Below are positions 1 to 64,000 of a stretch of DNA of 64,000 bases, piece by piece. The notes beneath the pieces are model-generated. The model was not told where the DNA came from and did not search any database. It saw only the letters and a list, made by a program, of their open reading frames with translations. Location of the stretch: contig NZ_CP127174.1 of NCBI RefSeq assembly GCF_030273315.1, positions 2,666,001 through 2,730,000 of the forward strand, in the 5' to 3' direction. The stretch's first letter is position 1, and each line of letters opens with the position of its first letter. The position numbers and the translations under genes are program-made. Source of the stretch: Natrialbaceae archaeon AArc-T1-2. Lineage in GTDB: Archaea > Halobacteriota > Halobacteria > Halobacteriales > Natrialbaceae.

Positions 1-396
1 CGCCGTCCCACCGGGCACGTAGACTCCGGCCCGATCGATCGGCCGGAACCGCCGGCCGAGTTCGCGGCCGTCTTCGAACTCCTCGCGCCAGTCCTCGGGG
101 ACCTGCGCCTCGTGGAACTCACGGACGTTCGCTGCCGCGGCCTCGATCGCCTCACGCACGTCCGCGTCGATCTCCTCGTAGGCCCGCTCGCATCGGTCCG
201 TGACCTCGAGGTTGCCGACGCTGACGCCGTCGAACTCCTCGGTGAACTCCCGGACGGCGACGTCGCCCTCCTCCCGGACCCGGTCGACGATCTCGCGGAC
301 GTCACTGCGGACTTCGTCGATGCCGGCGTCGCGCTGAAAGAACGCGGCTCTGTCGTCTGGCCCGAGGTCGGCCAGCTCTCGCACGTCGATACTCAT
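1..396 (-). CDS. hisD: Histidinol dehydrogenase, N-terminal part (cut by window edge)
   Basis: HisD oxidises L-histidinol to L-histidine in two NAD-dependent steps, the last reactions of histidine biosynthesis, in the cytoplasm. About 132 codons are visible, from ATG at 396 down to the left edge, with no stop. Visible HisD hallmarks are the early VREIVDRVREEGDVAVREF segment, the AYEEIDADVREAI helix, the NVREFHEAQ motif and the conserved RAGVYVPGGTA strand right at the edge. The zinc and catalytic histidines lie outside the window. The start is the only ATG before the conserved N-terminus. No other his gene is visible next to it. The assignment rests on several conserved blocks and is secure; only completeness is unknown. 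Confidence 0.9.
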   Translation of the reverse strand, partial: MSIDVRELADLGPDDRAAFFQRDAGIDEVRSDVREIVDRVREEGDVAVREFTEEFDGVSVGNLEVTDRCERAYEEIDADVREAIEAAAANVREFHEAQVPEDWREEFEDGRELGRRFRPIDRAGVYVPGGTA

Positions 397-465
397 GGCT
401 ACGGGTTGGGATGGCCGCCGAAAAACGGTTTCTCTTCGTGCATGCGCCTATAGCGAAGACGATAG

Positions 466-687
466 TCACTCGGCTTCGATTCCCCAGACGCCAAGCGCCG
501 AGAGCGCCGCTCGGACGAACAGGTACGAAACGAGGACGAATCCGACAATCCCGATCGGTGCCGCCAGCGTCTGGGCCGTCCTGAACGGGATCACAAGTCG
601 GCTGAACCCGAGGACGACGAAACTCGCCACGACGAGCCCGAACGCTACCAGTGCGAGCCGAACGAACCTCTGCTGGTCCATACTCAC
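466..687 (-). CDS. Small two-helix membrane protein, unknown function
   Basis: This gene encodes 73 residues. After a short polar start (MSMDQQRFVR) two hydrophobic stretches follow, about residues 11-32 and 38-62, separated by a short polar segment (RLVIPFRTAQ), and the protein ends in an acidic GIEAE tail. That is a plausible double-spanning membrane protein with coherent hydrophobic codon use, unlike the arginine/serine-rich frames around it. It lies just upstream of hisD on the same strand, 69 bases before the hisD start, so the two may share a transcript. I do not recognise the family and propose no function. Confidence 0.65.
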   Translation of the reverse strand: MSMDQQRFVRLALVAFGLVVASFVVLGFSRLVIPFRTAQTLAAPIGIVGFVLVSYLFVRAALSALGVWGIEAE

Positions 688-1063
688 GATGGGATCGCTC
701 GGCGTTAGTGTGTATCGGAGTCTATCGAGTCACTTCGAGTCGATACGACGTCGTTACCGTTCGGGATGGCCGTCTAGTACTTAATCTCCCGAACATAATC
801 GCTCCGGTTCCCACGTCGTGAAAATCGCCTCTACATTTGAATCGGTACGATACTTGCCCACGGACAGGGCCCACAAATGTTCGTATCCGGCCGTAACCGA
901 CGATCCAGCCAGGAACCACCGGGCTGCATCGGACCGAGCGTCTGCTCGGATCGGCTCCACAGTGGTTCGACTGGCGATACTCGCTTGAAGAGAGGCAGAG
1001 AGACGTTTGAATACACTTTTGAGGGTGAAAGATCCTACCCCCAGAACAAGGTGATTCGATTCA
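688..1063. other. Intergenic region, no supported gene
   Basis: This is the gap between the divergent small membrane gene and the redox operon. It is less GC-rich than its surroundings. Open frames cross it, but none has convincing composition or start context. It should hold the promoters of both flanking transcripts; I could not single out a convincing TATA element for the redox operon. Confidence 0.5.
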
Positions 1064-2401
1064 ATGAGCGCTGACGACGAATCGTTCCATCCGCTCGGCG
1101 AAGATTGGGAGGCCGAGATGGAAGAACGACTCGAGGAGTCCGAGTACGACGCGGAACTCGGCATCGAGATGGCCAAAGACGCCCAGCGGATGGTCGCTGG
1201 TGAGATAACGGAAGCCGAATTCTACGATCGGTACCACGACGACGTCGTCGAAGAGTTCGGCGTCGACGACCGCCCCATGGCCGAACGCGTCGAGGCTGAA
1301 CGCGACGAGGAAGACGACGACGGCTCCCTCTTCGGTTCGATCTCGAACGTCGGCGGCGGCAGCGAGATGCCGCGGCGCGAGATGATGCAGAAGATGGGTG
1401 CCGCAGGGGCGTTTCTCGGACTCGGTGCGTGGGCGACGAAAGAGAACGTCGACCCAACGGACGACCCTGCGTCGGTCGCTGCAGCCCAGGAAGACGACGA
1501 TGGAGAGGACCTCCAGTGGGGGATGGTCATCGATCTCGATCGATGTGACGGCTGTCTCGAGTGCGTCCGTGGCTGCCAGGAAGAAAACGACTGGGACGAA
1601 GGCACCAACTGGATGTACGTCTTCACCTACGAAGAGCCCTACGAGGAGGGCCACGGGCTCGGCAACTTCCTCGTCCGTCCGTGCCAGCACTGTGGGGACG
1701 CGCCGTGTGAACAGGTGTGTCCGGTCGAAGCGCGCCATACCCGCACATCGGACGGGCTCGTGCTCACGGACTACGACATCTGTATCGGCTGTCGGTACTG
1801 CCAGGTCGCCTGTCCGTACGGCGTCAACTACTTCGGCTGGGAGGAGCCCGAGCTGCCGATCGAAGAGCAAGACCCCGACAGTCGATACGCCGAGTATCCG
1901 GAGGAAGGTCGCGAACGCCACGTCGACCACGTCAATCCGAAGGGGACGATGGGCAAGTGTACGATGTGTCCGACCCGCCAGGACGACCCGGACCAGCGCG
2001 GCACCGTCGCCTGCATGGACGCCTGTGACGACGCCGGCATGAGCGCGATCCACTTCGGCAACCTCAACGACCCCGAGAGTCGCCCCCGGCAGTACCTCGA
2101 GGCACAGGAGTACGCCCGTTCCCAGCAGGACACCACGCTCACCGAGGAGGACGAGGAGGCACACGAGAACGTCGACGACGACGAGGAGTGGTGGGATCCG
2201 GACTTCCCGGACAACGAGAAGCTCAAGGCGTTCCGTCTGCTCGAGCACATGGGTACGGAACCGAACGTCATCTACCTGGGTAACGAGCCCAGCGAGGAGG
2301 CCGAACAGGTCGAGGGCCCGGTCAGCTACGAGGCGGTCGGCACGGTCGACAATCGCAAAGAAGTCCTTGACGAGGGGACGTTCTTCGGAGGTGCTGACTG
2401 A
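1064..2401 (+). CDS. Four-cluster [4Fe-4S] ferredoxin-type subunit (PsrB/DmsB/NrfC-like) with internal Tat-like motif
   Basis: Predicted electron-transfer subunit of a membrane oxidoreductase, 445 aa. Cysteines fall in four groups typical of PsrB/DmsB/NrfC proteins: 161-171 (CDGCLECVRGC), 207-219, 240-250 (CIGCRYCQVAC) and 299-321. The first ~100 residues are a very acidic helical domain. Only then comes a twin-arginine segment (PRREMMQK at 103-110) followed by a hydrophobic alanine/glycine stretch (GAAGAFLGLGAWA), so the Tat-like motif is internal, not N-terminal. The stop overlaps the next start (TGATG at 2399-2403), indicating translational coupling with the NrfD-like gene. No molybdopterin catalytic subunit is present nearby. 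The PsrB-like assignment is strong; substrate and reaction direction are unknown. Confidence 0.85.
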   Translation: MSADDESFHPLGEDWEAEMEERLEESEYDAELGIEMAKDAQRMVAGEITEAEFYDRYHDDVVEEFGVDDRPMAERVEAERDEEDDDGSLFGSISNVGGGSEMPRREMMQKMGAAGAFLGLGAWATKENVDPTDDPASVAAAQEDDDGEDLQWGMVIDLDRCDGCLECVRGCQEENDWDEGTNWMYVFTYEEPYEEGHGLGNFLVRPCQHCGDAPCEQVCPVEARHTRTSDGLVLTDYDICIGCRYCQVACPYGVNYFGWEEPELPIEEQDPDSRYAEYPEEGRERHVDHVNPKGTMGKCTMCPTRQDDPDQRGTVACMDACDDAGMSAIHFGNLNDPESRPRQYLEAQEYARSQQDTTLTEEDEEAHENVDDDEEWWDPDFPDNEKLKAFRLLEHMGTEPNVIYLGNEPSEEAEQVEGPVSYEAVGTVDNRKEVLDEGTFFGGAD

Positions 2402-3750
2402 TGAGCACGAAAAAGCCGACTGCGGACGACATCCTCCGACCGATCAAACATACCTCCAAACGATACTACGCGCTGTTTATCCTCGCAGCCGCGGCGTTCG
2501 GTGCCTTCTCGGTCGGCTGGGGTATCCAGCTGAGCGAAGGGATGGTCGTCACCGGCCTCTCCGACTGGGGCTCCGGTGGCGGTGTCACCTGGGGGCTGTA
2601 CATCGGTGCGTTCATCTGGTGGGTCGGAATCGCCCACGGCGGAATCATCCTCTCGGCGGCAGTCCGACTGCTGGGGATGGATCGGTACATGCCCGTCGCC
2701 CGGCTCGCAGAGATGCTGACGCTTGCTGGCCTGTCGGCTGCCGGGCTGTACATCGTCGTCCACGTCGGTCGGCCCGACCGGATCGTCACGAGCGTCATTC
2801 CGGCGTACCTGACGACGGTCCAGACCTCGCCGCTGGTGTGGGACATGACCGTCATCACGCTGTATTTCGTGATGACCGCAACCTATCTGTTCCTCACGCT
2901 CCGGTACGACGTCACCCGGCTGCGTGACCAGCTCCCGAACCACTTCGAGCCGATCTACAAGATCATCACGATCGGCTACACCAAGAAAGAAGACGAGATC
3001 ATCGAGCGGATGGTCTGGTGGCTCGCGGCGGCGATCATCATCCTCGCGCCGCTTTTGCTCCACGGCGGCGTCATTCCGTGGCTGTTCGCGCTGCTCCCGT
3101 CGATGCCCGGTTGGTTCAGCGCCGTCCAGGGCCCACAGTTCCTGACGATTGCGCTCACGTCGGCGATCAGCGGCGTAATCATCGCCTCCTACGCGTTCCG
3201 TCGCTCCTACGGCTGGGAACACATCATCACTGACGACATCTTCCGTGGCCTGACTCTGTGGCTCGGGTTCTTCTCGCTGCTTTTCATCTGGCTGCAGCTC
3301 CAGCAGGTGATCAGCGGGACCTTCCACCCGACCACCGACCACGCACAGGTGACCGAGGCCATGATCATGCATCCAGTCTACCAGTTCGCGATCGTGACGG
3401 TCTTCATCGTGCTGGTGTACACCTTCGTGCAGGGAATCCGACCGTCGGTCTTTAGCATCCGGCGGAGCCTTGTCGCCGCCGTCGGTGTGCTCACCGCGAC
3501 GCTCTGGGAGAAGATCCTGTTCGTCGTCGAGGGACTGATGTACCCGACCTTCGACCTCTACACCGCCGTCCCCGGTGAGTACTTCCCGAGTCTCATCGAG
3601 ATGGTCTCGGTGCTCGGAACGATCGGGCTCGTCACGCTGATCTTCATGATCTTCGCGAAGATCGTTCCCGTCGTCGAACTGCACGCGATCGAACACCTGC
3701 AGGAACACGAGGATGAACACGCCCACGAAACGGAGGTGACCGCTGAATGA
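2401..3750 (+). CDS. NrfD/PsrC-family integral membrane subunit
   Basis: This 449-aa polytopic protein has roughly eight to ten hydrophobic helices and resembles the NrfD/PsrC/DmsC-type anchor that exchanges electrons between the quinone pool and a PsrB-like ferredoxin. Supporting features are the opening amphipathic segment (ILRPIKHTSKRYY), the GVTWGLYIGAFIWWVGIAHGG region typical of NrfD helix 2, and coupling to a four-cluster ferredoxin gene. The last ~30 residues are a soluble His/Glu-rich tail (HAIEHLQEHEDEHAHETE) that could bind metal. The start overlaps the preceding stop and the end overlaps the next start (ATGA), so this is the middle gene of a tight operon. Confidence 0.85.
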   Translation: MSTKKPTADDILRPIKHTSKRYYALFILAAAAFGAFSVGWGIQLSEGMVVTGLSDWGSGGGVTWGLYIGAFIWWVGIAHGGIILSAAVRLLGMDRYMPVARLAEMLTLAGLSAAGLYIVVHVGRPDRIVTSVIPAYLTTVQTSPLVWDMTVITLYFVMTATYLFLTLRYDVTRLRDQLPNHFEPIYKIITIGYTKKEDEIIERMVWWLAAAIIILAPLLLHGGVIPWLFALLPSMPGWFSAVQGPQFLTIALTSAISGVIIASYAFRRSYGWEHIITDDIFRGLTLWLGFFSLLFIWLQLQQVISGTFHPTTDHAQVTEAMIMHPVYQFAIVTVFIVLVYTFVQGIRPSVFSIRRSLVAAVGVLTATLWEKILFVVEGLMYPTFDLYTAVPGEYFPSLIEMVSVLGTIGLVTLIFMIFAKIVPVVELHAIEHLQEHEDEHAHETEVTAE

Positions 3751-4010
3751 ACGTCCTCTCGGCGCTTCTGACCGCGCTCGTCTTCGCCCCGGCCTACGCT
3801 CCGGACTGGGTCACCCAGACGCCCGGGCTGTGGCTGATCTTCGGCATCATCTTCGTGCCGGTATACATCTTCATCGGGTCGTGGTTCCTCGGCAAGCCCG
3901 GGAACTTCAAGACTGCGATGCTCGGATTCGTGGTCTTCATCGGCCTGATCGTGCTGCTGTGGACCGGAATGTTCCTGCAGACGATGTTGATCCGGTTCGT
4001 CTTCTTCTAG
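3747..4010 (+). CDS. Small hydrophobic protein, third gene of the redox operon
   Basis: This 87-aa protein has two or three transmembrane segments (about residues 2-18, 27-47 and 57-80) and almost no polar domain. It starts by ATGA overlap with the NrfD-like gene, so it is almost certainly co-translated with it. A role as an accessory or stabilising subunit of the ferredoxin/NrfD complex is inferred from context alone; I do not recognise a named family. No gene follows on this transcript before a separate promoter-like box at 4067. Confidence 0.75.
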   Translation: MNVLSALLTALVFAPAYAPDWVTQTPGLWLIFGIIFVPVYIFIGSWFLGKPGNFKTAMLGFVVFIGLIVLLWTGMFLQTMLIRFVFF

Positions 4011-4066
4011 ACCGTTTCTTCCCGTCGACTTTCTGTTCGGCCGGTTTCCGGGTTCCCGGACCGAGG

Positions 4067-4077
4067 CTGTAAAAACG
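4067..4077 (+). promoter_or_regulatory. TATA-like box of the Mrp/ApbC gene
   Basis: CTGTAAAAACG lies about 25-30 nt before the ATG at 4100, the spacing expected for a leaderless haloarchaeal transcript. Confidence 0.5.
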
Positions 4078-4099
4078 CTCCAACCCCGAGTGTCGATAC

Positions 4100-5230
4100 A
4101 TGACCGTAACCGAACGCGAACTCGAAGCGCGGCTCGCCGAGATCGAGGATCCGGCCCTCGACGCCGATATCGTCTCGGTCGGGCTTGTCAACGACGTCTC
4201 GATCGACGACGGGACGGCGACCGTCTCGCTCGCTTTCAACACACCGTATGCCCCCGCCGAGATCGAGATCGGTAATCGAATTCGCGAGGCCGTCACCGAC
4301 GCCGGCCTCGAGCCCGATCTCACCGCCCAGATCAGCGACGAGCACGGCTTCGACCAGGAGGTCCTCCCGGGCGTCCGCAACGTCATCGCCGTCGCAAGCG
4401 GGAAAGGCGGCGTCGGCAAGACGACCGTCGCCGCAAATCTCGCGGCCGGACTCGAGGACATGGGTGCCCGCGTCGGCATCCTCGACGCCGACGTCCACGG
4501 GCCGAACGTCCCACGGATCCTCTCGATCGAGGACGAAAACCCTGCCGTCACCCACGGCGACGACCTCGTCCCGCCGGAGGCCGACGGCGTCCGCGTGATA
4601 AGCATGGGATTTCTCACCCGCAATCAGGACGATCCCGCGATCATGCGCGGGCCGATGGTCAACAAGGTAATGATGAACTTCCTCGAAGGCGTCGAGTGGG
4701 GGTTTCTGGACTACCTGATCGTCGATCTTCCGCCGGGAACTGGTGACGCCGCGCTCAATCTCCTGCAGTCGATGCCCGTCACGGGTGCCGTCGTCGTCAC
4801 GACGCCCCAGCAGATGGCCGTCGACGACACCCGCAAGGGCGTGCGAATGTTCCAGGAACACAACGCCGCTGTCCTCGGCGTCGTCGAGAACATGAGTACG
4901 TTTCAGTGTCCGAGCTGTGGCGACGAACACGGCCTGTTCGGTCGCGACGGTGCGACCGGCATCAGCGAGGACTACGACGTTCCACTGCTCGGTCGACTTC
5001 CGCTCCATCCCGGCTTCGGTGCCGAAGGCGCGGAGGTTCCGCCCGCGAAGGACGAGGACAATCCCGTTCGGGATCACGTCCTCGAACTCGTCGAGACGAT
5101 CACGAACCGCACCAGCGAGATCAATCGACGGACCGTTGCCGAACACGTCGGTTACCTCGCCGACGAAGGAGACGACACAGCCAGTGACGAAGATGCGATC
5201 GACGGACCGACGTCTGCCGGACGAGAGTAA
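4100..5230 (+). CDS. Mrp/NBP35-family P-loop ATPase, Fe-S cluster carrier
   Basis: Cytoplasmic ATPase of the Mrp/ApbC/Nbp35 family, which binds and delivers [4Fe-4S] clusters to apo-proteins. At 376 aa it has an N-terminal MIP18/DUF59 domain (about 1-85), then the deviant Walker A GKGGVGKTTVAAN at about residue 100, the DADVHGPN switch, and the CPSC cluster-binding pair after about residue 265. An acidic tail of about 30 residues is a halophilic extension. The start has a TATA-like box at leaderless spacing. It follows the Fe-S redox operon on the same strand, which fits a supply role, although Mrp proteins are general carriers. Identification is secure; specific client proteins cannot be read from sequence. 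Confidence 0.93.
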   Translation: MTVTERELEARLAEIEDPALDADIVSVGLVNDVSIDDGTATVSLAFNTPYAPAEIEIGNRIREAVTDAGLEPDLTAQISDEHGFDQEVLPGVRNVIAVASGKGGVGKTTVAANLAAGLEDMGARVGILDADVHGPNVPRILSIEDENPAVTHGDDLVPPEADGVRVISMGFLTRNQDDPAIMRGPMVNKVMMNFLEGVEWGFLDYLIVDLPPGTGDAALNLLQSMPVTGAVVVTTPQQMAVDDTRKGVRMFQEHNAAVLGVVENMSTFQCPSCGDEHGLFGRDGATGISEDYDVPLLGRLPLHPGFGAEGAEVPPAKDEDNPVRDHVLELVETITNRTSEINRRTVAEHVGYLADEGDDTASDEDAIDGPTSAGRE

Positions 5231-5284
5231 TGTAATATCGTACCGTCCTATTCGTCGTCGGAGCCAACCCCGACCCGTTTTGCA

Positions 5285-5467
5285 TGCGTCTTTCACGCCC
5301 GCGAAGAGGTCAAACTCGCCGGTCGGGAACTGATCTGCCGTGATCTCGGCGACGACGTTGGGATTGTGGCCTGCGTGCTCGAGCGTCTGGACGGTCCGAT
5401 CGAAGTAGGCATCCGTGGCGTTGCCTGACGTGATCGATGCCTCCGAAACGATGTCGTACCGACTCAT
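5285..5467 (-). pseudogene. Truncated 5' remnant of a nicotinate phosphoribosyltransferase-like gene
   Basis: Reading leftward from ATG at 5467, about 61 codons match the start of haloarchaeal nicotinate phosphoribosyltransferase (NAPRT)-like proteins: DIVSEASITSGNATDAYFDR, then TVQTLEHAGHNPNVV, then ITADQFPTGEFDLFAGVKDA. The family is several hundred residues long, but similarity stops abruptly near 5285 and the frame continues into meaningless sequence antisense to the Mrp gene. I read it as a 5' gene fragment left by a deletion or rearrangement at the edge of the rRNA locus. The family call is from memory of the conserved N-terminus. A functional short protein is unlikely but not excluded. 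Confidence 0.6.
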
Positions 5468-5860
5468 AGGCCGTACGTCCGCCCGAACTCCCATTACTAT
5501 TGATGCCCTCGCGATTGGACCGTTTTTCTTTCGCGCGGACAGGACGGGAGCGTAGTGCTACTGTCGCCTGATGTGTCCTGCTCCGCTCACGACATCTTCA
5601 TAGGCGTGTATGCCAAAGACGAACTGCGCGGGTCTCATTCGGTCGGACTGCGTCCACGACGGTCGGGATGAACGATCGGCCTCCGCCCGCGCGATACCGT
5701 CGTTCGAGTCGCTTCGCTCACCGTCCACGTGTTAATAGGGGATCCATTATGCCGTCCAACAAACATGCCCATATCCACGTTTCGAATAGGCTGTCCGGCA
5801 CCGCGGTGACGACCGGCGCGCATTCCGATTGTCTCTCTAAGGAATGGGACTTCGGAGACG
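5468..5860. other. Distal rRNA leader region, no gene seen
   Basis: No open frame with haloarchaeal protein composition is present. The DNA is less biased than coding sequence. GTGTTAATAGGG near 5728-5740 could be an additional weak promoter element, but I cannot support it further. Confidence 0.4.
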
Positions 5861-5864
5861 ACGC

Positions 5865-5874
5865 TTTTATATAT
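5865..5874 (+). promoter_or_regulatory. Upstream rRNA promoter candidate (TTTTATATAT)
   Basis: The strongest TATA-like box in the rRNA leader, about 385 bases before the 16S start. Haloarchaeal rRNA operons commonly have several tandem promoters, which this box and the two downstream boxes would fit. Confidence 0.55.
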
Positions 5875-5944
5875 GCGGGTAGCCTCCGACCAAATACGCA
5901 ATCTCGAGCCCTGGTGTGATTCCTGGGGTTGGGATGATCCGATG

Positions 5945-5965
5945 CCCTTAAGTGTTCGAGGGCGT
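5945..5965 (+). promoter_or_regulatory. rRNA promoter candidate with TTAAGT box inside a short inverted repeat
   Basis: CTTAAGT at 5947-5953 lies within GCCCT...AGGGC, a 5-bp inverted repeat spanning about 5945-5963. TTAAGT-type boxes occur in haloarchaeal rRNA promoters. It is about 90 bases downstream of the previous box and of similar design to the next one. Confidence 0.5.
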
Positions 5966-6028
5966 TGGGATGAAAACGCAACGATGCGTGATCGACGGGG
6001 CTGATGCCCCGTCGGCACGGACGGTGCG

Positions 6029-6056
6029 CTTCGAAGGGGTTAAGTACTCCTCGAAG
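6029..6056 (+). promoter_or_regulatory. Proximal rRNA promoter candidate with TTAAGTA box inside an inverted repeat
   Basis: GGTTAAGTACTCC is centred at 6040-6046 and flanked by CTTCGAAGGGGT and ACTCCTCGAAG, which are almost perfect inverted repeats. Position about 200 bases before 16S, the TTAAGTA core and similarity to the 5947 box support a main rRNA promoter. The dyad symmetry could be a regulator site or coincidence. Confidence 0.55.
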
Positions 6057-6128
6057 CGTACGACTACGTCCGAAGGAAATGAGGATCCTACCCCTGCGGT
6101 CTTCCGTACAGATGGGATCTGATGTGAG

Positions 6129-6187
6129 CCTCGACAGTTCGGTGACGCCCGATCGGTTCGCGATCGTGGGTCGATCACCGAACGTGG
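6129..6187 (+). other. 5' strand of the 16S processing stem with bulge-helix-bulge site
   Basis: This strand pairs with 7778-7830 to enclose the 16S gene. Paired blocks are CCTCGACAGTTC (6129-6140) with 7819-7830, GCCCGATCGG (6147-6156) with 7803-7812, GTGGGT (6166-6171) with 7794-7799 including two wobble pairs, the 4-bp CGAT (6172-6175) with ATCG 7787-7790, and CGAACGTGG (6179-6187) with 7778-7786. The 3-nt bulge CAC (6176-6178) and the CCC bulge on the other strand flank the 4-bp helix. That is the canonical substrate of the archaeal splicing endonuclease. Confidence 0.9.
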
Positions 6188-6249
6188 ACCATTTGTGTGA
6201 GTGTGTATCTACATTCACCGCCAAACCCTCCCCTTCACGGGGAGATAGC

Positions 6250-7718
<1,469 letters not shown>

Positions 7719-7777
7719 ACAGCCCGGGACTGGGGCGTCGCCCCAGCCCACCACTCGTGGCCCATTGTGCCACACCA

Positions 7778-7830
7778 CCACGTTCGATCGCCCACCCGTA
7801 GGCCGATCGGGCACCTTTGAACTGTCGAGG
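7778..7830 (+). other. 3' strand of the 16S processing stem
   Basis: CCACGTTCG (7778-7786), ATCG (7787-7790), bulge CCC (7791-7793), ACCCGT (7794-7799), CCGATCGGGC (7803-7812) and GAACTGTCGAGG (7819-7830) pair with 6129-6187. The order helix, 4-bp helix, 3-nt bulge, helix mirrors the 5' strand, as the bulge-helix-bulge geometry requires. Confidence 0.9.
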
Positions 7831-7864
7831 CTCTACCTTCCTTTCGGCGGTTGTCCGAAAGTTA

Positions 7865-7936
7865 GGGCCCATAGCTCAGTGGGAGAGTGCCTCCTTTGCA
7901 AGGAGGATGCCCTGGGTTCGAATCCCAGTGGGTCCA
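7865..7936 (+). tRNA. tRNA-Ala (anticodon TGC)
   Basis: This 72-nt cloverleaf sits in the 16S-23S spacer, the usual place for tRNA-Ala in archaeal rRNA operons. The acceptor stem is GGGCCCA pairing with TGGGTCC (one wobble), followed by discriminator A. The anticodon stem is CCTCC/GGAGG with loop TTTGCAA, giving anticodon TGC. The T-arm is CTGGG-TTCGAAT-CCCAG. No intron is present. CCA is not encoded. It is co-transcribed with the rRNAs. Confidence 0.97.
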
Positions 7937-8084
7937 TGTCTCGGCCCGTCGTCGAATCGCTCCCCTTAAGTGGGAGACGGCGCGACGATTGGGTACGACA
8001 GAACCGATGCACCACCCCGTGTAAACGCGGGTGGGAAGGGTTGATGCAGGCCAGCTGTCTACTGGCGTGCGGATGAGACCGTGT

Positions 8085-8126
8085 GTACGTGTAGTCCAGG
8101 CGTCCACTGGACCCGTTCCCGGGTCA
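8085..8126 (+). other. 5' strand of the 23S processing stem with bulge-helix-bulge site
   Basis: GTACGTGTAGTCCAG (8085-8099) pairs with 11119-11133; GCGT (8100-8103) pairs with GCGC 11112-11115 with one wobble; CCA (8104-8106) is a 3-nt bulge; 8107-8126 pairs with 11092-11111 with one mismatch. This is a canonical bulge-helix-bulge substrate bracketing the 23S gene. Confidence 0.9.
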
Positions 8127-8167
8127 CTACATCGTTGCGACTTCGTCGCAACGCCGATCCGTCGAAC

Positions 8168-11075
<2,908 letters not shown>

Positions 11076-11091
11076 CATACCGCATGGATCA

Positions 11092-11133
11092 TGACCCGGA
11101 AACGGGTCCAGGCGCAGACTGGACTACACGTAC
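11092..11133 (+). other. 3' strand of the 23S processing stem
   Basis: 11092-11111 pairs with 8107-8126, GCGC (11112-11115) with 8100-8103, AGA (11116-11118) is the 3-nt bulge, and CTGGACTACACGTAC (11119-11133) pairs perfectly with 8085-8099. Confidence 0.9.
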
Positions 11134-11156
11134 GACACGGTTGTGGCGGAGAGAGA

Positions 11157-11195
11157 CCGATACTGGAGTGGCGACGGTTCGATTCCGTCGATCGG
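11157..11195 (+). ncRNA. t-element (tRNA-like processing signal) of 5S copy 1
   Basis: A mini-tRNA shape without D- and anticodon arms: CCGAT (11157-11161) pairs with ATCGG (11191-11195), and a T-arm-like hairpin CGACGG-TTCGATT-CCGTCG spans 11172-11190. A tRNA-like t-element before 5S rRNA is known in Haloferax volcanii, where tRNase Z cuts the 5S 5' end. It ends two bases before the 5S start, as that mechanism needs. Confidence 0.8.
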
Positions 11196-11197
11196 CG

Positions 11198-11319
11198 TTC
11201 GGGCGGCCACAGCGGCGGGGCGCTCCCGTACCCATCCCGAACACGGAAGATAAGCCCGCCAGCGTTCCGGCAAGTACTGGAGTGGGAGACCCTCTGGAAA
11301 CGCTGGTTCGCCGCCTCCA
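11198..11319 (+). rRNA. 5S ribosomal RNA, copy 1
   Basis: About 122 nt with the archaeal 5S core GGCGGCCACAGCGG, then CCCGTACCCATCCCGAACAC and the closing GGTTCGCCGCC. It differs from copy 2 by a handful of substitutions, for example GGCAAGTACTGG against GGCGAGTACTGG and GGAAACGC against GGGAAAGG. Ends are estimated from the t-element and terminal pairing. Confidence 0.95.
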
Positions 11320-11338
11320 CTCATATCTCAGACGGCGA

Positions 11339-11377
11339 CCGACAGTGGTCTGACGGCGGTTCGATTCCGCCGGTCGG
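11339..11377 (+). ncRNA. t-element (tRNA-like processing signal) of 5S copy 2
   Basis: Same design as the first: CCGAC (11339-11343) pairs with GTCGG (11373-11377), and CGGCGG-TTCGATT-CCGCCG forms the T-arm-like hairpin at 11354-11372. Several stem positions differ from copy 1, but pairing is kept (GACGG/CCGTC becomes GGCGG/CCGCC, CCGAT/ATCGG becomes CCGAC/GTCGG), which are compensatory changes supporting function. Confidence 0.82.
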
Positions 11378-11379
11378 CA

Positions 11380-11501
11380 TTCGAGCGGCCACAGCGGCGG
11401 GGTGCTCCCGTACCCATCCCGAACACGGAAGATAAGCCCGCCAGCGTTCCGGCGAGTACTGGAGTGGGAGACCCTCTGGGAAAGGCGGTTCGCCGCTTCC
11501 A
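11380..11501 (+). rRNA. 5S ribosomal RNA, copy 2
   Basis: Second 5S gene, exactly 182 bases downstream of copy 1 and nearly identical to it. It keeps all core elements (GCGGCCACAGCGGCGGGG, CCCGTACCCATCCCGAACAC, terminal GGTTCGCCGC) and has its own t-element, so it looks functional. Confidence 0.95.
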
Positions 11502-11508
11502 TTCATCG

Positions 11509-11545
11509 AGACGAGTCCTCCGACTCGAGTGCGGGGGACTCGTCT
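11509..11545 (+). terminator. Hairpin ending the rRNA operon
   Basis: AGACGAGTCC (11509-11518) and GGACTCGTCT (11536-11545) form a perfect 10-bp stem with a 17-nt loop, starting eight bases after the second 5S gene. It could terminate or protect the pre-rRNA 3' end. No long T-run follows, so classical termination is not proven. Confidence 0.5.
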
Positions 11546-11586
11546 TGGATATTCCATCCTCGAGCGACAGCGTCGCTCGGAAGCAA

Positions 11587-11597
11587 CGTTCTTATCC
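11587..11597 (+). promoter_or_regulatory. TATA-like box of the helicase gene
   Basis: CGTTCTTATCC lies about 25-30 nt before the ATG at 11621, suggesting that the helicase has its own leaderless promoter rather than relying only on rRNA read-through. Confidence 0.45.
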
Positions 11598-11620
11598 ACG
11601 ATTCGACCGTAACGAAGACG

Positions 11621-14446
11621 ATGACCGACGGGGACGTCGCCGCGTTTACCTACCTCGGTGCGACGGTTCGTGAGGCGCTCTCCGATCGCGGCTTTTCGAC
11701 GCCGACGGCACCCCAGCGGCTCGCGATTCCGCCGATCGCGGCCGGAGAGGATACGCTCGTGATCGCGCCAACGGGGAGTGGCAAGACCGAGACGGCAATG
11801 TTACCCGTCTTCGATCACGTCCTCGAGTCCGGTCCACCGGAGGGATTCGCCGCGCTGTACGTGACGCCGTTGCGGGCGTTGAACCGGGACATGCGCGACC
11901 GCCTCGAGTGGTGGGGCGAGACCCTGGAACTCGAGGTCGACGTGCGCCACGGTGATACGACCCAGTATCGACGGGGAAAGCAGGCCGAAGACCCGCCAGA
12001 TATCCTGGTTACGACGCCCGAGACGCTGCAGGCGATGCTGACGGGAGAGCGATTACGCGAGGGGCTGGTGGACGTCTCACACGTCGTGATCGACGAGGTA
12101 CACGAGCTCGCAGCCGCCAAGCGCGGAGCACAGCTTGCGGTCGCCCTCGAGCGACTCCGAGACCTCGCGGGGCCGGTCCAGCGGATCGGGCTCTCGGCGA
12201 CCGTCGGCGACCCCGAGGAGGTGGGGCAGTTCCTGACCGGCGGCCGACCGTGTGCGATCCGGGAGATCGACGTCGGAAGCGACATCGACGTCACCGTCCG
12301 CGAACCCGAGGTGCGCGAGGCCGACGAGGATCTGGCGGGGACGCTGGTGACCGATCCCGAGACGGCGAGTCACGTTCGGTTCATCCGGGAGCTCGTCGAC
12401 GAACACGAGTCGACATTGATATTCGTCAACACGCGACAGACGGCCGAGGCACTCGGCTCGCGGTTCACGGAACTCGACGCGCCGATCGCCGTCCACCACG
12501 GGTCACTCTCGAAGGAGGCTCGAATCGAAGTCGAAGACCGATTCAAGGACGGCGACCTCGAGGCCTTGCTCTGTACCTCCTCGATGGAACTCGGGATCGA
12601 CGTCGGGCGGGTCGATCACGTAGTTCAGTACCAGAGTCCGCGCCAGGTCACGCGACTCCTCCAGCGGATCGGGCGGGCGGGCCATCGCATGGACGAGGTC
12701 TCTCGAGGGACGATCGTCACGACCCGGCCGGACGACACCTTCGAGGCGATCGCGATCGCCAGACGTGCCCGCGCGGGAGAGGTCGAGCCGGCGGCGATCC
12801 ACGAGGGCAGTCTCGACGTCGTGGCGAACCAGATCCCGGGGATCGTCCAGAGCCAGGGGGATACGGCCGTCACCGAGGCCTACGAGACCGTCTCGCGGGC
12901 GTACCCGTTCCGGGAGCTCGAGGCGGCGACGTTTCGCGAGGTGCTCTCGGAGCTTCACCGCAACCGGATCGTCTGGTTCGACGAGGACGAGGACCGGATC
13001 GGGGCCACGGGCAACACCTGGCAGTACGTCTACGCGAACCTCTCGATGATTCCCGACGAGGAGACCTACGACGTCGAGGACGTCGCGTCCGGGAGCCCGG
13101 TTGGCACGCTAGACGAGCGGTTCGTCGTCAACTTCGCCTCGCCCGGCGAGGTGTTCGTCCAGCGCGGGGAGATGTGGCGAATCGCCGAGGTCGACGACGA
13201 CGAGGGCGTCGTCACGGTGAGTCCGATCGAAGATCCCGCGGGCGAGGTCCCGTCCTGGACCGGCCAGGAGATTCCCGTTCCCTACCCCGTCGCCCAGGAG
13301 GTCGGCGAGATCCGGAGGGTGGTCGCGTCCCAGTTCGGCGCGGGCAGCGAGGCGTCCGTCGCCCGCGAGCTCGCGAGCCGGTACCCGGCCGACGAGTCCA
13401 CTCTCGAGTCCGCCCTCTCACAGCTCGCCGATCACGTCGAGACCAACGCGCCGATGCCGACGGACGACCGGCTCGTCCTCGAGCGCCAGGGTCGGTCGGT
13501 CGTCCTCAACGCCGCGTTCGGTCATCGGGCAAACGAGACGCTCGGTCGGGTGCTGTCGTCGCTGCTCGGCCAGCAGTCGGGTTCGTCGGTGGGGCTCGAG
13601 GTCGACCCCTACCGGATCGAACTCGAGGTGCCGACGGCGATCGCGACGAGCGACGTGTGTGACGTCCTCGAGGGGACCGATCCGGATCACGTGGAGGCGA
13701 TCGTCGAACTGGGACTGAAACGTTCCGACGCGCTCGCGTTTCGGCTCTCGCAGGTCGCGGCGACGTTCGGTGCACGCAAGCGCTGGCAGGGGTCAGGTCG
13801 GATGTCGACCGAACGGTTGCTCTCCGCCCTCGAGGGGACGCCGATGTACGAGGAGGCGATCCGGGAGGTGTTTCACGAGGATCTCGACCCCGAGCGGGCG
13901 CAGTCGGTTCTCGCTTCGATCCGATCCGGCGAGCTCGAGGTCGTCACGACGCGGGGTCGGACGCCGGTCGGGCGCGGCGGCCGGTCGTCGGGCAGGGAGT
14001 TGCTCGCGCCGGAGAACGCCGACGCGAGCGTTATCGAGACGGTTCGCGAGCGGATTCGAAACGATCGCGTGATCCTGCTCTGTACGCACTGCCGGGAGTG
14101 GACGTCGAAGACGAAAGTCCGGCGGGTTTCCGACCAGCCCGAGTGTCCACGCTGTGAGTCGACCCGGATCGCGGCGTTGAACCCCTGGGACGAGGAGACG
14201 GTCGCGGCGGTCCAGGCCGAAGACAGAGACGAGCACCAGGAGGAGCTAACCGAGCAGGCATACCGGCGGGCGAGTCTCGTCCAGAGCCACGGGAAACGGG
14301 CCGTCATCGCGCTGTCGGCTCGCGGCGTCGGTCCACACAACGCGGCACGGATCATCAACAAGCTCCGGGAGAACGAGGACGACTTCTACCGGGACATCCT
14401 GGCCAGGGAACGCGAGTACGCCCGCACGCGGTCGTTCTGGGAGTGA
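11621..14446 (+). CDS. Lhr-type ATP-dependent superfamily 2 helicase
   Basis: A 941-aa DNA/RNA helicase of the Lhr-core group. Visible motifs are APTGSGKTETA (Walker A, about residue 50), VTPLRALNRDM, TTPETLQAML, the DEVH box at about 157, LSATVGD, LIFVNTRQTAEALG, the SSMELGIDVG segment and RIGRAGHR (motif VI). The long C-terminal part carries a zinc ribbon (CTHC at about 820, CPRC near 843), typical of archaeal Lhr proteins. The frame opens further upstream, but that region is inside the 5S gene; ATG 11621 begins right before conserved sequence and has a TATA-like box at leaderless spacing. Lhr proteins are linked to DNA repair and RNA metabolism; a link to rRNA is only positional here. Confidence 0.9.
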   Translation: MTDGDVAAFTYLGATVREALSDRGFSTPTAPQRLAIPPIAAGEDTLVIAPTGSGKTETAMLPVFDHVLESGPPEGFAALYVTPLRALNRDMRDRLEWWGETLELEVDVRHGDTTQYRRGKQAEDPPDILVTTPETLQAMLTGERLREGLVDVSHVVIDEVHELAAAKRGAQLAVALERLRDLAGPVQRIGLSATVGDPEEVGQFLTGGRPCAIREIDVGSDIDVTVREPEVREADEDLAGTLVTDPETASHVRFIRELVDEHESTLIFVNTRQTAEALGSRFTELDAPIAVHHGSLSKEARIEVEDRFKDGDLEALLCTSSMELGIDVGRVDHVVQYQSPRQVTRLLQRIGRAGHRMDEVSRGTIVTTRPDDTFEAIAIARRARAGEVEPAAIHEGSLDVVANQIPGIVQSQGDTAVTEAYETVSRAYPFRELEAATFREVLSELHRNRIVWFDEDEDRIGATGNTWQYVYANLSMIPDEETYDVEDVASGSPVGTLDERFVVNFASPGEVFVQRGEMWRIAEVDDDEGVVTVSPIEDPAGEVPSWTGQEIPVPYPVAQEVGEIRRVVASQFGAGSEASVARELASRYPADESTLESALSQLADHVETNAPMPTDDRLVLERQGRSVVLNAAFGHRANETLGRVLSSLLGQQSGSSVGLEVDPYRIELEVPTAIATSDVCDVLEGTDPDHVEAIVELGLKRSDALAFRLSQVAATFGARKRWQGSGRMSTERLLSALEGTPMYEEAIREVFHEDLDPERAQSVLASIRSGELEVVTTRGRTPVGRGGRSSGRELLAPENADASVIETVRERIRNDRVILLCTHCREWTSKTKVRRVSDQPECPRCESTRIAALNPWDEETVAAVQAEDRDEHQEELTEQAYRRASLVQSHGKRAVIALSARGVGPHNAARIINKLRENEDDFYRDILAREREYARTRSFWE

Positions 14447-14589
14447 TCGACTTCGAGGCGGGGTTCATCGTCGCTGGTACTACGACTTCTGTACTCGGCT
14501 GGAAGATGAGTGTGAAACCAAATCGTGTCCCGGCGGCAAGGACGTCCCTAACAGCAGCTGTATGTATCAGCGGTTAATTAGAGAGTGTG

Positions 14590-15030
14590 ATGAAGCGCAC
14601 GGGTCGCGTCGGGCCGCTACGGATCCGGCGGTGGAACCCGATAGTAGCTGGCGCTGTCGTCGGGTTGCTCACTGGGCTACTCGGTCTGTTTGCAACATCG
14701 ATCCTTGCGAACGGGAATCCCCTCGGCGGGTTTGCTGGTGCGATCGGGTGCGGCATAACTGTCGCATACCTGTCCGAACGGCGACTTTCCACCACCGTTC
14801 TCTCCGCATCCATTGCGGATATTTTGAGCTCGGTTGTGTTTTTCTGTCTCGTCTTTGTCGCCTATCTTACGATGGTCGCAGTGACCGAGGGCCTCGCAAC
14901 TGCATTTTTCGCATCCGCTTTCTTCGGGGTGTATTATGTGACCCTCGGGGGGATATTCGCAGTGTTCGTTGGCACTCTCTCGATTGTAATTACGGTCATC
15001 GCTGCAACAATTACCTCGCTCGTTACATGA
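14590..15030 (+). CDS. Four-helix membrane protein, DUF5518-like
   Basis: A 146-aa protein with four hydrophobic segments (about 16-36, 40-60, 72-95 and 100-145) rich in glycine and alanine, resembling haloarchaeal DUF5518-type membrane proteins of unknown function. A GTG lies directly before the ATG and could also start it. Codon choice is less GC-biased than in the neighbours, with TTT and ATT common, which hints at relaxed selection or later acquisition. A box GGTTAATTAG at 14572-14581 is unusually close to the start. It faces the ABC transporter operon convergently. The family call is tentative. Confidence 0.6.
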   Translation: MKRTGRVGPLRIRRWNPIVAGAVVGLLTGLLGLFATSILANGNPLGGFAGAIGCGITVAYLSERRLSTTVLSASIADILSSVVFFCLVFVAYLTMVAVTEGLATAFFASAFFGVYYVTLGGIFAVFVGTLSIVITVIAATITSLVT

Positions 15031-15065
15031 GCGGTCACGTCGACTACCGGCCACGACCATCGGTA

Positions 15066-16274
15066 TCATCCCTCGAGTCGATCGATGCGAGCGAACCGGC
15101 CGGCTCGCCAGCCGGCGGCGAGTGCAGCGATCGTTCCCACGCCGAGTGCGATGGTGAGACCGACGGCGTACACCGCAGGTGGAGTCGACAACAGGGAGTC
15201 AAAGCCGACGAGCGACGCGGCGAGGCGGTTCAACCCCGTCGTCGCAGGCGGGGTCACAGCCAGCGCGACGACGCCGCCCAGCAGGCCGATGACGAACCCC
15301 TGGGCACCGATCGTCCCCGCGAGCACCGGCCGCGAGAGCCCGATCGCTCGTAACGCTGCGAGTTCGTCGCGTTGCCCGTAGGCGACGAGCAGAAACAGGT
15401 TCACCGTGAGGACGATCCCGCCGACGACGGCGAGTGAGACGAGCGCCACGCCGCTTGCGACGACGAGCATCCGGTCCTGTATCAGCGACAGGAGTTGTTC
15501 GTCGCTCGTACGCACGTCGTAGGCCGGATGGTCCGCGGCGAGGTCGTCTCGAACGGCGTCGCGATCGGCACCAGGTTCGACGTCGACCGTGACGAACGAC
15601 GCGCGATCGGTGCCTCGCGTCCCGGCGACCGACTGCAGTTCCGCAATCGGGACCGTCATCGCGGGGCTGCCGAGATACTGCGAGTAGTGCGATGAGATCC
15701 CCACGACGGTGAACTCCTGAACGCCGCCTTCTCTGCTGGCTCCGACGTAGACCGTGTCGCCGACCGAGACGTCGAGTTCGGCGGCGATCTCCGGATCGAG
15801 CACGATCTCAGCCGGCGCGTCGTCGTCGACGTAGTGGTGTTCCTCGACGTCGAACCCGGAGCCGGCGTCGAAGTCGAAGCCGTCGTGGGTCTCGGGGACG
15901 CCGACGGCGCTGAACCGCTCGAGGTCGTCGGTCTCGGTCCCGACGTAGGTGTCGTAGACCGCGACGGGGGCGGCGTGGGAGACGGACTCGTGGTGGGAAG
16001 CCTCGGCTGCGACGCCGTGGGCGTCGACGATCGCGTTCTCGGTGCCGCCCGGCGAGGGGTCGAGCGGATCGCTCGTGATCCAGACGTCGCGGTCGACCTC
16101 GTCTAAACTCTCCTGGCCGGTCTCGAAGACGCCGATCCCGAGACTGGCGAGCAACGTCACGGAGAGGACGGCGAGTGCGACGGCCGTCACGGCCAGTATC
16201 GTCCGACCGGGTGCTCGCCGGAGTTGGGCGAACGCGAGACCGACGACAGCGCTCGCTCGAGCGATCGCCGTCAC
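15066..16274 (-). CDS. FtsX-family ABC transporter permease, second subunit
   Basis: This 402-aa permease has the MacB/FtsX architecture: an N-terminal helix (LAVTAVALAVLSVTLLASLG), a large extracellular domain of about 200 residues, then three C-terminal helices (from about residue 270) ending WRAGRFARIDRLEG. The GTG start at 16274 overlaps the stop of the upstream permease as GTGA. The open frame extends much further upstream but there it is arginine-rich nonsense antisense to the frame of the neighbouring permease. With the ATPase and the other permease it forms an exporter or lipoprotein-handling ABC complex in the cytoplasmic membrane. Substrate unknown. Confidence 0.85.
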   Translation of the reverse strand: MTAIARASAVVGLAFAQLRRAPGRTILAVTAVALAVLSVTLLASLGIGVFETGQESLDEVDRDVWITSDPLDPSPGGTENAIVDAHGVAAEASHHESVSHAAPVAVYDTYVGTETDDLERFSAVGVPETHDGFDFDAGSGFDVEEHHYVDDDAPAEIVLDPEIAAELDVSVGDTVYVGASREGGVQEFTVVGISSHYSQYLGSPAMTVPIAELQSVAGTRGTDRASFVTVDVEPGADRDAVRDDLAADHPAYDVRTSDEQLLSLIQDRMLVVASGVALVSLAVVGGIVLTVNLFLLVAYGQRDELAALRAIGLSRPVLAGTIGAQGFVIGLLGGVVALAVTPPATTGLNRLAASLVGFDSLLSTPPAVYAVGLTIALGVGTIAALAAGWRAGRFARIDRLEG

Positions 16275-17491
16275 CGTCCCACCTCCGCGAGGACGTCCGT
16301 TCGTGCAGCGATCGCCAGGGGATACGGAAGCGCCGCCAGTCCGGAGAAGACCGCGACGGCGACGGCGTAGGGGGCAAAAAGCGGGTGTGCGTGAGCAACG
16401 GCACCCGACGCCATCACCGCGTCCGCGAGGGCGTTGACGACGACGATCCCGCCGAACCCGACCGCGATCCCGACGATCGCTCCGCCGAGTGTCGTCGAAA
16501 GCGTCGTGACGGCGACGGTCGCGAGCCGACTGCGGACGGGAAAGCCGACGGCCGCGAGGACCGCGAGCGTCTCCCGATCTTCTTCGACTGTCAGTCCGGC
16601 GGTCGTCGCGACGAACAGCGAACAGACGGTCACGCCGACGACGAGCGCGATCAGGCTCGTCGCGAGTGCTAACCCGTCGTCGAAGAGTGCGGCCAGGGTG
16701 ACCTCGTCGTCGGTCTCGATCGTCGCGTCGGGATAGGCCGACTCGGCGGCCGAGACGGCCCGATCGTTCTCGCCCCACACCAAGACGCCGTCGGCGAGGT
16801 CGCCCTCGTCGGCGCCGGACAGTTCCTGAAGGTCGTCGAGGTGGACGAGTGCGACTGGGACGTCGCCATCACCGGATTCGACCGCCGTCACGGCGAGCGA
16901 GAGCGAGGCGTCGTTGGTCTCTGTCTCCGCGACCTCGAGGTCGTCCCCGCTCGTGACCGCGAGCCGATCCGCCGCGGCGTCGGAGAGGACGATCGGTCCC
17001 GACGGCTCGTCTTCAGCGCCGTCCTCGAGGGAAGCGGCCGGGAGGGTCGCGACGGACGCGTCCGCGTCGGGCACAACGCCGACGGCGAGAACGCGCTCGG
17101 ACTCACCATCCGACGTCTGCAACGCGACGGTCTCGACAAGCATCGGCGTCGCGTGATCGACGCCGTCTGTCGACCGTATCGTCTCGCTGCGTTCGCTCGC
17201 CTCGCCCAGCCGTGGGCTCTCGACGCCGTCGAGTGCCGACAGCGAGCCACCGTCTGCAGGGGCGATACGGACGTCAGCGTCTGTCTCGCTCGTGATTCCG
17301 TCGTCGGCGAGCGCGACTGCGACCCCCGTAACCAGCAACAGGAGCCCGATCGTCAACGCGACGGCGAGGACCGTCGACGCGATCCGGCCGGGCATGACCC
17401 GCGTCGCCTGCTCTCGGACCCGGGACAGTGACATCGACACGACCCCGTACCAGCGCGCACGCCACGTCGTATCGGTGTCCTCATCGACCAT
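16271..17491 (-). CDS. FtsX-family ABC transporter permease, first subunit
   Basis: This 406-aa permease has one N-terminal helix (about 38-60, IASTVLAVALTIGLLLLVTG), a highly acidic extracellular domain of about 200 residues (60-265), and three C-terminal helices, matching the MacB/FtsX fold. It overlaps the ATPase gene by 11 bases upstream and the second permease by 4 bases downstream, a tightly coupled three-gene operon encoding a likely heterodimeric permease. The outer domain is full of aspartate and glutamate, normal for a surface-exposed halophilic protein. No substrate-binding protein is encoded nearby, consistent with the MacB/LolCDE type rather than an importer. Confidence 0.87.
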   Translation of the reverse strand: MVDEDTDTTWRARWYGVVSMSLSRVREQATRVMPGRIASTVLAVALTIGLLLLVTGVAVALADDGITSETDADVRIAPADGGSLSALDGVESPRLGEASERSETIRSTDGVDHATPMLVETVALQTSDGESERVLAVGVVPDADASVATLPAASLEDGAEDEPSGPIVLSDAAADRLAVTSGDDLEVAETETNDASLSLAVTAVESGDGDVPVALVHLDDLQELSGADEGDLADGVLVWGENDRAVSAAESAYPDATIETDDEVTLAALFDDGLALATSLIALVVGVTVCSLFVATTAGLTVEEDRETLAVLAAVGFPVRSRLATVAVTTLSTTLGGAIVGIAVGFGGIVVVNALADAVMASGAVAHAHPLFAPYAVAVAVFSGLAALPYPLAIAARTDVLAEVGR

Positions 17492-18263
17492 CCGACACCA
17501 CCGTTCCGTCGCGGAGTCTGATCACCCGGTCGGCGACCGACAGCGTGGCCTCGTCGTGGGACGCGACGAGGACCGTCCGACCGCCGCCGACGTCGGTCAA
17601 CAACTCGAGGACGTTCGCACCCGTCGTCGTGTCGAGTTCGCCGGTCGGTTCGTCGGCGACGATGACGTCGGGATCGGTCGCGAGCGCGCGGGCGATGGCG
17701 ACCCGCTGTTGTTCGCCGCCGCTTAACTCGCCCGGCAGGTGCGTCACGCGGTCGCCGAGTCCGACCTCCTCGAGTAGCGCCGTCGCTCGCTCGCGCCGTC
17801 GCGACCGCGGGAGGCCTGCCTGGACGAGCGGTAACGCGACGTTCGCCCGGGCAGACAGCGCGGGCAGAAGGTGAAACCGCTGGAAGACGATGCCGACGTG
17901 ACGACGTCGCGTTCGGACCCGCTCGCGATCCGACAGCGCCGTCAGGTCGGTGCCGAGCACGGAGACGGTGCCCGCGGTCGGCACGACGAGCCCGGCGACC
18001 GCGTGCAGGATCGTCGACTTGCCGCTCCCACTCGGTCCCGCGAGGCCGACGACCTCGCCCTCCTCGACGGCGAGCGTGACGTCTCGAAGCGCAGTCACGG
18101 ACCGGTCACGGCTCGAGCGAAATCGCCCGCTGCTCGCGTACTCGTGGTGGACGTCCTCGAGGCGAACGGCGGTCGATGGGCCGGTCCTGGCAGCCGCCGG
18201 TTCGCTATCGGCGGCGTCGCCGCGTCCGATAGCGAACATGGCCTGCAGTGAGCGATGGATCAT
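17481..18263 (-). CDS. ABC transporter ATP-binding protein (LolD/MacB type)
   Basis: ATPase subunit for the two FtsX permeases that follow in the same operon. From ATG 18263 it has 260 aa. Motifs seen are Walker A GPSGSGKST, the Q-loop IVFQRFHLLPALSARANV (typical of the LolD/MacB subgroup), signature LSGGEQQRVAIARAL, Walker B VIVADEPTGELD and the switch histidine in LVASHDEATL. The start is uncertain: the frame continues upstream to 18407, and ATG at 18239 is another option; the first ~25 residues before VRLEDVHHEYA are not conserved. GAGG stands directly before the chosen ATG. Acts at the inner face of the membrane. Confidence 0.88.
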   Translation of the reverse strand: MIHRSLQAMFAIGRGDAADSEPAAARTGPSTAVRLEDVHHEYASSGRFRSSRDRSVTALRDVTLAVEEGEVVGLAGPSGSGKSTILHAVAGLVVPTAGTVSVLGTDLTALSDRERVRTRRRHVGIVFQRFHLLPALSARANVALPLVQAGLPRSRRRERATALLEEVGLGDRVTHLPGELSGGEQQRVAIARALATDPDVIVADEPTGELDTTTGANVLELLTDVGGGRTVLVASHDEATLSVADRVIRLRDGTVVSDGR

Positions 18264-18472
18264 CCTCACGAGGGTCAACTCGAGCGAGAAGATGGCGCGT
18301 CCACCCATTGTTTCTGCCAACCTTACGCCAGCCGGCGAACCGACACGGGCACCATTACGCATTCCGGAAACGAGAACAGTCATCACAATCGAACCATACG
18401 GGTGCAAGGCGTCCCCTACGGCTCGACGACGCCTCCGTAACGGCCAAACGACGCCGTCCCCTCTCTCCGAGT

Positions 18473-19153
18473 ATGAAGTTCGCGCCCGGGATGTGGCGGT
18501 ACGCCGTTCCTCCGTTGGTCGTCGCGCCGTTCGCGCTGATTTACAGCGTCGCCGCCGGAGTTGTTGCGCTCGCGGTCGGGGCGTTCGTGCTGGCGTTCTT
18601 TCGCGACCCAGAGCGAACGCCGCCGCCGACCGGCGTCGTCTCGCCGGCCGATGGCACGGTTTCGGTCCTTCGGACGGAAGGCGAGCGAGTCCGACTCGGG
18701 GTGTTCATGAACGTCTGGCACGTCCACGTCGTCCGGGCTCCGTTCGACGGCGTCGTCACGGACGTCGAGCACGTCCCCGGCGCGAACCGGCCGGCGTTCT
18801 CAAAGGAGTCGGACCGCAACGAGCGCGTTCACGTTCGATTCGAGCCGCCGGGATCCGACGGCCACGAGGACGCGACACGCGACGAGCGCGGCGGTGGCGG
18901 TCTCGAGAACGACGACCGCGAGGTCACGCTGATCGCCGGCGCGTTTGCCCGTCGCATCTCCCCCTACGTGGAGTCGGGCGACGAGGTCGAACGCGGCGAG
19001 CGGATCGGACACATCGCGTTCGGCAGTCGCGTCGATGTCCGCTTTCCCCCCGACATCGATCGCGAGGACGTCGCCGTCGAACCGGGCGAGTCAGTGCGGG
19101 CAGGCGAGACAGTCGTTCTCGAGTCCGGCACGGACCGTACGAAACGACTTTGA
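18473..19153 (+). CDS. Phosphatidylserine (archaetidylserine) decarboxylase
   Basis: A short archaeal-type Psd of 226 aa that would decarboxylate archaetidylserine to archaetidylethanolamine in membrane lipid synthesis. Two hydrophobic helices at about 8-42 anchor it. They are followed by the family motifs FFRDPERTPP, VVSPADGTV and FMNVWHVHVVRAPFDG, with GSR near residue 183 as the self-cleavage site where serine becomes the pyruvoyl group. An insertion of about 25 acidic/glycine residues (GSDGHEDATRDERGGGG) sits mid-protein, a halophilic expansion. ATG 18473 is chosen because upstream codons are not conserved and the hydrophobic N-terminus begins there. It is divergent from the ABC operon. 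Confidence 0.92.
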   Translation: MKFAPGMWRYAVPPLVVAPFALIYSVAAGVVALAVGAFVLAFFRDPERTPPPTGVVSPADGTVSVLRTEGERVRLGVFMNVWHVHVVRAPFDGVVTDVEHVPGANRPAFSKESDRNERVHVRFEPPGSDGHEDATRDERGGGGLENDDREVTLIAGAFARRISPYVESGDEVERGERIGHIAFGSRVDVRFPPDIDREDVAVEPGESVRAGETVVLESGTDRTKRL

Positions 19154-19187
19154 CCGAGGGTGAGCAATCGGATATTGGTGACAAACG

Positions 19188-20180
19188 GTGGATCTGACGC
19201 GTCGACAGCTGTTGGCCGGTGCCGTCGGCGGCGGCGCTGCCGTCGGTGGCGGTCGGGCGATCTACAACGTCTTTCTCGGCTACGATCGGTTCACGGGAAC
19301 GAACTTGCTTCGCCAGGACCTCGATCCCCTCGTCCTCGAGTATCTCCAGCCGTCGGGTGAGGGAGCCACCGTCGACGGCTACCGGATCGAAGCCGACGGA
19401 GACGACGTCACGGTCCACGACGGCGATACTCGAGTCGCGACGCTCGATCCCTCGACCGACGATCCCGCGTCAGCCGCTGCCGTCGACGACGAGCTCGGAC
19501 TCGCGGACGGCCCGCTCGAGGAGGTGATCGCAGATCTCGGCGCGCTCGAGGCGGGCGACGTCCGGTTCGTCTACGACAACTACCCGGGGTTCTTCGAACT
19601 GGTCGAGTCGGGCGACGACCGTCCCTACACCGTCGCGGGTCTGCGGGGACGTCGAAGCGCAGAGCCCGACCTCATCGGCGAGTTGACCGGGGCGGATCCC
19701 CGCGATCCGAAGGCGGTCGCCGAGGGACTCGCCGAGACGTTTCGCGAGCACACGAACTACGACGTCCCGCGATACGTCGCCGGCTCGATCGAGGACAACG
19801 TGCTCCTCGGCCGATACGACCTGCGCCGGTACTTCGAGTCGCCGACCGACTTCGAGTCGATGGTCGAGGGGAGAGACAGCGGGCTGTTCTGTTACGACCT
19901 CACGCGTCGGTCGGTCGAGGCGCTGCAGGCGACGCCAGCACCCGAGCAGACGACGCCGGTTTTCGCTGGCTTCGTCCGAAACGCCCGGCACAAGCACGTC
20001 TACACGGTCGTCGCGAGTGCGATCCGCGACAACGGCGAGCTGGTTATCCCGGTGACGTTTCTCGATTACACGCACTCGACGCTGTACGACGACTTCCGGC
20101 TGCGTCGGATCCTCGGCGAGGGGCTGGACGCCTACGACGACGGTCATCGGGCGACGGAGATCGCCTGGTATCGGTACTAG
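19188..20180 (+). CDS. Exported Tat-dependent protein of unknown function
   Basis: A 330-aa protein starting with GTG at 19188. The first residues DLTRRQLLAGAVGGGAAVGG are a textbook twin-arginine signal, without a clear lipobox cysteine. The mature part is acidic and soluble, with conserved-looking blocks such as FVYDNYPGFFELVESGDD, a possible phosphate-binding-like ELTGADPRDPKAVAEGL, and a C-terminal FLDYTHSTLYDDFRLRR segment. It follows the phosphatidylserine decarboxylase by 34 bases, so the two may be co-transcribed and both act at the membrane. I do not recognise the family. The 3' end overlaps the convergent MFS gene by 4 bases. Confidence 0.75.
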   Translation: MDLTRRQLLAGAVGGGAAVGGGRAIYNVFLGYDRFTGTNLLRQDLDPLVLEYLQPSGEGATVDGYRIEADGDDVTVHDGDTRVATLDPSTDDPASAAAVDDELGLADGPLEEVIADLGALEAGDVRFVYDNYPGFFELVESGDDRPYTVAGLRGRRSAEPDLIGELTGADPRDPKAVAEGLAETFREHTNYDVPRYVAGSIEDNVLLGRYDLRRYFESPTDFESMVEGRDSGLFCYDLTRRSVEALQATPAPEQTTPVFAGFVRNARHKHVYTVVASAIRDNGELVIPVTFLDYTHSTLYDDFRLRRILGEGLDAYDDGHRATEIAWYRY

Positions 20181-21391
20181 TCGTTCGCCCCCGTCGGAAT
20201 CCGTCCGGCGGCGTACAGGACGAGCGCGACCGCGAGCAGAGCCGCGATACTGGCCGCAAAGAGTCGGATTGCTGCATCGAACGCTACCCCGAAGTCGACG
20301 AGCGTGCCGAGGATCACACTGCCGGTCGCCTGGATCGGCATCATCGTGCCGCTGAACAGCGCGTAAGCACTGGCGCGATTCTCGTCCGGAAGCGAGGCGA
20401 GCAGGTAGGTGTCGACAGCGGGAAAGAGTCCGTGAACGAGAAGTCCCGTGATCGCGGTGACGGCGAAGATCGCGAAGACGCCCTCGACGTAGGTCACTGC
20501 GAAAAGCGACGCGACGAACCCGCCCGCGAGCGCGAGGATCAGCGGAACGAACCGCACGCGGTCGGCGACGACACCGGCGAGGGCGAACGCCGGTACGCCG
20601 GCAGCGAACAGCACCGTCAGGGCGGTTCGCGCGCGACGCTCGGAGAACCCCTTGGTCTCGACGAGGTAGGTTACGTAGAAGTTAAACACTCCGTTCCAGA
20701 CCAGCCCTGTGAATCCGACGATCGCCACGCCAGTCACGACGATCGGCCACTGCCGACGGAACGCGACGAGCAACCGTCGGTCGGCCGCCCCTGCCTCGGG
20801 TAGCGTTGCCCGTTTCGCAGCGACGAAAAGCGCGATCGTCGCGAACAGGGCCGCAGCCGAGATCGACAGGAAGACGACCCGCCAGGCGGCAATCGGCCAC
20901 GGGACCGCGAAGTACGCACCGACCAGAAGCGGGGCTGTGACGGCGGCGACCTGACTCGAGGTGCCGTGGATCCCGATCGCTCGGCCGACCCGCGTCGGAA
21001 ATAACTCGCTGACGAGCGGGCTCGCAGCGACGAAGTACATCCCGCTTGCGATCCCCATCAGGAAAGCGCCGACGTAAAGCATCGACAGCGTGCCGGCGGC
21101 CGCCGCAAACAGCGACGCGCCGGCGAGAACGAGTCCCGTGAGGAGGACGACCCGGTGGCGCGGGTACCGCGTGAGTAGGTAGCCCGTCGGGAACCGCAAC
21201 GAGGCGCTTCCAACCCAGGCGAGGGTCGCGAGCAGGCCGACCTCGGCCGCACTCGCGTCGAAGGTCGTCCGAAACGGCTCGAGCAACGGCGCGTAGATCA
21301 CCCGGCCGAGGTTGACCAGAAAGACGAGCAGACACAGCGATCCGAAGAGTTGGCTTCGTCGGCTCGCAGTCGGAAGCACCGTCTCGGCCAT
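20177..21391 (-). CDS. Major facilitator superfamily permease
   Basis: This 404-aa protein has about twelve transmembrane helices in two halves. MFS features are the LLATLAWVGSASLRFPTGYLLTRYPRHRVV region (motif A-like loop after helix 2), the repeated G/A-rich helices, and a charged central loop (AAKRATLPEAGAADRR at about 200-215). It probably exports or imports a small molecule across the cytoplasmic membrane; the substrate cannot be read. The N-terminus MAETVLPTASRRSQLFGSL fits ATG 21391. It converges on the Tat protein gene with a 4-base overlap. Confidence 0.85.
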   Translation of the reverse strand: MAETVLPTASRRSQLFGSLCLLVFLVNLGRVIYAPLLEPFRTTFDASAAEVGLLATLAWVGSASLRFPTGYLLTRYPRHRVVLLTGLVLAGASLFAAAAGTLSMLYVGAFLMGIASGMYFVAASPLVSELFPTRVGRAIGIHGTSSQVAAVTAPLLVGAYFAVPWPIAAWRVVFLSISAAALFATIALFVAAKRATLPEAGAADRRLLVAFRRQWPIVVTGVAIVGFTGLVWNGVFNFYVTYLVETKGFSERRARTALTVLFAAGVPAFALAGVVADRVRFVPLILALAGGFVASLFAVTYVEGVFAIFAVTAITGLLVHGLFPAVDTYLLASLPDENRASAYALFSGTMMPIQATGSVILGTLVDFGVAFDAAIRLFAASIAALLAVALVLYAAGRIPTGAND

Positions 21392-21508
21392 AGCTGTCCG
21401 CTCATACCGAACGGGGTCAATACTTTCGAACCGGTGCCCGAATTATCAGCCACGATGACAATCACCGAAGCCCATGTCTTTTTCTTCCCGTCCGTCGTAC
21501 ACCGAAGC

Positions 21509-21679
21509 ATGAAATCGATCCGGAAGGCGCTTCGGGACGGCGAACTCGAGAAAGACACCTACGACCGCATCGTCTGTGAGCAGTGTGGTAAACCGCTGAA
21601 GACCGAGAACGACCCGGACTCGATCGAGACGATCCGCATCTGTCCGGACTGCAATACAGAGTGGAAAGAGATCCGGTAA
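21509..21679 (+). CDS. 56-aa zinc-finger micro-protein (HVO_0758-like)
   Basis: A 56-residue protein with two CxxC knuckles, CEQCGK at 23-28 and CPDCNTEW at 44-51, predicted to bind one zinc. The start MKSIRKALRDGELEKDTYDR and the length closely recall the small haloarchaeal zinc-finger protein known as HVO_0758 in Haloferax; this is from memory. The frame stays open further upstream, but the AUG at 21509 gives the conserved N-terminus. It may act as a small regulator in the cytoplasm. It stands alone between the MFS and aldo/keto reductase genes. Confidence 0.85.
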   Translation: MKSIRKALRDGELEKDTYDRIVCEQCGKPLKTENDPDSIETIRICPDCNTEWKEIR

Positions 21680-21685
21680 CGACAA

Positions 21686-22768
21686 CTACTCGAGGACGGC
21701 CCCGATCGCCTCGTCGTCGAGCGGAGCGAACGCACCCGCGTCGACGTTCTCCCGGACGTGTGTCTCGGTACTCGTACCCACGAGCGACGCGGTCACGCCG
21801 GGTGCCGACCGCGCGACGTTGATTGCCTGCTGGACCGGCGTCTCGTCGTCGCGTCGATCGACCGACGGGACGCCGTCGGCGAGTGAGCCCTGTGCGATGG
21901 ACGCGCTCGTGACGACGTCGACGTCCGTTTCGAGCGCGTACTCGAGTACGGAGGCGGGCCCGTCGGGGCCGTCGTGGGCTCGCTCGGTCGCCGCCTCCGG
22001 CATGGCCGCGTTGAACGGCAACTGGATCGCCCGAAAGCGCGTCTCTTCTGCGCCGACTGTCCGCGCAGCGGTCCGCGCTCGCTCGAGAACGGCCGGCACG
22101 GAGAGGTATGAGGGGTGGTCTGACGGAACCCGAAACGCCTGCCAGGTCGCCACGCCGTAGCAGCCGATGTCGCCGGCGTCGGCCCGCTCTTCGAGTCGGA
22201 CGAACGCGTCCTCGAGGGCGTCGTAAACCGCCTCGCGGGAGCGTTCGCGGAGCTGGGTCGCCGGGTTGTGGACGTAGTAACAGTCGATCGTCTCGAGACC
22301 GAGATTCGCGAGCGAACGATCCAGCTGATCGTCGAGGTAGTCCGGGTCGATGCAGTGACTGCCGGCGACGAGGTCGTCGGGATCGAGGATCCCGGGCTCG
22401 ACGTACTCTTCGGTAACGTACGCGGTCGGGTCCGTCGGGTGGTCGCCGTCGAACGGCAGGTAGCCGCCTTTCGTCGCAACGAAGACAGCCTCGCGGTCGA
22501 CGTCGCTTCTCTCGAGTGCGCGACCGACGACGCGCTCGCTGCGCTGACAGCGGTAGTTGATCGCCGTGTCGATCACGTTACAGCCCGCCTCGAGGCCCGT
22601 TCGGATCGCCGCCTCGTAGTCGTCGTCGACGGCGTCGGTCGGATCCCCGAGGTAGGTACCGAGGCCGACGCTCGAGACGACGGCGTCGCCGAGCCGACGG
22701 AAGTATCCCTCCGCGAAGGCGTCCTCGTGTTCGTCGCGGTACGCTCGCGTCGCCGATCGGGTTGCCAT
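21686..22768 (-). CDS. Aldo/keto reductase family protein
   Basis: A 360-aa TIM-barrel oxidoreductase, predicted to reduce carbonyl compounds with NAD(P)H. Family features are GLGTYLGDPTDAV at the first strand, GCNVIDTAINYRCQRSER with the catalytic Asp/Tyr region (about 55-72), the VFVATKGGYLPF strand with the lysine, and IDCYYVHNPATQ with the conserved histidine (about 165). The C-terminal SLVGTSTETHVRENVDA resembles the cofactor-binding end of the fold. Length is slightly above typical because of the loop before IDCYYVHNP. It faces the zinc micro-protein convergently with 6 bases between the stops. Substrate unknown. Confidence 0.88.
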   Translation of the reverse strand: MATRSATRAYRDEHEDAFAEGYFRRLGDAVVSSVGLGTYLGDPTDAVDDDYEAAIRTGLEAGCNVIDTAINYRCQRSERVVGRALERSDVDREAVFVATKGGYLPFDGDHPTDPTAYVTEEYVEPGILDPDDLVAGSHCIDPDYLDDQLDRSLANLGLETIDCYYVHNPATQLRERSREAVYDALEDAFVRLEERADAGDIGCYGVATWQAFRVPSDHPSYLSVPAVLERARTAARTVGAEETRFRAIQLPFNAAMPEAATERAHDGPDGPASVLEYALETDVDVVTSASIAQGSLADGVPSVDRRDDETPVQQAINVARSAPGVTASLVGTSTETHVRENVDAGAFAPLDDEAIGAVLE

Positions 22769-22844
22769 GCGAGGCCATACGACCGCACGGCTGAAAAGTA
22801 CAGGTCGTGTCAGCTCGGCGTCGACGCATCGTCGCCGTTGATCG

Positions 22845-23564
22845 TCAGTGGCCGTCGCCGTCCTCGAGCGCCGCGCGGGTCCGGTCGTTGAACCCCTCGA
22901 GTTCGCGTCTCGCGGTGTGGGGCATATCCTCCGGCGGTGACCGGAGTGCGGGCTGGGCGTCCGGATCGAGGTCGGGCCAGCCGACGATCACGCGACCGAC
23001 CATACCGGTCTCCTCGTGGGTCGGGTGGTGACCGATGGGGCCTTGCCCGCGTTCGGGACCGTGGCCGTGTTCGACGATAGTGCAGGCGTAGTCGTAGATC
23101 CCCGCCTCCTCGAAGGTCAGTTCGAACGTCTCGCCCTCGGTCCGGAGCAGTTCACTTTCCCAGGGTTCGGCGGTCTCGGGAATCCGTCGCTCGCTCGCCG
23201 TGGGCAAGAGATCGGCGTTGTCCGGGTGATAGGCGACCGTATCGTGGCCGCCGCTGTCGATGACCCACGTCACCGCCCCGCCCTCCTCAAGGTGGACGAC
23301 GTGCGGGACGAAGTGGTGGGTGTCCTCGGCGTCGTCCGTCTCCATCGACACGTCGACGTGTTCTTCCGGATGTCCGAGTTCGTGATCGTACTCGTGGTCG
23401 TGGCCGTGACCGTCGTCATCGTCGGCAGTGGTCGTAGTATCAGTATCGTCGTCGGTCGTGCCGGCCGGGGAAGTGGTCCCGTCCAGACATCCTGCAAGGC
23501 CGGCCGCAATCGTGCCACCGGTAACGGCGAGCACGTACCGCCGGGTGGGCGTCTCGTCCGTCAT
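22845..23564 (-). CDS. Halocyanin-like cupredoxin, Tat lipoprotein
   Basis: A membrane-anchored blue-copper electron carrier of 239 aa. The N-terminus has twin arginines (RRYVLAVTGG) and a lipobox LAGC with the lipidated cysteine at 26, then an Asp/Thr linker and a His/Asp-rich stretch (HGHDHEYDHELGHPEEHVD). The cupredoxin fold follows; likely copper ligands are H107, C161, a histidine and M188. Odd: between C161 and the usual PTHEETGM ligand loop there is an insertion of about 19 residues rich in His and Gly. It ends with an unusual ~40-residue helical tail. The gene starts right after the SHOCT gene stop (ATGA overlap), so the two form an operon. Confidence 0.85.
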   Translation of the reverse strand: MTDETPTRRYVLAVTGGTIAAGLAGCLDGTTSPAGTTDDDTDTTTTADDDDGHGHDHEYDHELGHPEEHVDVSMETDDAEDTHHFVPHVVHLEEGGAVTWVIDSGGHDTVAYHPDNADLLPTASERRIPETAEPWESELLRTEGETFELTFEEAGIYDYACTIVEHGHGPERGQGPIGHHPTHEETGMVGRVIVGWPDLDPDAQPALRSPPEDMPHTARRELEGFNDRTRAALEDGDGH

Positions 23565-23893
23565 CGGTTCTCCCCCTGCGACAGGAGCCGTCGTCGGCGT
23601 TTCTCGAACTCCGCCTCGGAGAGTTCGCCCCGGGCGTAGCGCTCCCGAAGCTCCGACAGTGCACGGTCGTGGCCGTCCGCGTTCTCGGATCGGTCGCCTC
23701 CGCTGGCCGCGAGAGCGAGGACTGCCACGACCGCAAGAACGAAGAAGAGTCCGGGCCCCATCCAGCCGCCGAACGGTCCCCAGCCCCAGCCATCGCCCAT
23801 CGATCCGCCAGGACCGTGTTGGGCAACGACTATGCTGACGCCGGCGAGGAGGACGACACCGCCAGTACCCGGTGTGAACGTATACTGCGCCAT
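23561..23893 (-). CDS. Small membrane protein with C-terminal SHOCT domain, paired with the cupredoxin
   Basis: This 110-aa protein has an N-terminal hydrophobic segment (about 10-25), a glycine/tryptophan-rich stretch (MGDGWGWGPFGGWMG), a second helix (about 47-64) and a C-terminal SHOCT motif (ALSELRERYARGELSEAEFEKRRRRL). SHOCT is a short domain of uncertain role, possibly in oligomerisation. ATG 23893 is chosen because the frame upstream is not protein-like. The stop overlaps the cupredoxin ATG. The same architecture occurs again beside the copper ATPase at 46036, which links this protein type to copper handling. Confidence 0.82.
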   Translation of the reverse strand: MAQYTFTPGTGGVVLLAGVSIVVAQHGPGGSMGDGWGWGPFGGWMGPGLFFVLAVVAVLALAASGGDRSENADGHDRALSELRERYARGELSEAEFEKRRRRLLSQGENR

Positions 23894-24021
23894 AAGCGAG
23901 AGAGGATACGGGGACGGAAAAGTATTGTTGGTCGACCGGTAGCGACGGGTCCGACGCCCCGAACGGAGGCCGTCGGCCGGACCACCCACTGGTAAGTACC
24001 GTGCACTCACACCTGTCGTGT

Positions 24022-25206
24022 ATGGCTGGATCCGAAGACGAACCCGCCCCCGACGTCAGTACCGACGCGTTTCGCGACCGCGGGAACGGCCTCGAGGTCG
24101 CCGTCGTCGGCGCGGGTGCCGTCGGCGCGACCGCAACGTACGATCTCGCCCGCGAGGGAGCCGACGTGACGCTGTACGACCGCGATACCGTCGCAAGCGG
24201 TGCGAGCGGGCGGGCCGCGGGGATCTGTTACGACGCATTCGCCGACCAGCCCGACGCCACCCTCGCGAGCGACGCGATCGAACGGTTCCGGGCGCTGTCG
24301 GGCGATGACACGTTCCCGTTCGTGGAGTGTCCCTACGTCTGGCTCGCTCGAGACGGCGACGACCGCCGTATCGAGGCGATCCGGGAGGGGATCGAGCGCA
24401 TGCAGGCAAACGGCGTCGTCGCCCTCGAGATGGATCCCGACGAGTTCGCGGAACGCTTCCCCGCGCTCGAACACGAGGACGTCGCGGTCGCGGGAATCGC
24501 CGGTGCGGCCGGCTACACCGATCCCGCAGCTTACACCGCCTGTCTGGCAGCCGCAGCGACCGGCGCTGGCGCGACTCTCGAGACTAACACGCCCGTTTCG
24601 GTCCGAACCGATCCGCCGCGGGTCGTTCCCGAAGGCGGTCCGGAACGCGAGGTCGACGCCGTTCTCGTCGCCGCGGGCGCGCACACGAAACGGCTGCTCG
24701 CGGACGCCGGCGTTCCGATCGCGATGAAACCGTACCGGGTACAGGTCCTGACCGCGACGGCCGATATCACAGAGCCGATGCTCTACGACGCGACCGACGA
24801 CGTCTACGCCCGACCACACCCCGACGGGCTGCTCGCAGGCGACGGGACCGAGTTACGGGAGGCCGACCCCGACGGCTACGACCGCGACGCGGACCCGGGG
24901 TTCGCCGACGACCTCGCGACTCGCGTCGCGGACCGCTTCTCCGGCGCCGATCTCGAGGTGATCGAGGCCTGGGCGGGGCTCTGTACGGCGACGCCGGACC
25001 GGAACCCACTCGTGGGAGAGCTCCGTGACGGACTCTACGTCGCGACCGGATTCCAGGGCCACGGTTTCATGCGCGCGCCGGCGATCGGCGAGCGGATCGC
25101 GGACGAGATTCTCGGCGGCGACGGAATCGACGCCTTCGATCCGACGCGGGTGTCCGGCGACGAGACGTTCGACATCGCGGCGGGGATGACGGTCGACGGG
25201 AATTAG
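24022..25206 (+). CDS. FAD-dependent oxidoreductase (DAO family)
   Basis: This 394-aa flavoprotein is of the glycine/D-amino-acid oxidase type. The Rossmann motif VVGAGAVGATATYDLAREG is at about 24-42, followed by the acidic FAD-ribose contact (LYDRDTVASG), and the C-terminal FAD-binding part (WAGLCTATPDRNPLVGE... GFQGHGFMRAPAIGERIADEI) is complete. It probably oxidises an amine such as glycine, sarcosine or a proline-like compound; the substrate cannot be assigned. A GTG at 24001 is an alternative start, but ATG 24022 gives the better haloarchaeal N-terminus. The end overlaps the convergent Hsp20 gene by 4 bases. Confidence 0.87.
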   Translation: MAGSEDEPAPDVSTDAFRDRGNGLEVAVVGAGAVGATATYDLAREGADVTLYDRDTVASGASGRAAGICYDAFADQPDATLASDAIERFRALSGDDTFPFVECPYVWLARDGDDRRIEAIREGIERMQANGVVALEMDPDEFAERFPALEHEDVAVAGIAGAAGYTDPAAYTACLAAAATGAGATLETNTPVSVRTDPPRVVPEGGPEREVDAVLVAAGAHTKRLLADAGVPIAMKPYRVQVLTATADITEPMLYDATDDVYARPHPDGLLAGDGTELREADPDGYDRDADPGFADDLATRVADRFSGADLEVIEAWAGLCTATPDRNPLVGELRDGLYVATGFQGHGFMRAPAIGERIADEILGGDGIDAFDPTRVSGDETFDIAAGMTVDGN

Positions 25207-25619
25207 TCGTCGATCTCGATCGATTCGGCGTCGGCCTCCGAGGAGCGCTCTTTCGGAATCTCGACGTTCAAGGTTCCGTACTCGGTGAGTCTGGCCGTCC
25301 CCGCGTCGGGGTCGACGGTCGCGTCGTCGGGAAGCGTCGCCTCGCCGTCGAGGGTCATTCCGCGACCGGGAAATCGCATCTCGAACCCGTCGTGAAACTC
25401 ACGAAACCGATCGACTCGAATCTTTACCGTACCGTTTACGTACCGAACCTGGACGTCGTCTCGTTCGGCTCCCGGTGCGTCGAAGACGACGAGATACGAG
25501 CCCTCGTTCTCGAGGACGTCGACCGGCAGCGATCGTTGCTCGTGGAGATGGCTACTTGCACGGCCGATCCCCCGGTAGAGCGTGCTTCCGACCGCGTTCC
25601 CGAGATCTCTGAAACTCAC
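25203..25619 (-). CDS. Hsp20/alpha-crystallin small heat-shock protein
   Basis: This 138-aa chaperone keeps unfolding proteins soluble in oligomeric particles. The crystallin domain runs from about residue 32 to 125: PVDVLENEGSYLVVFDAPGA, the VRYVNGTVKIRVDRF strands and a final strand region LTEYGTLNVEIPKE, in which an IPK segment stands for the usual I-x-I/V tail motif. The N-terminal arm (MSFRDLGNAVGSTLYRGIG) is short and amphipathic. The A-G-x-L-motif is GTLNVEIP, typical of haloarchaeal Hsp20. An AT-rich stretch at 25707-25738 upstream probably contains its promoter. Confidence 0.9.
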   Translation of the reverse strand: MSFRDLGNAVGSTLYRGIGRASSHLHEQRSLPVDVLENEGSYLVVFDAPGAERDDVQVRYVNGTVKIRVDRFREFHDGFEMRFPGRGMTLDGEATLPDDATVDPDAGTARLTEYGTLNVEIPKERSSEADAESIEIDD

Positions 25620-25720
25620 GAGCCATCACCTCGAGCCCGAGCCGGACGCAAGCGGGGGCGACTGAGAGCGGGTTGCGTCATTCGCATCCCCTTCTATGGT
25701 AGCCGCGTTCATATCGTTTT

Positions 25721-25735
25721 TGAATAAAATAAACG
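25721..25735 (-). promoter_or_regulatory. AT-rich promoter candidate for the Hsp20 gene
   Basis: On the minus strand this reads CGTTTATTTTATTCA, the most AT-rich stretch in the area, in an otherwise GC-rich gap. It lies about 100 bases before the Hsp20 start, so the mRNA would have a leader of about 75 nt, unusual here. Confidence 0.4.
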
Positions 25736-25767
25736 TCAGACGATTTCCCGACTCACGGCCGTCGTTG

Positions 25768-25926
25768 TCAGAGGTCGATCGCCTCGAGGGCCTCGGTCGT
25801 CCCGCAGTACGGACACGCGAAGTCCGCGACCGTCGTCTCGTCGGGCATCTCGTAAGTGTAGTGTAACTCGAACATGTCGAGGGTGCAGTCGTCGTCGGTA
25901 CAGACGACCTCGAGCGTCGCTGGCAT
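25768..25926 (-). CDS. 52-aa zinc-ribbon protein (DUF7559-like)
   Basis: A tiny protein of 52 residues starting MPATLEVVCTDDDC and ending in FACPYCGTTEALEAIDL. The cysteines at 9 and 14 with CPYC at 39-42 form a likely zinc site. Sequence and size match a small protein widely conserved in haloarchaea (DUF7559 by recall), function unknown. The ATG at 25926 is followed by coherent codons to TGA at 25768. It points away from the protease gene, from which it is separated by about 160 bases. Confidence 0.8.
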   Translation of the reverse strand: MPATLEVVCTDDDCTLDMFELHYTYEMPDETTVADFACPYCGTTEALEAIDL

Positions 25927-26084
25927 GGACGCAGATACTCGCGCGACGACAATCAGCCTACGGATCCTGGCGACGCGATCGTCCGTCGGCGACCGACGAC
26001 CGGCGTTTTCGTTCGGTTCGCACTCGTCGGCCTCGAGGGTGACCTTTTTGCGGTCCGTTGCGCTATTCGGAGGTACGAGACTGG

Positions 26085-27269
26085 ATGTTCAAAAGTTATC
26101 GCATCGGCCAGGCGTTCGGGATCCCGCTCAAGCTCGACGTCACCTTGTTGCTCGTGTTACCCCTGTTCGCCTGGGTGATCGGCGCACAGATCGAGACCGT
26201 CGTACCCATCCTGAACCAGGTGTTCGGGACGGACATCGCGGCCGATGCGCTTGCCGGTGTCGTGTGGCCGTTGATCGTCGGTCTCCTCGCGGCCATCGGA
26301 CTGTTCATCGGCGTCGCGCTCCACGAGTTCGGCCACGCGCTGGTCGCGCTCCGTTACGACTACGACATTGACTCGATCACTCTCTGGCTGCTCGGCGGAG
26401 TCGCCCAGCTCGTCGATCGACCGCGGGACTGGCGTCACGAATTCTGGATCGCTATCGCCGGTCCGATCGTCAGTCTGGCCGTCGGCGTCGTCTGCTATCT
26501 CGCCTTACTCGTGGTGCCGGCCGGGATGGACGTCACCGCCTTCGTACTCGCGTATCTCGCGCTCTTGAACGTCGGGCTGGCCGTCTTCAACATGCTTCCA
26601 GCGTTTCCGCTCGACGGCGGGCGCGTCCTCCGGGCGATTCTCGCACGGTCGATGAGCTACGTTCGCGCGACGAAGGTGGTGACGCTGGTCGGAAAGGGGT
26701 TCGCGATCTTGCTCGGACTCGGCGGACTCGCCACGGTCAACGTCTTCTGGGTCGCCATCGCGATTTTCGTCTACATCGCCGCGACGGCCGAGAGCCGCCA
26801 GATGATGCTCGATGCGACGCTCGACGGACTCACGGCTCGCGACGTGATGCGACGCGCCTCGGAGCTGTCGACGGTGCCGCCCGAACTGACGGTCGATCGG
26901 CTCCTCGAGCGGATGTTCCAGGAGCGCCAGACGTACTACCCCGTCGTCAGGGACGGACAGATCGGCGGCGTCGTGACGCTCGAAGACGTCCAGGAACTCG
27001 AGCGAACACAGCGAGTGGCCGCACGCGTCGGCGACGTCATGACGTCGTTTGATGCGCTCGAGCGAATCTCGGCCGACAGCGACGCGATGACCGCGTTTCA
27101 GCGACTCCAACAGAGCGAGAGCGAGCACTTGCTCGTCGTCGAGGACGGAAGCGTCGTCGGGGTTCTCACACTCGAGGATCTGCTCTCGACCCAGGAGATC
27201 GTCCGCGAACACAGGCGAGTCGACGATCGGTCGCCGCGACGGGAGCCACAGCGTCAACGACGGCTGTGA
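26085..27269 (+). CDS. Site-2-protease-like M50 metallopeptidase with CBS domains
   Basis: A membrane protease of 394 aa that would cut substrates inside the lipid bilayer. The zinc motif HEFGH is at 80-84 in a helix, and the third ligand is in the AFPLDGGRVL motif near 174-183. About six helices occupy the first 240 residues; two CBS domains follow (about 255-310 and 318-372), a nucleotide-sensing regulatory module. A perfect GGAGGT at 26069-26074, ten bases upstream, supports ATG 26085 over the TTG at 26058. The gene is monocistronic or first of an operon; target unknown. Confidence 0.92.
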   Translation: MFKSYRIGQAFGIPLKLDVTLLLVLPLFAWVIGAQIETVVPILNQVFGTDIAADALAGVVWPLIVGLLAAIGLFIGVALHEFGHALVALRYDYDIDSITLWLLGGVAQLVDRPRDWRHEFWIAIAGPIVSLAVGVVCYLALLVVPAGMDVTAFVLAYLALLNVGLAVFNMLPAFPLDGGRVLRAILARSMSYVRATKVVTLVGKGFAILLGLGGLATVNVFWVAIAIFVYIAATAESRQMMLDATLDGLTARDVMRRASELSTVPPELTVDRLLERMFQERQTYYPVVRDGQIGGVVTLEDVQELERTQRVAARVGDVMTSFDALERISADSDAMTAFQRLQQSESEHLLVVEDGSVVGVLTLEDLLSTQEIVREHRRVDDRSPRREPQRQRRL

Positions 27270-27324
27270 TACCCGCGACGGTCGTGTAGTCACCGTTTTA
27301 CGCCTCGAGCGGCTACGGCGAGCT

Positions 27325-29052
27325 ATGACAGACCCCGAGACGCTTTCGGTGACGATCGTCGACGGCTACGTCGACGAACCGGCACACTTCGGGGTCCCGC
27401 CGTACGTCTCGACGTACCCCCGGTACACGGCCGGTGCGCTCGTCGATGCCGGCGTCCCGCCGGAGCGGATCACCTACCACACGATCGACGGCCTCCGCGA
27501 CGAGCCCGACCGCTTCCGTGACGTCGACGACGCCGACTTGCTGATCTACCTGGGCGGGATGACCGTCCCCGGCAACTACGTCGGCGGGACGCCCGCCGAA
27601 CCCGACGAGGTGCGCGAACTCGCCTGGACGGCGAGCGGAACGACCCTGATGGGTGGCCCCGTCAAATTCGGCGTCGGCGACGCAAACGAGGGGGCGATCG
27701 AGACCGAACGCCAGGACCTCGATTTCGATTTCGTCGCGAAAGGCGACGTCGAGGCCGCCGCCTACGACCTCGTCGCGAATGGCCTCGAGGGTTTCGGCGA
27801 CCGGATGCGCGACGTCAGCGAGGTCACTCGGTGGGCGCACAAGGGCGCGTTCGTCGTCGAACAACACCCCAACCACCCCGACTACCTTATCTGTGAACTC
27901 GAGACCTCTAGGGGGTGTGCGTATCGGTGTTCGTTCTGTACCGAGCCACTGTATGGCAACCCCGACTTCCGCCCGCCCGAGACGGTCGTCGCCGAAGTGG
28001 ATGCCCTCGCAGACCACGGGGTGAAACACTTCCGGCTCGGCCGGCAGGCGGACATCCTGGCCTACGGCGGCGACGGCGAAGCGCCTAACCCCGACGCCCT
28101 CCGGGAGCTATACGAGGGGATCCGGACGGTCGCACCCGACCTCGAGACGTTGCATCTGGACAATATGAACCCCATCACGATCGTGAACTGGCCGGAAAAA
28201 TCCAGGGAAGGGATCCGGATCATCGCCGATCACAACACGCCCGGGGATACGGCCGCCTTCGGCCTCGAGTCCGCGGACCCGGTCGTCCAGGAGGAGAACG
28301 ATCTCAACGTCTCCGCCACGGAGTGTCTCGAGGCGGTCCGGATCGTCAACGAGGAAGGTGGCTGGCGGCCGGGCGGTCCGGACGATCCGCAGGAAGGCGT
28401 CACGGGCGAAGACGACCCGATCCGGCTCCCCAAACTCCTTCCCGGGATCAACCTCGTTCACGGGCTCAAAGGCGAACGCGAGGAAACCTACGAGCACAAC
28501 CTCGAGTTCCTCTGGAACGTCTACGACGAGGGACTGATGCTCCGGCGGATCAACATCCGACAGGTGATGGCCTTCGCCGGCACCGAGATGTCCGAGACGG
28601 GTGCCGAGATTGCGAACGAACACAAGAAGCTGTTCAAGTCCTACAAACGACAGGTCCGCGAGGAGATCGACAACCCGATGCTCGAACGGGTCGCCCCGCC
28701 GGGCACCGTCTTGCCGGACGTCCACCTCGAGTACCACCAGGACGGCAAGACGTTCGGCCGTCAGCTGGGGACGTACCCGTTGCTCGTTGCGATCCCCGGC
28801 GAGCACCCGCTCGAGGAACGGCGAGACGTCGCGGTCGTCGATCACGGCTACCGGTCGGTCACCGGTGTCCCCTACCCACTCGATCTCAACGCCGCCTCGA
28901 TGGACGAACTCACGGCCGTTCCCGGTCTCGGGAAACGGCGAGCGGGCAACATCGTGGTGAACCGACCCTACGACTCCGTCGCCGAGGCTGATCTCGACGC
29001 TGACGTCGACGTCTCGCAGTTCGCGACGGTTAGTTCGCTCGAGCGCGTGTAG
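27325..29052 (+). CDS. Radical SAM enzyme with C-terminal helix-hairpin-helix
   Basis: This 575-aa protein belongs to the COG1031-like group. The radical SAM cluster cysteines are C198, C202 and C205 (RGCAYRCSFC), which bind a [4Fe-4S] cluster and S-adenosylmethionine. The N-terminal part (1-180) looks like the B12-binding-type Rossmann region of such enzymes, though I see no clear DxHxxG cobalamin motif. The C-terminus (about 515-555: LNAASMDELTAVPGLGKRRA) is a helix-hairpin-helix DNA/RNA-binding motif. That combination suggests a nucleic-acid-directed modification; the substrate is unknown. It precedes the TRAM protein, a possible RNA-binding partner. Confidence 0.88.
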   Translation: MTDPETLSVTIVDGYVDEPAHFGVPPYVSTYPRYTAGALVDAGVPPERITYHTIDGLRDEPDRFRDVDDADLLIYLGGMTVPGNYVGGTPAEPDEVRELAWTASGTTLMGGPVKFGVGDANEGAIETERQDLDFDFVAKGDVEAAAYDLVANGLEGFGDRMRDVSEVTRWAHKGAFVVEQHPNHPDYLICELETSRGCAYRCSFCTEPLYGNPDFRPPETVVAEVDALADHGVKHFRLGRQADILAYGGDGEAPNPDALRELYEGIRTVAPDLETLHLDNMNPITIVNWPEKSREGIRIIADHNTPGDTAAFGLESADPVVQEENDLNVSATECLEAVRIVNEEGGWRPGGPDDPQEGVTGEDDPIRLPKLLPGINLVHGLKGEREETYEHNLEFLWNVYDEGLMLRRINIRQVMAFAGTEMSETGAEIANEHKKLFKSYKRQVREEIDNPMLERVAPPGTVLPDVHLEYHQDGKTFGRQLGTYPLLVAIPGEHPLEERRDVAVVDHGYRSVTGVPYPLDLNAASMDELTAVPGLGKRRAGNIVVNRPYDSVAEADLDADVDVSQFATVSSLERV

Positions 29053-29144
29053 GGACGGCCCGGGGCCGCTTGCCACCGAATATCCGTCCGAGGTCGGTAG
29101 TTCTAATATGGATGGGCTTCTGACTGGAACCAGAGGGTCTCACT

Positions 29145-29549
29145 GTGGAGATATCTGACAAACTCCTGTGTCTGTTCAGCACGGACGTTTCGGAGGAGAA
29201 CGACCGATACGTCATCGAAGTACCGAAGCGGGAGGTCGAAACTGGCGACATCGATCCGGGTGAGGTCTACCGCGTCGCGTTGATCTCGCGCGACCGCGAC
29301 GGCGAGGACGCCGACACCGCCACGGAAAAACCGAGCGCGCCCTCGGAGCCCCAGCCACCGGTCGAGGTCGGCGAGACGCGTTACGTCGAAATCGAAGACA
29401 TCGGCAAACAGGGTGACGGTATCGCCCGCGTCGAGCGTGGCTACGTCATCATCGTTCCCGGCGCAGAGGTTGGCGAGCGGGTCAAAATAGAGATCAGCGA
29501 GGTCAAGTCCAACTTCGCGGTGGGCGAGATCATCGAGGAGACGTTCTAG
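29145..29549 (+). CDS. TRAM-domain protein
   Basis: A 134-aa protein with an N-terminal domain of about 60 residues, an acidic/proline linker (about 60-82), and a TRAM domain from about 83 on (RYVEIEDIGKQGDGIARVERGYVIIVPGAEVGERVKIEI). TRAM is a beta-barrel that binds RNA; in haloarchaea stand-alone TRAM proteins are widespread and some are linked to RNA chaperone roles. The start is GTG at 29145, the only in-frame start near the conserved N-terminus. It is co-directional with the radical SAM gene 92 bases upstream and overlaps the convergent cysteine-cluster gene by 4 bases. Confidence 0.9.
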   Translation: MEISDKLLCLFSTDVSEENDRYVIEVPKREVETGDIDPGEVYRVALISRDRDGEDADTATEKPSAPSEPQPPVEVGETRYVEIEDIGKQGDGIARVERGYVIIVPGAEVGERVKIEISEVKSNFAVGEIIEETF

Positions 29550-30211
29550 CGCGTCTCGCGTGCCGACCCGTCCGACCGCTTCGGCCCTTCGGAATCGTGG
29601 ACGACGATCTCGCCGGGGTCGGGGTCGGCCGGCTCGTAGGCGTCCCGGACGGCGATTGCCTCCTCGAGCTCTCGAATCGCTCGTTCTTTCAACGCGCGCG
29701 CAAGCTCCTCGGCGTCTGCCCGCGTGATGTCCCGTCCCAGCCCGTCGCACTCGTGGGCGCGAACGACCCCGGTCTCGTCGACGGCCTCGCCCATCGGCTG
29801 ACTCGTGCCGTCGATGGCAACGCTGAACGGGTACGTTTGACAGATCAACGGTCGATCGTCGTGGGCGAGACACGCGCCGACACCGTCGTCGGTTTCCTCG
29901 TAGAACGCGCAGTCGCCGCAGTCGTCGGTCTGTAATGCCCACTCGAAGGTCTCGCCCTCGAGGCTGCCGTCTCCTGTCTCGGACAGCCCATAGGGCATCG
30001 GTCGGGCGACGTCGCGCCACTCCTGGTCGGTCGCGTCCGTGAGCGCTCTGACCTCGTCTGGAAAGATCGTTGCGGTGTGCTCGTCTGCACCCTCACGCGT
30101 ACAGCAGGCACCACAGCGAGTACACTCGAAGCCGATCGACTCGATAGCGTCGGCCAGCTCCCCGGCGTCGAGGTCGCGGGCGCGCTCGAGGTCGTCTTCG
30201 AGGGAAGTCAC
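29546..30211 (-). CDS. YkgJ-family cysteine-cluster protein
   Basis: A 221-aa cytoplasmic protein with the YkgJ/CxxCxxCC signature CTRCGACCTREG (about 34-45) plus further cysteines at CGDC (about 97-100), CLAH and CQTYPF (about 112-126), together likely binding an Fe-S cluster or zinc. The family is of uncertain function, possibly metal or Fe-S handling. A helical N-terminus and an acidic C-terminal tail flank it. It overlaps the TRAM gene convergently by 4 bases and runs in the same direction as the MBL gene 36 bases upstream, so these two may share a transcript. Confidence 0.88.
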   Translation of the reverse strand: MTSLEDDLERARDLDAGELADAIESIGFECTRCGACCTREGADEHTATIFPDEVRALTDATDQEWRDVARPMPYGLSETGDGSLEGETFEWALQTDDCGDCAFYEETDDGVGACLAHDDRPLICQTYPFSVAIDGTSQPMGEAVDETGVVRAHECDGLGRDITRADAEELARALKERAIRELEEAIAVRDAYEPADPDPGEIVVHDSEGPKRSDGSARETR

Positions 30212-30247
30212 GTTCGTTCGTTCGTGCCGACGCGCAAAAGTCCGCCG

Positions 30248-31027
30248 CTATCGGGATCGAGCCCGTTCGCCGTCCCACGCGATTCGCCCTTCGACGGCGA
30301 GTTTCTCGAGGTGAGCACGGACCGTCGCCCGGGCGAGGTCACGAACGCCCGCGAGGTCTTTCTCGTATGCGTCCTCGAGGATTTCCTCGAGCGTCTCCGC
30401 GCCCGACTCGACGGCCGCCAACACTCGGCGTTCGCGCTCGAGGCGATGGGCGAGAAGGCGCTCGAGGCGCTCCCGGGGATCGTCGATGACGGGACCGTGT
30501 CCGGGCAGCAGCCGTGGTGGATCCACCGCCCGCAGGCGACGCAACGTCGTCAGGTACGCACGCATGTCGCCGTCGGGTGCGCCGACGACGACGCTTCCAT
30601 CGGCGAGGACGCAGTCGCCACAACAGATCGGTCCACCCTCGCCGACTTGCACGGCGACGTGGTCGGGCGCGTGACCGGGCGCGTCGAGAATCCTGAGTTC
30701 GTCGTCGCCGCAGGGAACGGTCGCCCCCGGCCGAACGAGTCGGTCGGGTTCGACGCCGGCCGCCTCCCGAAATCGATCGACGTGACTCGTCCGCGCCCAG
30801 ACCGTCGCCGTCTCCATTGCGTACGCGTCGAGATCGCCGACGTGGTCGGGGTGGGCGTGGGTGACGAGGACGTGCTCGACGCCACGAGCTCGAACCAGTC
30901 GGTCGAGCGCGTCCGTCCGGCCCGCGGGGTCGACGAGCACCGCCGGATCGTGTCCGACGACGTAGACGTTCGTCTGTCCACTGGGTGCACGCGTTGCGGT
31001 CGTCACTGGAACGCGGACGACGTCCAT
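30248..31027 (-). CDS. Metallo-beta-lactamase-fold hydrolase
   Basis: A 259-aa MBL-fold enzyme with the zinc motif THAHPDH at 56-62 (H57, H59, D61, H62), further metal residues in DAPGHAPDHVAV (about 113-124) and LLPGHGP (about 180). The C-terminal part from about 195 on is helical, including an HRLERERRVLAAV stretch, like the lactamase_B/winged-helix combination in LACTB2-type nucleases and hydrolases. It probably hydrolyses a thioester, phosphoester or RNA end; the substrate is unknown. The N-terminus (MDVVRVPVTTATRAPSGQTNVY) fits the ATG at 31027. Confidence 0.86.
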   Translation of the reverse strand: MDVVRVPVTTATRAPSGQTNVYVVGHDPAVLVDPAGRTDALDRLVRARGVEHVLVTHAHPDHVGDLDAYAMETATVWARTSHVDRFREAAGVEPDRLVRPGATVPCGDDELRILDAPGHAPDHVAVQVGEGGPICCGDCVLADGSVVVGAPDGDMRAYLTTLRRLRAVDPPRLLPGHGPVIDDPRERLERLLAHRLERERRVLAAVESGAETLEEILEDAYEKDLAGVRDLARATVRAHLEKLAVEGRIAWDGERARSR

Positions 31028-31137
31028 ACGAAACCGTCGTCGACCGGGGAGGAAGTGAGTATCGGATTCCCGTCGACGAACGGACGACGGCGGTGAGGTG
31101 CCGTCGGCTACGAGGTGGGTACGAAAAACGAGTGAGG

Positions 31138-31428
31138 TCAGTGTTTCAGGTAGTACACCTGCTTGCGTGCGTCCTGGAAGCTGTATCGGGAACCGACGAG
31201 GTCGACATCCTCGAGTCGGTTCAACGCGTACCGGACGGTCCGGTCGGGAAGCAGCGACTCCTCGGCGAGTTGCCCCTGCGAGAGTGGCGAGTCGGATTCG
31301 AGAACTTTCGCGACGAGTTTCGCACTCGGTGGAAGTTCGCGAAGACGGTCGTGGTATTCGGTCTCGGAAAGCGTCTCTTCGGCATCGGTGGTAGCATCGT
31401 CAGCAGTACTCATGCTCATACCTTCCAC
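31138..31428 (-). CDS. MarR/winged-helix transcription factor
   Basis: A 96-aa DNA-binding protein. After an acidic, unstructured first ~27 residues a winged helix follows: LPPSAKLVAKVLESDSPLSQ, then the recognition helix LPDRTVRYALNRLEDVDLV and the wing (SRYSFQDARKQVYYL). This small MarR-like protein is widely conserved in haloarchaea. Three in-frame ATGs (31428, 31419, 31413) exist; a CATATAGGG TATA-like box at about 31454-31462 favours 31428 at leaderless spacing. The control target is unknown; genes on either side are divergent or oppositely oriented. Confidence 0.85.
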   Translation of the reverse strand: MEGMSMSTADDATTDAEETLSETEYHDRLRELPPSAKLVAKVLESDSPLSQGQLAEESLLPDRTVRYALNRLEDVDLVGSRYSFQDARKQVYYLKH

Positions 31429-31453
31429 AGAAGTGCGATCACTGGTAAAGCTT

Positions 31454-31462
31454 CCCTATATG
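31454..31462 (-). promoter_or_regulatory. TATA-like box of the MarR-type gene
   Basis: Minus-strand CATATAGGG, centred about 30 nt before ATG 31428, so the mRNA would be leaderless and the first of three candidate starts is favoured. Confidence 0.5.
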
Positions 31463-31522
31463 TGGGTACTTACAATCTTGTTTGTACTAGGTGTATTACC
31501 ACACTCTGGTTAATTATAAGAC

Positions 31523-31542
31523 GGGGGGTCGGTCCACCCCCC
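31523..31542. repeat. Perfect GC-rich inverted repeat between two divergent genes
   Basis: GGGGGGT (31523-31529) and ACCCCCC (31536-31542) are perfect inverted repeats around a 6-base spacer. It lies between divergent promoters of the MarR-type gene and the DUF5811 gene and could be an operator or a stem. Confidence 0.4.
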
Positions 31543-31623
31543 GAACGTTCTCCCGGTGTGGTAACTCGGCTCGAGGCGAACGCTTTTTACGGCCCGGCCA
31601 ACTATGATCAGTAGCGATTTCTC

Positions 31624-32016
31624 ATGAATGGCAATACGCCGTACGCAGGGCTGCCGGGTGTGACGGGAGCTGGCCAGCGAGCATCGGCGGACGTCCCGGA
31701 GATCTCCGGCGATCAGAAACGAACGCTTCACCGTGACGTCTCACAGATTGCCGCACGAACCCGTGAGCTACTTCCCAACGAGTACGTCGTCGACTCTGAA
31801 ATCTCACACGGCGTCGGCGGTCCGCAGGTGACCGTCGCCGTCCAGCCGCCGGTCGGCCGTCCGGTCAGCGCCGGCTTCTCACCCGACCTCGGGGACCAGG
31901 CCGACGAGATAATCTCGACGGACGAGCGCGACGAGGTGGCCCGTGGGCTAGCTGCGAGCGCGGCACTACAGGTCAAACTGGCGATGAACCGGGGCGTAAC
32001 GCCGACGGCACGCTAG
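31624..32016 (+). CDS. DUF5811 family protein
   Basis: A 130-aa cytoplasmic protein with the conserved start NGNTPYAGLPGVTGAGQRAS and the block LPNEYVVDSEISHGVGGPQV typical of DUF5811, a haloarchaeal family of unknown function. No membrane segment, zinc site or known catalytic motif is visible. A TATA-like GCTTTTTACGG lies at 31580-31590, about 35-40 nt before the start, and no Shine-Dalgarno is present. It reads in the same direction as the winged-helix micro-protein that follows. Confidence 0.8.
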   Translation: MNGNTPYAGLPGVTGAGQRASADVPEISGDQKRTLHRDVSQIAARTRELLPNEYVVDSEISHGVGGPQVTVAVQPPVGRPVSAGFSPDLGDQADEIISTDERDEVARGLAASAALQVKLAMNRGVTPTAR

Positions 32017-32141
32017 TCGTCTTCGAGATACCGCCGATCCGTTCGGTTCCGGTCTGTCCGCCCATCCGGCCGCAGTCTGGCATTCTCACAATCTGGGAAT
32101 CAGACACCGTGTTAATTGGTCCCAGAACGCTACCTCGGTGT

Positions 32142-32381
32142 ATGACCGAAACCAACGCACGATCTACGATGGCCCAGACGGACGGACACACGACCGGAGA
32201 CCGGACGACGTCGGTGGAAGCGACGATCCGGGCGGAGCTGTCCAAACACCGCGAACTACACGTTACCGACCTGTCCCGGCGACTCGAGGAGCATCCGGCG
32301 ACGGTCGAGAAAGCGTGTCACCGACTCGCACGACAGGGCAAACTCGTCGCGGTCGGCTGTGGAACGTTTTCGAACTGCTAA
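32142..32381 (+). CDS. Mini winged-helix protein, unknown function
   Basis: A 79-aa protein. After an acidic/threonine-rich start (MTETNARSTMAQTDGHTTGD) there is a winged-helix-like core: VEATIRAELSKHRELHVTDL, RRLEEHPATVEKACHRLARQ, GKLVAVGCGTF. It ends with a short SNC tail. The ATG at 32142 is chosen because the frame upstream lacks conserved composition. Likely a small DNA-binding regulator or a component of one, but the family is not recognised. It is convergent with the infB gene (49 bases between the stops). Confidence 0.7.
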   Translation: MTETNARSTMAQTDGHTTGDRTTSVEATIRAELSKHRELHVTDLSRRLEEHPATVEKACHRLARQGKLVAVGCGTFSNC

Positions 32382-32429
32382 CTCGCCGCCTGCGGTGTCG
32401 TCTCTGTCCCCACTTTCCATCGAGGGCAG

Positions 32430-34229
32430 TCACTTGCCCCAGAACGGGTCGCGGTTGCGGTGTTTTTCGAGGTACATGTTCAACGCCTCGAGTTCGTCGC
32501 CTGGAATCTCCTCGGCGAGTTCCTGTTCGAGGATCTTCGCGTGTTTCTCGGGTATCTCGATCCAGAGTTCGTCGCCTTCCTCGATCCCCCGGCCGACCGT
32601 GGGGCCGTCGATGGCGGCGCTGACGCGGTTGCCGGCCCGGGCCTCGTCGACGTCCTCGCCCTGTTCCTGGATGCCCTTGACCTCGCCGACGCGTTCGGGC
32701 TCGTTGCCATCCCATTTCACCACGTTGCTGTTTTTCTGGAGGGTGCCCGAGTTGACCTCGACGCCGACGACGGCCGGATCGTTCTGGCGGAAGACGTGAT
32801 CCTTGAGGATTCGAAACCGTGCCGGCCGGGTGATGTTCTCGAGGATAGTATCCTGCTGGGCGCGTTCGATCTCCTCGACGTGGGTCTCGTACTCTTCGAC
32901 CAGCTGGTAGATGACGTCGTCGACGAACAGCTCGACGTCGTCGATCTCGGCCCGTCGTTTCGCGTCCTCAAGGACCTCGACGTTGAACCCGAGGACGACC
33001 TGCTGTTTGGAATTGTCGGCGGTCGAGGCGACGGAGATGTCACGCGGGGCAACGTCGCCGACCTCTGCGCGGACGATCGGAACCTCTGCCTCCTCTAAGG
33101 CGTCCGCCATCGCCTCGAGGCTGCCCAGGGTGTCTGCCTTGACGACGACGCCCCGTTCGGCGGTGTCGACGGCGATCTCTGCCAGTTCGGCCTCGACCTC
33201 GTCGATGACGTCCTCGAGATCTCGGTCTCGGACCACGCGGACGGGTGCGCCGGCCATCGCCTTGTCCAGATCGGGCGCGGCGATTTTGATCCCCGCCGCA
33301 GCGCTTACCTCCTCGACGTCCTCGAACCGGCTCTCGGTGCGGATCTCCGCCAGCGGCCGGGGCTGAAGGAGTGCGCGGACGTCGGTGACGATGGGGTCGT
33401 TCGTCCCGCCGACGACGAGCGTATCGTCTGCCCGGACAGTCCCGTCGTAGAGGACGGTGTCGATCGTCGTTCCGAACCCCTTCTCCTCTTTGACCTCGAG
33501 GACGGTGCCGACGCCGGGGCCGGTGACGTCGATTTCCATCTCCTCTTTCATGTATCGCTGGGACAGACCCATCATTACGGCGAGCAGGTCCGGAATGCCT
33601 TCCCCGGTCATCGCGGAGACGGGGACGACGCCGATGTTTCGCTGGAAGTTCTGGACTCGCCAGTACAGGTCCGCAGAAAAGCCCTCGTCGCTTAACGAGC
33701 CGATGATCTCGTAGAGACGTTCGTCGAGATCGGACTGAACGCGATCGGACTGGGCCTCGTAGGTCTCGTTGATCGGCGCGTTCTCGGTCGGGTTCCAGCC
33801 CGGCACCGTATCGATCTTGTTCGCGGCGACGATAAACGGCGTTTGGGTGCGCTTAACGATGTCGAGCGCCTCGAGCGTCTGGGGCTGAAAGCCGTCGTTG
33901 ACGTCGACGACGAGGATGGCGATGTCTGCGAGCGCCCCGCCGCGAGAGCGAAGCGTCGTAAAGGAGTGATGGCCCGGCGTGTCGATAAAGAGCAAGCCGG
34001 GCAGATCGAAGTCGTCGGGGTCGACGAGTTCGCCCGCCATCTTCGAGACGATGTCCAGCGGAACGGCGGTCGCACCGATGTGCTGGGTGATCGCGCCTGC
34101 TTCGCCCTCGATGACCGCGGAGCCGCGGATCGTATCGAGGAGACTGGTCTTGCCGTGATCGACGTGTCCGAGGACGGCGACGATCGGGGTCCTGAGAGAT
34201 GTGGGGTCGCGTGTGTCCGTGTCCGACAT
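32430..34229 (-). CDS. infB: Translation initiation factor IF-2 / aIF5B
   Basis: A 599-aa GTPase that promotes ribosomal subunit joining and initiator tRNA placement. The G domain is complete: G1 GHVDHGKT at 21-28, DTPGHHSF (about 84-91) as G3, NKIDTVPGW (about 138-146) as G4. Domains II-IV follow with the archaeal ending LNMYLEKHRNRDPFWGK. At 599 residues it is the short archaeal/eukaryal type, without the long N-terminal region of bacterial IF2. ATG 34229 is preceded by a TATA-like box at about 34280. It is divergent from the PRC-barrel/NOB1 pair, a common arrangement in haloarchaea. Confidence 0.96.
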   Translation of the reverse strand: MSDTDTRDPTSLRTPIVAVLGHVDHGKTSLLDTIRGSAVIEGEAGAITQHIGATAVPLDIVSKMAGELVDPDDFDLPGLLFIDTPGHHSFTTLRSRGGALADIAILVVDVNDGFQPQTLEALDIVKRTQTPFIVAANKIDTVPGWNPTENAPINETYEAQSDRVQSDLDERLYEIIGSLSDEGFSADLYWRVQNFQRNIGVVPVSAMTGEGIPDLLAVMMGLSQRYMKEEMEIDVTGPGVGTVLEVKEEKGFGTTIDTVLYDGTVRADDTLVVGGTNDPIVTDVRALLQPRPLAEIRTESRFEDVEEVSAAAGIKIAAPDLDKAMAGAPVRVVRDRDLEDVIDEVEAELAEIAVDTAERGVVVKADTLGSLEAMADALEEAEVPIVRAEVGDVAPRDISVASTADNSKQQVVLGFNVEVLEDAKRRAEIDDVELFVDDVIYQLVEEYETHVEEIERAQQDTILENITRPARFRILKDHVFRQNDPAVVGVEVNSGTLQKNSNVVKWDGNEPERVGEVKGIQEQGEDVDEARAGNRVSAAIDGPTVGRGIEEGDELWIEIPEKHAKILEQELAEEIPGDELEALNMYLEKHRNRDPFWGK

Positions 34230-34274
34230 GGTAAACCACCCGAGAAGGTCTTACCTTGAACGTCCGTAGCGCAG

Positions 34275-34285
34275 TAGTTAAACCC
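34275..34285 (-). promoter_or_regulatory. TATA-like box of infB
   Basis: Minus-strand GGGTTTAACTA, about 46-56 nt upstream of the infB ATG, predicting a 5' leader of some 20-25 nt. Confidence 0.45.
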
Positions 34286-34380
34286 ATCGTCACGGCGGTC
34301 ACAGTACGACGGGCCACGACATCTCCGGCGTTACCGGACTGGCCAGCGCTGCGACGACAGACGTCAGACGACCCCGTGGC

Positions 34381-34388
34381 GTTTAATA
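34381..34388 (+). promoter_or_regulatory. TATA-like box of the PRC-barrel/NOB1 operon
   Basis: GTTTAATA, about 24-31 nt before ATG 34412, the normal leaderless spacing. It drives the two-gene operon divergent from infB. Confidence 0.55.
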
Positions 34389-34411
34389 CCGATTAGTAAG
34401 TACTGGGACGC

Positions 34412-34657
34412 ATGAGCGACATACTCGCCGAGAACCTCTCGGGTAAAGCCGTCATGGGATCCGACGGAACCGAGCTCGGCATGCTCTACAACGTCACGAT
34501 GGATCTCAAGTCCGGACAGCTTTTCGACCTCCTCGTCGACCCCGACGACTCACTCGCCGAGAAGTCGGTGTCGTTCGACCGGGACGACGCCGGTCGGCTG
34601 CGGGTTCCCGTCAACCGCGTGCAGGCGGTCAAAGACTACATCGTCGTTCAACGATAA
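34412..34657 (+). CDS. PRC-barrel domain protein
   Basis: An 81-aa beta-barrel protein of the PRC family, seen in RimM and photosynthetic reaction-centre H subunit: DILAENLSGKAVMGSDGTE, LGMLYNVTMDLKSGQLFDLL, RLRVPVNRVQAVKDYIVV. Stand-alone PRC proteins are very common in haloarchaea; some have been linked to cell division (CdpB) and RNA metabolism. It is followed after three bases by the NOB1 gene, suggesting operon expression and possibly a role in ribosome maturation, but that is inference. Confidence 0.92.
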   Translation: MSDILAENLSGKAVMGSDGTELGMLYNVTMDLKSGQLFDLLVDPDDSLAEKSVSFDRDDAGRLRVPVNRVQAVKDYIVVQR

Positions 34658-34660
34658 CGG

Positions 34661-35125
34661 ATGCACGTCCTCGACTCGTCGGCTTTTATCCACGACTACC
34701 ACACGACAGAACAGACTGCAACGATCCCGCTCGTCCGCGAGGAACTCGAAGACGAGAGCGCCTATCGCTACGACGCGATGGAGGGGTCGGGAATGCACAT
34801 TCACATTCCGAACGGAGACACCACCGAGAAAGTCCGCCGTGCGGCCAAAGAATCTGGTGACCTCGAGGTACTCTCCGAGACCGACGTTCGGCTGATCGCC
34901 GCGGCGTTCGAACTCGACGGCACCCTCGTCACGGACGACTACGCGATGCAAAACGTCGCCGAGAAACTAAACGTCGACGTCGAGTTCATCGCCCGCGAGG
35001 GCATCACCGAACAGCGAGAGTGGCTGTTCCAGTGTCAGGGCTGTGGCCGAGAGTACGACGAAGAGAAGGATCGCTGTCCGATCTGTGGCTCGGATCTCGC
35101 CCGCAAGAATCCGAACTCGAGCTGA
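34661..35125 (+). CDS. NOB1-like ribosome-assembly endoribonuclease
   Basis: A 154-aa PIN-domain nuclease with a zinc ribbon, the archaeal counterpart of NOB1 that cuts the 3' end of pre-16S rRNA. PIN acidic residues visible are D5 (HVLDSSAF), E28-E29 and D91/D93 (VTDDYAMQN). The ribbon cysteines are C125, C128, C139 and C142 (CQGC and CPIC). Size is normal for archaeal NOB1. It starts three bases after the PRC-barrel stop, so both are co-translated. Target of its activity is the 16S precursor; the window also holds that rRNA operon. Confidence 0.92.
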   Translation: MHVLDSSAFIHDYHTTEQTATIPLVREELEDESAYRYDAMEGSGMHIHIPNGDTTEKVRRAAKESGDLEVLSETDVRLIAAAFELDGTLVTDDYAMQNVAEKLNVDVEFIAREGITEQREWLFQCQGCGREYDEEKDRCPICGSDLARKNPNSS

Positions 35126-35295
35126 CTCGAGCGAGTCGTCGTTTCGCTCCACCCGTCCGGAAACGACGCGTCCGCTTTCGGAGTTCGCCCGTCGGTCGGC
35201 CGATCGAACGGACAGGATCGACTGCCAGGGTTGCTGACTGGGACGATATCGCGTGACGCCAGTGAGTGCGCTTCGCTCGGCCTCGACGCCCGGTC

Positions 35296-36411
35296 TCAAG
35301 CGAACGTGGCGTACGCGCTCGCGAACAACACCGCGTTGTAGATGCCGTGGACGAGCCCGGGTACGAGGACGTTATCGGTTCGTTCGTAGATGGTCCCGAG
35401 GACGATCGAGAGGCTGAAGACGACGCCGAGACTGGCGAGAACGGCACCTGCAGCGCCGGTGGCGTACGCCGGGGCGTGGACGCCCGCGAAGATCACGCTC
35501 GCGACGACGACCGCACCGCCACGGGAGAACGCACCGTACAGCGACTTCTGGATGACGTTCCGGTAGAGTAGCTCCTCGAACGGGCCGATGATCAGGATCG
35601 AGGCGGGGATGTACACGTAGAGGATCTCCGGCGTCTCCTGGGCCTGTTCGACGGTGCTGTGGGTCGCGGTCTCGGCTCCGGTCTGGGCCAGGGCGATACT
35701 GACTGCGATCAACGCGCCGAACAACACGCCGACGCCGCCGACGGTCCAGACGACGTCCCACCTGTCGGGCCACTCGAGGTCGACGAACGAGAAGGGACGA
35801 CCGGTGGCGTGGAGGTAGCCGACCGCGACGGCCGCCGTCCCGAATGCCATCCCGAACTGGCCAAGCGCCGTCTGCTGGGTCTGGGTGAGTTCACCCATCA
35901 CGACGAACGCGGGAATCGACAGCGCTGACGTGGTCAAAAGCGCACTGAACAGTCCGATCGCACCGACGATCGAGAGACCGATCGTCGTCACGGCCCGTCG
36001 CTTGAGTCCGGTGGCGGTGACGCCGCCGTAGTCGGCAATGGCCATGCCGAGTGCACCCCCGGCGGCGAGAACCGTCGTGAAGACGAGTGGGGACGACCCC
36101 ACAAGCGGGAGCGTAGCGTGGCCAGTTACCCCCTGGTTCAACGCGTACCCTGCCAGGGCGACGACGGCGAGGCTGGAGCCGGCGGCGACCGACGCGCCGG
36201 GACGTCGTTCGATGAGATCGTATCGACGTCCGAGAAAGACGGCGGTGGCGACGACCGCGAACAGGTGTGCGGCCCAGACGACGGGCTCGCCGTCGCCCTG
36301 TCGGATGGGCACCGCGACGCCGACCCACGCGACGCCCGCGAGGACGGTCCCAATCCCGACGGTGGGGTCGAACCCGCGGTTGGTGTCGTCTGCTCGGACA
36401 GTCTCGGTCAT
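35296..36411 (-). CDS. CPBP-family intramembrane metalloprotease
   Basis: A 371-aa polytopic protein with about nine transmembrane helices and the CPBP/CAAX-type motifs FEELLYRNVIQ (glutamates 279-280, arginine 284), a second motif FAGVHAPAYAT with the histidine near 308, and LVHGIYNAVLF near 354 that completes the metal site. The family cleaves or processes membrane-bound substrates and includes bacteriocin-immunity-like proteins. It is likely active, since all key residues are present. It lies divergently from nothing close; the neighbouring pgi gene runs the same way 61 bases upstream. Substrate unknown. Confidence 0.88.
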   Translation of the reverse strand: MTETVRADDTNRGFDPTVGIGTVLAGVAWVGVAVPIRQGDGEPVVWAAHLFAVVATAVFLGRRYDLIERRPGASVAAGSSLAVVALAGYALNQGVTGHATLPLVGSSPLVFTTVLAAGGALGMAIADYGGVTATGLKRRAVTTIGLSIVGAIGLFSALLTTSALSIPAFVVMGELTQTQQTALGQFGMAFGTAAVAVGYLHATGRPFSFVDLEWPDRWDVVWTVGGVGVLFGALIAVSIALAQTGAETATHSTVEQAQETPEILYVYIPASILIIGPFEELLYRNVIQKSLYGAFSRGGAVVVASVIFAGVHAPAYATGAAGAVLASLGVVFSLSIVLGTIYERTDNVLVPGLVHGIYNAVLFASAYATFA

Positions 36412-36472
36412 ACGTGTTCATTGGATCGAACGTTCATAGGTTCACCGCCTGTGCCACAGCTTCTGCTGTCCC

Positions 36473-37768
36473 TTAGCGCTCGACCCGAAGCGTCTCCTTC
36501 GCGTCGACGGCCGCTGCCTCCTCGAAGTCACCGCCGCCGAGTAATCCCCGCGTCGCCTTCTTCGCCCACTCGACGGCGGGCTGGTCGAACGCGTTCACGC
36601 CGGAGAGTTCACCCGCGAGCACGCAGGCCGCCTCCATGCCGTACAACAGCCCGCCGAGTTCGTAGGCGTCGACGGCCTCGAGTTCGATCCGGACGTTCGG
36701 CCGGCCGGCGACGGCGAGACTCGCCTCGGTCGCCTCGAACTCTGCCTCGAGCAACTCGTCGAGTCCCGAGCCGCCGAGGTACGCGAGGTCGTCGATCTTG
36801 GTCTCGGGAATCGTCCGATCCGGACGTTCCCGTGGCGTGACGAACGTGACGAGTTTGTCCCGCGGACCGGCCCGATAGAGCTGGAGCTGGGAGTGCTGGT
36901 CGGTCACACCGAGCGCTCGAACCGGCGTCTGGCCGAGTTCGTCTTTCCCCAGGCTCTCGGCCCACAGCTGGGCGAACCACTCGGCGAACGTCTCGAGGCT
37001 CTCTGCGTACGGCATCATCGCGTTCACCGACGCCCCACGCTGATCGAGCGCGTACGCCGTCGCGCCGTAGGCGTAGGCCGGACACGAAAACAGCGAGCCC
37101 GAAAGCGTCTCCGCCTCCGCCCGTGCGCCCTCGAGCAGCGCCTCGAGGTCGGTCCCGCAGACGGCCGCGGCGACCATCCCGACGGCAGATAGCGCGGAGA
37201 ACCGGCCGGGAACGCCATCTGGGACCTTCAGCGCGGGCAGGTCGTGACTGGCGGCGAGCTTTCGCAGGGGACCGGACTCGCCGGTTGTGACGATCGTTCG
37301 CTCGGTCCAGTCGACACCCGCTGATTCGAAGGCGTCGCGAACGACGAGGAAGTTCGCGAGCGTCTCGGCGGTCGTGCCCGAGCGCGAGACGACGTTGATC
37401 GCCGTCTCCTCGAGTGGCAGCGACTCGAGGCGGGCTGTCACCCAGGCGGGATCGACGTTATCGAGAAAGACGGTCTCGGCATCACCCGCCAGGGCGTCGG
37501 TGATCGTCGCAGCTCCCAGCGCGCTGCCGCCGATGCCGACGGTCACGATCGCCTCGGCGTCTGTGACCGGTTCGACCGCCGCCCGGATCTCGTCGGGATC
37601 GGTTCGTTCGGGGAGGTTCAACGCGGCGTAGCCGTGCTCGTCGTTTTTTCGGCCGGTCTCGATGCGTTCGTGAGCGCGCGCGACGTCTTCGTCCAGGCGC
37701 TCGAGGGATTCCCTCGAGACGCCCGGCGAGGCGACCGACGCGAGCGCGTTGCCGATGTCGACGTCCAT
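36473..37768 (-). CDS. pgi: Glucose-6-phosphate isomerase
   Basis: A 431-aa isomerase interconverting glucose-6-phosphate and fructose-6-phosphate in gluconeogenesis. PGI features are VGIGGSALGAATI near residue 77-90 (phosphate loop), VVSRSGTTAETLANFL (about 126-140, second phosphate site), the SAVGMVAAAVCG segment and QLWAESLGKDE with the catalytic glutamate. Length is typical of archaeal PGI of the phosphoglucose isomerase superfamily rather than the cupin type. In haloarchaea glucose breakdown uses the semi-phosphorylated Entner-Doudoroff path, so Pgi mainly serves sugar synthesis; a dehydratase of that path is at 52142. Confidence 0.94.
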   Translation of the reverse strand: MDVDIGNALASVASPGVSRESLERLDEDVARAHERIETGRKNDEHGYAALNLPERTDPDEIRAAVEPVTDAEAIVTVGIGGSALGAATITDALAGDAETVFLDNVDPAWVTARLESLPLEETAINVVSRSGTTAETLANFLVVRDAFESAGVDWTERTIVTTGESGPLRKLAASHDLPALKVPDGVPGRFSALSAVGMVAAAVCGTDLEALLEGARAEAETLSGSLFSCPAYAYGATAYALDQRGASVNAMMPYAESLETFAEWFAQLWAESLGKDELGQTPVRALGVTDQHSQLQLYRAGPRDKLVTFVTPRERPDRTIPETKIDDLAYLGGSGLDELLEAEFEATEASLAVAGRPNVRIELEAVDAYELGGLLYGMEAACVLAGELSGVNAFDQPAVEWAKKATRGLLGGGDFEEAAAVDAKETLRVER

Positions 37769-37932
37769 GAGCGAGAGGGCACGGGCTGGGCCTAAAGACG
37801 TTCCGTCATGGGGTGGGTTCGATCCATCGGAGACCGCGAGCGTCGATCCGTGTCCCGGCGTCGTTTCGCGACGCCGTAGTCGAGTCGAAGCATCAGTAAC
37901 GCTTTACTCGAGGCGAGCAAAACCGGGGACGA

Positions 37933-39105
37933 ATGCACGCTGTCGACGACCTGGGTGATGCGATCGACCTGACACGGGAGTTCCTGACGCCGGTCCGGCT
38001 CGGGCTCTGGCTCAGGCTGATGATCGTCGTCTTTTTCGTCGGCGGACTCGGCTTCGGCGGACCCGGCGTTCCGACCGGCGACGTCGGCATGGTCGTCGAC
38101 GATCCGGCGGTGGAGCCGGAGCCGATCGAAGAGGAGGTGCCAGTAGACGACCTCCTGATGATCGGTGCCGTCGTAGCGGTCGCTGGCGTCTCGTTGTGGC
38201 TGCTGTTTGCGTTGCTCCGTGCGATCATGGACTTCGTCTTCATCGAATCGCTCCGTACGACGGAGGTCCGTGTGAGACGATACGCGCGCGAGAACCTCGG
38301 CAGCGGGCTCCGGCTGTTTCTCTTCCGGGCGCTCGTCGGACTCGTCTCGTTCGGAATCGTCGCGGTTCCGGCGGCTGCCGCCATCCTGACGGCCGACGGG
38401 ATAACGGACGCGGCGGGGCTGCTCGCGTTGCTCGCAGTGCTCGCCGTCCCCCTGTCGATCGCGTACGTGATCGTCATGCGGTTTACCACCGTCTTCGTCG
38501 CGCCCGTCATGCTACTCGAGGACCGGGGCGTGCTCTCGGCGTGGGGTCGCTTCTGGCCGACGCTTCGGTCGAGCCTGGGGGAGTACGCCGTCTACCTGCT
38601 GCTCGTGTGGATCCTTCAGATCGTGATCAGCATCGCCGTCGGGATCCTCGCAATCTTCGGGTTGCTCGTGATCGGGATCCCGGTCGGACTCGTCGCGTTC
38701 GTCCTGCTCGCGTTCGGAACGGCAGGGATCGTCCTCGCGGTGATCGTCGCTCTCGTCGGGTTCGTGTCGTTCCTGCTGTTCGTCGCTCTCATCGAGGTAC
38801 CCGTCTACTCGTACCTGCGATACTACGCGTTGCTCGTACTCGGAGACACGAACCGCGAACTCGACCTGATCCCCGACCAACGGGAGACGGTCCGGGACGA
38901 GAAACGGGCTGATCGACGAACCGACCGACGCCGCGACCGGCATGACGAGACGGTCACCGACCGAGACGACGACGAAGACGGCTGGGAATCGAGCGACTGG
39001 GACGAGACGAGTGACTGGGACTCGAGTGAGTGGGACGACAGTAATCGGGAATCGAGCGACTGGGACGACGACCGAGACGACGACCGAAACGGCGGCTGGC
39101 GGTGA
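37933..39105 (+). CDS. DUF7544-like multi-pass membrane protein with Trp/Asp/Ser repeat tail
   Basis: This 390-aa protein has six or seven transmembrane helices between about 20 and 300, with a glycine-rich loop (GGPGVPTGDVGMVVDDP) after the first. It resembles a haloarchaeal membrane family of unknown function (DUF7544 by recall). The last ~80 residues are soluble and charged, first Arg/Asp-rich (RRTDRRRDRHDE in part), then a repetitive tail of W-D units (ESSDWDE, TSDWDS, SEWDDS, ESSDWDD). A TATA-like CGCTTTACTCG at 37897-37907 at leaderless spacing supports ATG 37933. Confidence 0.72.
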   Translation: MHAVDDLGDAIDLTREFLTPVRLGLWLRLMIVVFFVGGLGFGGPGVPTGDVGMVVDDPAVEPEPIEEEVPVDDLLMIGAVVAVAGVSLWLLFALLRAIMDFVFIESLRTTEVRVRRYARENLGSGLRLFLFRALVGLVSFGIVAVPAAAAILTADGITDAAGLLALLAVLAVPLSIAYVIVMRFTTVFVAPVMLLEDRGVLSAWGRFWPTLRSSLGEYAVYLLLVWILQIVISIAVGILAIFGLLVIGIPVGLVAFVLLAFGTAGIVLAVIVALVGFVSFLLFVALIEVPVYSYLRYYALLVLGDTNRELDLIPDQRETVRDEKRADRRTDRRRDRHDETVTDRDDDEDGWESSDWDETSDWDSSEWDDSNRESSDWDDDRDDDRNGGWR

Positions 39106-39177
39106 CGCGAGCGTGATCGGAGAACCGTCCGTCCGCTGGCAACCGAACGGTCGCTTCGTCGCGTCGACACCGGATCG

Positions 39178-39405
39178 ATGACGATGACGGGTTTCCTCGT
39201 TCTCGGCACGGTGCTCGTGGTTCTTGGCGTCTGTGGGGTTCGCTACGCGTCGACGATCGTCGCCGTTCAGCACGAGCGCGGGATAGCGCCGATCGAGAGC
39301 GACGAGGTCGACGACGCCGATCGGGTCCGGGTCACGAAAGCCGTCGCCGTTCTCGTTGTCCTCGTCGGGCTCGCATCGGTCGGGTACGGGCTGGGACTGC
39401 TGTGA
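39178..39405 (+). CDS. Small membrane protein, two helices
   Basis: A 75-aa protein with hydrophobic segments at about 4-24 and 53-74 separated by an acidic loop (HERGIAPIESDEVDDADR). No family is recognised. ATG at 39178 and 39184 are both possible. It follows the DUF7544-like gene by 72 bases in the same direction and may share its transcript; the next gene is convergent with a gap of 28 bases. Confidence 0.65.
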   Translation: MTMTGFLVLGTVLVVLGVCGVRYASTIVAVQHERGIAPIESDEVDDADRVRVTKAVAVLVVLVGLASVGYGLGLL

Positions 39406-39433
39406 GCGACCTCGTCGAAGTCGCCGGTACTTC

Positions 39434-39676
39434 TCACCGTCGCATCTCCGCGTCGACGGCCGTTCGCACGACGCGGGCGATCCCGAGTACGGTAATGAAC
39501 GAGCCGGCGAGGACGATGCCGACAGTGAGAACGATCCCGAGGATAGTCGCACCAGCCTCGGGATGCGAGAGCAACGGATCGGCGAGCCGGTAGCCGAAGA
39601 AGACGACGAGGACGCCGACTGCGACGCGGATCGACGCTCCCCAGTAGGCTCCGTACTCCTCTGGCGACAGGTTCAT
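39434..39676 (-). CDS. Small membrane protein, two helices
   Basis: An 80-aa protein with hydrophobic stretches at about 17-35 and 43-66 (ATILGIVLTVGIVLAGSFIT) and a charged C-terminus (VVRTAVDAEMRR). The start LSPEEYGAYWGASIRVAVG reads like a real protein start. It lies 22 bases before the truA stop, in the same direction as truA, so it may be the last gene of that transcript. Unknown function. Confidence 0.62.
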   Translation of the reverse strand: MNLSPEEYGAYWGASIRVAVGVLVVFFGYRLADPLLSHPEAGATILGIVLTVGIVLAGSFITVLGIARVVRTAVDAEMRR

Positions 39677-39698
39677 GGGCCGACTGGGGGTGGCTCCG

Positions 39699-40544
39699 TC
39701 AAAACGTTTTATCGACGACCTCGTGGATCGTCCGCGACACTCGGGCGGCCGTCTCGCGTTCGATTCGGTGCCGCCCGAACACCTCGCAGGCGCTCGCAGC
39801 CGCCTCCGGATCGGCCTCGAACGAGAGGTCGGGGTACGCCACGTCGGTCAACACGAGCGGTTCGGGCGGTGCCGACGGGATGCCTTCGTGGCCCGGCAGC
39901 GGCTCGGGCGCGAGCGTGCGATCGACCTTCTCGAGCGTGGCATCGCCGGTCCCGACGGCGTGGGCGAGCGAGACGAGCCGTCGAACGAGTTCGCGACAGA
40001 AGCCGCCGGCACGGACGGTCACGACGAGGTACTCGTCCTCGCGAGTCGCCGACAGCGAGAGGCTCCGCTCGGTGTTTCGATCGTCGGACGTGAGGTTGTA
40101 GACGTCGTGGGTTCCCGACAGCGCCTCGAGTGCGGCGTGGAACCGGTCGTCGTCGACGGTCGTCGTGTCGGCCTCGACCGTGGCGTCGACGGGCGCATAA
40201 AGATGATACGTGTACTCGCGTCGGCTCGCATGATGGGTCGCGTGGAACGTCTCGGAGACGTCGACGCTCGCCCAGGCGCGGACGGTCGGCGGGAGCGAAC
40301 CGTTGAACGCTCGCGGGGTGAGCCAGTCGGGAGCGTCGAAGGCGATCGTCTGACGGCTCGCGGAGACGCCCGCATCGGTTCGGCCCGCGGCGGCGTAGCC
40401 GTCTGGGATGTCCTCGTCTGGCGCAATCACGTCGAGGTCCTCGAGTGCGTTCAGGATCGCGTCCTCGACCGTCGGGACGTCGGGTTGGCGCTGGAAGCCA
40501 TAAAAGGGCGTACCGTCGTAGGCGATCCGATAGGCCCGCATCGA
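39699..40544 (-). CDS. truA: tRNA pseudouridine(38-40) synthase
   Basis: TruA converts uridines 38-40 of the tRNA anticodon arm to pseudouridine. The 281-aa protein starts MRAYRIAYDGTPFYGFQRQP, the canonical TruA N-terminus, and has GRTDAGVSASRQ with the catalytic aspartate at about residue 57, FHATHHASRREYTYHLY and FCRELVRRLVSLAHAVG. Upstream in-frame ATGs (40583, 40679) would add non-conserved residues, so 40544 is chosen. Opposite-strand reading frames over this gene are shadows. Divergent from the sulfatase-like gene. Confidence 0.92.
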   Translation of the reverse strand, partial: SMRAYRIAYDGTPFYGFQRQPDVPTVEDAILNALEDLDVIAPDEDIPDGYAAAGRTDAGVSASRQTIAFDAPDWLTPRAFNGSLPPTVRAWASVDVSETFHATHHASRREYTYHLYAPVDATVEADTTTVDDDRFHAALEALSGTHDVYNLTSDDRNTERSLSLSATREDEYLVVTVRAGGFCRELVRRLVSLAHAVGTGDATLEKVDRTLAPEPLPGHEGIPSAPPEPLVLTDVAYPDLSFEADPEAAASACEVFGRHRIERETAARVSRTIHEVVDKTF

Positions 40545-40724
40545 TTCGACCGAGGGCGTCGGGCGTGTTATACTCTCGGACATCGGCTCGAGAACGCGCG
40601 ACGACCGTCGGACGGCTCGATCCGGATCCGAACCCGGATCTCCGGGACGAGAGACGGTGATATCCTGAATGACCTGCATAGGCCGGGCAGGTGGCCTTCC
40701 CCGCAGACGGTGGAGTCCGCCACC

Positions 40725-42209
40725 ATGGGCGAGTCCAACGGTTGTGTGATGGAGTCACATGAAACTGTGCGGAACGTGGTGTTGGTCGTTCTCGATACGG
40801 CACGCGCGAGAGACGTCGACGAGCGGACGACCCCGACCCTGTCTACGCTCGCGTCGACCGGAACCACGTTCGAACGAGCGTTCGCGACCGCACCGTGGAC
40901 GGTTCCCTCCCACGCCGCACTATTTACCGGTACGTACACGTCGGAACACGGTGCACACGGTGGTCACCCCTACCTCGAAGCGTCGCTTCGGACGCTACCC
41001 GAGGCGTTCTCCGCGGCCGGCTACGAGACCGTCGGTGTCTCGAACAACACCTGGATCACCGACGAATTCGGCTTCGAGCGGGGATTCGAGACGCTGCGAC
41101 GCGGCTGGCAGTACCTCCAGTCCGAGGCCGACATGGGCGCCGTGTCCCGGGCCGAACACCTCGGGTGGAAACTCGAGGCGGCCCGCGAACGGCTCTTCGA
41201 GGGGAACCCGCTGGTCAACGCGGCCAACCTGCTCTACAGCGAGGTGGTACAGCCACAGGGCGACGACGGCGCCGACCGGACGACGGCCTGGGTCCGGAAC
41301 TGGCTCACAGAACGCGAGGCCGACCGTCCGTTCTTCCTGTTCTGTAACTACATCGAACCCCACATCGACTACGATCCACCCCGGAGACACGCCGAGCGGT
41401 TTCTCCCCGACGGAACGTACGAGGAGGCGACCGAGCTCCGACAGGACCCCCGTGCGTACGACGTCGGTGACTACGATCTCGACGAGCGCGACTTCCGCCT
41501 GCTACGGGGGCTCTACCGCGGTGAACTCGCCTACGTCGACGAACAACTCGAGCGACTCAAAGCGGCGCTTTCCGACGCCGGCTGCTGGGAGGACACCCTG
41601 TTTGTCGTCTGTGGCGACCACGGCGAGAACGTCGGCGAACACGGCTTTTTCGGACACCAGTACAACCTCTACGACACGCTGTTGCACGTTCCGCTGGTCT
41701 GTCACGGCGGCCCGTTCACCGGCGGCACCGAGCGAACAGAACTCGTACAGCTGCTCGACCTTCCCGAGACGCTGCTCGAGACGGCCGGCGTCGACGATCC
41801 GCGACTGCGCAAACAGAGCCGCGGTCGATCGCTCCATCCCGTCGCCGCAGGCGAGCCCCGCGACGCCGTCGTCGCCGAGTACGTCGCTCCCCAGCCCGCA
41901 ATCGAGCGGCTCGAGGATCGGTTCGGGACGCTCCCGGAGCGAGTCTACGAGTTCGACCGCCGCCTCCGGGCGATCCGAACTGACGAGTACAAGTACGTCA
42001 CCGGCGACGACGGCTTCGAACGGCTCCATCACGTCGCGACCGACCCGCTCGAGGCGGTCGACCGAAGCGACGACGACCCCGAGACGGCGGCGACGCTGCG
42101 ACGACGGCTCGAAAAGCGCTTCGACGGGCTCGAGAGCGAGACGGCGACCGGAGACGTCTCGATGCGGGAGTCGACGAAGGATCGACTCGCCGACCTCGGG
42201 TATCTCTAG
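40725..42209 (+). CDS. Sulfatase-like hydrolase of the alkaline phosphatase superfamily
   Basis: A 494-aa soluble enzyme with the sulfatase fold: NVVLVVLDTARARDV (first metal aspartate), TVPSHAALFTG as the nucleophile motif, VVCGDHGENVGEHGFFGH (metal Asp/His) and HVPLVCHGG. The classical sulfatase nucleophile motif is C-x-P-S-R, in which Cys becomes formylglycine; here it is T-V-P-S-H, so a Thr nucleophile, more like phosphotransferases. The C-terminus ends DRLADLGYL. No signal peptide is seen, so it may act inside the cell. ATG 40725 or 40749 is possible. The reading frame open upstream overlaps truA on the opposite strand and is spurious. Confidence 0.85.
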   Translation: MGESNGCVMESHETVRNVVLVVLDTARARDVDERTTPTLSTLASTGTTFERAFATAPWTVPSHAALFTGTYTSEHGAHGGHPYLEASLRTLPEAFSAAGYETVGVSNNTWITDEFGFERGFETLRRGWQYLQSEADMGAVSRAEHLGWKLEAARERLFEGNPLVNAANLLYSEVVQPQGDDGADRTTAWVRNWLTEREADRPFFLFCNYIEPHIDYDPPRRHAERFLPDGTYEEATELRQDPRAYDVGDYDLDERDFRLLRGLYRGELAYVDEQLERLKAALSDAGCWEDTLFVVCGDHGENVGEHGFFGHQYNLYDTLLHVPLVCHGGPFTGGTERTELVQLLDLPETLLETAGVDDPRLRKQSRGRSLHPVAAGEPRDAVVAEYVAPQPAIERLEDRFGTLPERVYEFDRRLRAIRTDEYKYVTGDDGFERLHHVATDPLEAVDRSDDDPETAATLRRRLEKRFDGLESETATGDVSMRESTKDRLADLGYL

Positions 42210-42233
42210 GCTTGCGGGTCCGTGGCCGGCAGA

Positions 42234-42998
42234 TCAGTACACTGCGGCGTCGTCGAACTTGCCGTCGTAAGCGATATGATCGGGATGGGTCGGCTCGATC
42301 CCCTGTAAGAAGAGCCGGTCGATCTTCTGCCAGGAGTTCTCCCAGCAGAGGTGAGCGAGCTCGGCCGCCGTGGTTCGCCACCGGCGGAACCCGTTTCGGT
42401 AGACGGCCCGTCGGGCAACGCCGTCTGCGAGGGCGGCCACGAGGTCGGCCTCGTCCTCGAGCGGTTCCTCGAAGGCCGTGTAGGCGACGCCGACGCTGTC
42501 CGGGAGGTGGGCGTACGAGGACGCAAACGGCGGTCGGTCGAGATCCTCGGCGAGCGTCCGGGCCCGGTGGTTGTGCGTCGGGAGGTGTTTCGGGTTGAAG
42601 ACCTCGACCGTGTCGACGACGTCACGGTGCTCGCGAAGGTCGGCTTCGGTGAGACTTACGGTCGCAAACTCCGGGTGAGGGGCGAGGACGGCTGCACCCT
42701 GGCGGTCGAGCTCGGCCATCGCGGCCTCGAGCGAGATGAAATCCGGGATCGGATCGGAGAGTCCGATCGCGAGGACGTGTTTGCGATCTTGCCACGACCC
42801 CGTAAATATCTCTCGAGCGGGAATGACGCGCAGCTCCGGACTCGAGTAGGCCTCGGCTCGAGCGCGGATCTCGGGGAGGCGAGTAAAGTGGGGCGCGTAG
42901 ACGATCGCGTCGAGGCCCGCGTTCCGTGCCCGCCGGCAGACCTGCTCGTCGAGGACCTTCACGTGGGGGTCGACCCGAAACTCGTCGGTGTCGCTCAC
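42234..42998 (-). CDS. PHP-domain-related protein with incomplete metal site
   Basis: A 254-aa TIM-barrel-like protein resembling PHP-superfamily phosphoesterases. The first strand reads FRVDPHVKVLDEQV: the normal DxHxH motif has lost its second histidine (HVK instead of HVH). Later histidines are present (APHFTR near 38, LAPHPE near 103, NPKHLPTHNH near 134, SYAHLPDS near 163). ATG 42998 starts the conserved frame. It is convergent with the sulfatase-like gene (24-base gap) and probably not in an operon. It may be a degenerate or specialised phosphoesterase; activity is uncertain. Confidence 0.75.
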   Translation of the reverse strand: MSDTDEFRVDPHVKVLDEQVCRRARNAGLDAIVYAPHFTRLPEIRARAEAYSSPELRVIPAREIFTGSWQDRKHVLAIGLSDPIPDFISLEAAMAELDRQGAAVLAPHPEFATVSLTEADLREHRDVVDTVEVFNPKHLPTHNHRARTLAEDLDRPPFASSYAHLPDSVGVAYTAFEEPLEDEADLVAALADGVARRAVYRNGFRRWRTTAAELAHLCWENSWQKIDRLFLQGIEPTHPDHIAYDGKFDDAAVY

Positions 42999-43063
42999 GA
43001 CCGTCTATTTCCGGACCGGAGAGTTAGGGATTCTGATTGCCGATCGTTCGGTATGACGAAAAG

Positions 43064-43072
43064 ACCTTTAGG
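43064..43072 (+). promoter_or_regulatory. TATA-like box of the zinc-finger gene
   Basis: ACCTTTAGG about 25-30 nt before ATG 43097, consistent with a leaderless mRNA, and it fixes the start at that ATG rather than an earlier in-frame codon. Confidence 0.5.
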
Positions 43073-43096
43073 ACGGACAGTCGAGGAAGACAACGT

Positions 43097-43384
43097 ATGC
43101 CCTGGGAATGCGGCATCGACGGCTGTGGCGGACGATTCGACGACGTCGAGTCGCTGATCGTCCACCAGGTGAACGAACACGAACGTCACGAGTGTCAGGT
43201 ATGTGGGACGATCGTCCCCGACGGCTACCTCGCGATTCGACACGCGTTTACCGAACACAGTCGAGCCGAGTACGTCCGTGCCTACGGGGCCAGCTCCGCG
43301 GAAGTGCGCCAGCGTGAACAGCTACTCGAGGACGTCACCGATATCGCGGATATGCAAGCGATCGCTGACGAGTTGAAACGGTAG
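43097..43384 (+). CDS. Small C2H2-like zinc-finger protein
   Basis: A 95-aa protein with two finger-like parts: CGIDGCGGRFDDVESLIVHQ (C5, C10, H23, H28 by position of HQVNEH) and CQVCGTIVPDG with histidines in IRHAFTEH. This resembles a haloarchaeal DUF7565-type protein by recall. The C-terminal helix (SSAEVRQREQLLEDVTDI) may mediate dimerisation. Zinc fingers of this type bind DNA or protein. The start ATG has a TATA-like box at leaderless spacing. The function is unknown. Confidence 0.82.
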   Translation: MPWECGIDGCGGRFDDVESLIVHQVNEHERHECQVCGTIVPDGYLAIRHAFTEHSRAEYVRAYGASSAEVRQREQLLEDVTDIADMQAIADELKR

Positions 43385-43480
43385 TCCCGTTTTCGTTCCC
43401 GTTCGAACCGGGGATATCAGCGCTCACACGACGGTTGATAATTCGTCGTCGTTGTAATTCGTTACACCTGTCGACAACTT

Positions 43481-43490
43481 GTATATAATG
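43481..43490 (+). promoter_or_regulatory. TATA box of the DUF389 gene
   Basis: GTATATAATG at 43481-43490, in an AT-rich stretch, about 20-30 nt before the GTG start at 43510. This is one of the clearest promoters in the window. Confidence 0.65.
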
Positions 43491-43509
43491 GCTTGTCATA
43501 CGCTCTCCC

Positions 43510-44856
43510 GTGCGCTACGTTGAGATCCTGATTCCGGCCGGTCGTCGAGCGGACGTCCTCGAGGTTCTCGACGACGAAGGGATACACTACGTCGTGAGCG
43601 ACACGGTCGGCGGGCAGCGCTACACCGCAGCCGTCAGATTCCCGCTTTCTGGCGAAGCCGTCGAAACGGTTCTCGATCGGCTGGGTGAGGTCGAAATCGG
43701 CAGCGACGCGAACGTCGCCGTCATCGACGCCGAGAAGATCGCTCTCGACGATCGTAGCCCGCTCGACGTGGCGTCCGAACGCGGCGAACGTATCGAACGC
43801 GGCGGCGAACGGCTCTCGAGACAGGAACTGCAGGCGAGAGCGGCGGGACTGACGCCGTCGTTTCCGGTGTACGCGACGATGACGCTCATCAGCGCGCTCG
43901 TCGCGACCGCCGGCCTGTTGCTCGATTCGCCGGCGGTCGTCGTCGGCTCGATGGTGATCGCGCCGCTTATCGGTCCGGCACTCGCAGCGAGCGTCGGCAC
44001 CGTCGTCGCCGACGCCGAACTGCGCTCGACCGGCCTCTCGTATCAGTTAAGCGGACTCGCCATCGCGGTACTGGGATCGATCGCTCTCGCCGGTCTCACG
44101 CGGATGACCGGCCTCGAGCCGGGCGTGATCGATCTCGTCGGCGTCGCAGAACTCGAAGAACGCGTCGCGCCGAACCTTCTCTCACTCGTGATCGCACTCG
44201 GCGCTGGCGTCGCAGGCGTGTTGAGTCTCACGCGGGAACTGTCCGAAGCGATCGTCGGCGTCATGATCGCCGCCGCGCTCATCCCGCCCGCCGCCGCGGC
44301 CGGCATCGCCGTCGCCTGGGAGATGTACGGTGCGGCCATCGGTGCAACGGTACTCATGCTCGTGAACACCTTCTCGATCAACCTCGCGGCGTTGCTCACC
44401 CTCTGGGCCGGGGAGTATCGACCGCCCGGGCTGTTCGACGTCCCGCGAGCGCGCAAGCAGGCGCTGACGTTCGCGGCCATCCTCGGGACGATCATGGTCG
44501 TCCTACTCGTTCCCCTCGCGGGCGCGACGCTGGCTGAACTCGAGGCCACACAGCTCGAGTCGGATGCCACGACGGAAGTCGAAGGCGTCCTCGCGGATCC
44601 GGCGTACGACGGCCTCGAGGCCGAGTCGGTGACGGTCGAATTCGACGACGACTATCCAGTCAGATCGATCGAGGAAGTCGTCGTCACGATCACCGGACCA
44701 GACGCGGAGCCGGAGCCAGGTCTGACCGAGCGGCTCGTGGCCGCGATCGAGCCACACGCCGAGGATCAGGTCTCGATCGAGGTCCGATTCGTCGTCGCCG
44801 AACACGCAACCGTAGCCGACGACGAGCACGCTCACGACGCTAGATACCGAGTGTAA
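43510..44856 (+). CDS. DUF389 (TIGR00341) membrane protein
   Basis: A 448-aa protein with an N-terminal cytoplasmic domain of about 110 residues (start VRYVEILIPAGRRADVLEVL), then six to seven transmembrane helices (about 120-345) containing MTLISALVATAGLLLDSPAV and the family's IGPALAASVGTVV and AALIPPAAAAGIAVAWEMYG segments. The last 100 residues form a soluble domain with His/Glu residues. DUF389/TIGR00341 proteins are widespread; their role is unknown. GTG 43510 follows a strong TATA box, so it is the start. It stands alone as a transcript. Confidence 0.88.
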   Translation: MRYVEILIPAGRRADVLEVLDDEGIHYVVSDTVGGQRYTAAVRFPLSGEAVETVLDRLGEVEIGSDANVAVIDAEKIALDDRSPLDVASERGERIERGGERLSRQELQARAAGLTPSFPVYATMTLISALVATAGLLLDSPAVVVGSMVIAPLIGPALAASVGTVVADAELRSTGLSYQLSGLAIAVLGSIALAGLTRMTGLEPGVIDLVGVAELEERVAPNLLSLVIALGAGVAGVLSLTRELSEAIVGVMIAAALIPPAAAAGIAVAWEMYGAAIGATVLMLVNTFSINLAALLTLWAGEYRPPGLFDVPRARKQALTFAAILGTIMVVLLVPLAGATLAELEATQLESDATTEVEGVLADPAYDGLEAESVTVEFDDDYPVRSIEEVVVTITGPDAEPEPGLTERLVAAIEPHAEDQVSIEVRFVVAEHATVADDEHAHDARYRV

Positions 44857-44912
44857 AGCCGCACACGTTCGTACTCCGCTGCTCGTACGCTCGCGGCGAT
44901 CGAACCGACTCG

Positions 44913-45350
44913 CTATCGCTCGTCGGAGTCCAGAACGCGAATCTGATCGCCCCGCACCGTCACTGGAATCGGGACCGTCGCCTCGTACAGTTCGACCGTC
45001 ACCTGGTCTTTGCCCTCGTCGATGCGCTGGACCTGTGCTTTCTCGCCTTTGAACGGGCCGGCGATGAGTTCGACGATGTCGCCCTCGGCGATTCCCTCCA
45101 CGTCCGGCTTGGGCGAGAGGAAGTGTTCGACTTCCGAAATGTCTGACTCGCCGGGAACGATACTGCGGGCGTGGGGGATGTCGTCGAGGACGCGCTCTAA
45201 GACCGCGTTGTCGTCCGCCTCGACCATTACGTACGACGTCAGCGAATCGGGTGCGAGTGCGGCATGGACCGCATCCTCCTCGCGGTTGATGATCATGTCC
45301 GCGACGGTGCGTTCCTGACTCGCGGTCGTTTTGACGGCGTAGATACTCAT
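44913..45350 (-). CDS. spt5: Transcription elongation factor Spt5
   Basis: Archaeal Spt5 (NusG homologue), 145 aa, which closes the RNA polymerase clamp around DNA and couples transcription to translation. The NGN domain is visible ([20 protein letters not shown]... [19 protein letters not shown]), followed by a KOW motif at about 84-115 ([23 protein letters not shown]). ATG 45350 overlaps the secE stop by one base (TAATG), the widely conserved archaeal secE-spt5 operon. Downstream genes are on other strands. Confidence 0.95.
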
Positions 45351-45523
45351 TAGAACCCTCCCGTCAGGAGCATCATCACGGTCCCGATCAGAAAGCCGAT
45401 GAAGCCAACGAGCAGGATTCCCGCGCCGGCGATTTTCGCCACCTGGAGGAACTCCTCTTTCGTGGGCGTCGTCGCCATTTTCAGCACCCGAACGTACGAG
45501 GTGAGGTCGTACGGAACGTCCAT
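45350..45523 (-). CDS. secE: Preprotein translocase subunit SecE
   Basis: SecE (Sec61 gamma) stabilises the SecY channel for protein export. It is a tiny 57-aa protein with an amphipathic N-terminus ([19 protein letters not shown]) and a single transmembrane helix ([20 protein letters not shown]), the archaeal one-helix form. The stop overlaps the Spt5 start by one base (TAATG), the classic archaeal secE-spt5 arrangement. A TATA-like box is at leaderless distance upstream. It is too short to be found by length alone but the context and sequence make the assignment firm. Confidence 0.93.
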
Positions 45524-45547
45524 ATCCGTCTATTGCGAGCGGAGCGT

Positions 45548-45555
45548 CTTTTATC
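45548..45555 (-). promoter_or_regulatory. TATA-like box of the secE-spt5 operon
   Basis: Minus-strand GATAAAAG, about 25-32 nt before the secE ATG, consistent with leaderless transcription of the two-gene operon. Confidence 0.6.
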
Positions 45556-45644
45556 TGTCTTTCTGTTCGGTGACCAGTCGTCGAGTCAACGTCGTTGCGT
45601 GTGACGGCCTGCCGACCAAACGCCTCCGTGCCGGATCGCCTCGT

Positions 45645-45818
45645 ATGGCAGAAGACGATACCGACCGCGCAGACGAGCTCGAGGCAGAACGCGAGGCAGA
45701 GATCGAAGACGAACTCGAGCGGATCGGCCGCGATCCCGACGAAGTCGACGAGGGCGACGACCTCGGAACACAGAACGCACCCCGATCCGACGAGGAGGAC
45801 GTCGAGACGGACGAATAA
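45645..45818 (+). CDS. Small very acidic protein, unknown function
   Basis: A 57-aa protein, almost half Asp/Glu: an acidic helix ([20 protein letters not shown]) followed by [19 protein letters not shown] and an acidic tail. The composition fits a haloarchaeal protein, and not the Arg/Ser-rich shadow frames elsewhere. No family or domain is recognised. It is divergent from secE. The coding assignment is plausible but not proven, because the strength of the evidence is only composition. Confidence 0.5.
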
Positions 45819-45985
45819 ACACTCGACCGAAACGCACTAGCGTCGATTCTCATCCTCGGCGATAGCAGGGTTTGGAGCGTTCGGCGTTACGACGGCGAAC
45901 GTTCGGATTCTTCGGTAGAGATCACCCCCGTACCCGAAGCGTCGAAGGGGAAACCGGCAAAAGTGTAGAACTCCTATGTGTTACC

Positions 45986-46039
45986 ATGGGACGAACTACG
46001 CACGACGGCCGCCGACGAGTACGAGGTGAGTCGACGTGA
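45986..46039 (+). CDS. Possible 17-codon leader ORF overlapping the SHOCT gene start
   Basis: ATG at 45986 opens an 18-codon frame ([17 protein letters not shown], then TGA) whose stop overlaps the GTG start of the SHOCT gene as GTGA. It could couple translation of the SHOCT and copper ATPase genes or be coincidence. No independent support is present. Confidence 0.2.
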   Translation: MGRTTHDGRRRVRGEST

Positions 46040-46377
46040 GTGAATCCGACGACCTCGTGCGGCTGGTCGTGCTCGTGATAGCGATCCTGTTGCTCGCGCC
46101 GATCGTGATGATGCTGTTCATGACGCCGATGATGGGGGCTCACGGGCCGTGGGTCGACGCGACGAACGGGGTCGGCTGGGGTTGGGGGTGGCTGTTCGCG
46201 TGGCTGGTTCCGCTGTTAGTCGTGGTCGCGATCGGCTATCTCGTCTACAGGGTGATCGCCAGCCCGGACTCCCGAGACGACGCCGCGATGGAGGAGCTCC
46301 GCATCGCCTACGCCCGGGGTGAAATCTCCGAGGAGGAGTTCGAAGAACGACGACGACGGCTGCAGCGAGAGGAGTGA
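46036..46377 (+). CDS. Small SHOCT-domain membrane protein, paired with the copper ATPase
   Basis: A 113-aa protein with two transmembrane helices (about 8-31 and 54-74), between them a Met/Gly/Trp-rich stretch ([11 protein letters not shown], then GVGWGWGW), and a SHOCT motif at the C-terminus ([25 protein letters not shown]). It starts with GTG. Architecture and SHOCT are shared with the cupredoxin-linked protein at 23561. The stop at 46377 is one base before the ATPase ATG at 46379, so the pair is an operon. The Met-rich segment would suit copper contact, but this is inference. Confidence 0.8.
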
Positions 46378-46378
46378 G

Positions 46379-48613
<2,235 letters not shown>

Positions 48614-48709
48614 TGGGAGCTTGCACTTTCGAGAGGTGACCTTTTCCGGACTCTCGTCGTATCGTGTCGTCGAGCCAATCGGTGTTTTCGTCGGACACAC
48701 CACTTCACC

Positions 48710-50599
48710 ATGGAATCCGAGTACCCCCCAATCGCGGACTACGGTGCTATCGGCAACGACAACCGCTGTGCCCTCGTGAGTCGCGAGGGCTCGATCGACT
48801 GGTGTCCGTTCCCCCACCTCGAGTCCCCCAGCGTCTTCAGCGCTATCCTCGACGCCGACGACGGGGGCCGCTTTGCCGTCTCCCCGGACGAGCCCTTCGA
48901 GGCGACTCAGACCTACGTCAACCGGACGAACGTCCTCGAGACGACCTTCGAGACCGACGTCGGGACGGCAACGGTGACGGACTTCATGCCGGTCACCGAC
49001 GGCGGCCCCCGGTACGAGGGGTTCCAGCGGTCGCTGTTTCGGACCCTCGAGTGTGAGTCCGGTTCGGTCGACCTCGAGGTCGTCCTCGAGCCGCGGTTCG
49101 ACTACGGGCGGAGCGAAACCGATCTGACGTTGCGTGACGCCGAAGTGGTCGCGAGTGGTAGCGGGGAGCCGCTTCACATCCACCTCCATGGCGTCGACGA
49201 CGCCCGGATCGACGGCGACCGGGCGAAAGCGACGGTCCCGCTCGAAGCCGGCGAGTCGGCCTGGTTGTGTCTGCAACACGGCCACTCGAATCACCTCTCT
49301 CCGGACGAACGCGAGGAGATCCTCGCCGAGACGATCGCCTACTGGCGGGACTGGCTCGGACGCTGTGAGGAGTCGGCGGGCGAACTGTTCGCGTTCGACG
49401 ACAAGTACGGCGACGTTCTCCGCCGGTCGGCGCTCGTACTCAAACTTCTCATCCACGACGGGACCGGCTCGATCCCGGCCGCGCCGACGACGTCGCTACC
49501 CGAGGAGATCGGCGGCGACCTCAACTGGGACTACCGGTACAACTGGATCCGCGACGCCAAGTTCACCGTCCAGGCGCTTTACAACGTCGGCCAGCGCGAG
49601 GAGGCCGAAGAGTACTTCGAGTGGTTCCGCCAGATCGGTCACGAAGAGCCCGCCGACATCCAGCCGATCTACGGCCTCCACGGCGAGACTGAACTCGAGG
49701 AGACGACGCTCGATCACCTCCCCGGCTATCGTGACTCCCAGCCGGTCCGGATCGGCAACGCGGCCGCCGACCAGGAGCAACTCGACATCTACGGAACGAT
49801 CGTCCAGGGGATCTACGAGACGATCCGCTACGAGAACGGTCTCTCCGACTACGACTGGGAGTCGATCCGGGCGCTTGCCGACTACGTCTGTGCAAACTGG
49901 GACGAACGCGACGCGGGCATCTGGGAGTTTCGCGACGTTCGTCACCACTTCGTCCACTCGAAGCTCCTGTGCTGGGTCGCACTCGACCGTGCGATCCAGG
50001 TCGGCGAGGAGTACGACCGCGATGGGCCGTTCGAGCGCTGGGCGGACGAACGCGAGGCGATCAGGGAGGCGATCCTCGAGCGCGGGTACGAGGAGTCGAT
50101 CGACAGCTTCGTCCAGCACTTCGAGACCGACGAGGCCCTGGACGCGACGGCGCTTTTGATCCCGCTGTATGACTTCCTGCCAGCCGACGACGACCGCGTA
50201 CAGGGAACGATCGACACCGTCCTCGAGGACCTGTCGACCGACGACGGGCTCGTCTATCGCTTCGCCAACAGCGACGCCCGACCGAAAGAGCCGGGTGCGT
50301 TTCTCCTCTGTTCGTTCTGGCTCGTCGACGCGCTTGTCCTCTCGGGACGTCTCGAGGAGGCCGAGTCGATCTTCGAAACCGTCCTCGAGCACGCCTCCCC
50401 GCTCGGGCTGCTCTCGGAGATGGTCCGGCCCGACGGGACCCTACTGGGCAACTACCCCCAGGCGTTCAGCCACATCGGGCTGCTCAACAGCGCGCTCTAT
50501 CTCGCGAGTGCGAGAGACGACGTCGAGGAGTTTCCCCCGGAGGAACTCGCCGAGGGAGCAAGCGCGCCGCTTTTCAGACGTCACGGCTCTGGTTCTTGA
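48710..50599 (+). CDS. Glycoside hydrolase family 15 protein (glucoamylase-like)
   Basis: A 629-aa GH15 enzyme, predicted to release glucose from alpha-1,4/1,6 glucans or trehalose. The N-terminal super-beta-sandwich (from YPPIADYGAIGNDNRCALVS, DWCPFPHLESPSVF, to about 230) is followed by an (alpha/alpha)6 barrel with GGDLNWDYRYNWIRDAKFTVQALY, the typical general-acid region of the family, and NAAADQEQLDIYGTIVQGIY. No signal peptide, so it probably acts in the cytoplasm. The 3' end overlaps the convergent HtrA gene by 19 bases. Starch or glycogen-type substrates are inferred. Confidence 0.9.
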   Translation: MESEYPPIADYGAIGNDNRCALVSREGSIDWCPFPHLESPSVFSAILDADDGGRFAVSPDEPFEATQTYVNRTNVLETTFETDVGTATVTDFMPVTDGGPRYEGFQRSLFRTLECESGSVDLEVVLEPRFDYGRSETDLTLRDAEVVASGSGEPLHIHLHGVDDARIDGDRAKATVPLEAGESAWLCLQHGHSNHLSPDEREEILAETIAYWRDWLGRCEESAGELFAFDDKYGDVLRRSALVLKLLIHDGTGSIPAAPTTSLPEEIGGDLNWDYRYNWIRDAKFTVQALYNVGQREEAEEYFEWFRQIGHEEPADIQPIYGLHGETELEETTLDHLPGYRDSQPVRIGNAAADQEQLDIYGTIVQGIYETIRYENGLSDYDWESIRALADYVCANWDERDAGIWEFRDVRHHFVHSKLLCWVALDRAIQVGEEYDRDGPFERWADEREAIREAILERGYEESIDSFVQHFETDEALDATALLIPLYDFLPADDDRVQGTIDTVLEDLSTDDGLVYRFANSDARPKEPGAFLLCSFWLVDALVLSGRLEEAESIFETVLEHASPLGLLSEMVRPDGTLLGNYPQAFSHIGLLNSALYLASARDDVEEFPPEELAEGASAPLFRRHGSGS

Positions 50600-51693
50600 C
50601 CGGGTCCGGGTCCGGGACCAGGTCCAGGTCCAGGGCCGGGTTCGACAGTCTCGGCATCGGGTCGTTCTCCAAGCGTCAACTCGACGACCTCGCGGTCGCC
50701 GTCGCGGACGACCTCGAGACCGATCGTCTCTCCGGGTTCCATCTCGAGGGCGAGATACGACGACAGCGCGTCCTGGTTGGGTATCTCCGTGCCGTCGATC
50801 GCGACGACGGCGTCGCCGCCGACGGGGACGGTCGTCCCCTCGACGGCCGTCGTCTCCGTCGCCGGTTCGAGGACGCCCTCCGCCGGCGAGTCCGGAACGA
50901 CGTCGACGATCAACACGCCGCCCGCCTCGTCGAGGTCGTTCGCCGTGGCGGCGAACGGACCGATCGGTGCGACGCTGACACCCATATAGGGGTGATCGTA
51001 CGTCCCATCCTCGAGCAACGCGGGGACGACGCGATCGGCGAGGCCGGCGGCGATCGCGAAGCCGATCGTCTGGCCCGCACCCGCGAAGACGACGCCGACG
51101 ATCTCGCCGTCGCGGTTCACCAGCGGACCGCCGCTGTTGCCGGGGTTTACCGGCGCGTCGGTCTGGACGGCAGCCGGGATGTCAAAGCCCGTCGGACTCG
51201 GCAACGTGCGGTCGACGCCGCTTACGATGCCACGCGAAACCGAGGCGTCGAGCCCGAGCGGGTTCCCGAGCGCGAGGACGTCCTCGCCGACGTCCGGCGG
51301 CTCCGCTGCAAACCGGAGCGAACCGGCATCGGCCGGGAGGTCTTCGACCTCGAGGACGGCGAGGTCGCTGTGAGCGTCGGTTCCGACGACCGCGGCGGTG
51401 CGCCAGGACTCGTCGTGAAACTGTAACTCGACCGTCGACGCGTCGCCGACGACGTGCTCGTTGGTGACGACGACGCCGTCTGCGGTGACGAATCCCGAAC
51501 CCAGCCCGCCCGGTCCCTCTTCGACGTCGGGAACGGTAACGAGCACGACGGCGTCGATCGTTTCCTGGTAGATCTCGGTGTACTCGTCGGCACTATCTTC
51601 GTCGGCGGACGCGACGCTCCCGAGCGTTCCCGCGGCGAGCACGCCACCGACCGTCCGTAACAGGCGTCTCCGAGACGTCTGGTCGGGCGTCAT
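50581..51693 (-). CDS. HtrA/DegP-like serine protease with PDZ domain and Gly-Pro tail
   Basis: A 370-aa exported S1C protease. Tat signal: TSRRRLLRTVGGVLAAGTLGSVASA (RR at 8-10, likely cleavage near ASA-DE). Catalytic triad H80 (TNEHVVG), D110 (AHSDLAVLEV), S187 (GNSGGP). A PDZ domain follows (about 250-345: GVLIVDVVPDSPAEGVL, VVAIDGTEIPNQDAL). It ends with six GP dipeptides (PGPGPGPGPGPG) and QEPEP. It degrades damaged proteins at the cell surface. ATG 51693 is preferred over upstream codons because it places the signal correctly. Overlaps the GH15 gene convergently. Confidence 0.92.
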   Translation of the reverse strand: MTPDQTSRRRLLRTVGGVLAAGTLGSVASADEDSADEYTEIYQETIDAVVLVTVPDVEEGPGGLGSGFVTADGVVVTNEHVVGDASTVELQFHDESWRTAAVVGTDAHSDLAVLEVEDLPADAGSLRFAAEPPDVGEDVLALGNPLGLDASVSRGIVSGVDRTLPSPTGFDIPAAVQTDAPVNPGNSGGPLVNRDGEIVGVVFAGAGQTIGFAIAAGLADRVVPALLEDGTYDHPYMGVSVAPIGPFAATANDLDEAGGVLIVDVVPDSPAEGVLEPATETTAVEGTTVPVGGDAVVAIDGTEIPNQDALSSYLALEMEPGETIGLEVVRDGDREVVELTLGERPDAETVEPGPGPGPGPGPGPGQEPEP

Positions 51694-51763
51694 GCCGGGT
51701 ACTCTCCCCGACGAACGGTATAAAACACACACCGGCAGCCGACGTGTGTTGTCCGTTCGCGAC

Positions 51764-52078
51764 TCAGCGCAGCCTGACGGCCGTCCCGTAGGCGATCACC
51801 TCGGAGCCGCCCTCGGTGACTTTCGAGGTTTCCAGGCGAACGTTGACGACGGCGTCTGCACCCATCGACTCCGCGTCGGCGGCCATCCGATCGATGGCCT
51901 CGTCGCGGGCTTTCGTGAGCAGCTCCGAGTAGGCTTTCAGCTCGCCGCCGGTGAGGTTTCGCAGGCTCTGGGTGATGTCCCGGCCGACGTTTCTCGCCTC
52001 GACGGTGTTTCCGCGTGCGATTCCGAGCGCCTCGACGACCTCGCGATCGGGAACCGTCTCCGTGGTGACGATCTGCAT
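51764..52078 (-). CDS. YbjQ/UPF0145-family protein
   Basis: A 104-aa protein of the YbjQ family (heavy-metal-binding domain-like, pentameric fold): MQIVTTETVPDREVVEALGI, GNTVEARNVGRDITQSLRNL, GGELKAYSELLTKARDEAID and ADAVVNVRLETSKV. Function is not known with certainty. ATG 52078 is the typical family start; the frame continues a few codons upstream. It reads in the same direction as the HtrA and dehydratase genes around it, but gaps of 63-70 bases make a common transcript uncertain. Confidence 0.9.
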   Translation of the reverse strand: MQIVTTETVPDREVVEALGIARGNTVEARNVGRDITQSLRNLTGGELKAYSELLTKARDEAIDRMAADAESMGADAVVNVRLETSKVTEGGSEVIAYGTAVRLR

Positions 52079-52141
52079 GAGCGGACGTACGCAACTGACC
52101 AATATAAAGCGCCTCGAGCAGTTTCACCGCCAGAAATACTC

Positions 52142-53371
52142 TTAGTCAAATAACTCCTCATCCTCGAGCATGTGCTCCTCGACGACGTCCAGATCGAGCG
52201 TCACGCCGAGTCCGGGCTCCTCCGGAATCTCGATGTAGCCGTCCTCGATCACGTCCTCTTCGACCAGATCTTCCCACCACCCCAGTTCGTAGGAGTGAAA
52301 CTCGACCGCCAGCGCGTTGGGGATCGCTGCACCGACGTGAGCGCTCGCGACCGTCGCGACGGGCGAGGAGACGTTGTGCATCGCGACGGGAACGTAGTAC
52401 ATGTCGGCCTTGTCGGCGATCTTCTGGGTCTCGCGCATCCCGCCCACTTTCGGCATATCTGGCGCGATGATGTCGACGGCCTGGTCCTCGAGCAGGCGAC
52501 GCTGGCCGTGCTTTCGATAGACGTTTTCGCCGGCGGTGATCGGCGTCGACGTCGACCGTGTCACCTCCCGCTGGACGTCGTGGTTCTCCGGGGGGACCGG
52601 GTCCTCGAGCCACCAGACGTCGTACTCCTCGAGGCGATTCGCGAGTCGTTTCGCGCTGCCGGCGCTGAACGACCAGTGACAGTCGAACGCGACCTCGGCT
52701 CTGGCACCGACGCGTTCGGTGACCGCCTCGACGATGCTCGCTTTGTGCTCGATCTCGACGGGCCGCAGGTGGCGGTTCGCCCGGTCGCGTTCGTGGCCAG
52801 AGGGGACGTCGAGGTCGAACTTCAAGGCGTCGTAGCCGAGCTCCTCGACGACGCGTTCGGCCTCGTCCGCGCAGGCGATCGGATCAGCCTCGTCCTCGGT
52901 GTGACAGTCACAGTAGACCCGCATCTCGTCGCGGTACTTTCCGCCCAAGAGCTGGTAGGCGGGCACCTCGAGTATCTTGCCCGCGAGGTCGTGTAAGGCG
53001 ATCTCGATGCCCGAGATGGCGGTGACGGTGACGCCGCCGATCGATCCCTCGCCGGACATCTTCTGGACCAGATGCTCGGTGAGGCGGTCGATGTCGAGCG
53101 GGTTCTCGCCCTCGAGAAATGGCCGCATCCGGTCGATCAGTTCCGGCGTGCCAGCCCCCCAGTAGGCCTCGCCGGTGCCGACGATTCCCGCGTCGGTGTA
53201 GACGCGAACCAGCGTCCACGGGAAATTTCCGTCGATCATCGTCGTCTGGACGTCGGTGATCTCGACGTCGCGGCCGCCACCGCGCTCGCGCGTAACGTTC
53301 ATCGTGCTCGCCGAGAGATCGCGCATCGTGTACTCGGCGTTCGGATCGCGTAGCTGCGAGTAATCGACCAT
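52142..53371 (-). CDS. Sugar-acid dehydratase, enolase superfamily (GnaD/XacD-like)
   Basis: A 409-aa mandelate-racemase/enolase-type dehydratase with the start MVDYSQLRDPNAEYTMRDLS shared by haloarchaeal gluconate and xylonate dehydratases. Visible motifs: LKFDLD (catalytic lysine region), AFDCHWSF and WLEDPVPPEN (metal aspartate and glutamate), MHNVSSP (catalytic histidine). It would dehydrate D-gluconate or a related acid to 2-keto-3-deoxygluconate in the semi-phosphorylated Entner-Doudoroff path; gluconate is the better guess but xylonate is possible. The frame upstream of ATG 53371 is Arg-rich and spurious (antisense to alaX). Confidence 0.88.
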   Translation of the reverse strand: MVDYSQLRDPNAEYTMRDLSASTMNVTRERGGGRDVEITDVQTTMIDGNFPWTLVRVYTDAGIVGTGEAYWGAGTPELIDRMRPFLEGENPLDIDRLTEHLVQKMSGEGSIGGVTVTAISGIEIALHDLAGKILEVPAYQLLGGKYRDEMRVYCDCHTEDEADPIACADEAERVVEELGYDALKFDLDVPSGHERDRANRHLRPVEIEHKASIVEAVTERVGARAEVAFDCHWSFSAGSAKRLANRLEEYDVWWLEDPVPPENHDVQREVTRSTSTPITAGENVYRKHGQRRLLEDQAVDIIAPDMPKVGGMRETQKIADKADMYYVPVAMHNVSSPVATVASAHVGAAIPNALAVEFHSYELGWWEDLVEEDVIEDGYIEIPEEPGLGVTLDLDVVEEHMLEDEELFD

Positions 53372-53412
53372 ACGCAGACGACGACTCGAGAGACCGTAAA
53401 ACTCTCCGGGCC

Positions 53413-54633
53413 CTACGCGAGCCAGTCGACGACTGCCTCGGACGTAGCGTCGAGTCCGCCGGCCTGTGCGAACCGATCCGACCCACCGCCACCACCACCG
53501 AACTCGTCGGTGAGGTCGTCGACGACGTCGGCGGCCGATCGCGAACCGGCCGAGCCGACGACCACGAACGGGGCGTCGCCGCTTCCGACGAGCGCCACGA
53601 CGTCTGCCAGCTCGCCGGCACGCTCTCGGGCCACGTCGCTCGCGTCGTCGGCGGAGACGTCCTCGAGTTCCTTGAGGAGCCACTCCTCACCGTCGCGATC
53701 GATCGGGTCAGCACTCGTCAGCTGCGTCTCGATGAGCTCCCGGCGGAGCTGTCCGACCTCCACGGCGAGAGCATCCCGTTCTTCGACCACGCGCTCGAGT
53801 TCGGCCGGGACGTCCTCGATCGCGGTCTCGAGTGCGGCCCTCGCGGCGAGTGTCGTGCGTTTCTCGGTCGCCGCACGCTCGATGGCTCGCGGGCCGACGG
53901 CGAACTCGACGCGAGCCAGCCCTTCGCCGGGGTTCGATCGGCCGAGAACGGAGACGGAACCGATCTCGCGAGTGTTTCGGACGTGGGTCCCCCCACAGGC
54001 CGCGACGTCCCAGGGCTCGCTCGAGGTAGCGTCGCCGTTGTCGTCCGGTCCGCCGACGGTGACGATCCGGAGCCGGCCGCCGGTGAACGCCTCCTCCTCG
54101 GTCGCGTCGTTGAACGCGATCTCCTCGCGCTCGCGCGCCTCTGCAAGTGGAATCTCTTCCCAGGAGACGGGACGAGACTCCCAGATCGCCCGGTTGATCA
54201 GCCGCTCGAGGTCGACCAGCGTTCCGTCGTCTACCTCGGTGTCGGTCTCGAGATCGACCCGGACTTTCCGCTCGCCGATGTCGAACCCGCCGTAGCCGAG
54301 GTCCTCGAGCAGCCGCCGACCCGCACCGTAGAGGACGTGACTGGCCGTATGCGCTCGCATACAGTACATTCGAAACGACCAGTCGACCGAACAGAGAACC
54401 TGTCTGCCCGTTCGAAACGACGGCTCCTCGGCGAGAACGTGGACGGGGTCGCCGTTTTCGACTCGAACGTCTTCGACCTCGACGCCGCCGATCGTGCCCC
54501 TGTCGGCGGGCTGGCCGCCGCTTTCTGCGTAGAAGTACGTCTCCTCGAGCCAGACCTCTCGGCCGTCGACGGCCCTGACGTCCGTCTGGAATCGCGTCGT
54601 ATACGGCTCTGCAGCCGCCCGTTGGCCACTCAT
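53413..54633 (-). CDS. Alanyl-tRNA editing protein AlaX (long form, DHHA1)
   Basis: A 406-aa stand-alone editing protein that hydrolyses mischarged Ser-/Gly-tRNA-Ala. The AlaX/ThrRS-SAD domain (1-240) has FYAESGGQPADRG, the zinc residues HTASH (about 93-97) and CGGTHVRNTREIGSV (about 207-221). A DHHA1 domain follows (about 260-406) with EFGGGGGGSDRFAQAGG, the typical glycine-rich end. That makes it the long AlaX form with the AlaRS C-terminal domain. The adjacent MBF1 gene lies 52 bases upstream in the same direction, so the two may be co-transcribed. Confidence 0.92.
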   Translation of the reverse strand: MSGQRAAAEPYTTRFQTDVRAVDGREVWLEETYFYAESGGQPADRGTIGGVEVEDVRVENGDPVHVLAEEPSFRTGRQVLCSVDWSFRMYCMRAHTASHVLYGAGRRLLEDLGYGGFDIGERKVRVDLETDTEVDDGTLVDLERLINRAIWESRPVSWEEIPLAEAREREEIAFNDATEEEAFTGGRLRIVTVGGPDDNGDATSSEPWDVAACGGTHVRNTREIGSVSVLGRSNPGEGLARVEFAVGPRAIERAATEKRTTLAARAALETAIEDVPAELERVVEERDALAVEVGQLRRELIETQLTSADPIDRDGEEWLLKELEDVSADDASDVARERAGELADVVALVGSGDAPFVVVGSAGSRSAADVVDDLTDEFGGGGGGSDRFAQAGGLDATSEAVVDWLA

Positions 54634-54685
54634 CGGTCCTACTCCGACGCCCTCGGATAAAAGTCTCCCCGGTCTCGGCTCGCGA

Positions 54686-55216
54686 TTACTCCGCGAGTTC
54701 GACGTCGAGGTAGTCCTCGAGCGCGTCGATCAATCCGCCGCCGACGCCAGCCTGGGTCGCACGACCCTGTTCGATCGCCAGCAGGTCGGCCTCGCGGACG
54801 TCCAGCTCTTCGGCCAGCTCTCCGCGCTGGAGGCCGGCCTCCTGTCGGGCCTCGACCAGTCGGTCGCCGTAGTCCGCGACGAGATAGGGCAGCGGATCGT
54901 CGTCGTAGCTCGTCCCCTCTCGTTCCCAGTGTTCGGAGTCGCCGTCCCAGACCGGGTTCGCCTTGGCGACGTTCTGTGCCGCACGTTTCTTGCGGTCCGC
55001 CTCCTCGTCCGTCCTCGAGCTTCCCGACGCGTTCGAACCGCTCGAGGCGCTCGATCCGCGAGTGTCACTCGAGTCGTCGTGTGGTGTACAGTCGGGACAG
55101 ACCTCGAGCGTCGCGCCGGCGATCGTCGCCGTCCGCAGCGAGTCGCTCTCGGCGCCACAGAGCTCACAGGCCGTCCCGCCGCCACCCGACGACGAGCCCG
55201 TCGAGTACTTGGCCAT
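54686..55216 (-). CDS. Multiprotein bridging factor 1 (aMBF1)
   Basis: A 176-aa transcription/translation cofactor. The N-terminal zinc ribbon (CELCG at about 17-21 and CPDC at 39-42) is followed by a serine/glycine linker and a C-terminal XRE-type helix-turn-helix (YGDRLVEARQEAGLQRGELA, EELDVREADLLAIEQG). This is the archaeal MBF1 organisation; archaeal MBF1 binds the small ribosomal subunit. Start at MAKYSTG (55216) rather than five codons upstream fits homologues. It probably shares a transcript with alaX. Confidence 0.9.
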   Translation of the reverse strand: MAKYSTGSSSGGGGTACELCGAESDSLRTATIAGATLEVCPDCTPHDDSSDTRGSSASSGSNASGSSRTDEEADRKKRAAQNVAKANPVWDGDSEHWEREGTSYDDDPLPYLVADYGDRLVEARQEAGLQRGELAEELDVREADLLAIEQGRATQAGVGGGLIDALEDYLDVELAE

Positions 55217-55304
55217 GCCACCGTTTGGCACCAGTCACATTTGAATACACCGCTCGAGGTCGAACGGTGTGATTCCCGGGCAAGGTCAGCGACAAAGGAA
55301 AGGG

Positions 55305-55313
55305 CTTTTATAA
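55305..55313 (+). promoter_or_regulatory. TATA box of tRNA-Leu
   Basis: CTTTTATAA about 40-47 nt before the tRNA 5' end, in a GC-poor stretch, implying a short 5' leader removed by RNase P. Confidence 0.6.
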
Positions 55314-55351
55314 CCACACTGGATACGATTGAGTGCGGACAAAGAACGCGA

Positions 55352-55436
<85 letters not shown>

Positions 55437-55666
55437 TCGCACCGGCGCGGCTTCGGTCGCGTCACTCGATGCAGGTGATGACGCCCCCACGAAGGGACAT
55501 CACCCACGCACAACTTACTGCCGACATCACGTTCGACAGCGGCAGCGCCGTTTCGTTGAGTCGGAGTCTGGATTGTGACCGTGGCACACGACGGTTTAGA
55601 GAATCGTACCTGAAACCCGCGTTTCCGGACAGTAACGGCTTTCCCCGGCCAGTCCAACTGCCACAC

Positions 55667-56230
55667 ATGGAGTACGTCGACCGAGATCGCGTGCCGTTGT
55701 TGACGGGTATGTTGACCATCGTCTCGCTCGCACTCGTGTTCGCCGCGGCCGGCGGTGTGGTTCCACAAGACGCCGTTCCGGCCCCGCCGGAGTGGGTACT
55801 TGAGGCGATTCCCCATCTCAACGCCGTCATCAGCCTGGCTGCGATCGGGACGATCGGGCTGGGCTGGCGGGCGATCCGTCGCGGTGACGTGCGCCGCCAC
55901 CAACTCGCGATGGGTGTCTCTCTCCTGCTGTTCGTGGCGTTTCTGTTCTTCTATCTCTACCGGCTGGTCGTCGTCGGCGGCGCGGCGACGTTCCCCGGCC
56001 CCGACCCCGTCTACCAGTTCGTCTACCTTCCCGTTCTCGGGATTCACATGCTGCTTGCGATCGTCTGTATCCCGCTTCTGTACTACGTCCTGTTGCTCGC
56101 CCTGTCGCGTCCGATCTCGGAACTCAGGGAGACAAGCCACGCCACTGTCGGCCGAGTCGCTGCATCGCTGTGGATCGTCTCGTTCGCACTCGGCGTGGTC
56201 GTCTACGTGATGTTGTACTGGCTGTACTGA
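55667..56230 (+). CDS. DUF420 family membrane protein
   Basis: A 187-aa protein with five transmembrane helices and conserved histidines typical of the DUF420/YozB family: PHLNAVISLAAIGTIGLGW, RRHQLAMGVSLLLFVAFLF, FFYLYRLVVVGGAATFPG, YLPVLGIHMLLAIVCIPLL. The family is often found near heme-copper oxidase genes, although none is nearby here. ATG 55667 starts the conserved part; sequence upstream between the tRNA and this ATG (about 230 bases) holds no gene. It is convergent with purF (34-base gap). Confidence 0.86.
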   Translation: MEYVDRDRVPLLTGMLTIVSLALVFAAAGGVVPQDAVPAPPEWVLEAIPHLNAVISLAAIGTIGLGWRAIRRGDVRRHQLAMGVSLLLFVAFLFFYLYRLVVVGGAATFPGPDPVYQFVYLPVLGIHMLLAIVCIPLLYYVLLLALSRPISELRETSHATVGRVAASLWIVSFALGVVVYVMLYWLY

Positions 56231-56264
56231 TCCGTTTCGATCCCTTCGAGAGCGGATCGGATCG

Positions 56265-57773
56265 TCAATCGTCGGCTCGCATTGGCTGGCTGTCGATTTC
56301 GGGGCGATCGACGTCGCGATCGGTCACCTCACCCTCGACGTCGTAGGGGTACTCGCCCGTGACACAGCCCAGACAGAGGTCGTCCCGGTCGGATGCCAGG
56401 GCCTCGGCGACGGCGTCGGTCGAGAGGTACGCGAGGCTGTCTGCCTCGATCGTCTCGCGGATCTCCTCGACGGACTTGTCGGCGGCGATCAGTTCGTCGC
56501 GGGTTGCCATGTCGATACCCATGTAACAGGGGGCGACGATCGGCGGCGCGCCGATTCGCATGTGGACCTCCTCGGCACCGCAGTCTCGAAGGAGCTCGAC
56601 GAGTTGGGTCGAGGTCGTCCCACGGACGATGGAGTCGTCGATCAGCGTGACGGTCTTGCCCGCGACCGTCGATTTGATCGGGTTGAGCTTCAGCCGGACC
56701 GCCCGTTCGCGTTCGTCCTGGGTCGGCATGATGAACGTCCGTCCGACGTAGCGGTTTTTCATCATCCCTTCGGCGAACTCGACGCCGTCGTCACGTTCCG
56801 GACGGGGCTCGCCGTCGGCGGTCGTCTCGGCCGCTGCCTCGGCGTAGCCCGACGCGAACGCCCGTCCGGAGTCCGGCACGGGCATCACGACATCGGTCTC
56901 GACGCCGCTTTCGTCCCAGAGCTTGCGTCCGAGTTCCCGCCGGGCCTCGTAGACGAGCTGGCCGTCGATCACCGAGTCCGGACGGGCGAAGTAGACGTGT
57001 TCGAAGAAACAGTGGGCGGTGTGTTCGCGTTCGAACAGCTGGTAGGAGTCGAACCCGGTGCCGTCGTCGTGTAAGACGACGAGTTCGCCCGGGCGAACGT
57101 CACGGACGAGCTCACCGTCTAGCGTATCGATCGCGGCCGACTCGGAGGCGATCACGTAGCCGTCCTCGAGTTCGCCGATACACAGCGGGCGATTGCCCTG
57201 TGGGTCCCGGACCCCGAGGATGGTGTCGTCGTGAGAGATCGTAAGCGAGTACGAGCCGTGGATCCGTCCCATCGTCCGCTTGACGGCGCGGACGAGGTCC
57301 TCCTCGAGCAGGTTTCGCGCGAGGTCGTGGGCGATGACCTCGGTGTCGCCGTCGCTGGTGAAGGCGTGGCCCTTTCCAGCGAGTTTATCGCGGAGCTCGT
57401 CGGCGTTGACGAGGTTACCGTTGTGGGAAAGGCCGAGCGAGCCGCTCTTGAACGAGACCGAAAACGGCTGGGCACAGGAGGTATCCAGACTGCCAGCTGT
57501 GGGGTAGCGAACGTGACCGATACCCGCCGAGCCGGCCAGGCTCTCGAGGTCGCCCTCGTCGAAGGCGTCCCCGACCAGTCCCATCTCGACGTGGCTGTGT
57601 TGCTGAAAACCGTCGTGGGTGATGATCCCTGCCGACTCCTGGCCGCGGTGCTGGAGTGCATACAGCGCGTAGTACAACGGTCGTGCCGCGTCCCGACCGG
57701 ACAACGAGACGCCGACGACGCCGCATTTTTCGGTCATCCCGGTCCGCTGGGGGCTTTCCCGCCCGTGGGTCAT
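56265..57773 (-). CDS. purF: Amidophosphoribosyltransferase
   Basis: PurF catalyses the first step of purine synthesis, turning PRPP and glutamine into phosphoribosylamine. The 502-aa protein has the N-terminal glutaminase domain with the nucleophile cysteine in TEKCGVVGVS (C17), then the PRPP-binding phosphoribosyltransferase motif VTLIDDSIVRGTTSTQL (about 375-391), and cysteines near the end (DDLCLGCVTGEYP) consistent with the Fe-S-containing B. subtilis-type enzyme. A TATA-like box at 57796-57805 supports ATG 57773; the ATG at 57737 just before the cysteine is the alternative and would leave a four-residue propeptide. Confidence 0.94.
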   Translation of the reverse strand: MTHGRESPQRTGMTEKCGVVGVSLSGRDAARPLYYALYALQHRGQESAGIITHDGFQQHSHVEMGLVGDAFDEGDLESLAGSAGIGHVRYPTAGSLDTSCAQPFSVSFKSGSLGLSHNGNLVNADELRDKLAGKGHAFTSDGDTEVIAHDLARNLLEEDLVRAVKRTMGRIHGSYSLTISHDDTILGVRDPQGNRPLCIGELEDGYVIASESAAIDTLDGELVRDVRPGELVVLHDDGTGFDSYQLFEREHTAHCFFEHVYFARPDSVIDGQLVYEARRELGRKLWDESGVETDVVMPVPDSGRAFASGYAEAAAETTADGEPRPERDDGVEFAEGMMKNRYVGRTFIMPTQDERERAVRLKLNPIKSTVAGKTVTLIDDSIVRGTTSTQLVELLRDCGAEEVHMRIGAPPIVAPCYMGIDMATRDELIAADKSVEEIRETIEADSLAYLSTDAVAEALASDRDDLCLGCVTGEYPYDVEGEVTDRDVDRPEIDSQPMRADD

Positions 57774-57795
57774 GTGACTTCGTGGGGGGCGGACG

Positions 57796-57805
57796 GATAA
57801 AAATC
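57796..57805 (-). promoter_or_regulatory. TATA-like box of purF
   Basis: Minus-strand GATTTTTATC, about 23-32 nt upstream of ATG 57773; leaderless start there is favoured over the internal ATG at 57737. Confidence 0.55.
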
Positions 57806-57892
57806 TCTTCGTTTGTGCGTCACTCCGGATTCGGGAGGCGGTGAAATACTCACGTTCGTGAACATCGACGCCTCGCTCCCGACAACCGTCGG

Positions 57893-59005
57893 TCAGCGTC
57901 TGAGAATCAGTTTCAGAACGTCCTCGTCCTCGAGGACGTGGTCGGTACCGACCTGCTGTTCGTCGTGGGCCGCGCTAGGACCGCTCACGCGGGCGAAGCG
58001 AAATCGCTGCTGGAAGTCGCCGCCGAGTTTTTCGATGGCGTCCTGGACCGTCGAACCGTCCTCGACGACGAGTGGCTCCTCCCAGTCGACGCCGCGACCG
58101 GGTTTGTCCATGTAGACTCGAATGAGCCCGAGGTTCTCCCAGATGCGGTCTTTGAGTGCCTCGAGACCCTTTTGTTTCTCTGCGCTGATGAACGTGACCT
58201 CCTCGGGGTCTAAGTCACGATCGCGAAGCTGTTCGTCGACCGTCTCCTTGTACTCGGGTTCGATCAGGTCGACCTTGTTGACGCAGGTTATCGAGGGGAT
58301 GTACTCGCGATTGTCCATCAGTCCGTCGATGAGTCGATCGATGGTGACCGTCTCCTGGAGATTGAGATCGGCGTTGATGTATCCCTGGTCGCGGAGCACG
58401 TCCGTGATCGTCTCCTCGGCTAACTCCTGTTCGGTGCTCGAGGTGATCTTGATGCCGTCCTTGTGCTTGGGACGGACGGTCACTCGTGGGGGCTCCTGGT
58501 CGACGCGGATGTTGATGTCGTACAGTTCCTCTCGCAGGCGGTCGTACTGATCGATCTCGAACACCGAGAGGACGAAGACGATCAGATCGGCGTTGCGGAC
58601 GACGGCAAGCACCTGCTGACCGTCGCCTCGGCCCGCGGCGGCCCCTTCGATGAGCCCGGGTACGTCGAGCATCTGGATGTTCGCTCCACGATGCTGTAAC
58701 ATCCCGGGGTTGACGTCGAGCGTCGTGAATTCGTAGGATCCCGTCTCGCTTTCGGCGTTGGTCATCGCGTTCAACAGTGAGGACTTGCCGACGCTCGGAA
58801 ACCCGACCAGAGCGACGGTCGCGTCGCCGTGTTTTTCGACGGCGTAGCCCTCGCCGCCGCCAGAGCCCGACTGCTGTTTCTCGAGCTGTTCTTTTTTCTC
58901 CGCGAGCTTCGATTTCAGCCGGCCGATGTGTGCTTCGGTCGACTTGTTGTAGGGCGTGTTGGCGATTTCCTCTTCGATCTCCTCGATCTCCTCCTCGAGC
59001 CCCAT
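57893..59005 (-). CDS. DRG/Rbg-type Obg-family GTPase with TGS domain
   Basis: A 370-aa GTPase of the DRG family, associated with ribosomes and translation in archaea and eukaryotes. An N-terminal helical HTH-like part (about 1-48) with alternating charges is followed by the G domain: G1 GFPSVGKSS at 68-76, the switch region and G3 DVPGLIEGA, and NKVDLI as G4. The C-terminal TGS domain occupies the last ~75 residues (LGLIRVYMDKPGRGVDWEEPLVV...). Start at ATG 59005 fits the family. A TATA-like stretch (GGGTTTTTCGG) lies about 30 nt upstream. Confidence 0.93.
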   Translation of the reverse strand: MGLEEEIEEIEEEIANTPYNKSTEAHIGRLKSKLAEKKEQLEKQQSGSGGGEGYAVEKHGDATVALVGFPSVGKSSLLNAMTNAESETGSYEFTTLDVNPGMLQHRGANIQMLDVPGLIEGAAAGRGDGQQVLAVVRNADLIVFVLSVFEIDQYDRLREELYDINIRVDQEPPRVTVRPKHKDGIKITSSTEQELAEETITDVLRDQGYINADLNLQETVTIDRLIDGLMDNREYIPSITCVNKVDLIEPEYKETVDEQLRDRDLDPEEVTFISAEKQKGLEALKDRIWENLGLIRVYMDKPGRGVDWEEPLVVEDGSTVQDAIEKLGGDFQQRFRFARVSGPSAAHDEQQVGTDHVLEDEDVLKLILRR

Positions 59006-59182
59006 TTACCTGTATCCAACCGTTCGTGCCGAAAAACCCTTTCCATGCGCCCCCACTACCCGGGATCCCCTCGTGGTCCGTAGTGAGTGCCGGCAACGGG
59101 CTCAAACCCCCTCGTCCCGAACGCACCCGTCAGGAGACGCGAGCCAGGATCGACGGAGAGGCTCGCGTCCGACAGGCCCCAC

Positions 59183-59827
59183 ATGAACTCGATCGAAATT
59201 CCCTCGCCGGCGGCGATGGTCCGGAGCGAGACCGGAACGCTTCCCGGCGGTCACCCGTACGTGACCACCGGCAACGGACCGCGTGCACTCGCCGTTCTGC
59301 CGGGGTTCGGTGATGCGATGTTCCCCGGAACGTACCCTCCGTTTTCGGGCTGGGCGATCGCGCCGTACTTCGGGCGGTACCTCGGGACGCACACGGTCTG
59401 CCTCTTGAGCCGGCCGCGTTCGCTCCCGTCAGGGTACGACGTCGACGACGCCGTCTCGACTCACGCGCTCGCTCTCGAGGCAATCAGTGACTCCCATACC
59501 GCAATCGACGTGATCGGTATCTCGATGGGTGGACTGATCGGCCAGGCCCTCACACACCGAGAGCCGGAGCTGATAGACCGCCTCGTCGTCGCGAACAGCG
59601 CCTGCGATCGGCTCGCCGACGTCGACCATCCGACGCTCGTTTTCGGGGGCGAGCGGGATCCGTTTTTCCCGCCGGCGCTCGCGAGGGAGACGGCGGCCGC
59701 GCTGTCGAACGGCGAACTCGAGCTGGTTCCGGGGGCGAAACACGGCGCGTTTCACGAGCGAAAGCTCGCTTTCGACGCGAGGGTACAGTCGTTTCTCGAA
59801 CGTGATACTGCCGGACGTACGTCGTGA
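59183..59827 (+). CDS. Alpha/beta-hydrolase family protein
   Basis: A 214-aa hydrolase. The nucleophile elbow GISMGG has S114, the acid is in GERDPF (about 170) and the histidine in GAKHGAF (about 197-203); the oxyanion-hole strand is AVLPGFGD. It is somewhat short for the fold, lacking a clear lid domain, so it might be an esterase or peptidase of the haloperoxidase type. ATG 59183 is chosen because upstream codons are Arg-rich and not conserved. Divergent from the DRG GTPase and convergent with the FemAB-like gene. Confidence 0.84.
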   Translation: MNSIEIPSPAAMVRSETGTLPGGHPYVTTGNGPRALAVLPGFGDAMFPGTYPPFSGWAIAPYFGRYLGTHTVCLLSRPRSLPSGYDVDDAVSTHALALEAISDSHTAIDVIGISMGGLIGQALTHREPELIDRLVVANSACDRLADVDHPTLVFGGERDPFFPPALARETAAALSNGELELVPGAKHGAFHERKLAFDARVQSFLERDTAGRTS

Positions 59828-59908
59828 ACGAGTCTCGCCGCCCCGGGGTGGCGAGAGCCGTCACACAGTTACGTCCGATAGGATAACCGTCGTTCGGCGG
59901 TCTCGCTG

Positions 59909-60919
59909 TCACTGCACCTTTCGGTACTGATCGATCAGTACGTCGAGCCCGAACGCGGCGGTCGTGATCGTGTAGTGCGTTTCGAGTCGGGGGTTGAATT
60001 TCGCCTTGTAGCGATTGATGCTCGGAACGCCGGCTCCGACGAGATCGTAGCGCTCGAGTCCGGCTTCGAGCCCGTCGCGCATAACCGTCCAGTCGAGCAG
60101 GTCGTTGACCGGGAGGGAAACGTCGGTGTCGGGCTTGACTCCTCCCTGCCACCGGTAGCGGGTCGTGTCCGATTCGACGACCAGGATTCCGCCGACGAAC
60201 GCGCCGTCGACGCGACAGACGTAGGGCCGAAGACGACCGTCGGGAAGGGCTTCGTACAGCGACCGGGCGAACGACGTCGACAGCTGGAAGGCCCGGTCCT
60301 GGCTCTCGTAGCGAGCCCGGACCTGTTCGACGATCCGGTTGACGTCGTCGCCGTCTCCCTCCTCGACGACGTAGGCGTCGTCGTCGGCGTTGCGGACGTT
60401 GTTCCGGGCGTCGCTGCTGAACCGCTCGAGTAACTCCTCGGCAGAGCCCTCGAGATCGACGACGTAGGTGTGACCCGGCGAGACGTCGTACTCGTTCCAA
60501 GTGAACGGTCGCACGTCCTCAAGCTCGGCGACCTCGAACTTGGCATACAGCGGCGACAGCTCCCGGTCGACCCACTCGAGACAGCCCGCGAGAAACCGTC
60601 GGATGCGACGGTCGGCTTTACGCTGTTTGAGCTTGTCGACGTTGAGCATGGTTGGCCCGAGCGGGATCGACCACGAGTACGGTGCGGGCGAGAACGCGGC
60701 GGTGAGCGGTCCCTTTCGGTAGGCGAAGATCGGAAAGAGACCGATCGGCTCCTGGCCCTTGAATCCGGCGAGCAGGTGGAGCGTGGTGTCGGTGTCCTCG
60801 GCCTGCAACGCGAGCGCTTCGGTCCGGTAGAACGGATTCGTCCGCTTCCCTCGATCGACGTATCGGTTCCACTCTTCGCGGTCTGTCGCGGCGTCGAGTT
60901 CGGTGACCTCGATGCTCAT
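59909..60919 (-). CDS. FemAB/GNAT-like transferase
   Basis: A 336-aa cytoplasmic protein of the FemAB-related BioF2/GNAT group. Such enzymes add amino acids or acyl groups to cell-wall or surface precursors. Recognisable are YRTEALALQAEDTDTTLHLL, FPIFAYRKGPLTAAFSPAPY, YVVDLEGSAEELLERFSSD, ARNNVRNADDDAYVVEEG and YRWQGGVKPDTDVSLPVNDL with a CoA-type fold. The ATG at 60919 overlaps the stop of the phosphodiesterase gene (ATGA), so this is the second gene of an operon. A role in a surface or glycan pathway is inferred from the neighbours. Confidence 0.8.
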   Translation of the reverse strand: MSIEVTELDAATDREEWNRYVDRGKRTNPFYRTEALALQAEDTDTTLHLLAGFKGQEPIGLFPIFAYRKGPLTAAFSPAPYSWSIPLGPTMLNVDKLKQRKADRRIRRFLAGCLEWVDRELSPLYAKFEVAELEDVRPFTWNEYDVSPGHTYVVDLEGSAEELLERFSSDARNNVRNADDDAYVVEEGDGDDVNRIVEQVRARYESQDRAFQLSTSFARSLYEALPDGRLRPYVCRVDGAFVGGILVVESDTTRYRWQGGVKPDTDVSLPVNDLLDWTVMRDGLEAGLERYDLVGAGVPSINRYKAKFNPRLETHYTITTAAFGLDVLIDQYRKVQ

Positions 60920-62532
60920 AGATACCCCAGGTCCGAGAGCCGATCCTCGACGACGGCGTCGTCGGTCGCGGTGACCGGGTCAGGGTCGTAGGCCGGGTAC
61001 TGGCGCGTCTCGGCCGGGTCGGCGATCGGAAGCGTCTCGCCGTCCATCGCGGCGTCGACGGGGACGTCGAGTAGCGAACAGATCGTCGGCGCGACGTCGA
61101 AAATCGTCGCTCCCGCCAGCGAGGCGTCCTCGTCAATGGCCGACCCGGCGGCGGCGACGATACCCGTCCGCTTGTGGTTCCAGGGCTCGACGGGGTCGGC
61201 GAAGCGCTCGCCGGAAAGCGCCGCGACGACCGCGTTGTCGAACGCCGCCGGAACGGTGACGATGTCGGGTGCCCGCTCGAGCTGTGGTCCCTCGAAGTAC
61301 CGCTCGCGGGGGGCGACGTCCTCGAACACCGGTTCGCCGTCGGGCGTCTCGACCGCCGAGAGCTGTTCGACAAGTTCGGCTCGAACGGCGTCGTACGCCG
61401 ATTCGGGCACCACGCCCTGTGGTTCTCGCCCCTGGAGGTTGATGCGGACGCCGAGTTCGCTCTTCGAGCGGACGTACGCCCGCGAGTGTGGGAAGTCGAC
61501 CTGTTCGCTCGCTGCACGGATCATATCGTTTGGTACGCGGCGGCCGATCGGCTCTTTCAGCCCGACGCGATCGAGCGCGTTCGCGACCCGCTGGGTCGTG
61601 ACTCCGGCCGTCGCCGCGAGCTCCATCGCCCGCTCGAGGGGCGTGCTCTCGTGTTCGCCGGCGTCGTCGCCCTCGAGCAGGTCGTTCTCCCAGGCTCGAG
61701 ACCAGGTGGGCATCCCTTCCCCACCGCTTTTGGTCGCGACGTAGCCCCGATCGCGGAGGAACTCGTTGACCCGGAACTCGTGGCCGGAGACTTCGCCCAT
61801 CCCGTGATCGCTGACGACGAGGACGTTCTCGGGGTCGAACGTCTCGATCGTCGTCGCGAGTTCGCGCTCGACCGCGCGGTAGACCGCCGAGACCGCCTCC
61901 CAGTCGCCCGGACGCTCGTGGAAGACGGAGTCGGTCTGCTGGAACTGGAGAAAACCGAACTCGGGTGTGAACCGCTCGAGCAGGTACCGAAACGCCTTCC
62001 CCCGGAGTTCGATCGTCCGGTCGTAGCCCTCGATCGAGCGGTCGGGTTCGGGTCCGCTCTGGGGGTAGACCCGGTAGTCGCCACAGGTCTCGACGACGTC
62101 CTCGAGGATCCCCTCGGGGTGACAGTCCGGCCGTTCGGGAGCGGTCATTCCTGGGACCAACGCCCCGTCGAACTCCCTGGGCGGGTGGGTCACGGGGACG
62201 TTGACGACGACACTCGAGATGCCGTGGTCGCTTAGCAGTTCCCAGACGGCTCGTTCGCGGACGTGCGTCGCGTTTACCACGTCCCAGTCGTAGCCGTCGA
62301 ACGAGAGAAAGTCGTAGACACCGTGTTTGCCCGGGTTCTTTCCCGTGTACAGCGATGGCCAGGCACTCGCCGTCCACGGCGGGATCTGTGACTCGAGCGG
62401 CCCGCTTGCCCCGATCTCGAACAATCGACGTAACGTCGGCGCGTCGCCGGCCTCGAACAGTCGCTCGAGCACCGGCTGACAGCCGGCGTCGAGTCCGACG
62501 ACGAGCAGTTCCAAGTCCTCCGAGCCGTTCAT
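60916..62532 (-). CDS. Alkaline-phosphatase-superfamily phosphodiesterase
   Basis: A 538-aa enzyme of the type I phosphodiesterase/nucleotide pyrophosphatase group. The start ELLVVGLDAGCQPVLERLF holds the first metal aspartate, PPWTASAWPSLYTGKNPGKHG has the likely nucleophile threonine/serine region, VLVVSDHGMGEV carries the metal D-H pair, and the C-terminus has DRLSDLGYL, similar to the sulfatase-like protein at 40725. Its presence before the FemAB-like gene (ATGA overlap) suggests surface-glycan or lipid-intermediate work. ATG 62532 is the conserved start; the frame upstream to 62640 is not conserved. Confidence 0.85.
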   Translation of the reverse strand: MNGSEDLELLVVGLDAGCQPVLERLFEAGDAPTLRRLFEIGASGPLESQIPPWTASAWPSLYTGKNPGKHGVYDFLSFDGYDWDVVNATHVRERAVWELLSDHGISSVVVNVPVTHPPREFDGALVPGMTAPERPDCHPEGILEDVVETCGDYRVYPQSGPEPDRSIEGYDRTIELRGKAFRYLLERFTPEFGFLQFQQTDSVFHERPGDWEAVSAVYRAVERELATTIETFDPENVLVVSDHGMGEVSGHEFRVNEFLRDRGYVATKSGGEGMPTWSRAWENDLLEGDDAGEHESTPLERAMELAATAGVTTQRVANALDRVGLKEPIGRRVPNDMIRAASEQVDFPHSRAYVRSKSELGVRINLQGREPQGVVPESAYDAVRAELVEQLSAVETPDGEPVFEDVAPRERYFEGPQLERAPDIVTVPAAFDNAVVAALSGERFADPVEPWNHKRTGIVAAAGSAIDEDASLAGATIFDVAPTICSLLDVPVDAAMDGETLPIADPAETRQYPAYDPDPVTATDDAVVEDRLSDLGYL

Positions 62533-62885
62533 GACAGGAGAACCCACCGTCGATGGCTTTGTTATGCGACAACTGCTTCCCTTGTAAGGAACACGTGTTC
62601 GCTGGCTTCGTTCCGTTCCGACAGTCCGATACGGCCCCATCAGAACGTGTAAGCGTCGCCTGTCGGTACGGCCTCGCGTCTCGGCTGCGACTTCGGGGTC
62701 GTCGTCTCGTTACCGGTAGGCGGTCGTCGAACGCTCTGTTTCGAATCGAAGCGAGCGGACGAGAATTCCCGTCCCCAGGTCGCTCGAGACGGTCGTTCGA
62801 GTCGCTGTAGCGGTTCGATACCGACGTAACATGCTGCATACACGGGGAAAGTAACTAAAGGTGGCGTACACGTGAGCAGTGACAG
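62533..62885. other. Intergenic region, no gene seen
   Basis: A divergent gap between the phosphodiesterase/FemAB operon and the formyltransferase. It is GC-biased but carries no frame with acidic haloarchaeal composition. AAAGTAACTAAAGG near 62849-62862, about 25-35 nt before ATG 62886, could be the formyltransferase promoter. I see no RNA gene or repeat. Confidence 0.45.
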
Positions 62886-63758
62886 ATGACCGCCGCCAGT
62901 CCAGCGACGGTCGGCATCCTGGCCGAGCCGTACCTTCACGAGTGGCACGTTCGAGCGATCGAGCGGGTACGAGCAGAAACCCCCGTCGACGTTCCGCTGG
63001 TCGTCCGCAACGGGAGCAACGAGGAGCAGGAAGCCGAATCGTGGAACTCGAAAGAGCACATCGGTCTCGAGGACGTCACGCAGTTCGTCGACGGCTTTCG
63101 ACGGGAGAAAGCGTGGATGTTCGTCCTCGCCGAACGAACCGTTGGCCGGGTACTCGGCGACGAACAGCCCCTCTGGCACCGCCACTCCGTCGAGAACGTC
63201 GATGTCCTCGCCGACGCCGAACACGTCACGTGTGAGCCACGAACCGACGGCGTCTGGAACGAACTTCCGGACGACGTCGTCGCGAAACTCGCCGATCGCT
63301 GTGACGTCGTCGTCCGCTTCGGGTTCGGTCTCGTCCGCGGCGACGTCCTGACGGCGCCGGAGTACGGCGTCTTGAGCTTTCACCCTGCGGACATTCGCAC
63401 GTACCGCGGCATGGGACCGCCGGCGATCTTTCACGACGGAAACGACCGCGCCGGATCGACGCTCCAGCGACTGAACGACTCGATCGACGGCGGCGAGATC
63501 GTCGCGTACGACGAGGTCGACCTCGAGGATTGTTACACACTCTGGGACGTGTTCGACCGGGTTGCATCGTTACAGATCCGTCTCCTGGCCGACGGAATCG
63601 CCAACCTCCGCGACCCGACCTTCGAACCGCGAACCGTTCCCGACGAACAACTCGGTGAGTTCTACTACCGGGACCAGCGACGAACGCTCTCGTTCTCGAG
63701 TCGCGTCCTCGCGAAAAACGTCGCCGGGCGCGTTCGACGACAGCTCGGATCCGGCTAG
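62886..63758 (+). CDS. Formyltransferase-fold protein (methionyl-tRNA/sugar formyltransferase-like)
   Basis: A 290-aa protein with the formyltransferase N-terminal fold. The hallmark reads GVLSFHPADIRTYRGMGPP (about 159-177) and GSTLQRLNDSIDGGEIVAYD. In normal formyltransferases the motif is N-x-H-x-S/P; here the catalytic asparagine is replaced by serine (SFHP). The N-terminal 60 residues (GILAEPYLHEWHVRAIERVR) look like a variable Rossmann start. Candidates are sugar-nucleotide N-formyltransfer or a related acyl transfer for cell-surface glycans. A strong hairpin follows the stop. ATG 62886 fits. Confidence 0.82.
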   Translation: MTAASPATVGILAEPYLHEWHVRAIERVRAETPVDVPLVVRNGSNEEQEAESWNSKEHIGLEDVTQFVDGFRREKAWMFVLAERTVGRVLGDEQPLWHRHSVENVDVLADAEHVTCEPRTDGVWNELPDDVVAKLADRCDVVVRFGFGLVRGDVLTAPEYGVLSFHPADIRTYRGMGPPAIFHDGNDRAGSTLQRLNDSIDGGEIVAYDEVDLEDCYTLWDVFDRVASLQIRLLADGIANLRDPTFEPRTVPDEQLGEFYYRDQRRTLSFSSRVLAKNVAGRVRRQLGSG

Positions 63759-63775
63759 TACCGTTCCAAGCGTCG

Positions 63776-63821
63776 ACTGATGAGTGAAACCGGTCAACCG
63801 CACTCGGTTTCACCCATCAGT
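63776..63821 (+). terminator. Strong hairpin after the formyltransferase gene
   Basis: ACTGATGAGTGAAACCG (63776-63792) and CGGTTTCACCCATCAGT (63805-63821) pair over 17 bases with one mismatch around a 12-base loop. Position 18 bases after the stop suggests a transcription end or mRNA-protecting stem. No T-run follows immediately. It could also be a short mobile-element-like palindrome. Confidence 0.5.
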
Positions 63822-63885
63822 TCAGGCTTTGAACGCCACTAGGGCTGCACCTACCTTTGTGGTGGTGGACGTCGAACCCACAGAC

Positions 63886-64000
63886 ATGACCGGGAACGAC
63901 CAGTACAAACCGTTCGGCGTCTACGTATCACGACCTGTCGCCGACGCACTCGCGACGGCCGCCTACGAGGAAGCCGGCGTCGTCGACCTCGCGGCGTACT
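63886..64000 (+). CDS. Unidentified gene, 5' end only (cut by window edge)
   Basis: From ATG 63886 the frame stays open to the window edge: MTGNDQYKPFGVYVSRPVAD, then ALATAAYEEAGVVDLAAY. Acidic/alanine-rich composition fits a real haloarchaeal protein. Only 38 codons are visible and I do not recognise the family. By position it is likely part of the transferase cluster with the formyltransferase. Confidence 0.5.
   Translation, partial: MTGNDQYKPFGVYVSRPVADALATAAYEEAGVVDLAAY

Follow-up and report, generated by a model that had tools for sequence, protein, structure and literature searches.

The 64,000-nucleotide stretch of the Natrialbaceae archaeon AArc-T1-2 genome analyzed here (hereafter the window) carries an rRNA operon that ends in two complete 5S rRNA genes. 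Each is preceded by a tRNA-like t-element of its own, and the second of these units, on the evidence of its sequence, is an ancient and separately evolving paralogue of the first. The preferred reading, to which a probability of roughly 0.75 is assigned, is that an old duplicated t-element/5S unit in one of three rRNA operons would give one transcript, two tRNase Z cuts and two 5S RNAs, a reading developed from the anatomy, distribution, covariation and paralogue identity observed in this analysis. The tandem itself is of a known kind, while the compensated pair of helix I of the 5S rRNA, which is strictly paralogue-specific, and its parallel in bacterial tandems, are new; this helix I pattern was not found stated in the literature searched, most subscription papers being outside the search.

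Anatomy of the operon and its t-elements

The components of the operon, all on the + strand, are as follows.

6250..7719 (+): 16S rRNA (Rfam RF01959, 1601 bits)
7865..7936 (+): tRNA-Ala(TGC) in the 16S-23S spacer (ARAGORN and Rfam)
8163..11076 (+): 23S rRNA (Rfam RF02540, 2807 bits)
11156..11198 (+): t-element 1; acceptor-like stem 11157-11161/11191-11195, T-arm-like stem 11173-11177/11185-11189, without anticodon arm
11199..11319 (+): 5S rRNA copy a, unit 1 (Rfam RF00001, 81.5 bits); helix I pair G11202:C11315
11320..11337 (+): short spacer separating copy a from t-element 2; the stretch homologous to the other operons stops at 11325
11338..11380 (+): t-element 2; acceptor-like stem 11339-11343/11373-11377, T-arm-like stem 11355-11359/11367-11371
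11381..11501 (+): 5S rRNA copy b, unit 2 (Rfam RF00001, 81.9 bits); helix I pair A11384:T11497
11507..11547 (+): strong hairpin just 3' of unit 2 (predicted fold, about -31 kcal/mol, without clear T tract)

The initial annotation had described two complete 5S genes, each with its own t-element and 182 bases apart, and this is confirmed by the Rfam matches: both copies cover model positions 1-120 of 120, their scores standing against a threshold of 38 bits, and the two units (t-element plus 5S each) are spaced exactly 182 bp. Two complete 5S genes thus lie in the same orientation behind one 23S gene, i.e., the arrangement of an rrnD-type tandem-5S operon. Copies a and b differ at eight aligned positions, two of which constitute one compensated pair, G11202:C11315 in copy a being replaced by A11384:T11497 in copy b, a change absent from the list in the initial annotation. 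The predicted hairpin that follows unit 2 is possibly the 3' end of the operon or a terminator structure. Approximately 120 bp past the second 5S, a large DEAD/DEAH-box helicase ORF, Lhr-like by appearance, occupies positions 11621-14446 (+) of the window; this neighbour is not common to the tandem operons of other genera.

Each t-element consists of an acceptor-like stem stacked on a T-arm with a 7-nt loop, without anticodon arm, located directly 5' of its 5S gene, and ARAGORN detected no tRNA at either position, i.e., no full cloverleaf with an anticodon. The assignment of t-element 1 is based on its sequence, on covariation over 25 t-elements and on identical copies in the two other operons of the genome, and that of t-element 2 on its sequence, covariation and the conservation of unit-2 t-elements across genera. 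The compensatory pairs previously quoted (CCGAT/ATCGG against CCGAC/GTCGG, and GACGG/CCGTC against GGCGG/CCGCC) are indeed present, and the accompanying claim that both processing signals are under selection is supported by an alignment of 25 distinct t-elements of both ranks, in which 99.6% of stem cells show standard pairing and five of the ten pairs have changed on both sides. None of 500 shuffles equalled this covariation, a count that is not to be read as a probability since the aligned rows are related, and the pairing signal was also lost when partners were slid by one to three columns. Two observations count against the preferred reading: both t-elements of the window have a non-standard pair 7 and a non-standard outermost acceptor pair, and the unit-2 t-elements of a few relatives (e.g., G035, G037 and the Natrialba-type g14 genomes) are strongly altered.

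The AArc-T1-2 genome (3.36 Mb, three contigs) possesses four 5S genes in three rRNA operons. The two other operons contain a single 5S each, preceded by a t-element identical to that of unit 1, and these single 5S genes match copy a, with one base differing in one operon. Compared with window positions 5853-11325, these operons (L007 and L006) display 98.0% and 98.9% identity, respectively, which ends abruptly at position 11325, six bases beyond the first 5S; unit 2 is missing there, and the 5S unit of these operons is only ~90% similar to it. Unit 1 is therefore homogenised among the operons, and unit 2 is not. The two single-5S operons share a terminator-like hairpin with a T tract, which in L007 lies between the single 5S and a tRNA-Cys gene (L007 1351-1426, - strand), in line with the earlier remark that haloarchaeal 5S genes are often followed by tRNA-Cys.

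Distribution and divergence of the second unit

A search pattern consisting of two 5S cores 163-223 bp apart was applied to 392 genomes of the class and matched 39 of them; removal of three (G184, G320 and G084) left 36 true matches, and these 36 all belong to the family of the window. Matches in G184, G320, G084 and G007 were rejected as 5S, the matched strings being unlike 5S. Further tandems were added for G037 (spacing 230) and, by reading, for G112, G113 and G115. The tandem is consequently present in at least 40 of the 101 sampled family genomes, representing ten of the family's 29 genera, these counts including drafts whose contigs can break at rRNA; no true match was obtained in 291 genomes of other haloarchaeal families, with the qualification that other spacings or 5S motifs escape the pattern. 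It was furthermore found on complete chromosomes and on plasmids, including three plasmids in PLSDB. The initial annotation had set the arrangement against a haloarchaeal norm of one 5S per operon; this holds for the genome's own remaining operons, and the tandem is nonetheless less exceptional than was implied because it is common within the family and had earlier been noted in Natrinema sp. J7-2 (PMC3402447).

On a tree of RpoA' the presence of the tandem is patchy, with at least nine changes over 30 genomes, and conservation of its 3' flanks does not extend beyond single genera or closely related ones. For these reasons the evidence falls short of proving that the tandem arose once in an ancestor and was later lost in some lineages, and a conserved genomic location was rejected as proof of such an origin; transfer of the tandem between relatives is possible.

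Both units were compared in 18 genomes. In all 18, the t-element of copy b is nearer to the copy b t-element of another genus than to that of its own copy a, which bears out the earlier statement that the second unit is not a fresh copy. The ends of the 5S behave likewise, copy b grouping with copy b of other genera in 17 of 18 genomes with one tie. The 5S interiors often follow the genome instead: in 11 of the 18 genomes copy b has its closest counterpart in its own copy a, differences within a genome amount to 0-11 of about 100 positions, and the interiors of G037 are identical. It would thus appear that interiors are often homogenised by recombination, the ends and t-elements keeping their identity. 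A fresh duplication is rejected by the paralogue-specific t-elements and helix I.

In the proposed scheme, the operon would be transcribed through both units, and tRNase Z would take each t-element for a tRNA mimic and cut at its 3' end, creating the 5' end of each 5S, so that a single transcript would yield two 5S RNAs. Gene conversion would keep copy a the same as in the other operons, and copy b, located beyond the inter-operon homology, would evolve alone, with selection keeping a foldable 5S and a working t-element. Co-transcription is suggested by the + strand between the units, where a search revealed no terminator-like site, and by terminator-like hairpins with T tracts that in many relatives follow unit 2, none being placed between the units; cleavage and incorporation of the 5S RNAs into ribosomes would presumably follow. 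In most genomes of one genus (g16; loci L020, L022, L023, L028 and others), a small conserved hairpin without T tract, of the TCGACCAAT..GGTCGA type, stands in the spacer that joins the first 5S to the second t-element, and may act as the signal for the 3' end of the former; the window has no such hairpin.

The helix I difference and its possible origins

At pair 4 of helix I, all 24 unit-1 rows have G:C and all 38 unit-2 rows have A:U (one plasmid being counted twice), and further tandems that were read conform, without exception among the family tandems read. A sequence pattern for the A:U-type 5S occurs in 42 family genomes and in none of 291 other genomes; the 5S of the window itself, with one internal base fewer, escapes it. 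Wherever upstream context is available, the A:U-type 5S is the second of a tandem, and across the family the G:C-type 5S occupies first or single positions. A comparable situation exists in E. coli K-12, where seven 5S genes share C3:G117 and rrfF, the distal 5S of rrnD, is alone in having U3:A117. Tandem 5S were also sought in bacterial and archaeal genomes, yielding at least 63 usable bacterial pairs, whose rows include many relatives; among the matches listed, the second copy tends to have weaker helix I pairs.

Two explanations of this difference, which are not mutually exclusive and are both compatible with an old duplicated unit giving two 5S RNAs, were weighed. One of them, which is tentative, starts from the presence of both 5S on a single transcript: selection would keep their terminal helices unlike each other, preventing the 5' strand of copy b from being captured by the 3' strand of copy a, and the switch would protect correct folding. 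The strict G:C/A:U switch in every family tandem read and the lone position of rrfF among the eight E. coli 5S genes are as this would predict, as are duplex energies: the native pairings sum to about -26.7 kcal/mol against -22.4 kcal/mol for the swapped ones, and the two become about equal once copy b is reverted to G:C, the switch thus costing the cross-paired state ~4 kcal/mol. These energies are no proof of selection, however, because any compensated difference automatically weakens cross-pairing, and minimum-energy folding of the whole tandem is uninformative, neither supporting nor refuting mispairing, since the native 5S was recovered in neither version. Among the matches listed, 51 of the 63 bacterial tandems have a compensated helix I difference of at least one pair, and tandems whose interiors differ by 0-1 base carry a mean of 1.35 compensated helix I pairs, compared to 0.17 between genomes matched for interior difference, which again favours selection for distinct helices; yet nine of the 63 listed show no standard-pair change in helix I, three of these nine being identical throughout that helix, changes that would block adjacent mispairing are not preferred among these matches (Fisher p 0.46), and the many relatives among the bacterial rows weaken the comparison.

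The other explanation, which is given even odds and somewhat more weight than selection for distinct helices, is that gene conversion homogenises the 5S interior and not the ends of the block, leaving the old helix I difference as a fossil without selection. The small number of interior differences within a genome, combined with paralogue-specific ends and t-elements, agrees with this, and so do, among the matches listed, five Pasteurellaceae genomes in which copy 1 is homogenised with the other operons and agrees in helix I with their single-copy 5S, copy 2 being the one that deviates. Mutation bias would likewise predict the direction of change in the listed bacterial tandems (L127-L245), where G:C became A:U or G:U 82 times and the reverse occurred 28 times. 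Such a fossil sits less easily with the finding that, among the bacterial matches listed, the inner helix I pairs (9, 10 and 6) change as often as the outer ones, an absence of concentration at the outermost pairs that suits selection better, and with the uniformity of the family tandems read, G037 with its identical interiors included. That unit 2 is instead a non-functional relic or an assembly artefact, the latter a concern raised in the initial annotation, is very improbable: an artefact is rejected on the grounds that dozens of independently made assemblies show the tandem as well, complete chromosomes and plasmids from many genera among them, and a relic agrees poorly with helices conserved by compensatory change and with a copy b whose Rfam score equals that of copy a. 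A broader rule, whereby selection would keep archaeal and bacterial tandem 5S orthogonal in helix I and the second of two 5S RNAs on one transcript would have to carry compensated changes against cross-pairing, is considered rather unlikely; if it were true, it would have arisen independently in the haloarchaeal G:C/A:U switch and in rrfF of E. coli.

Relation to known systems and significance

Two 5S genes in one rRNA operon were reported in 2012 for Natrinema sp. J7-2 (PMC3402447), a haloarchaeon of the group that the family of the window appears to match. Like the AArc-T1-2 genome, it has three rRNA operons, one of them with two 5S (PMC3402447); the available text of that account gives the count only, whereas the t-elements, paralogue divergence and helix I switch are described here. 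In Natrialba magadii, replicon pNMAG01 was reported to carry an ‘orphan’ 5S that is 89% identical to the other 5S (PMC3403918); evidently this gene belongs to a tandem (L008), in which it stands as unit 2 after a complete rRNA operon with a complete unit 1. The t-element and 5S of this unit 2 are strongly diverged, with the A:U helix I pair kept.

Cleavage by tRNase Z at the 5S t-element of Haloferax was established by Holzle et al. 2008 (via PMC4326828, PMC7714728 and PMC3296008), and this cut, which gives the 5' end of the 5S, is known in vitro and for Haloferax only (PMC4326828, PMC3296008). Haloferax volcanii resembles the window in having a tRNA-like element directly before the 5S, but the known case is a single unit, whereas the window has two t-elements of different sequence. 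The E. coli rrnD operon (rrfD-thrV-rrfF) likewise has tandem 5S at its end, the second copy alone bearing a compensated helix I pair, and differs in having a tRNA gene instead of a t-element between the 5S genes and a start-to-start distance of 245 bp. The enzyme that processes 5S in E. coli is RNase E, which is different from the haloarchaeal one. With such bacterial parallels, rrnD included, laboratory strains can be used to test a specific hypothesis on folding or processing.

Why some genomes have a surplus of 5S genes has been raised as a question (PMC7283268). Extra 5S genes are usually noted as a mere count, while the second copy described here is a distinct cross-genus paralogue with its own processing signal and an unvarying compensated difference in helix I, which suggests that there may be two kinds of 5S rRNA in cells of this family.
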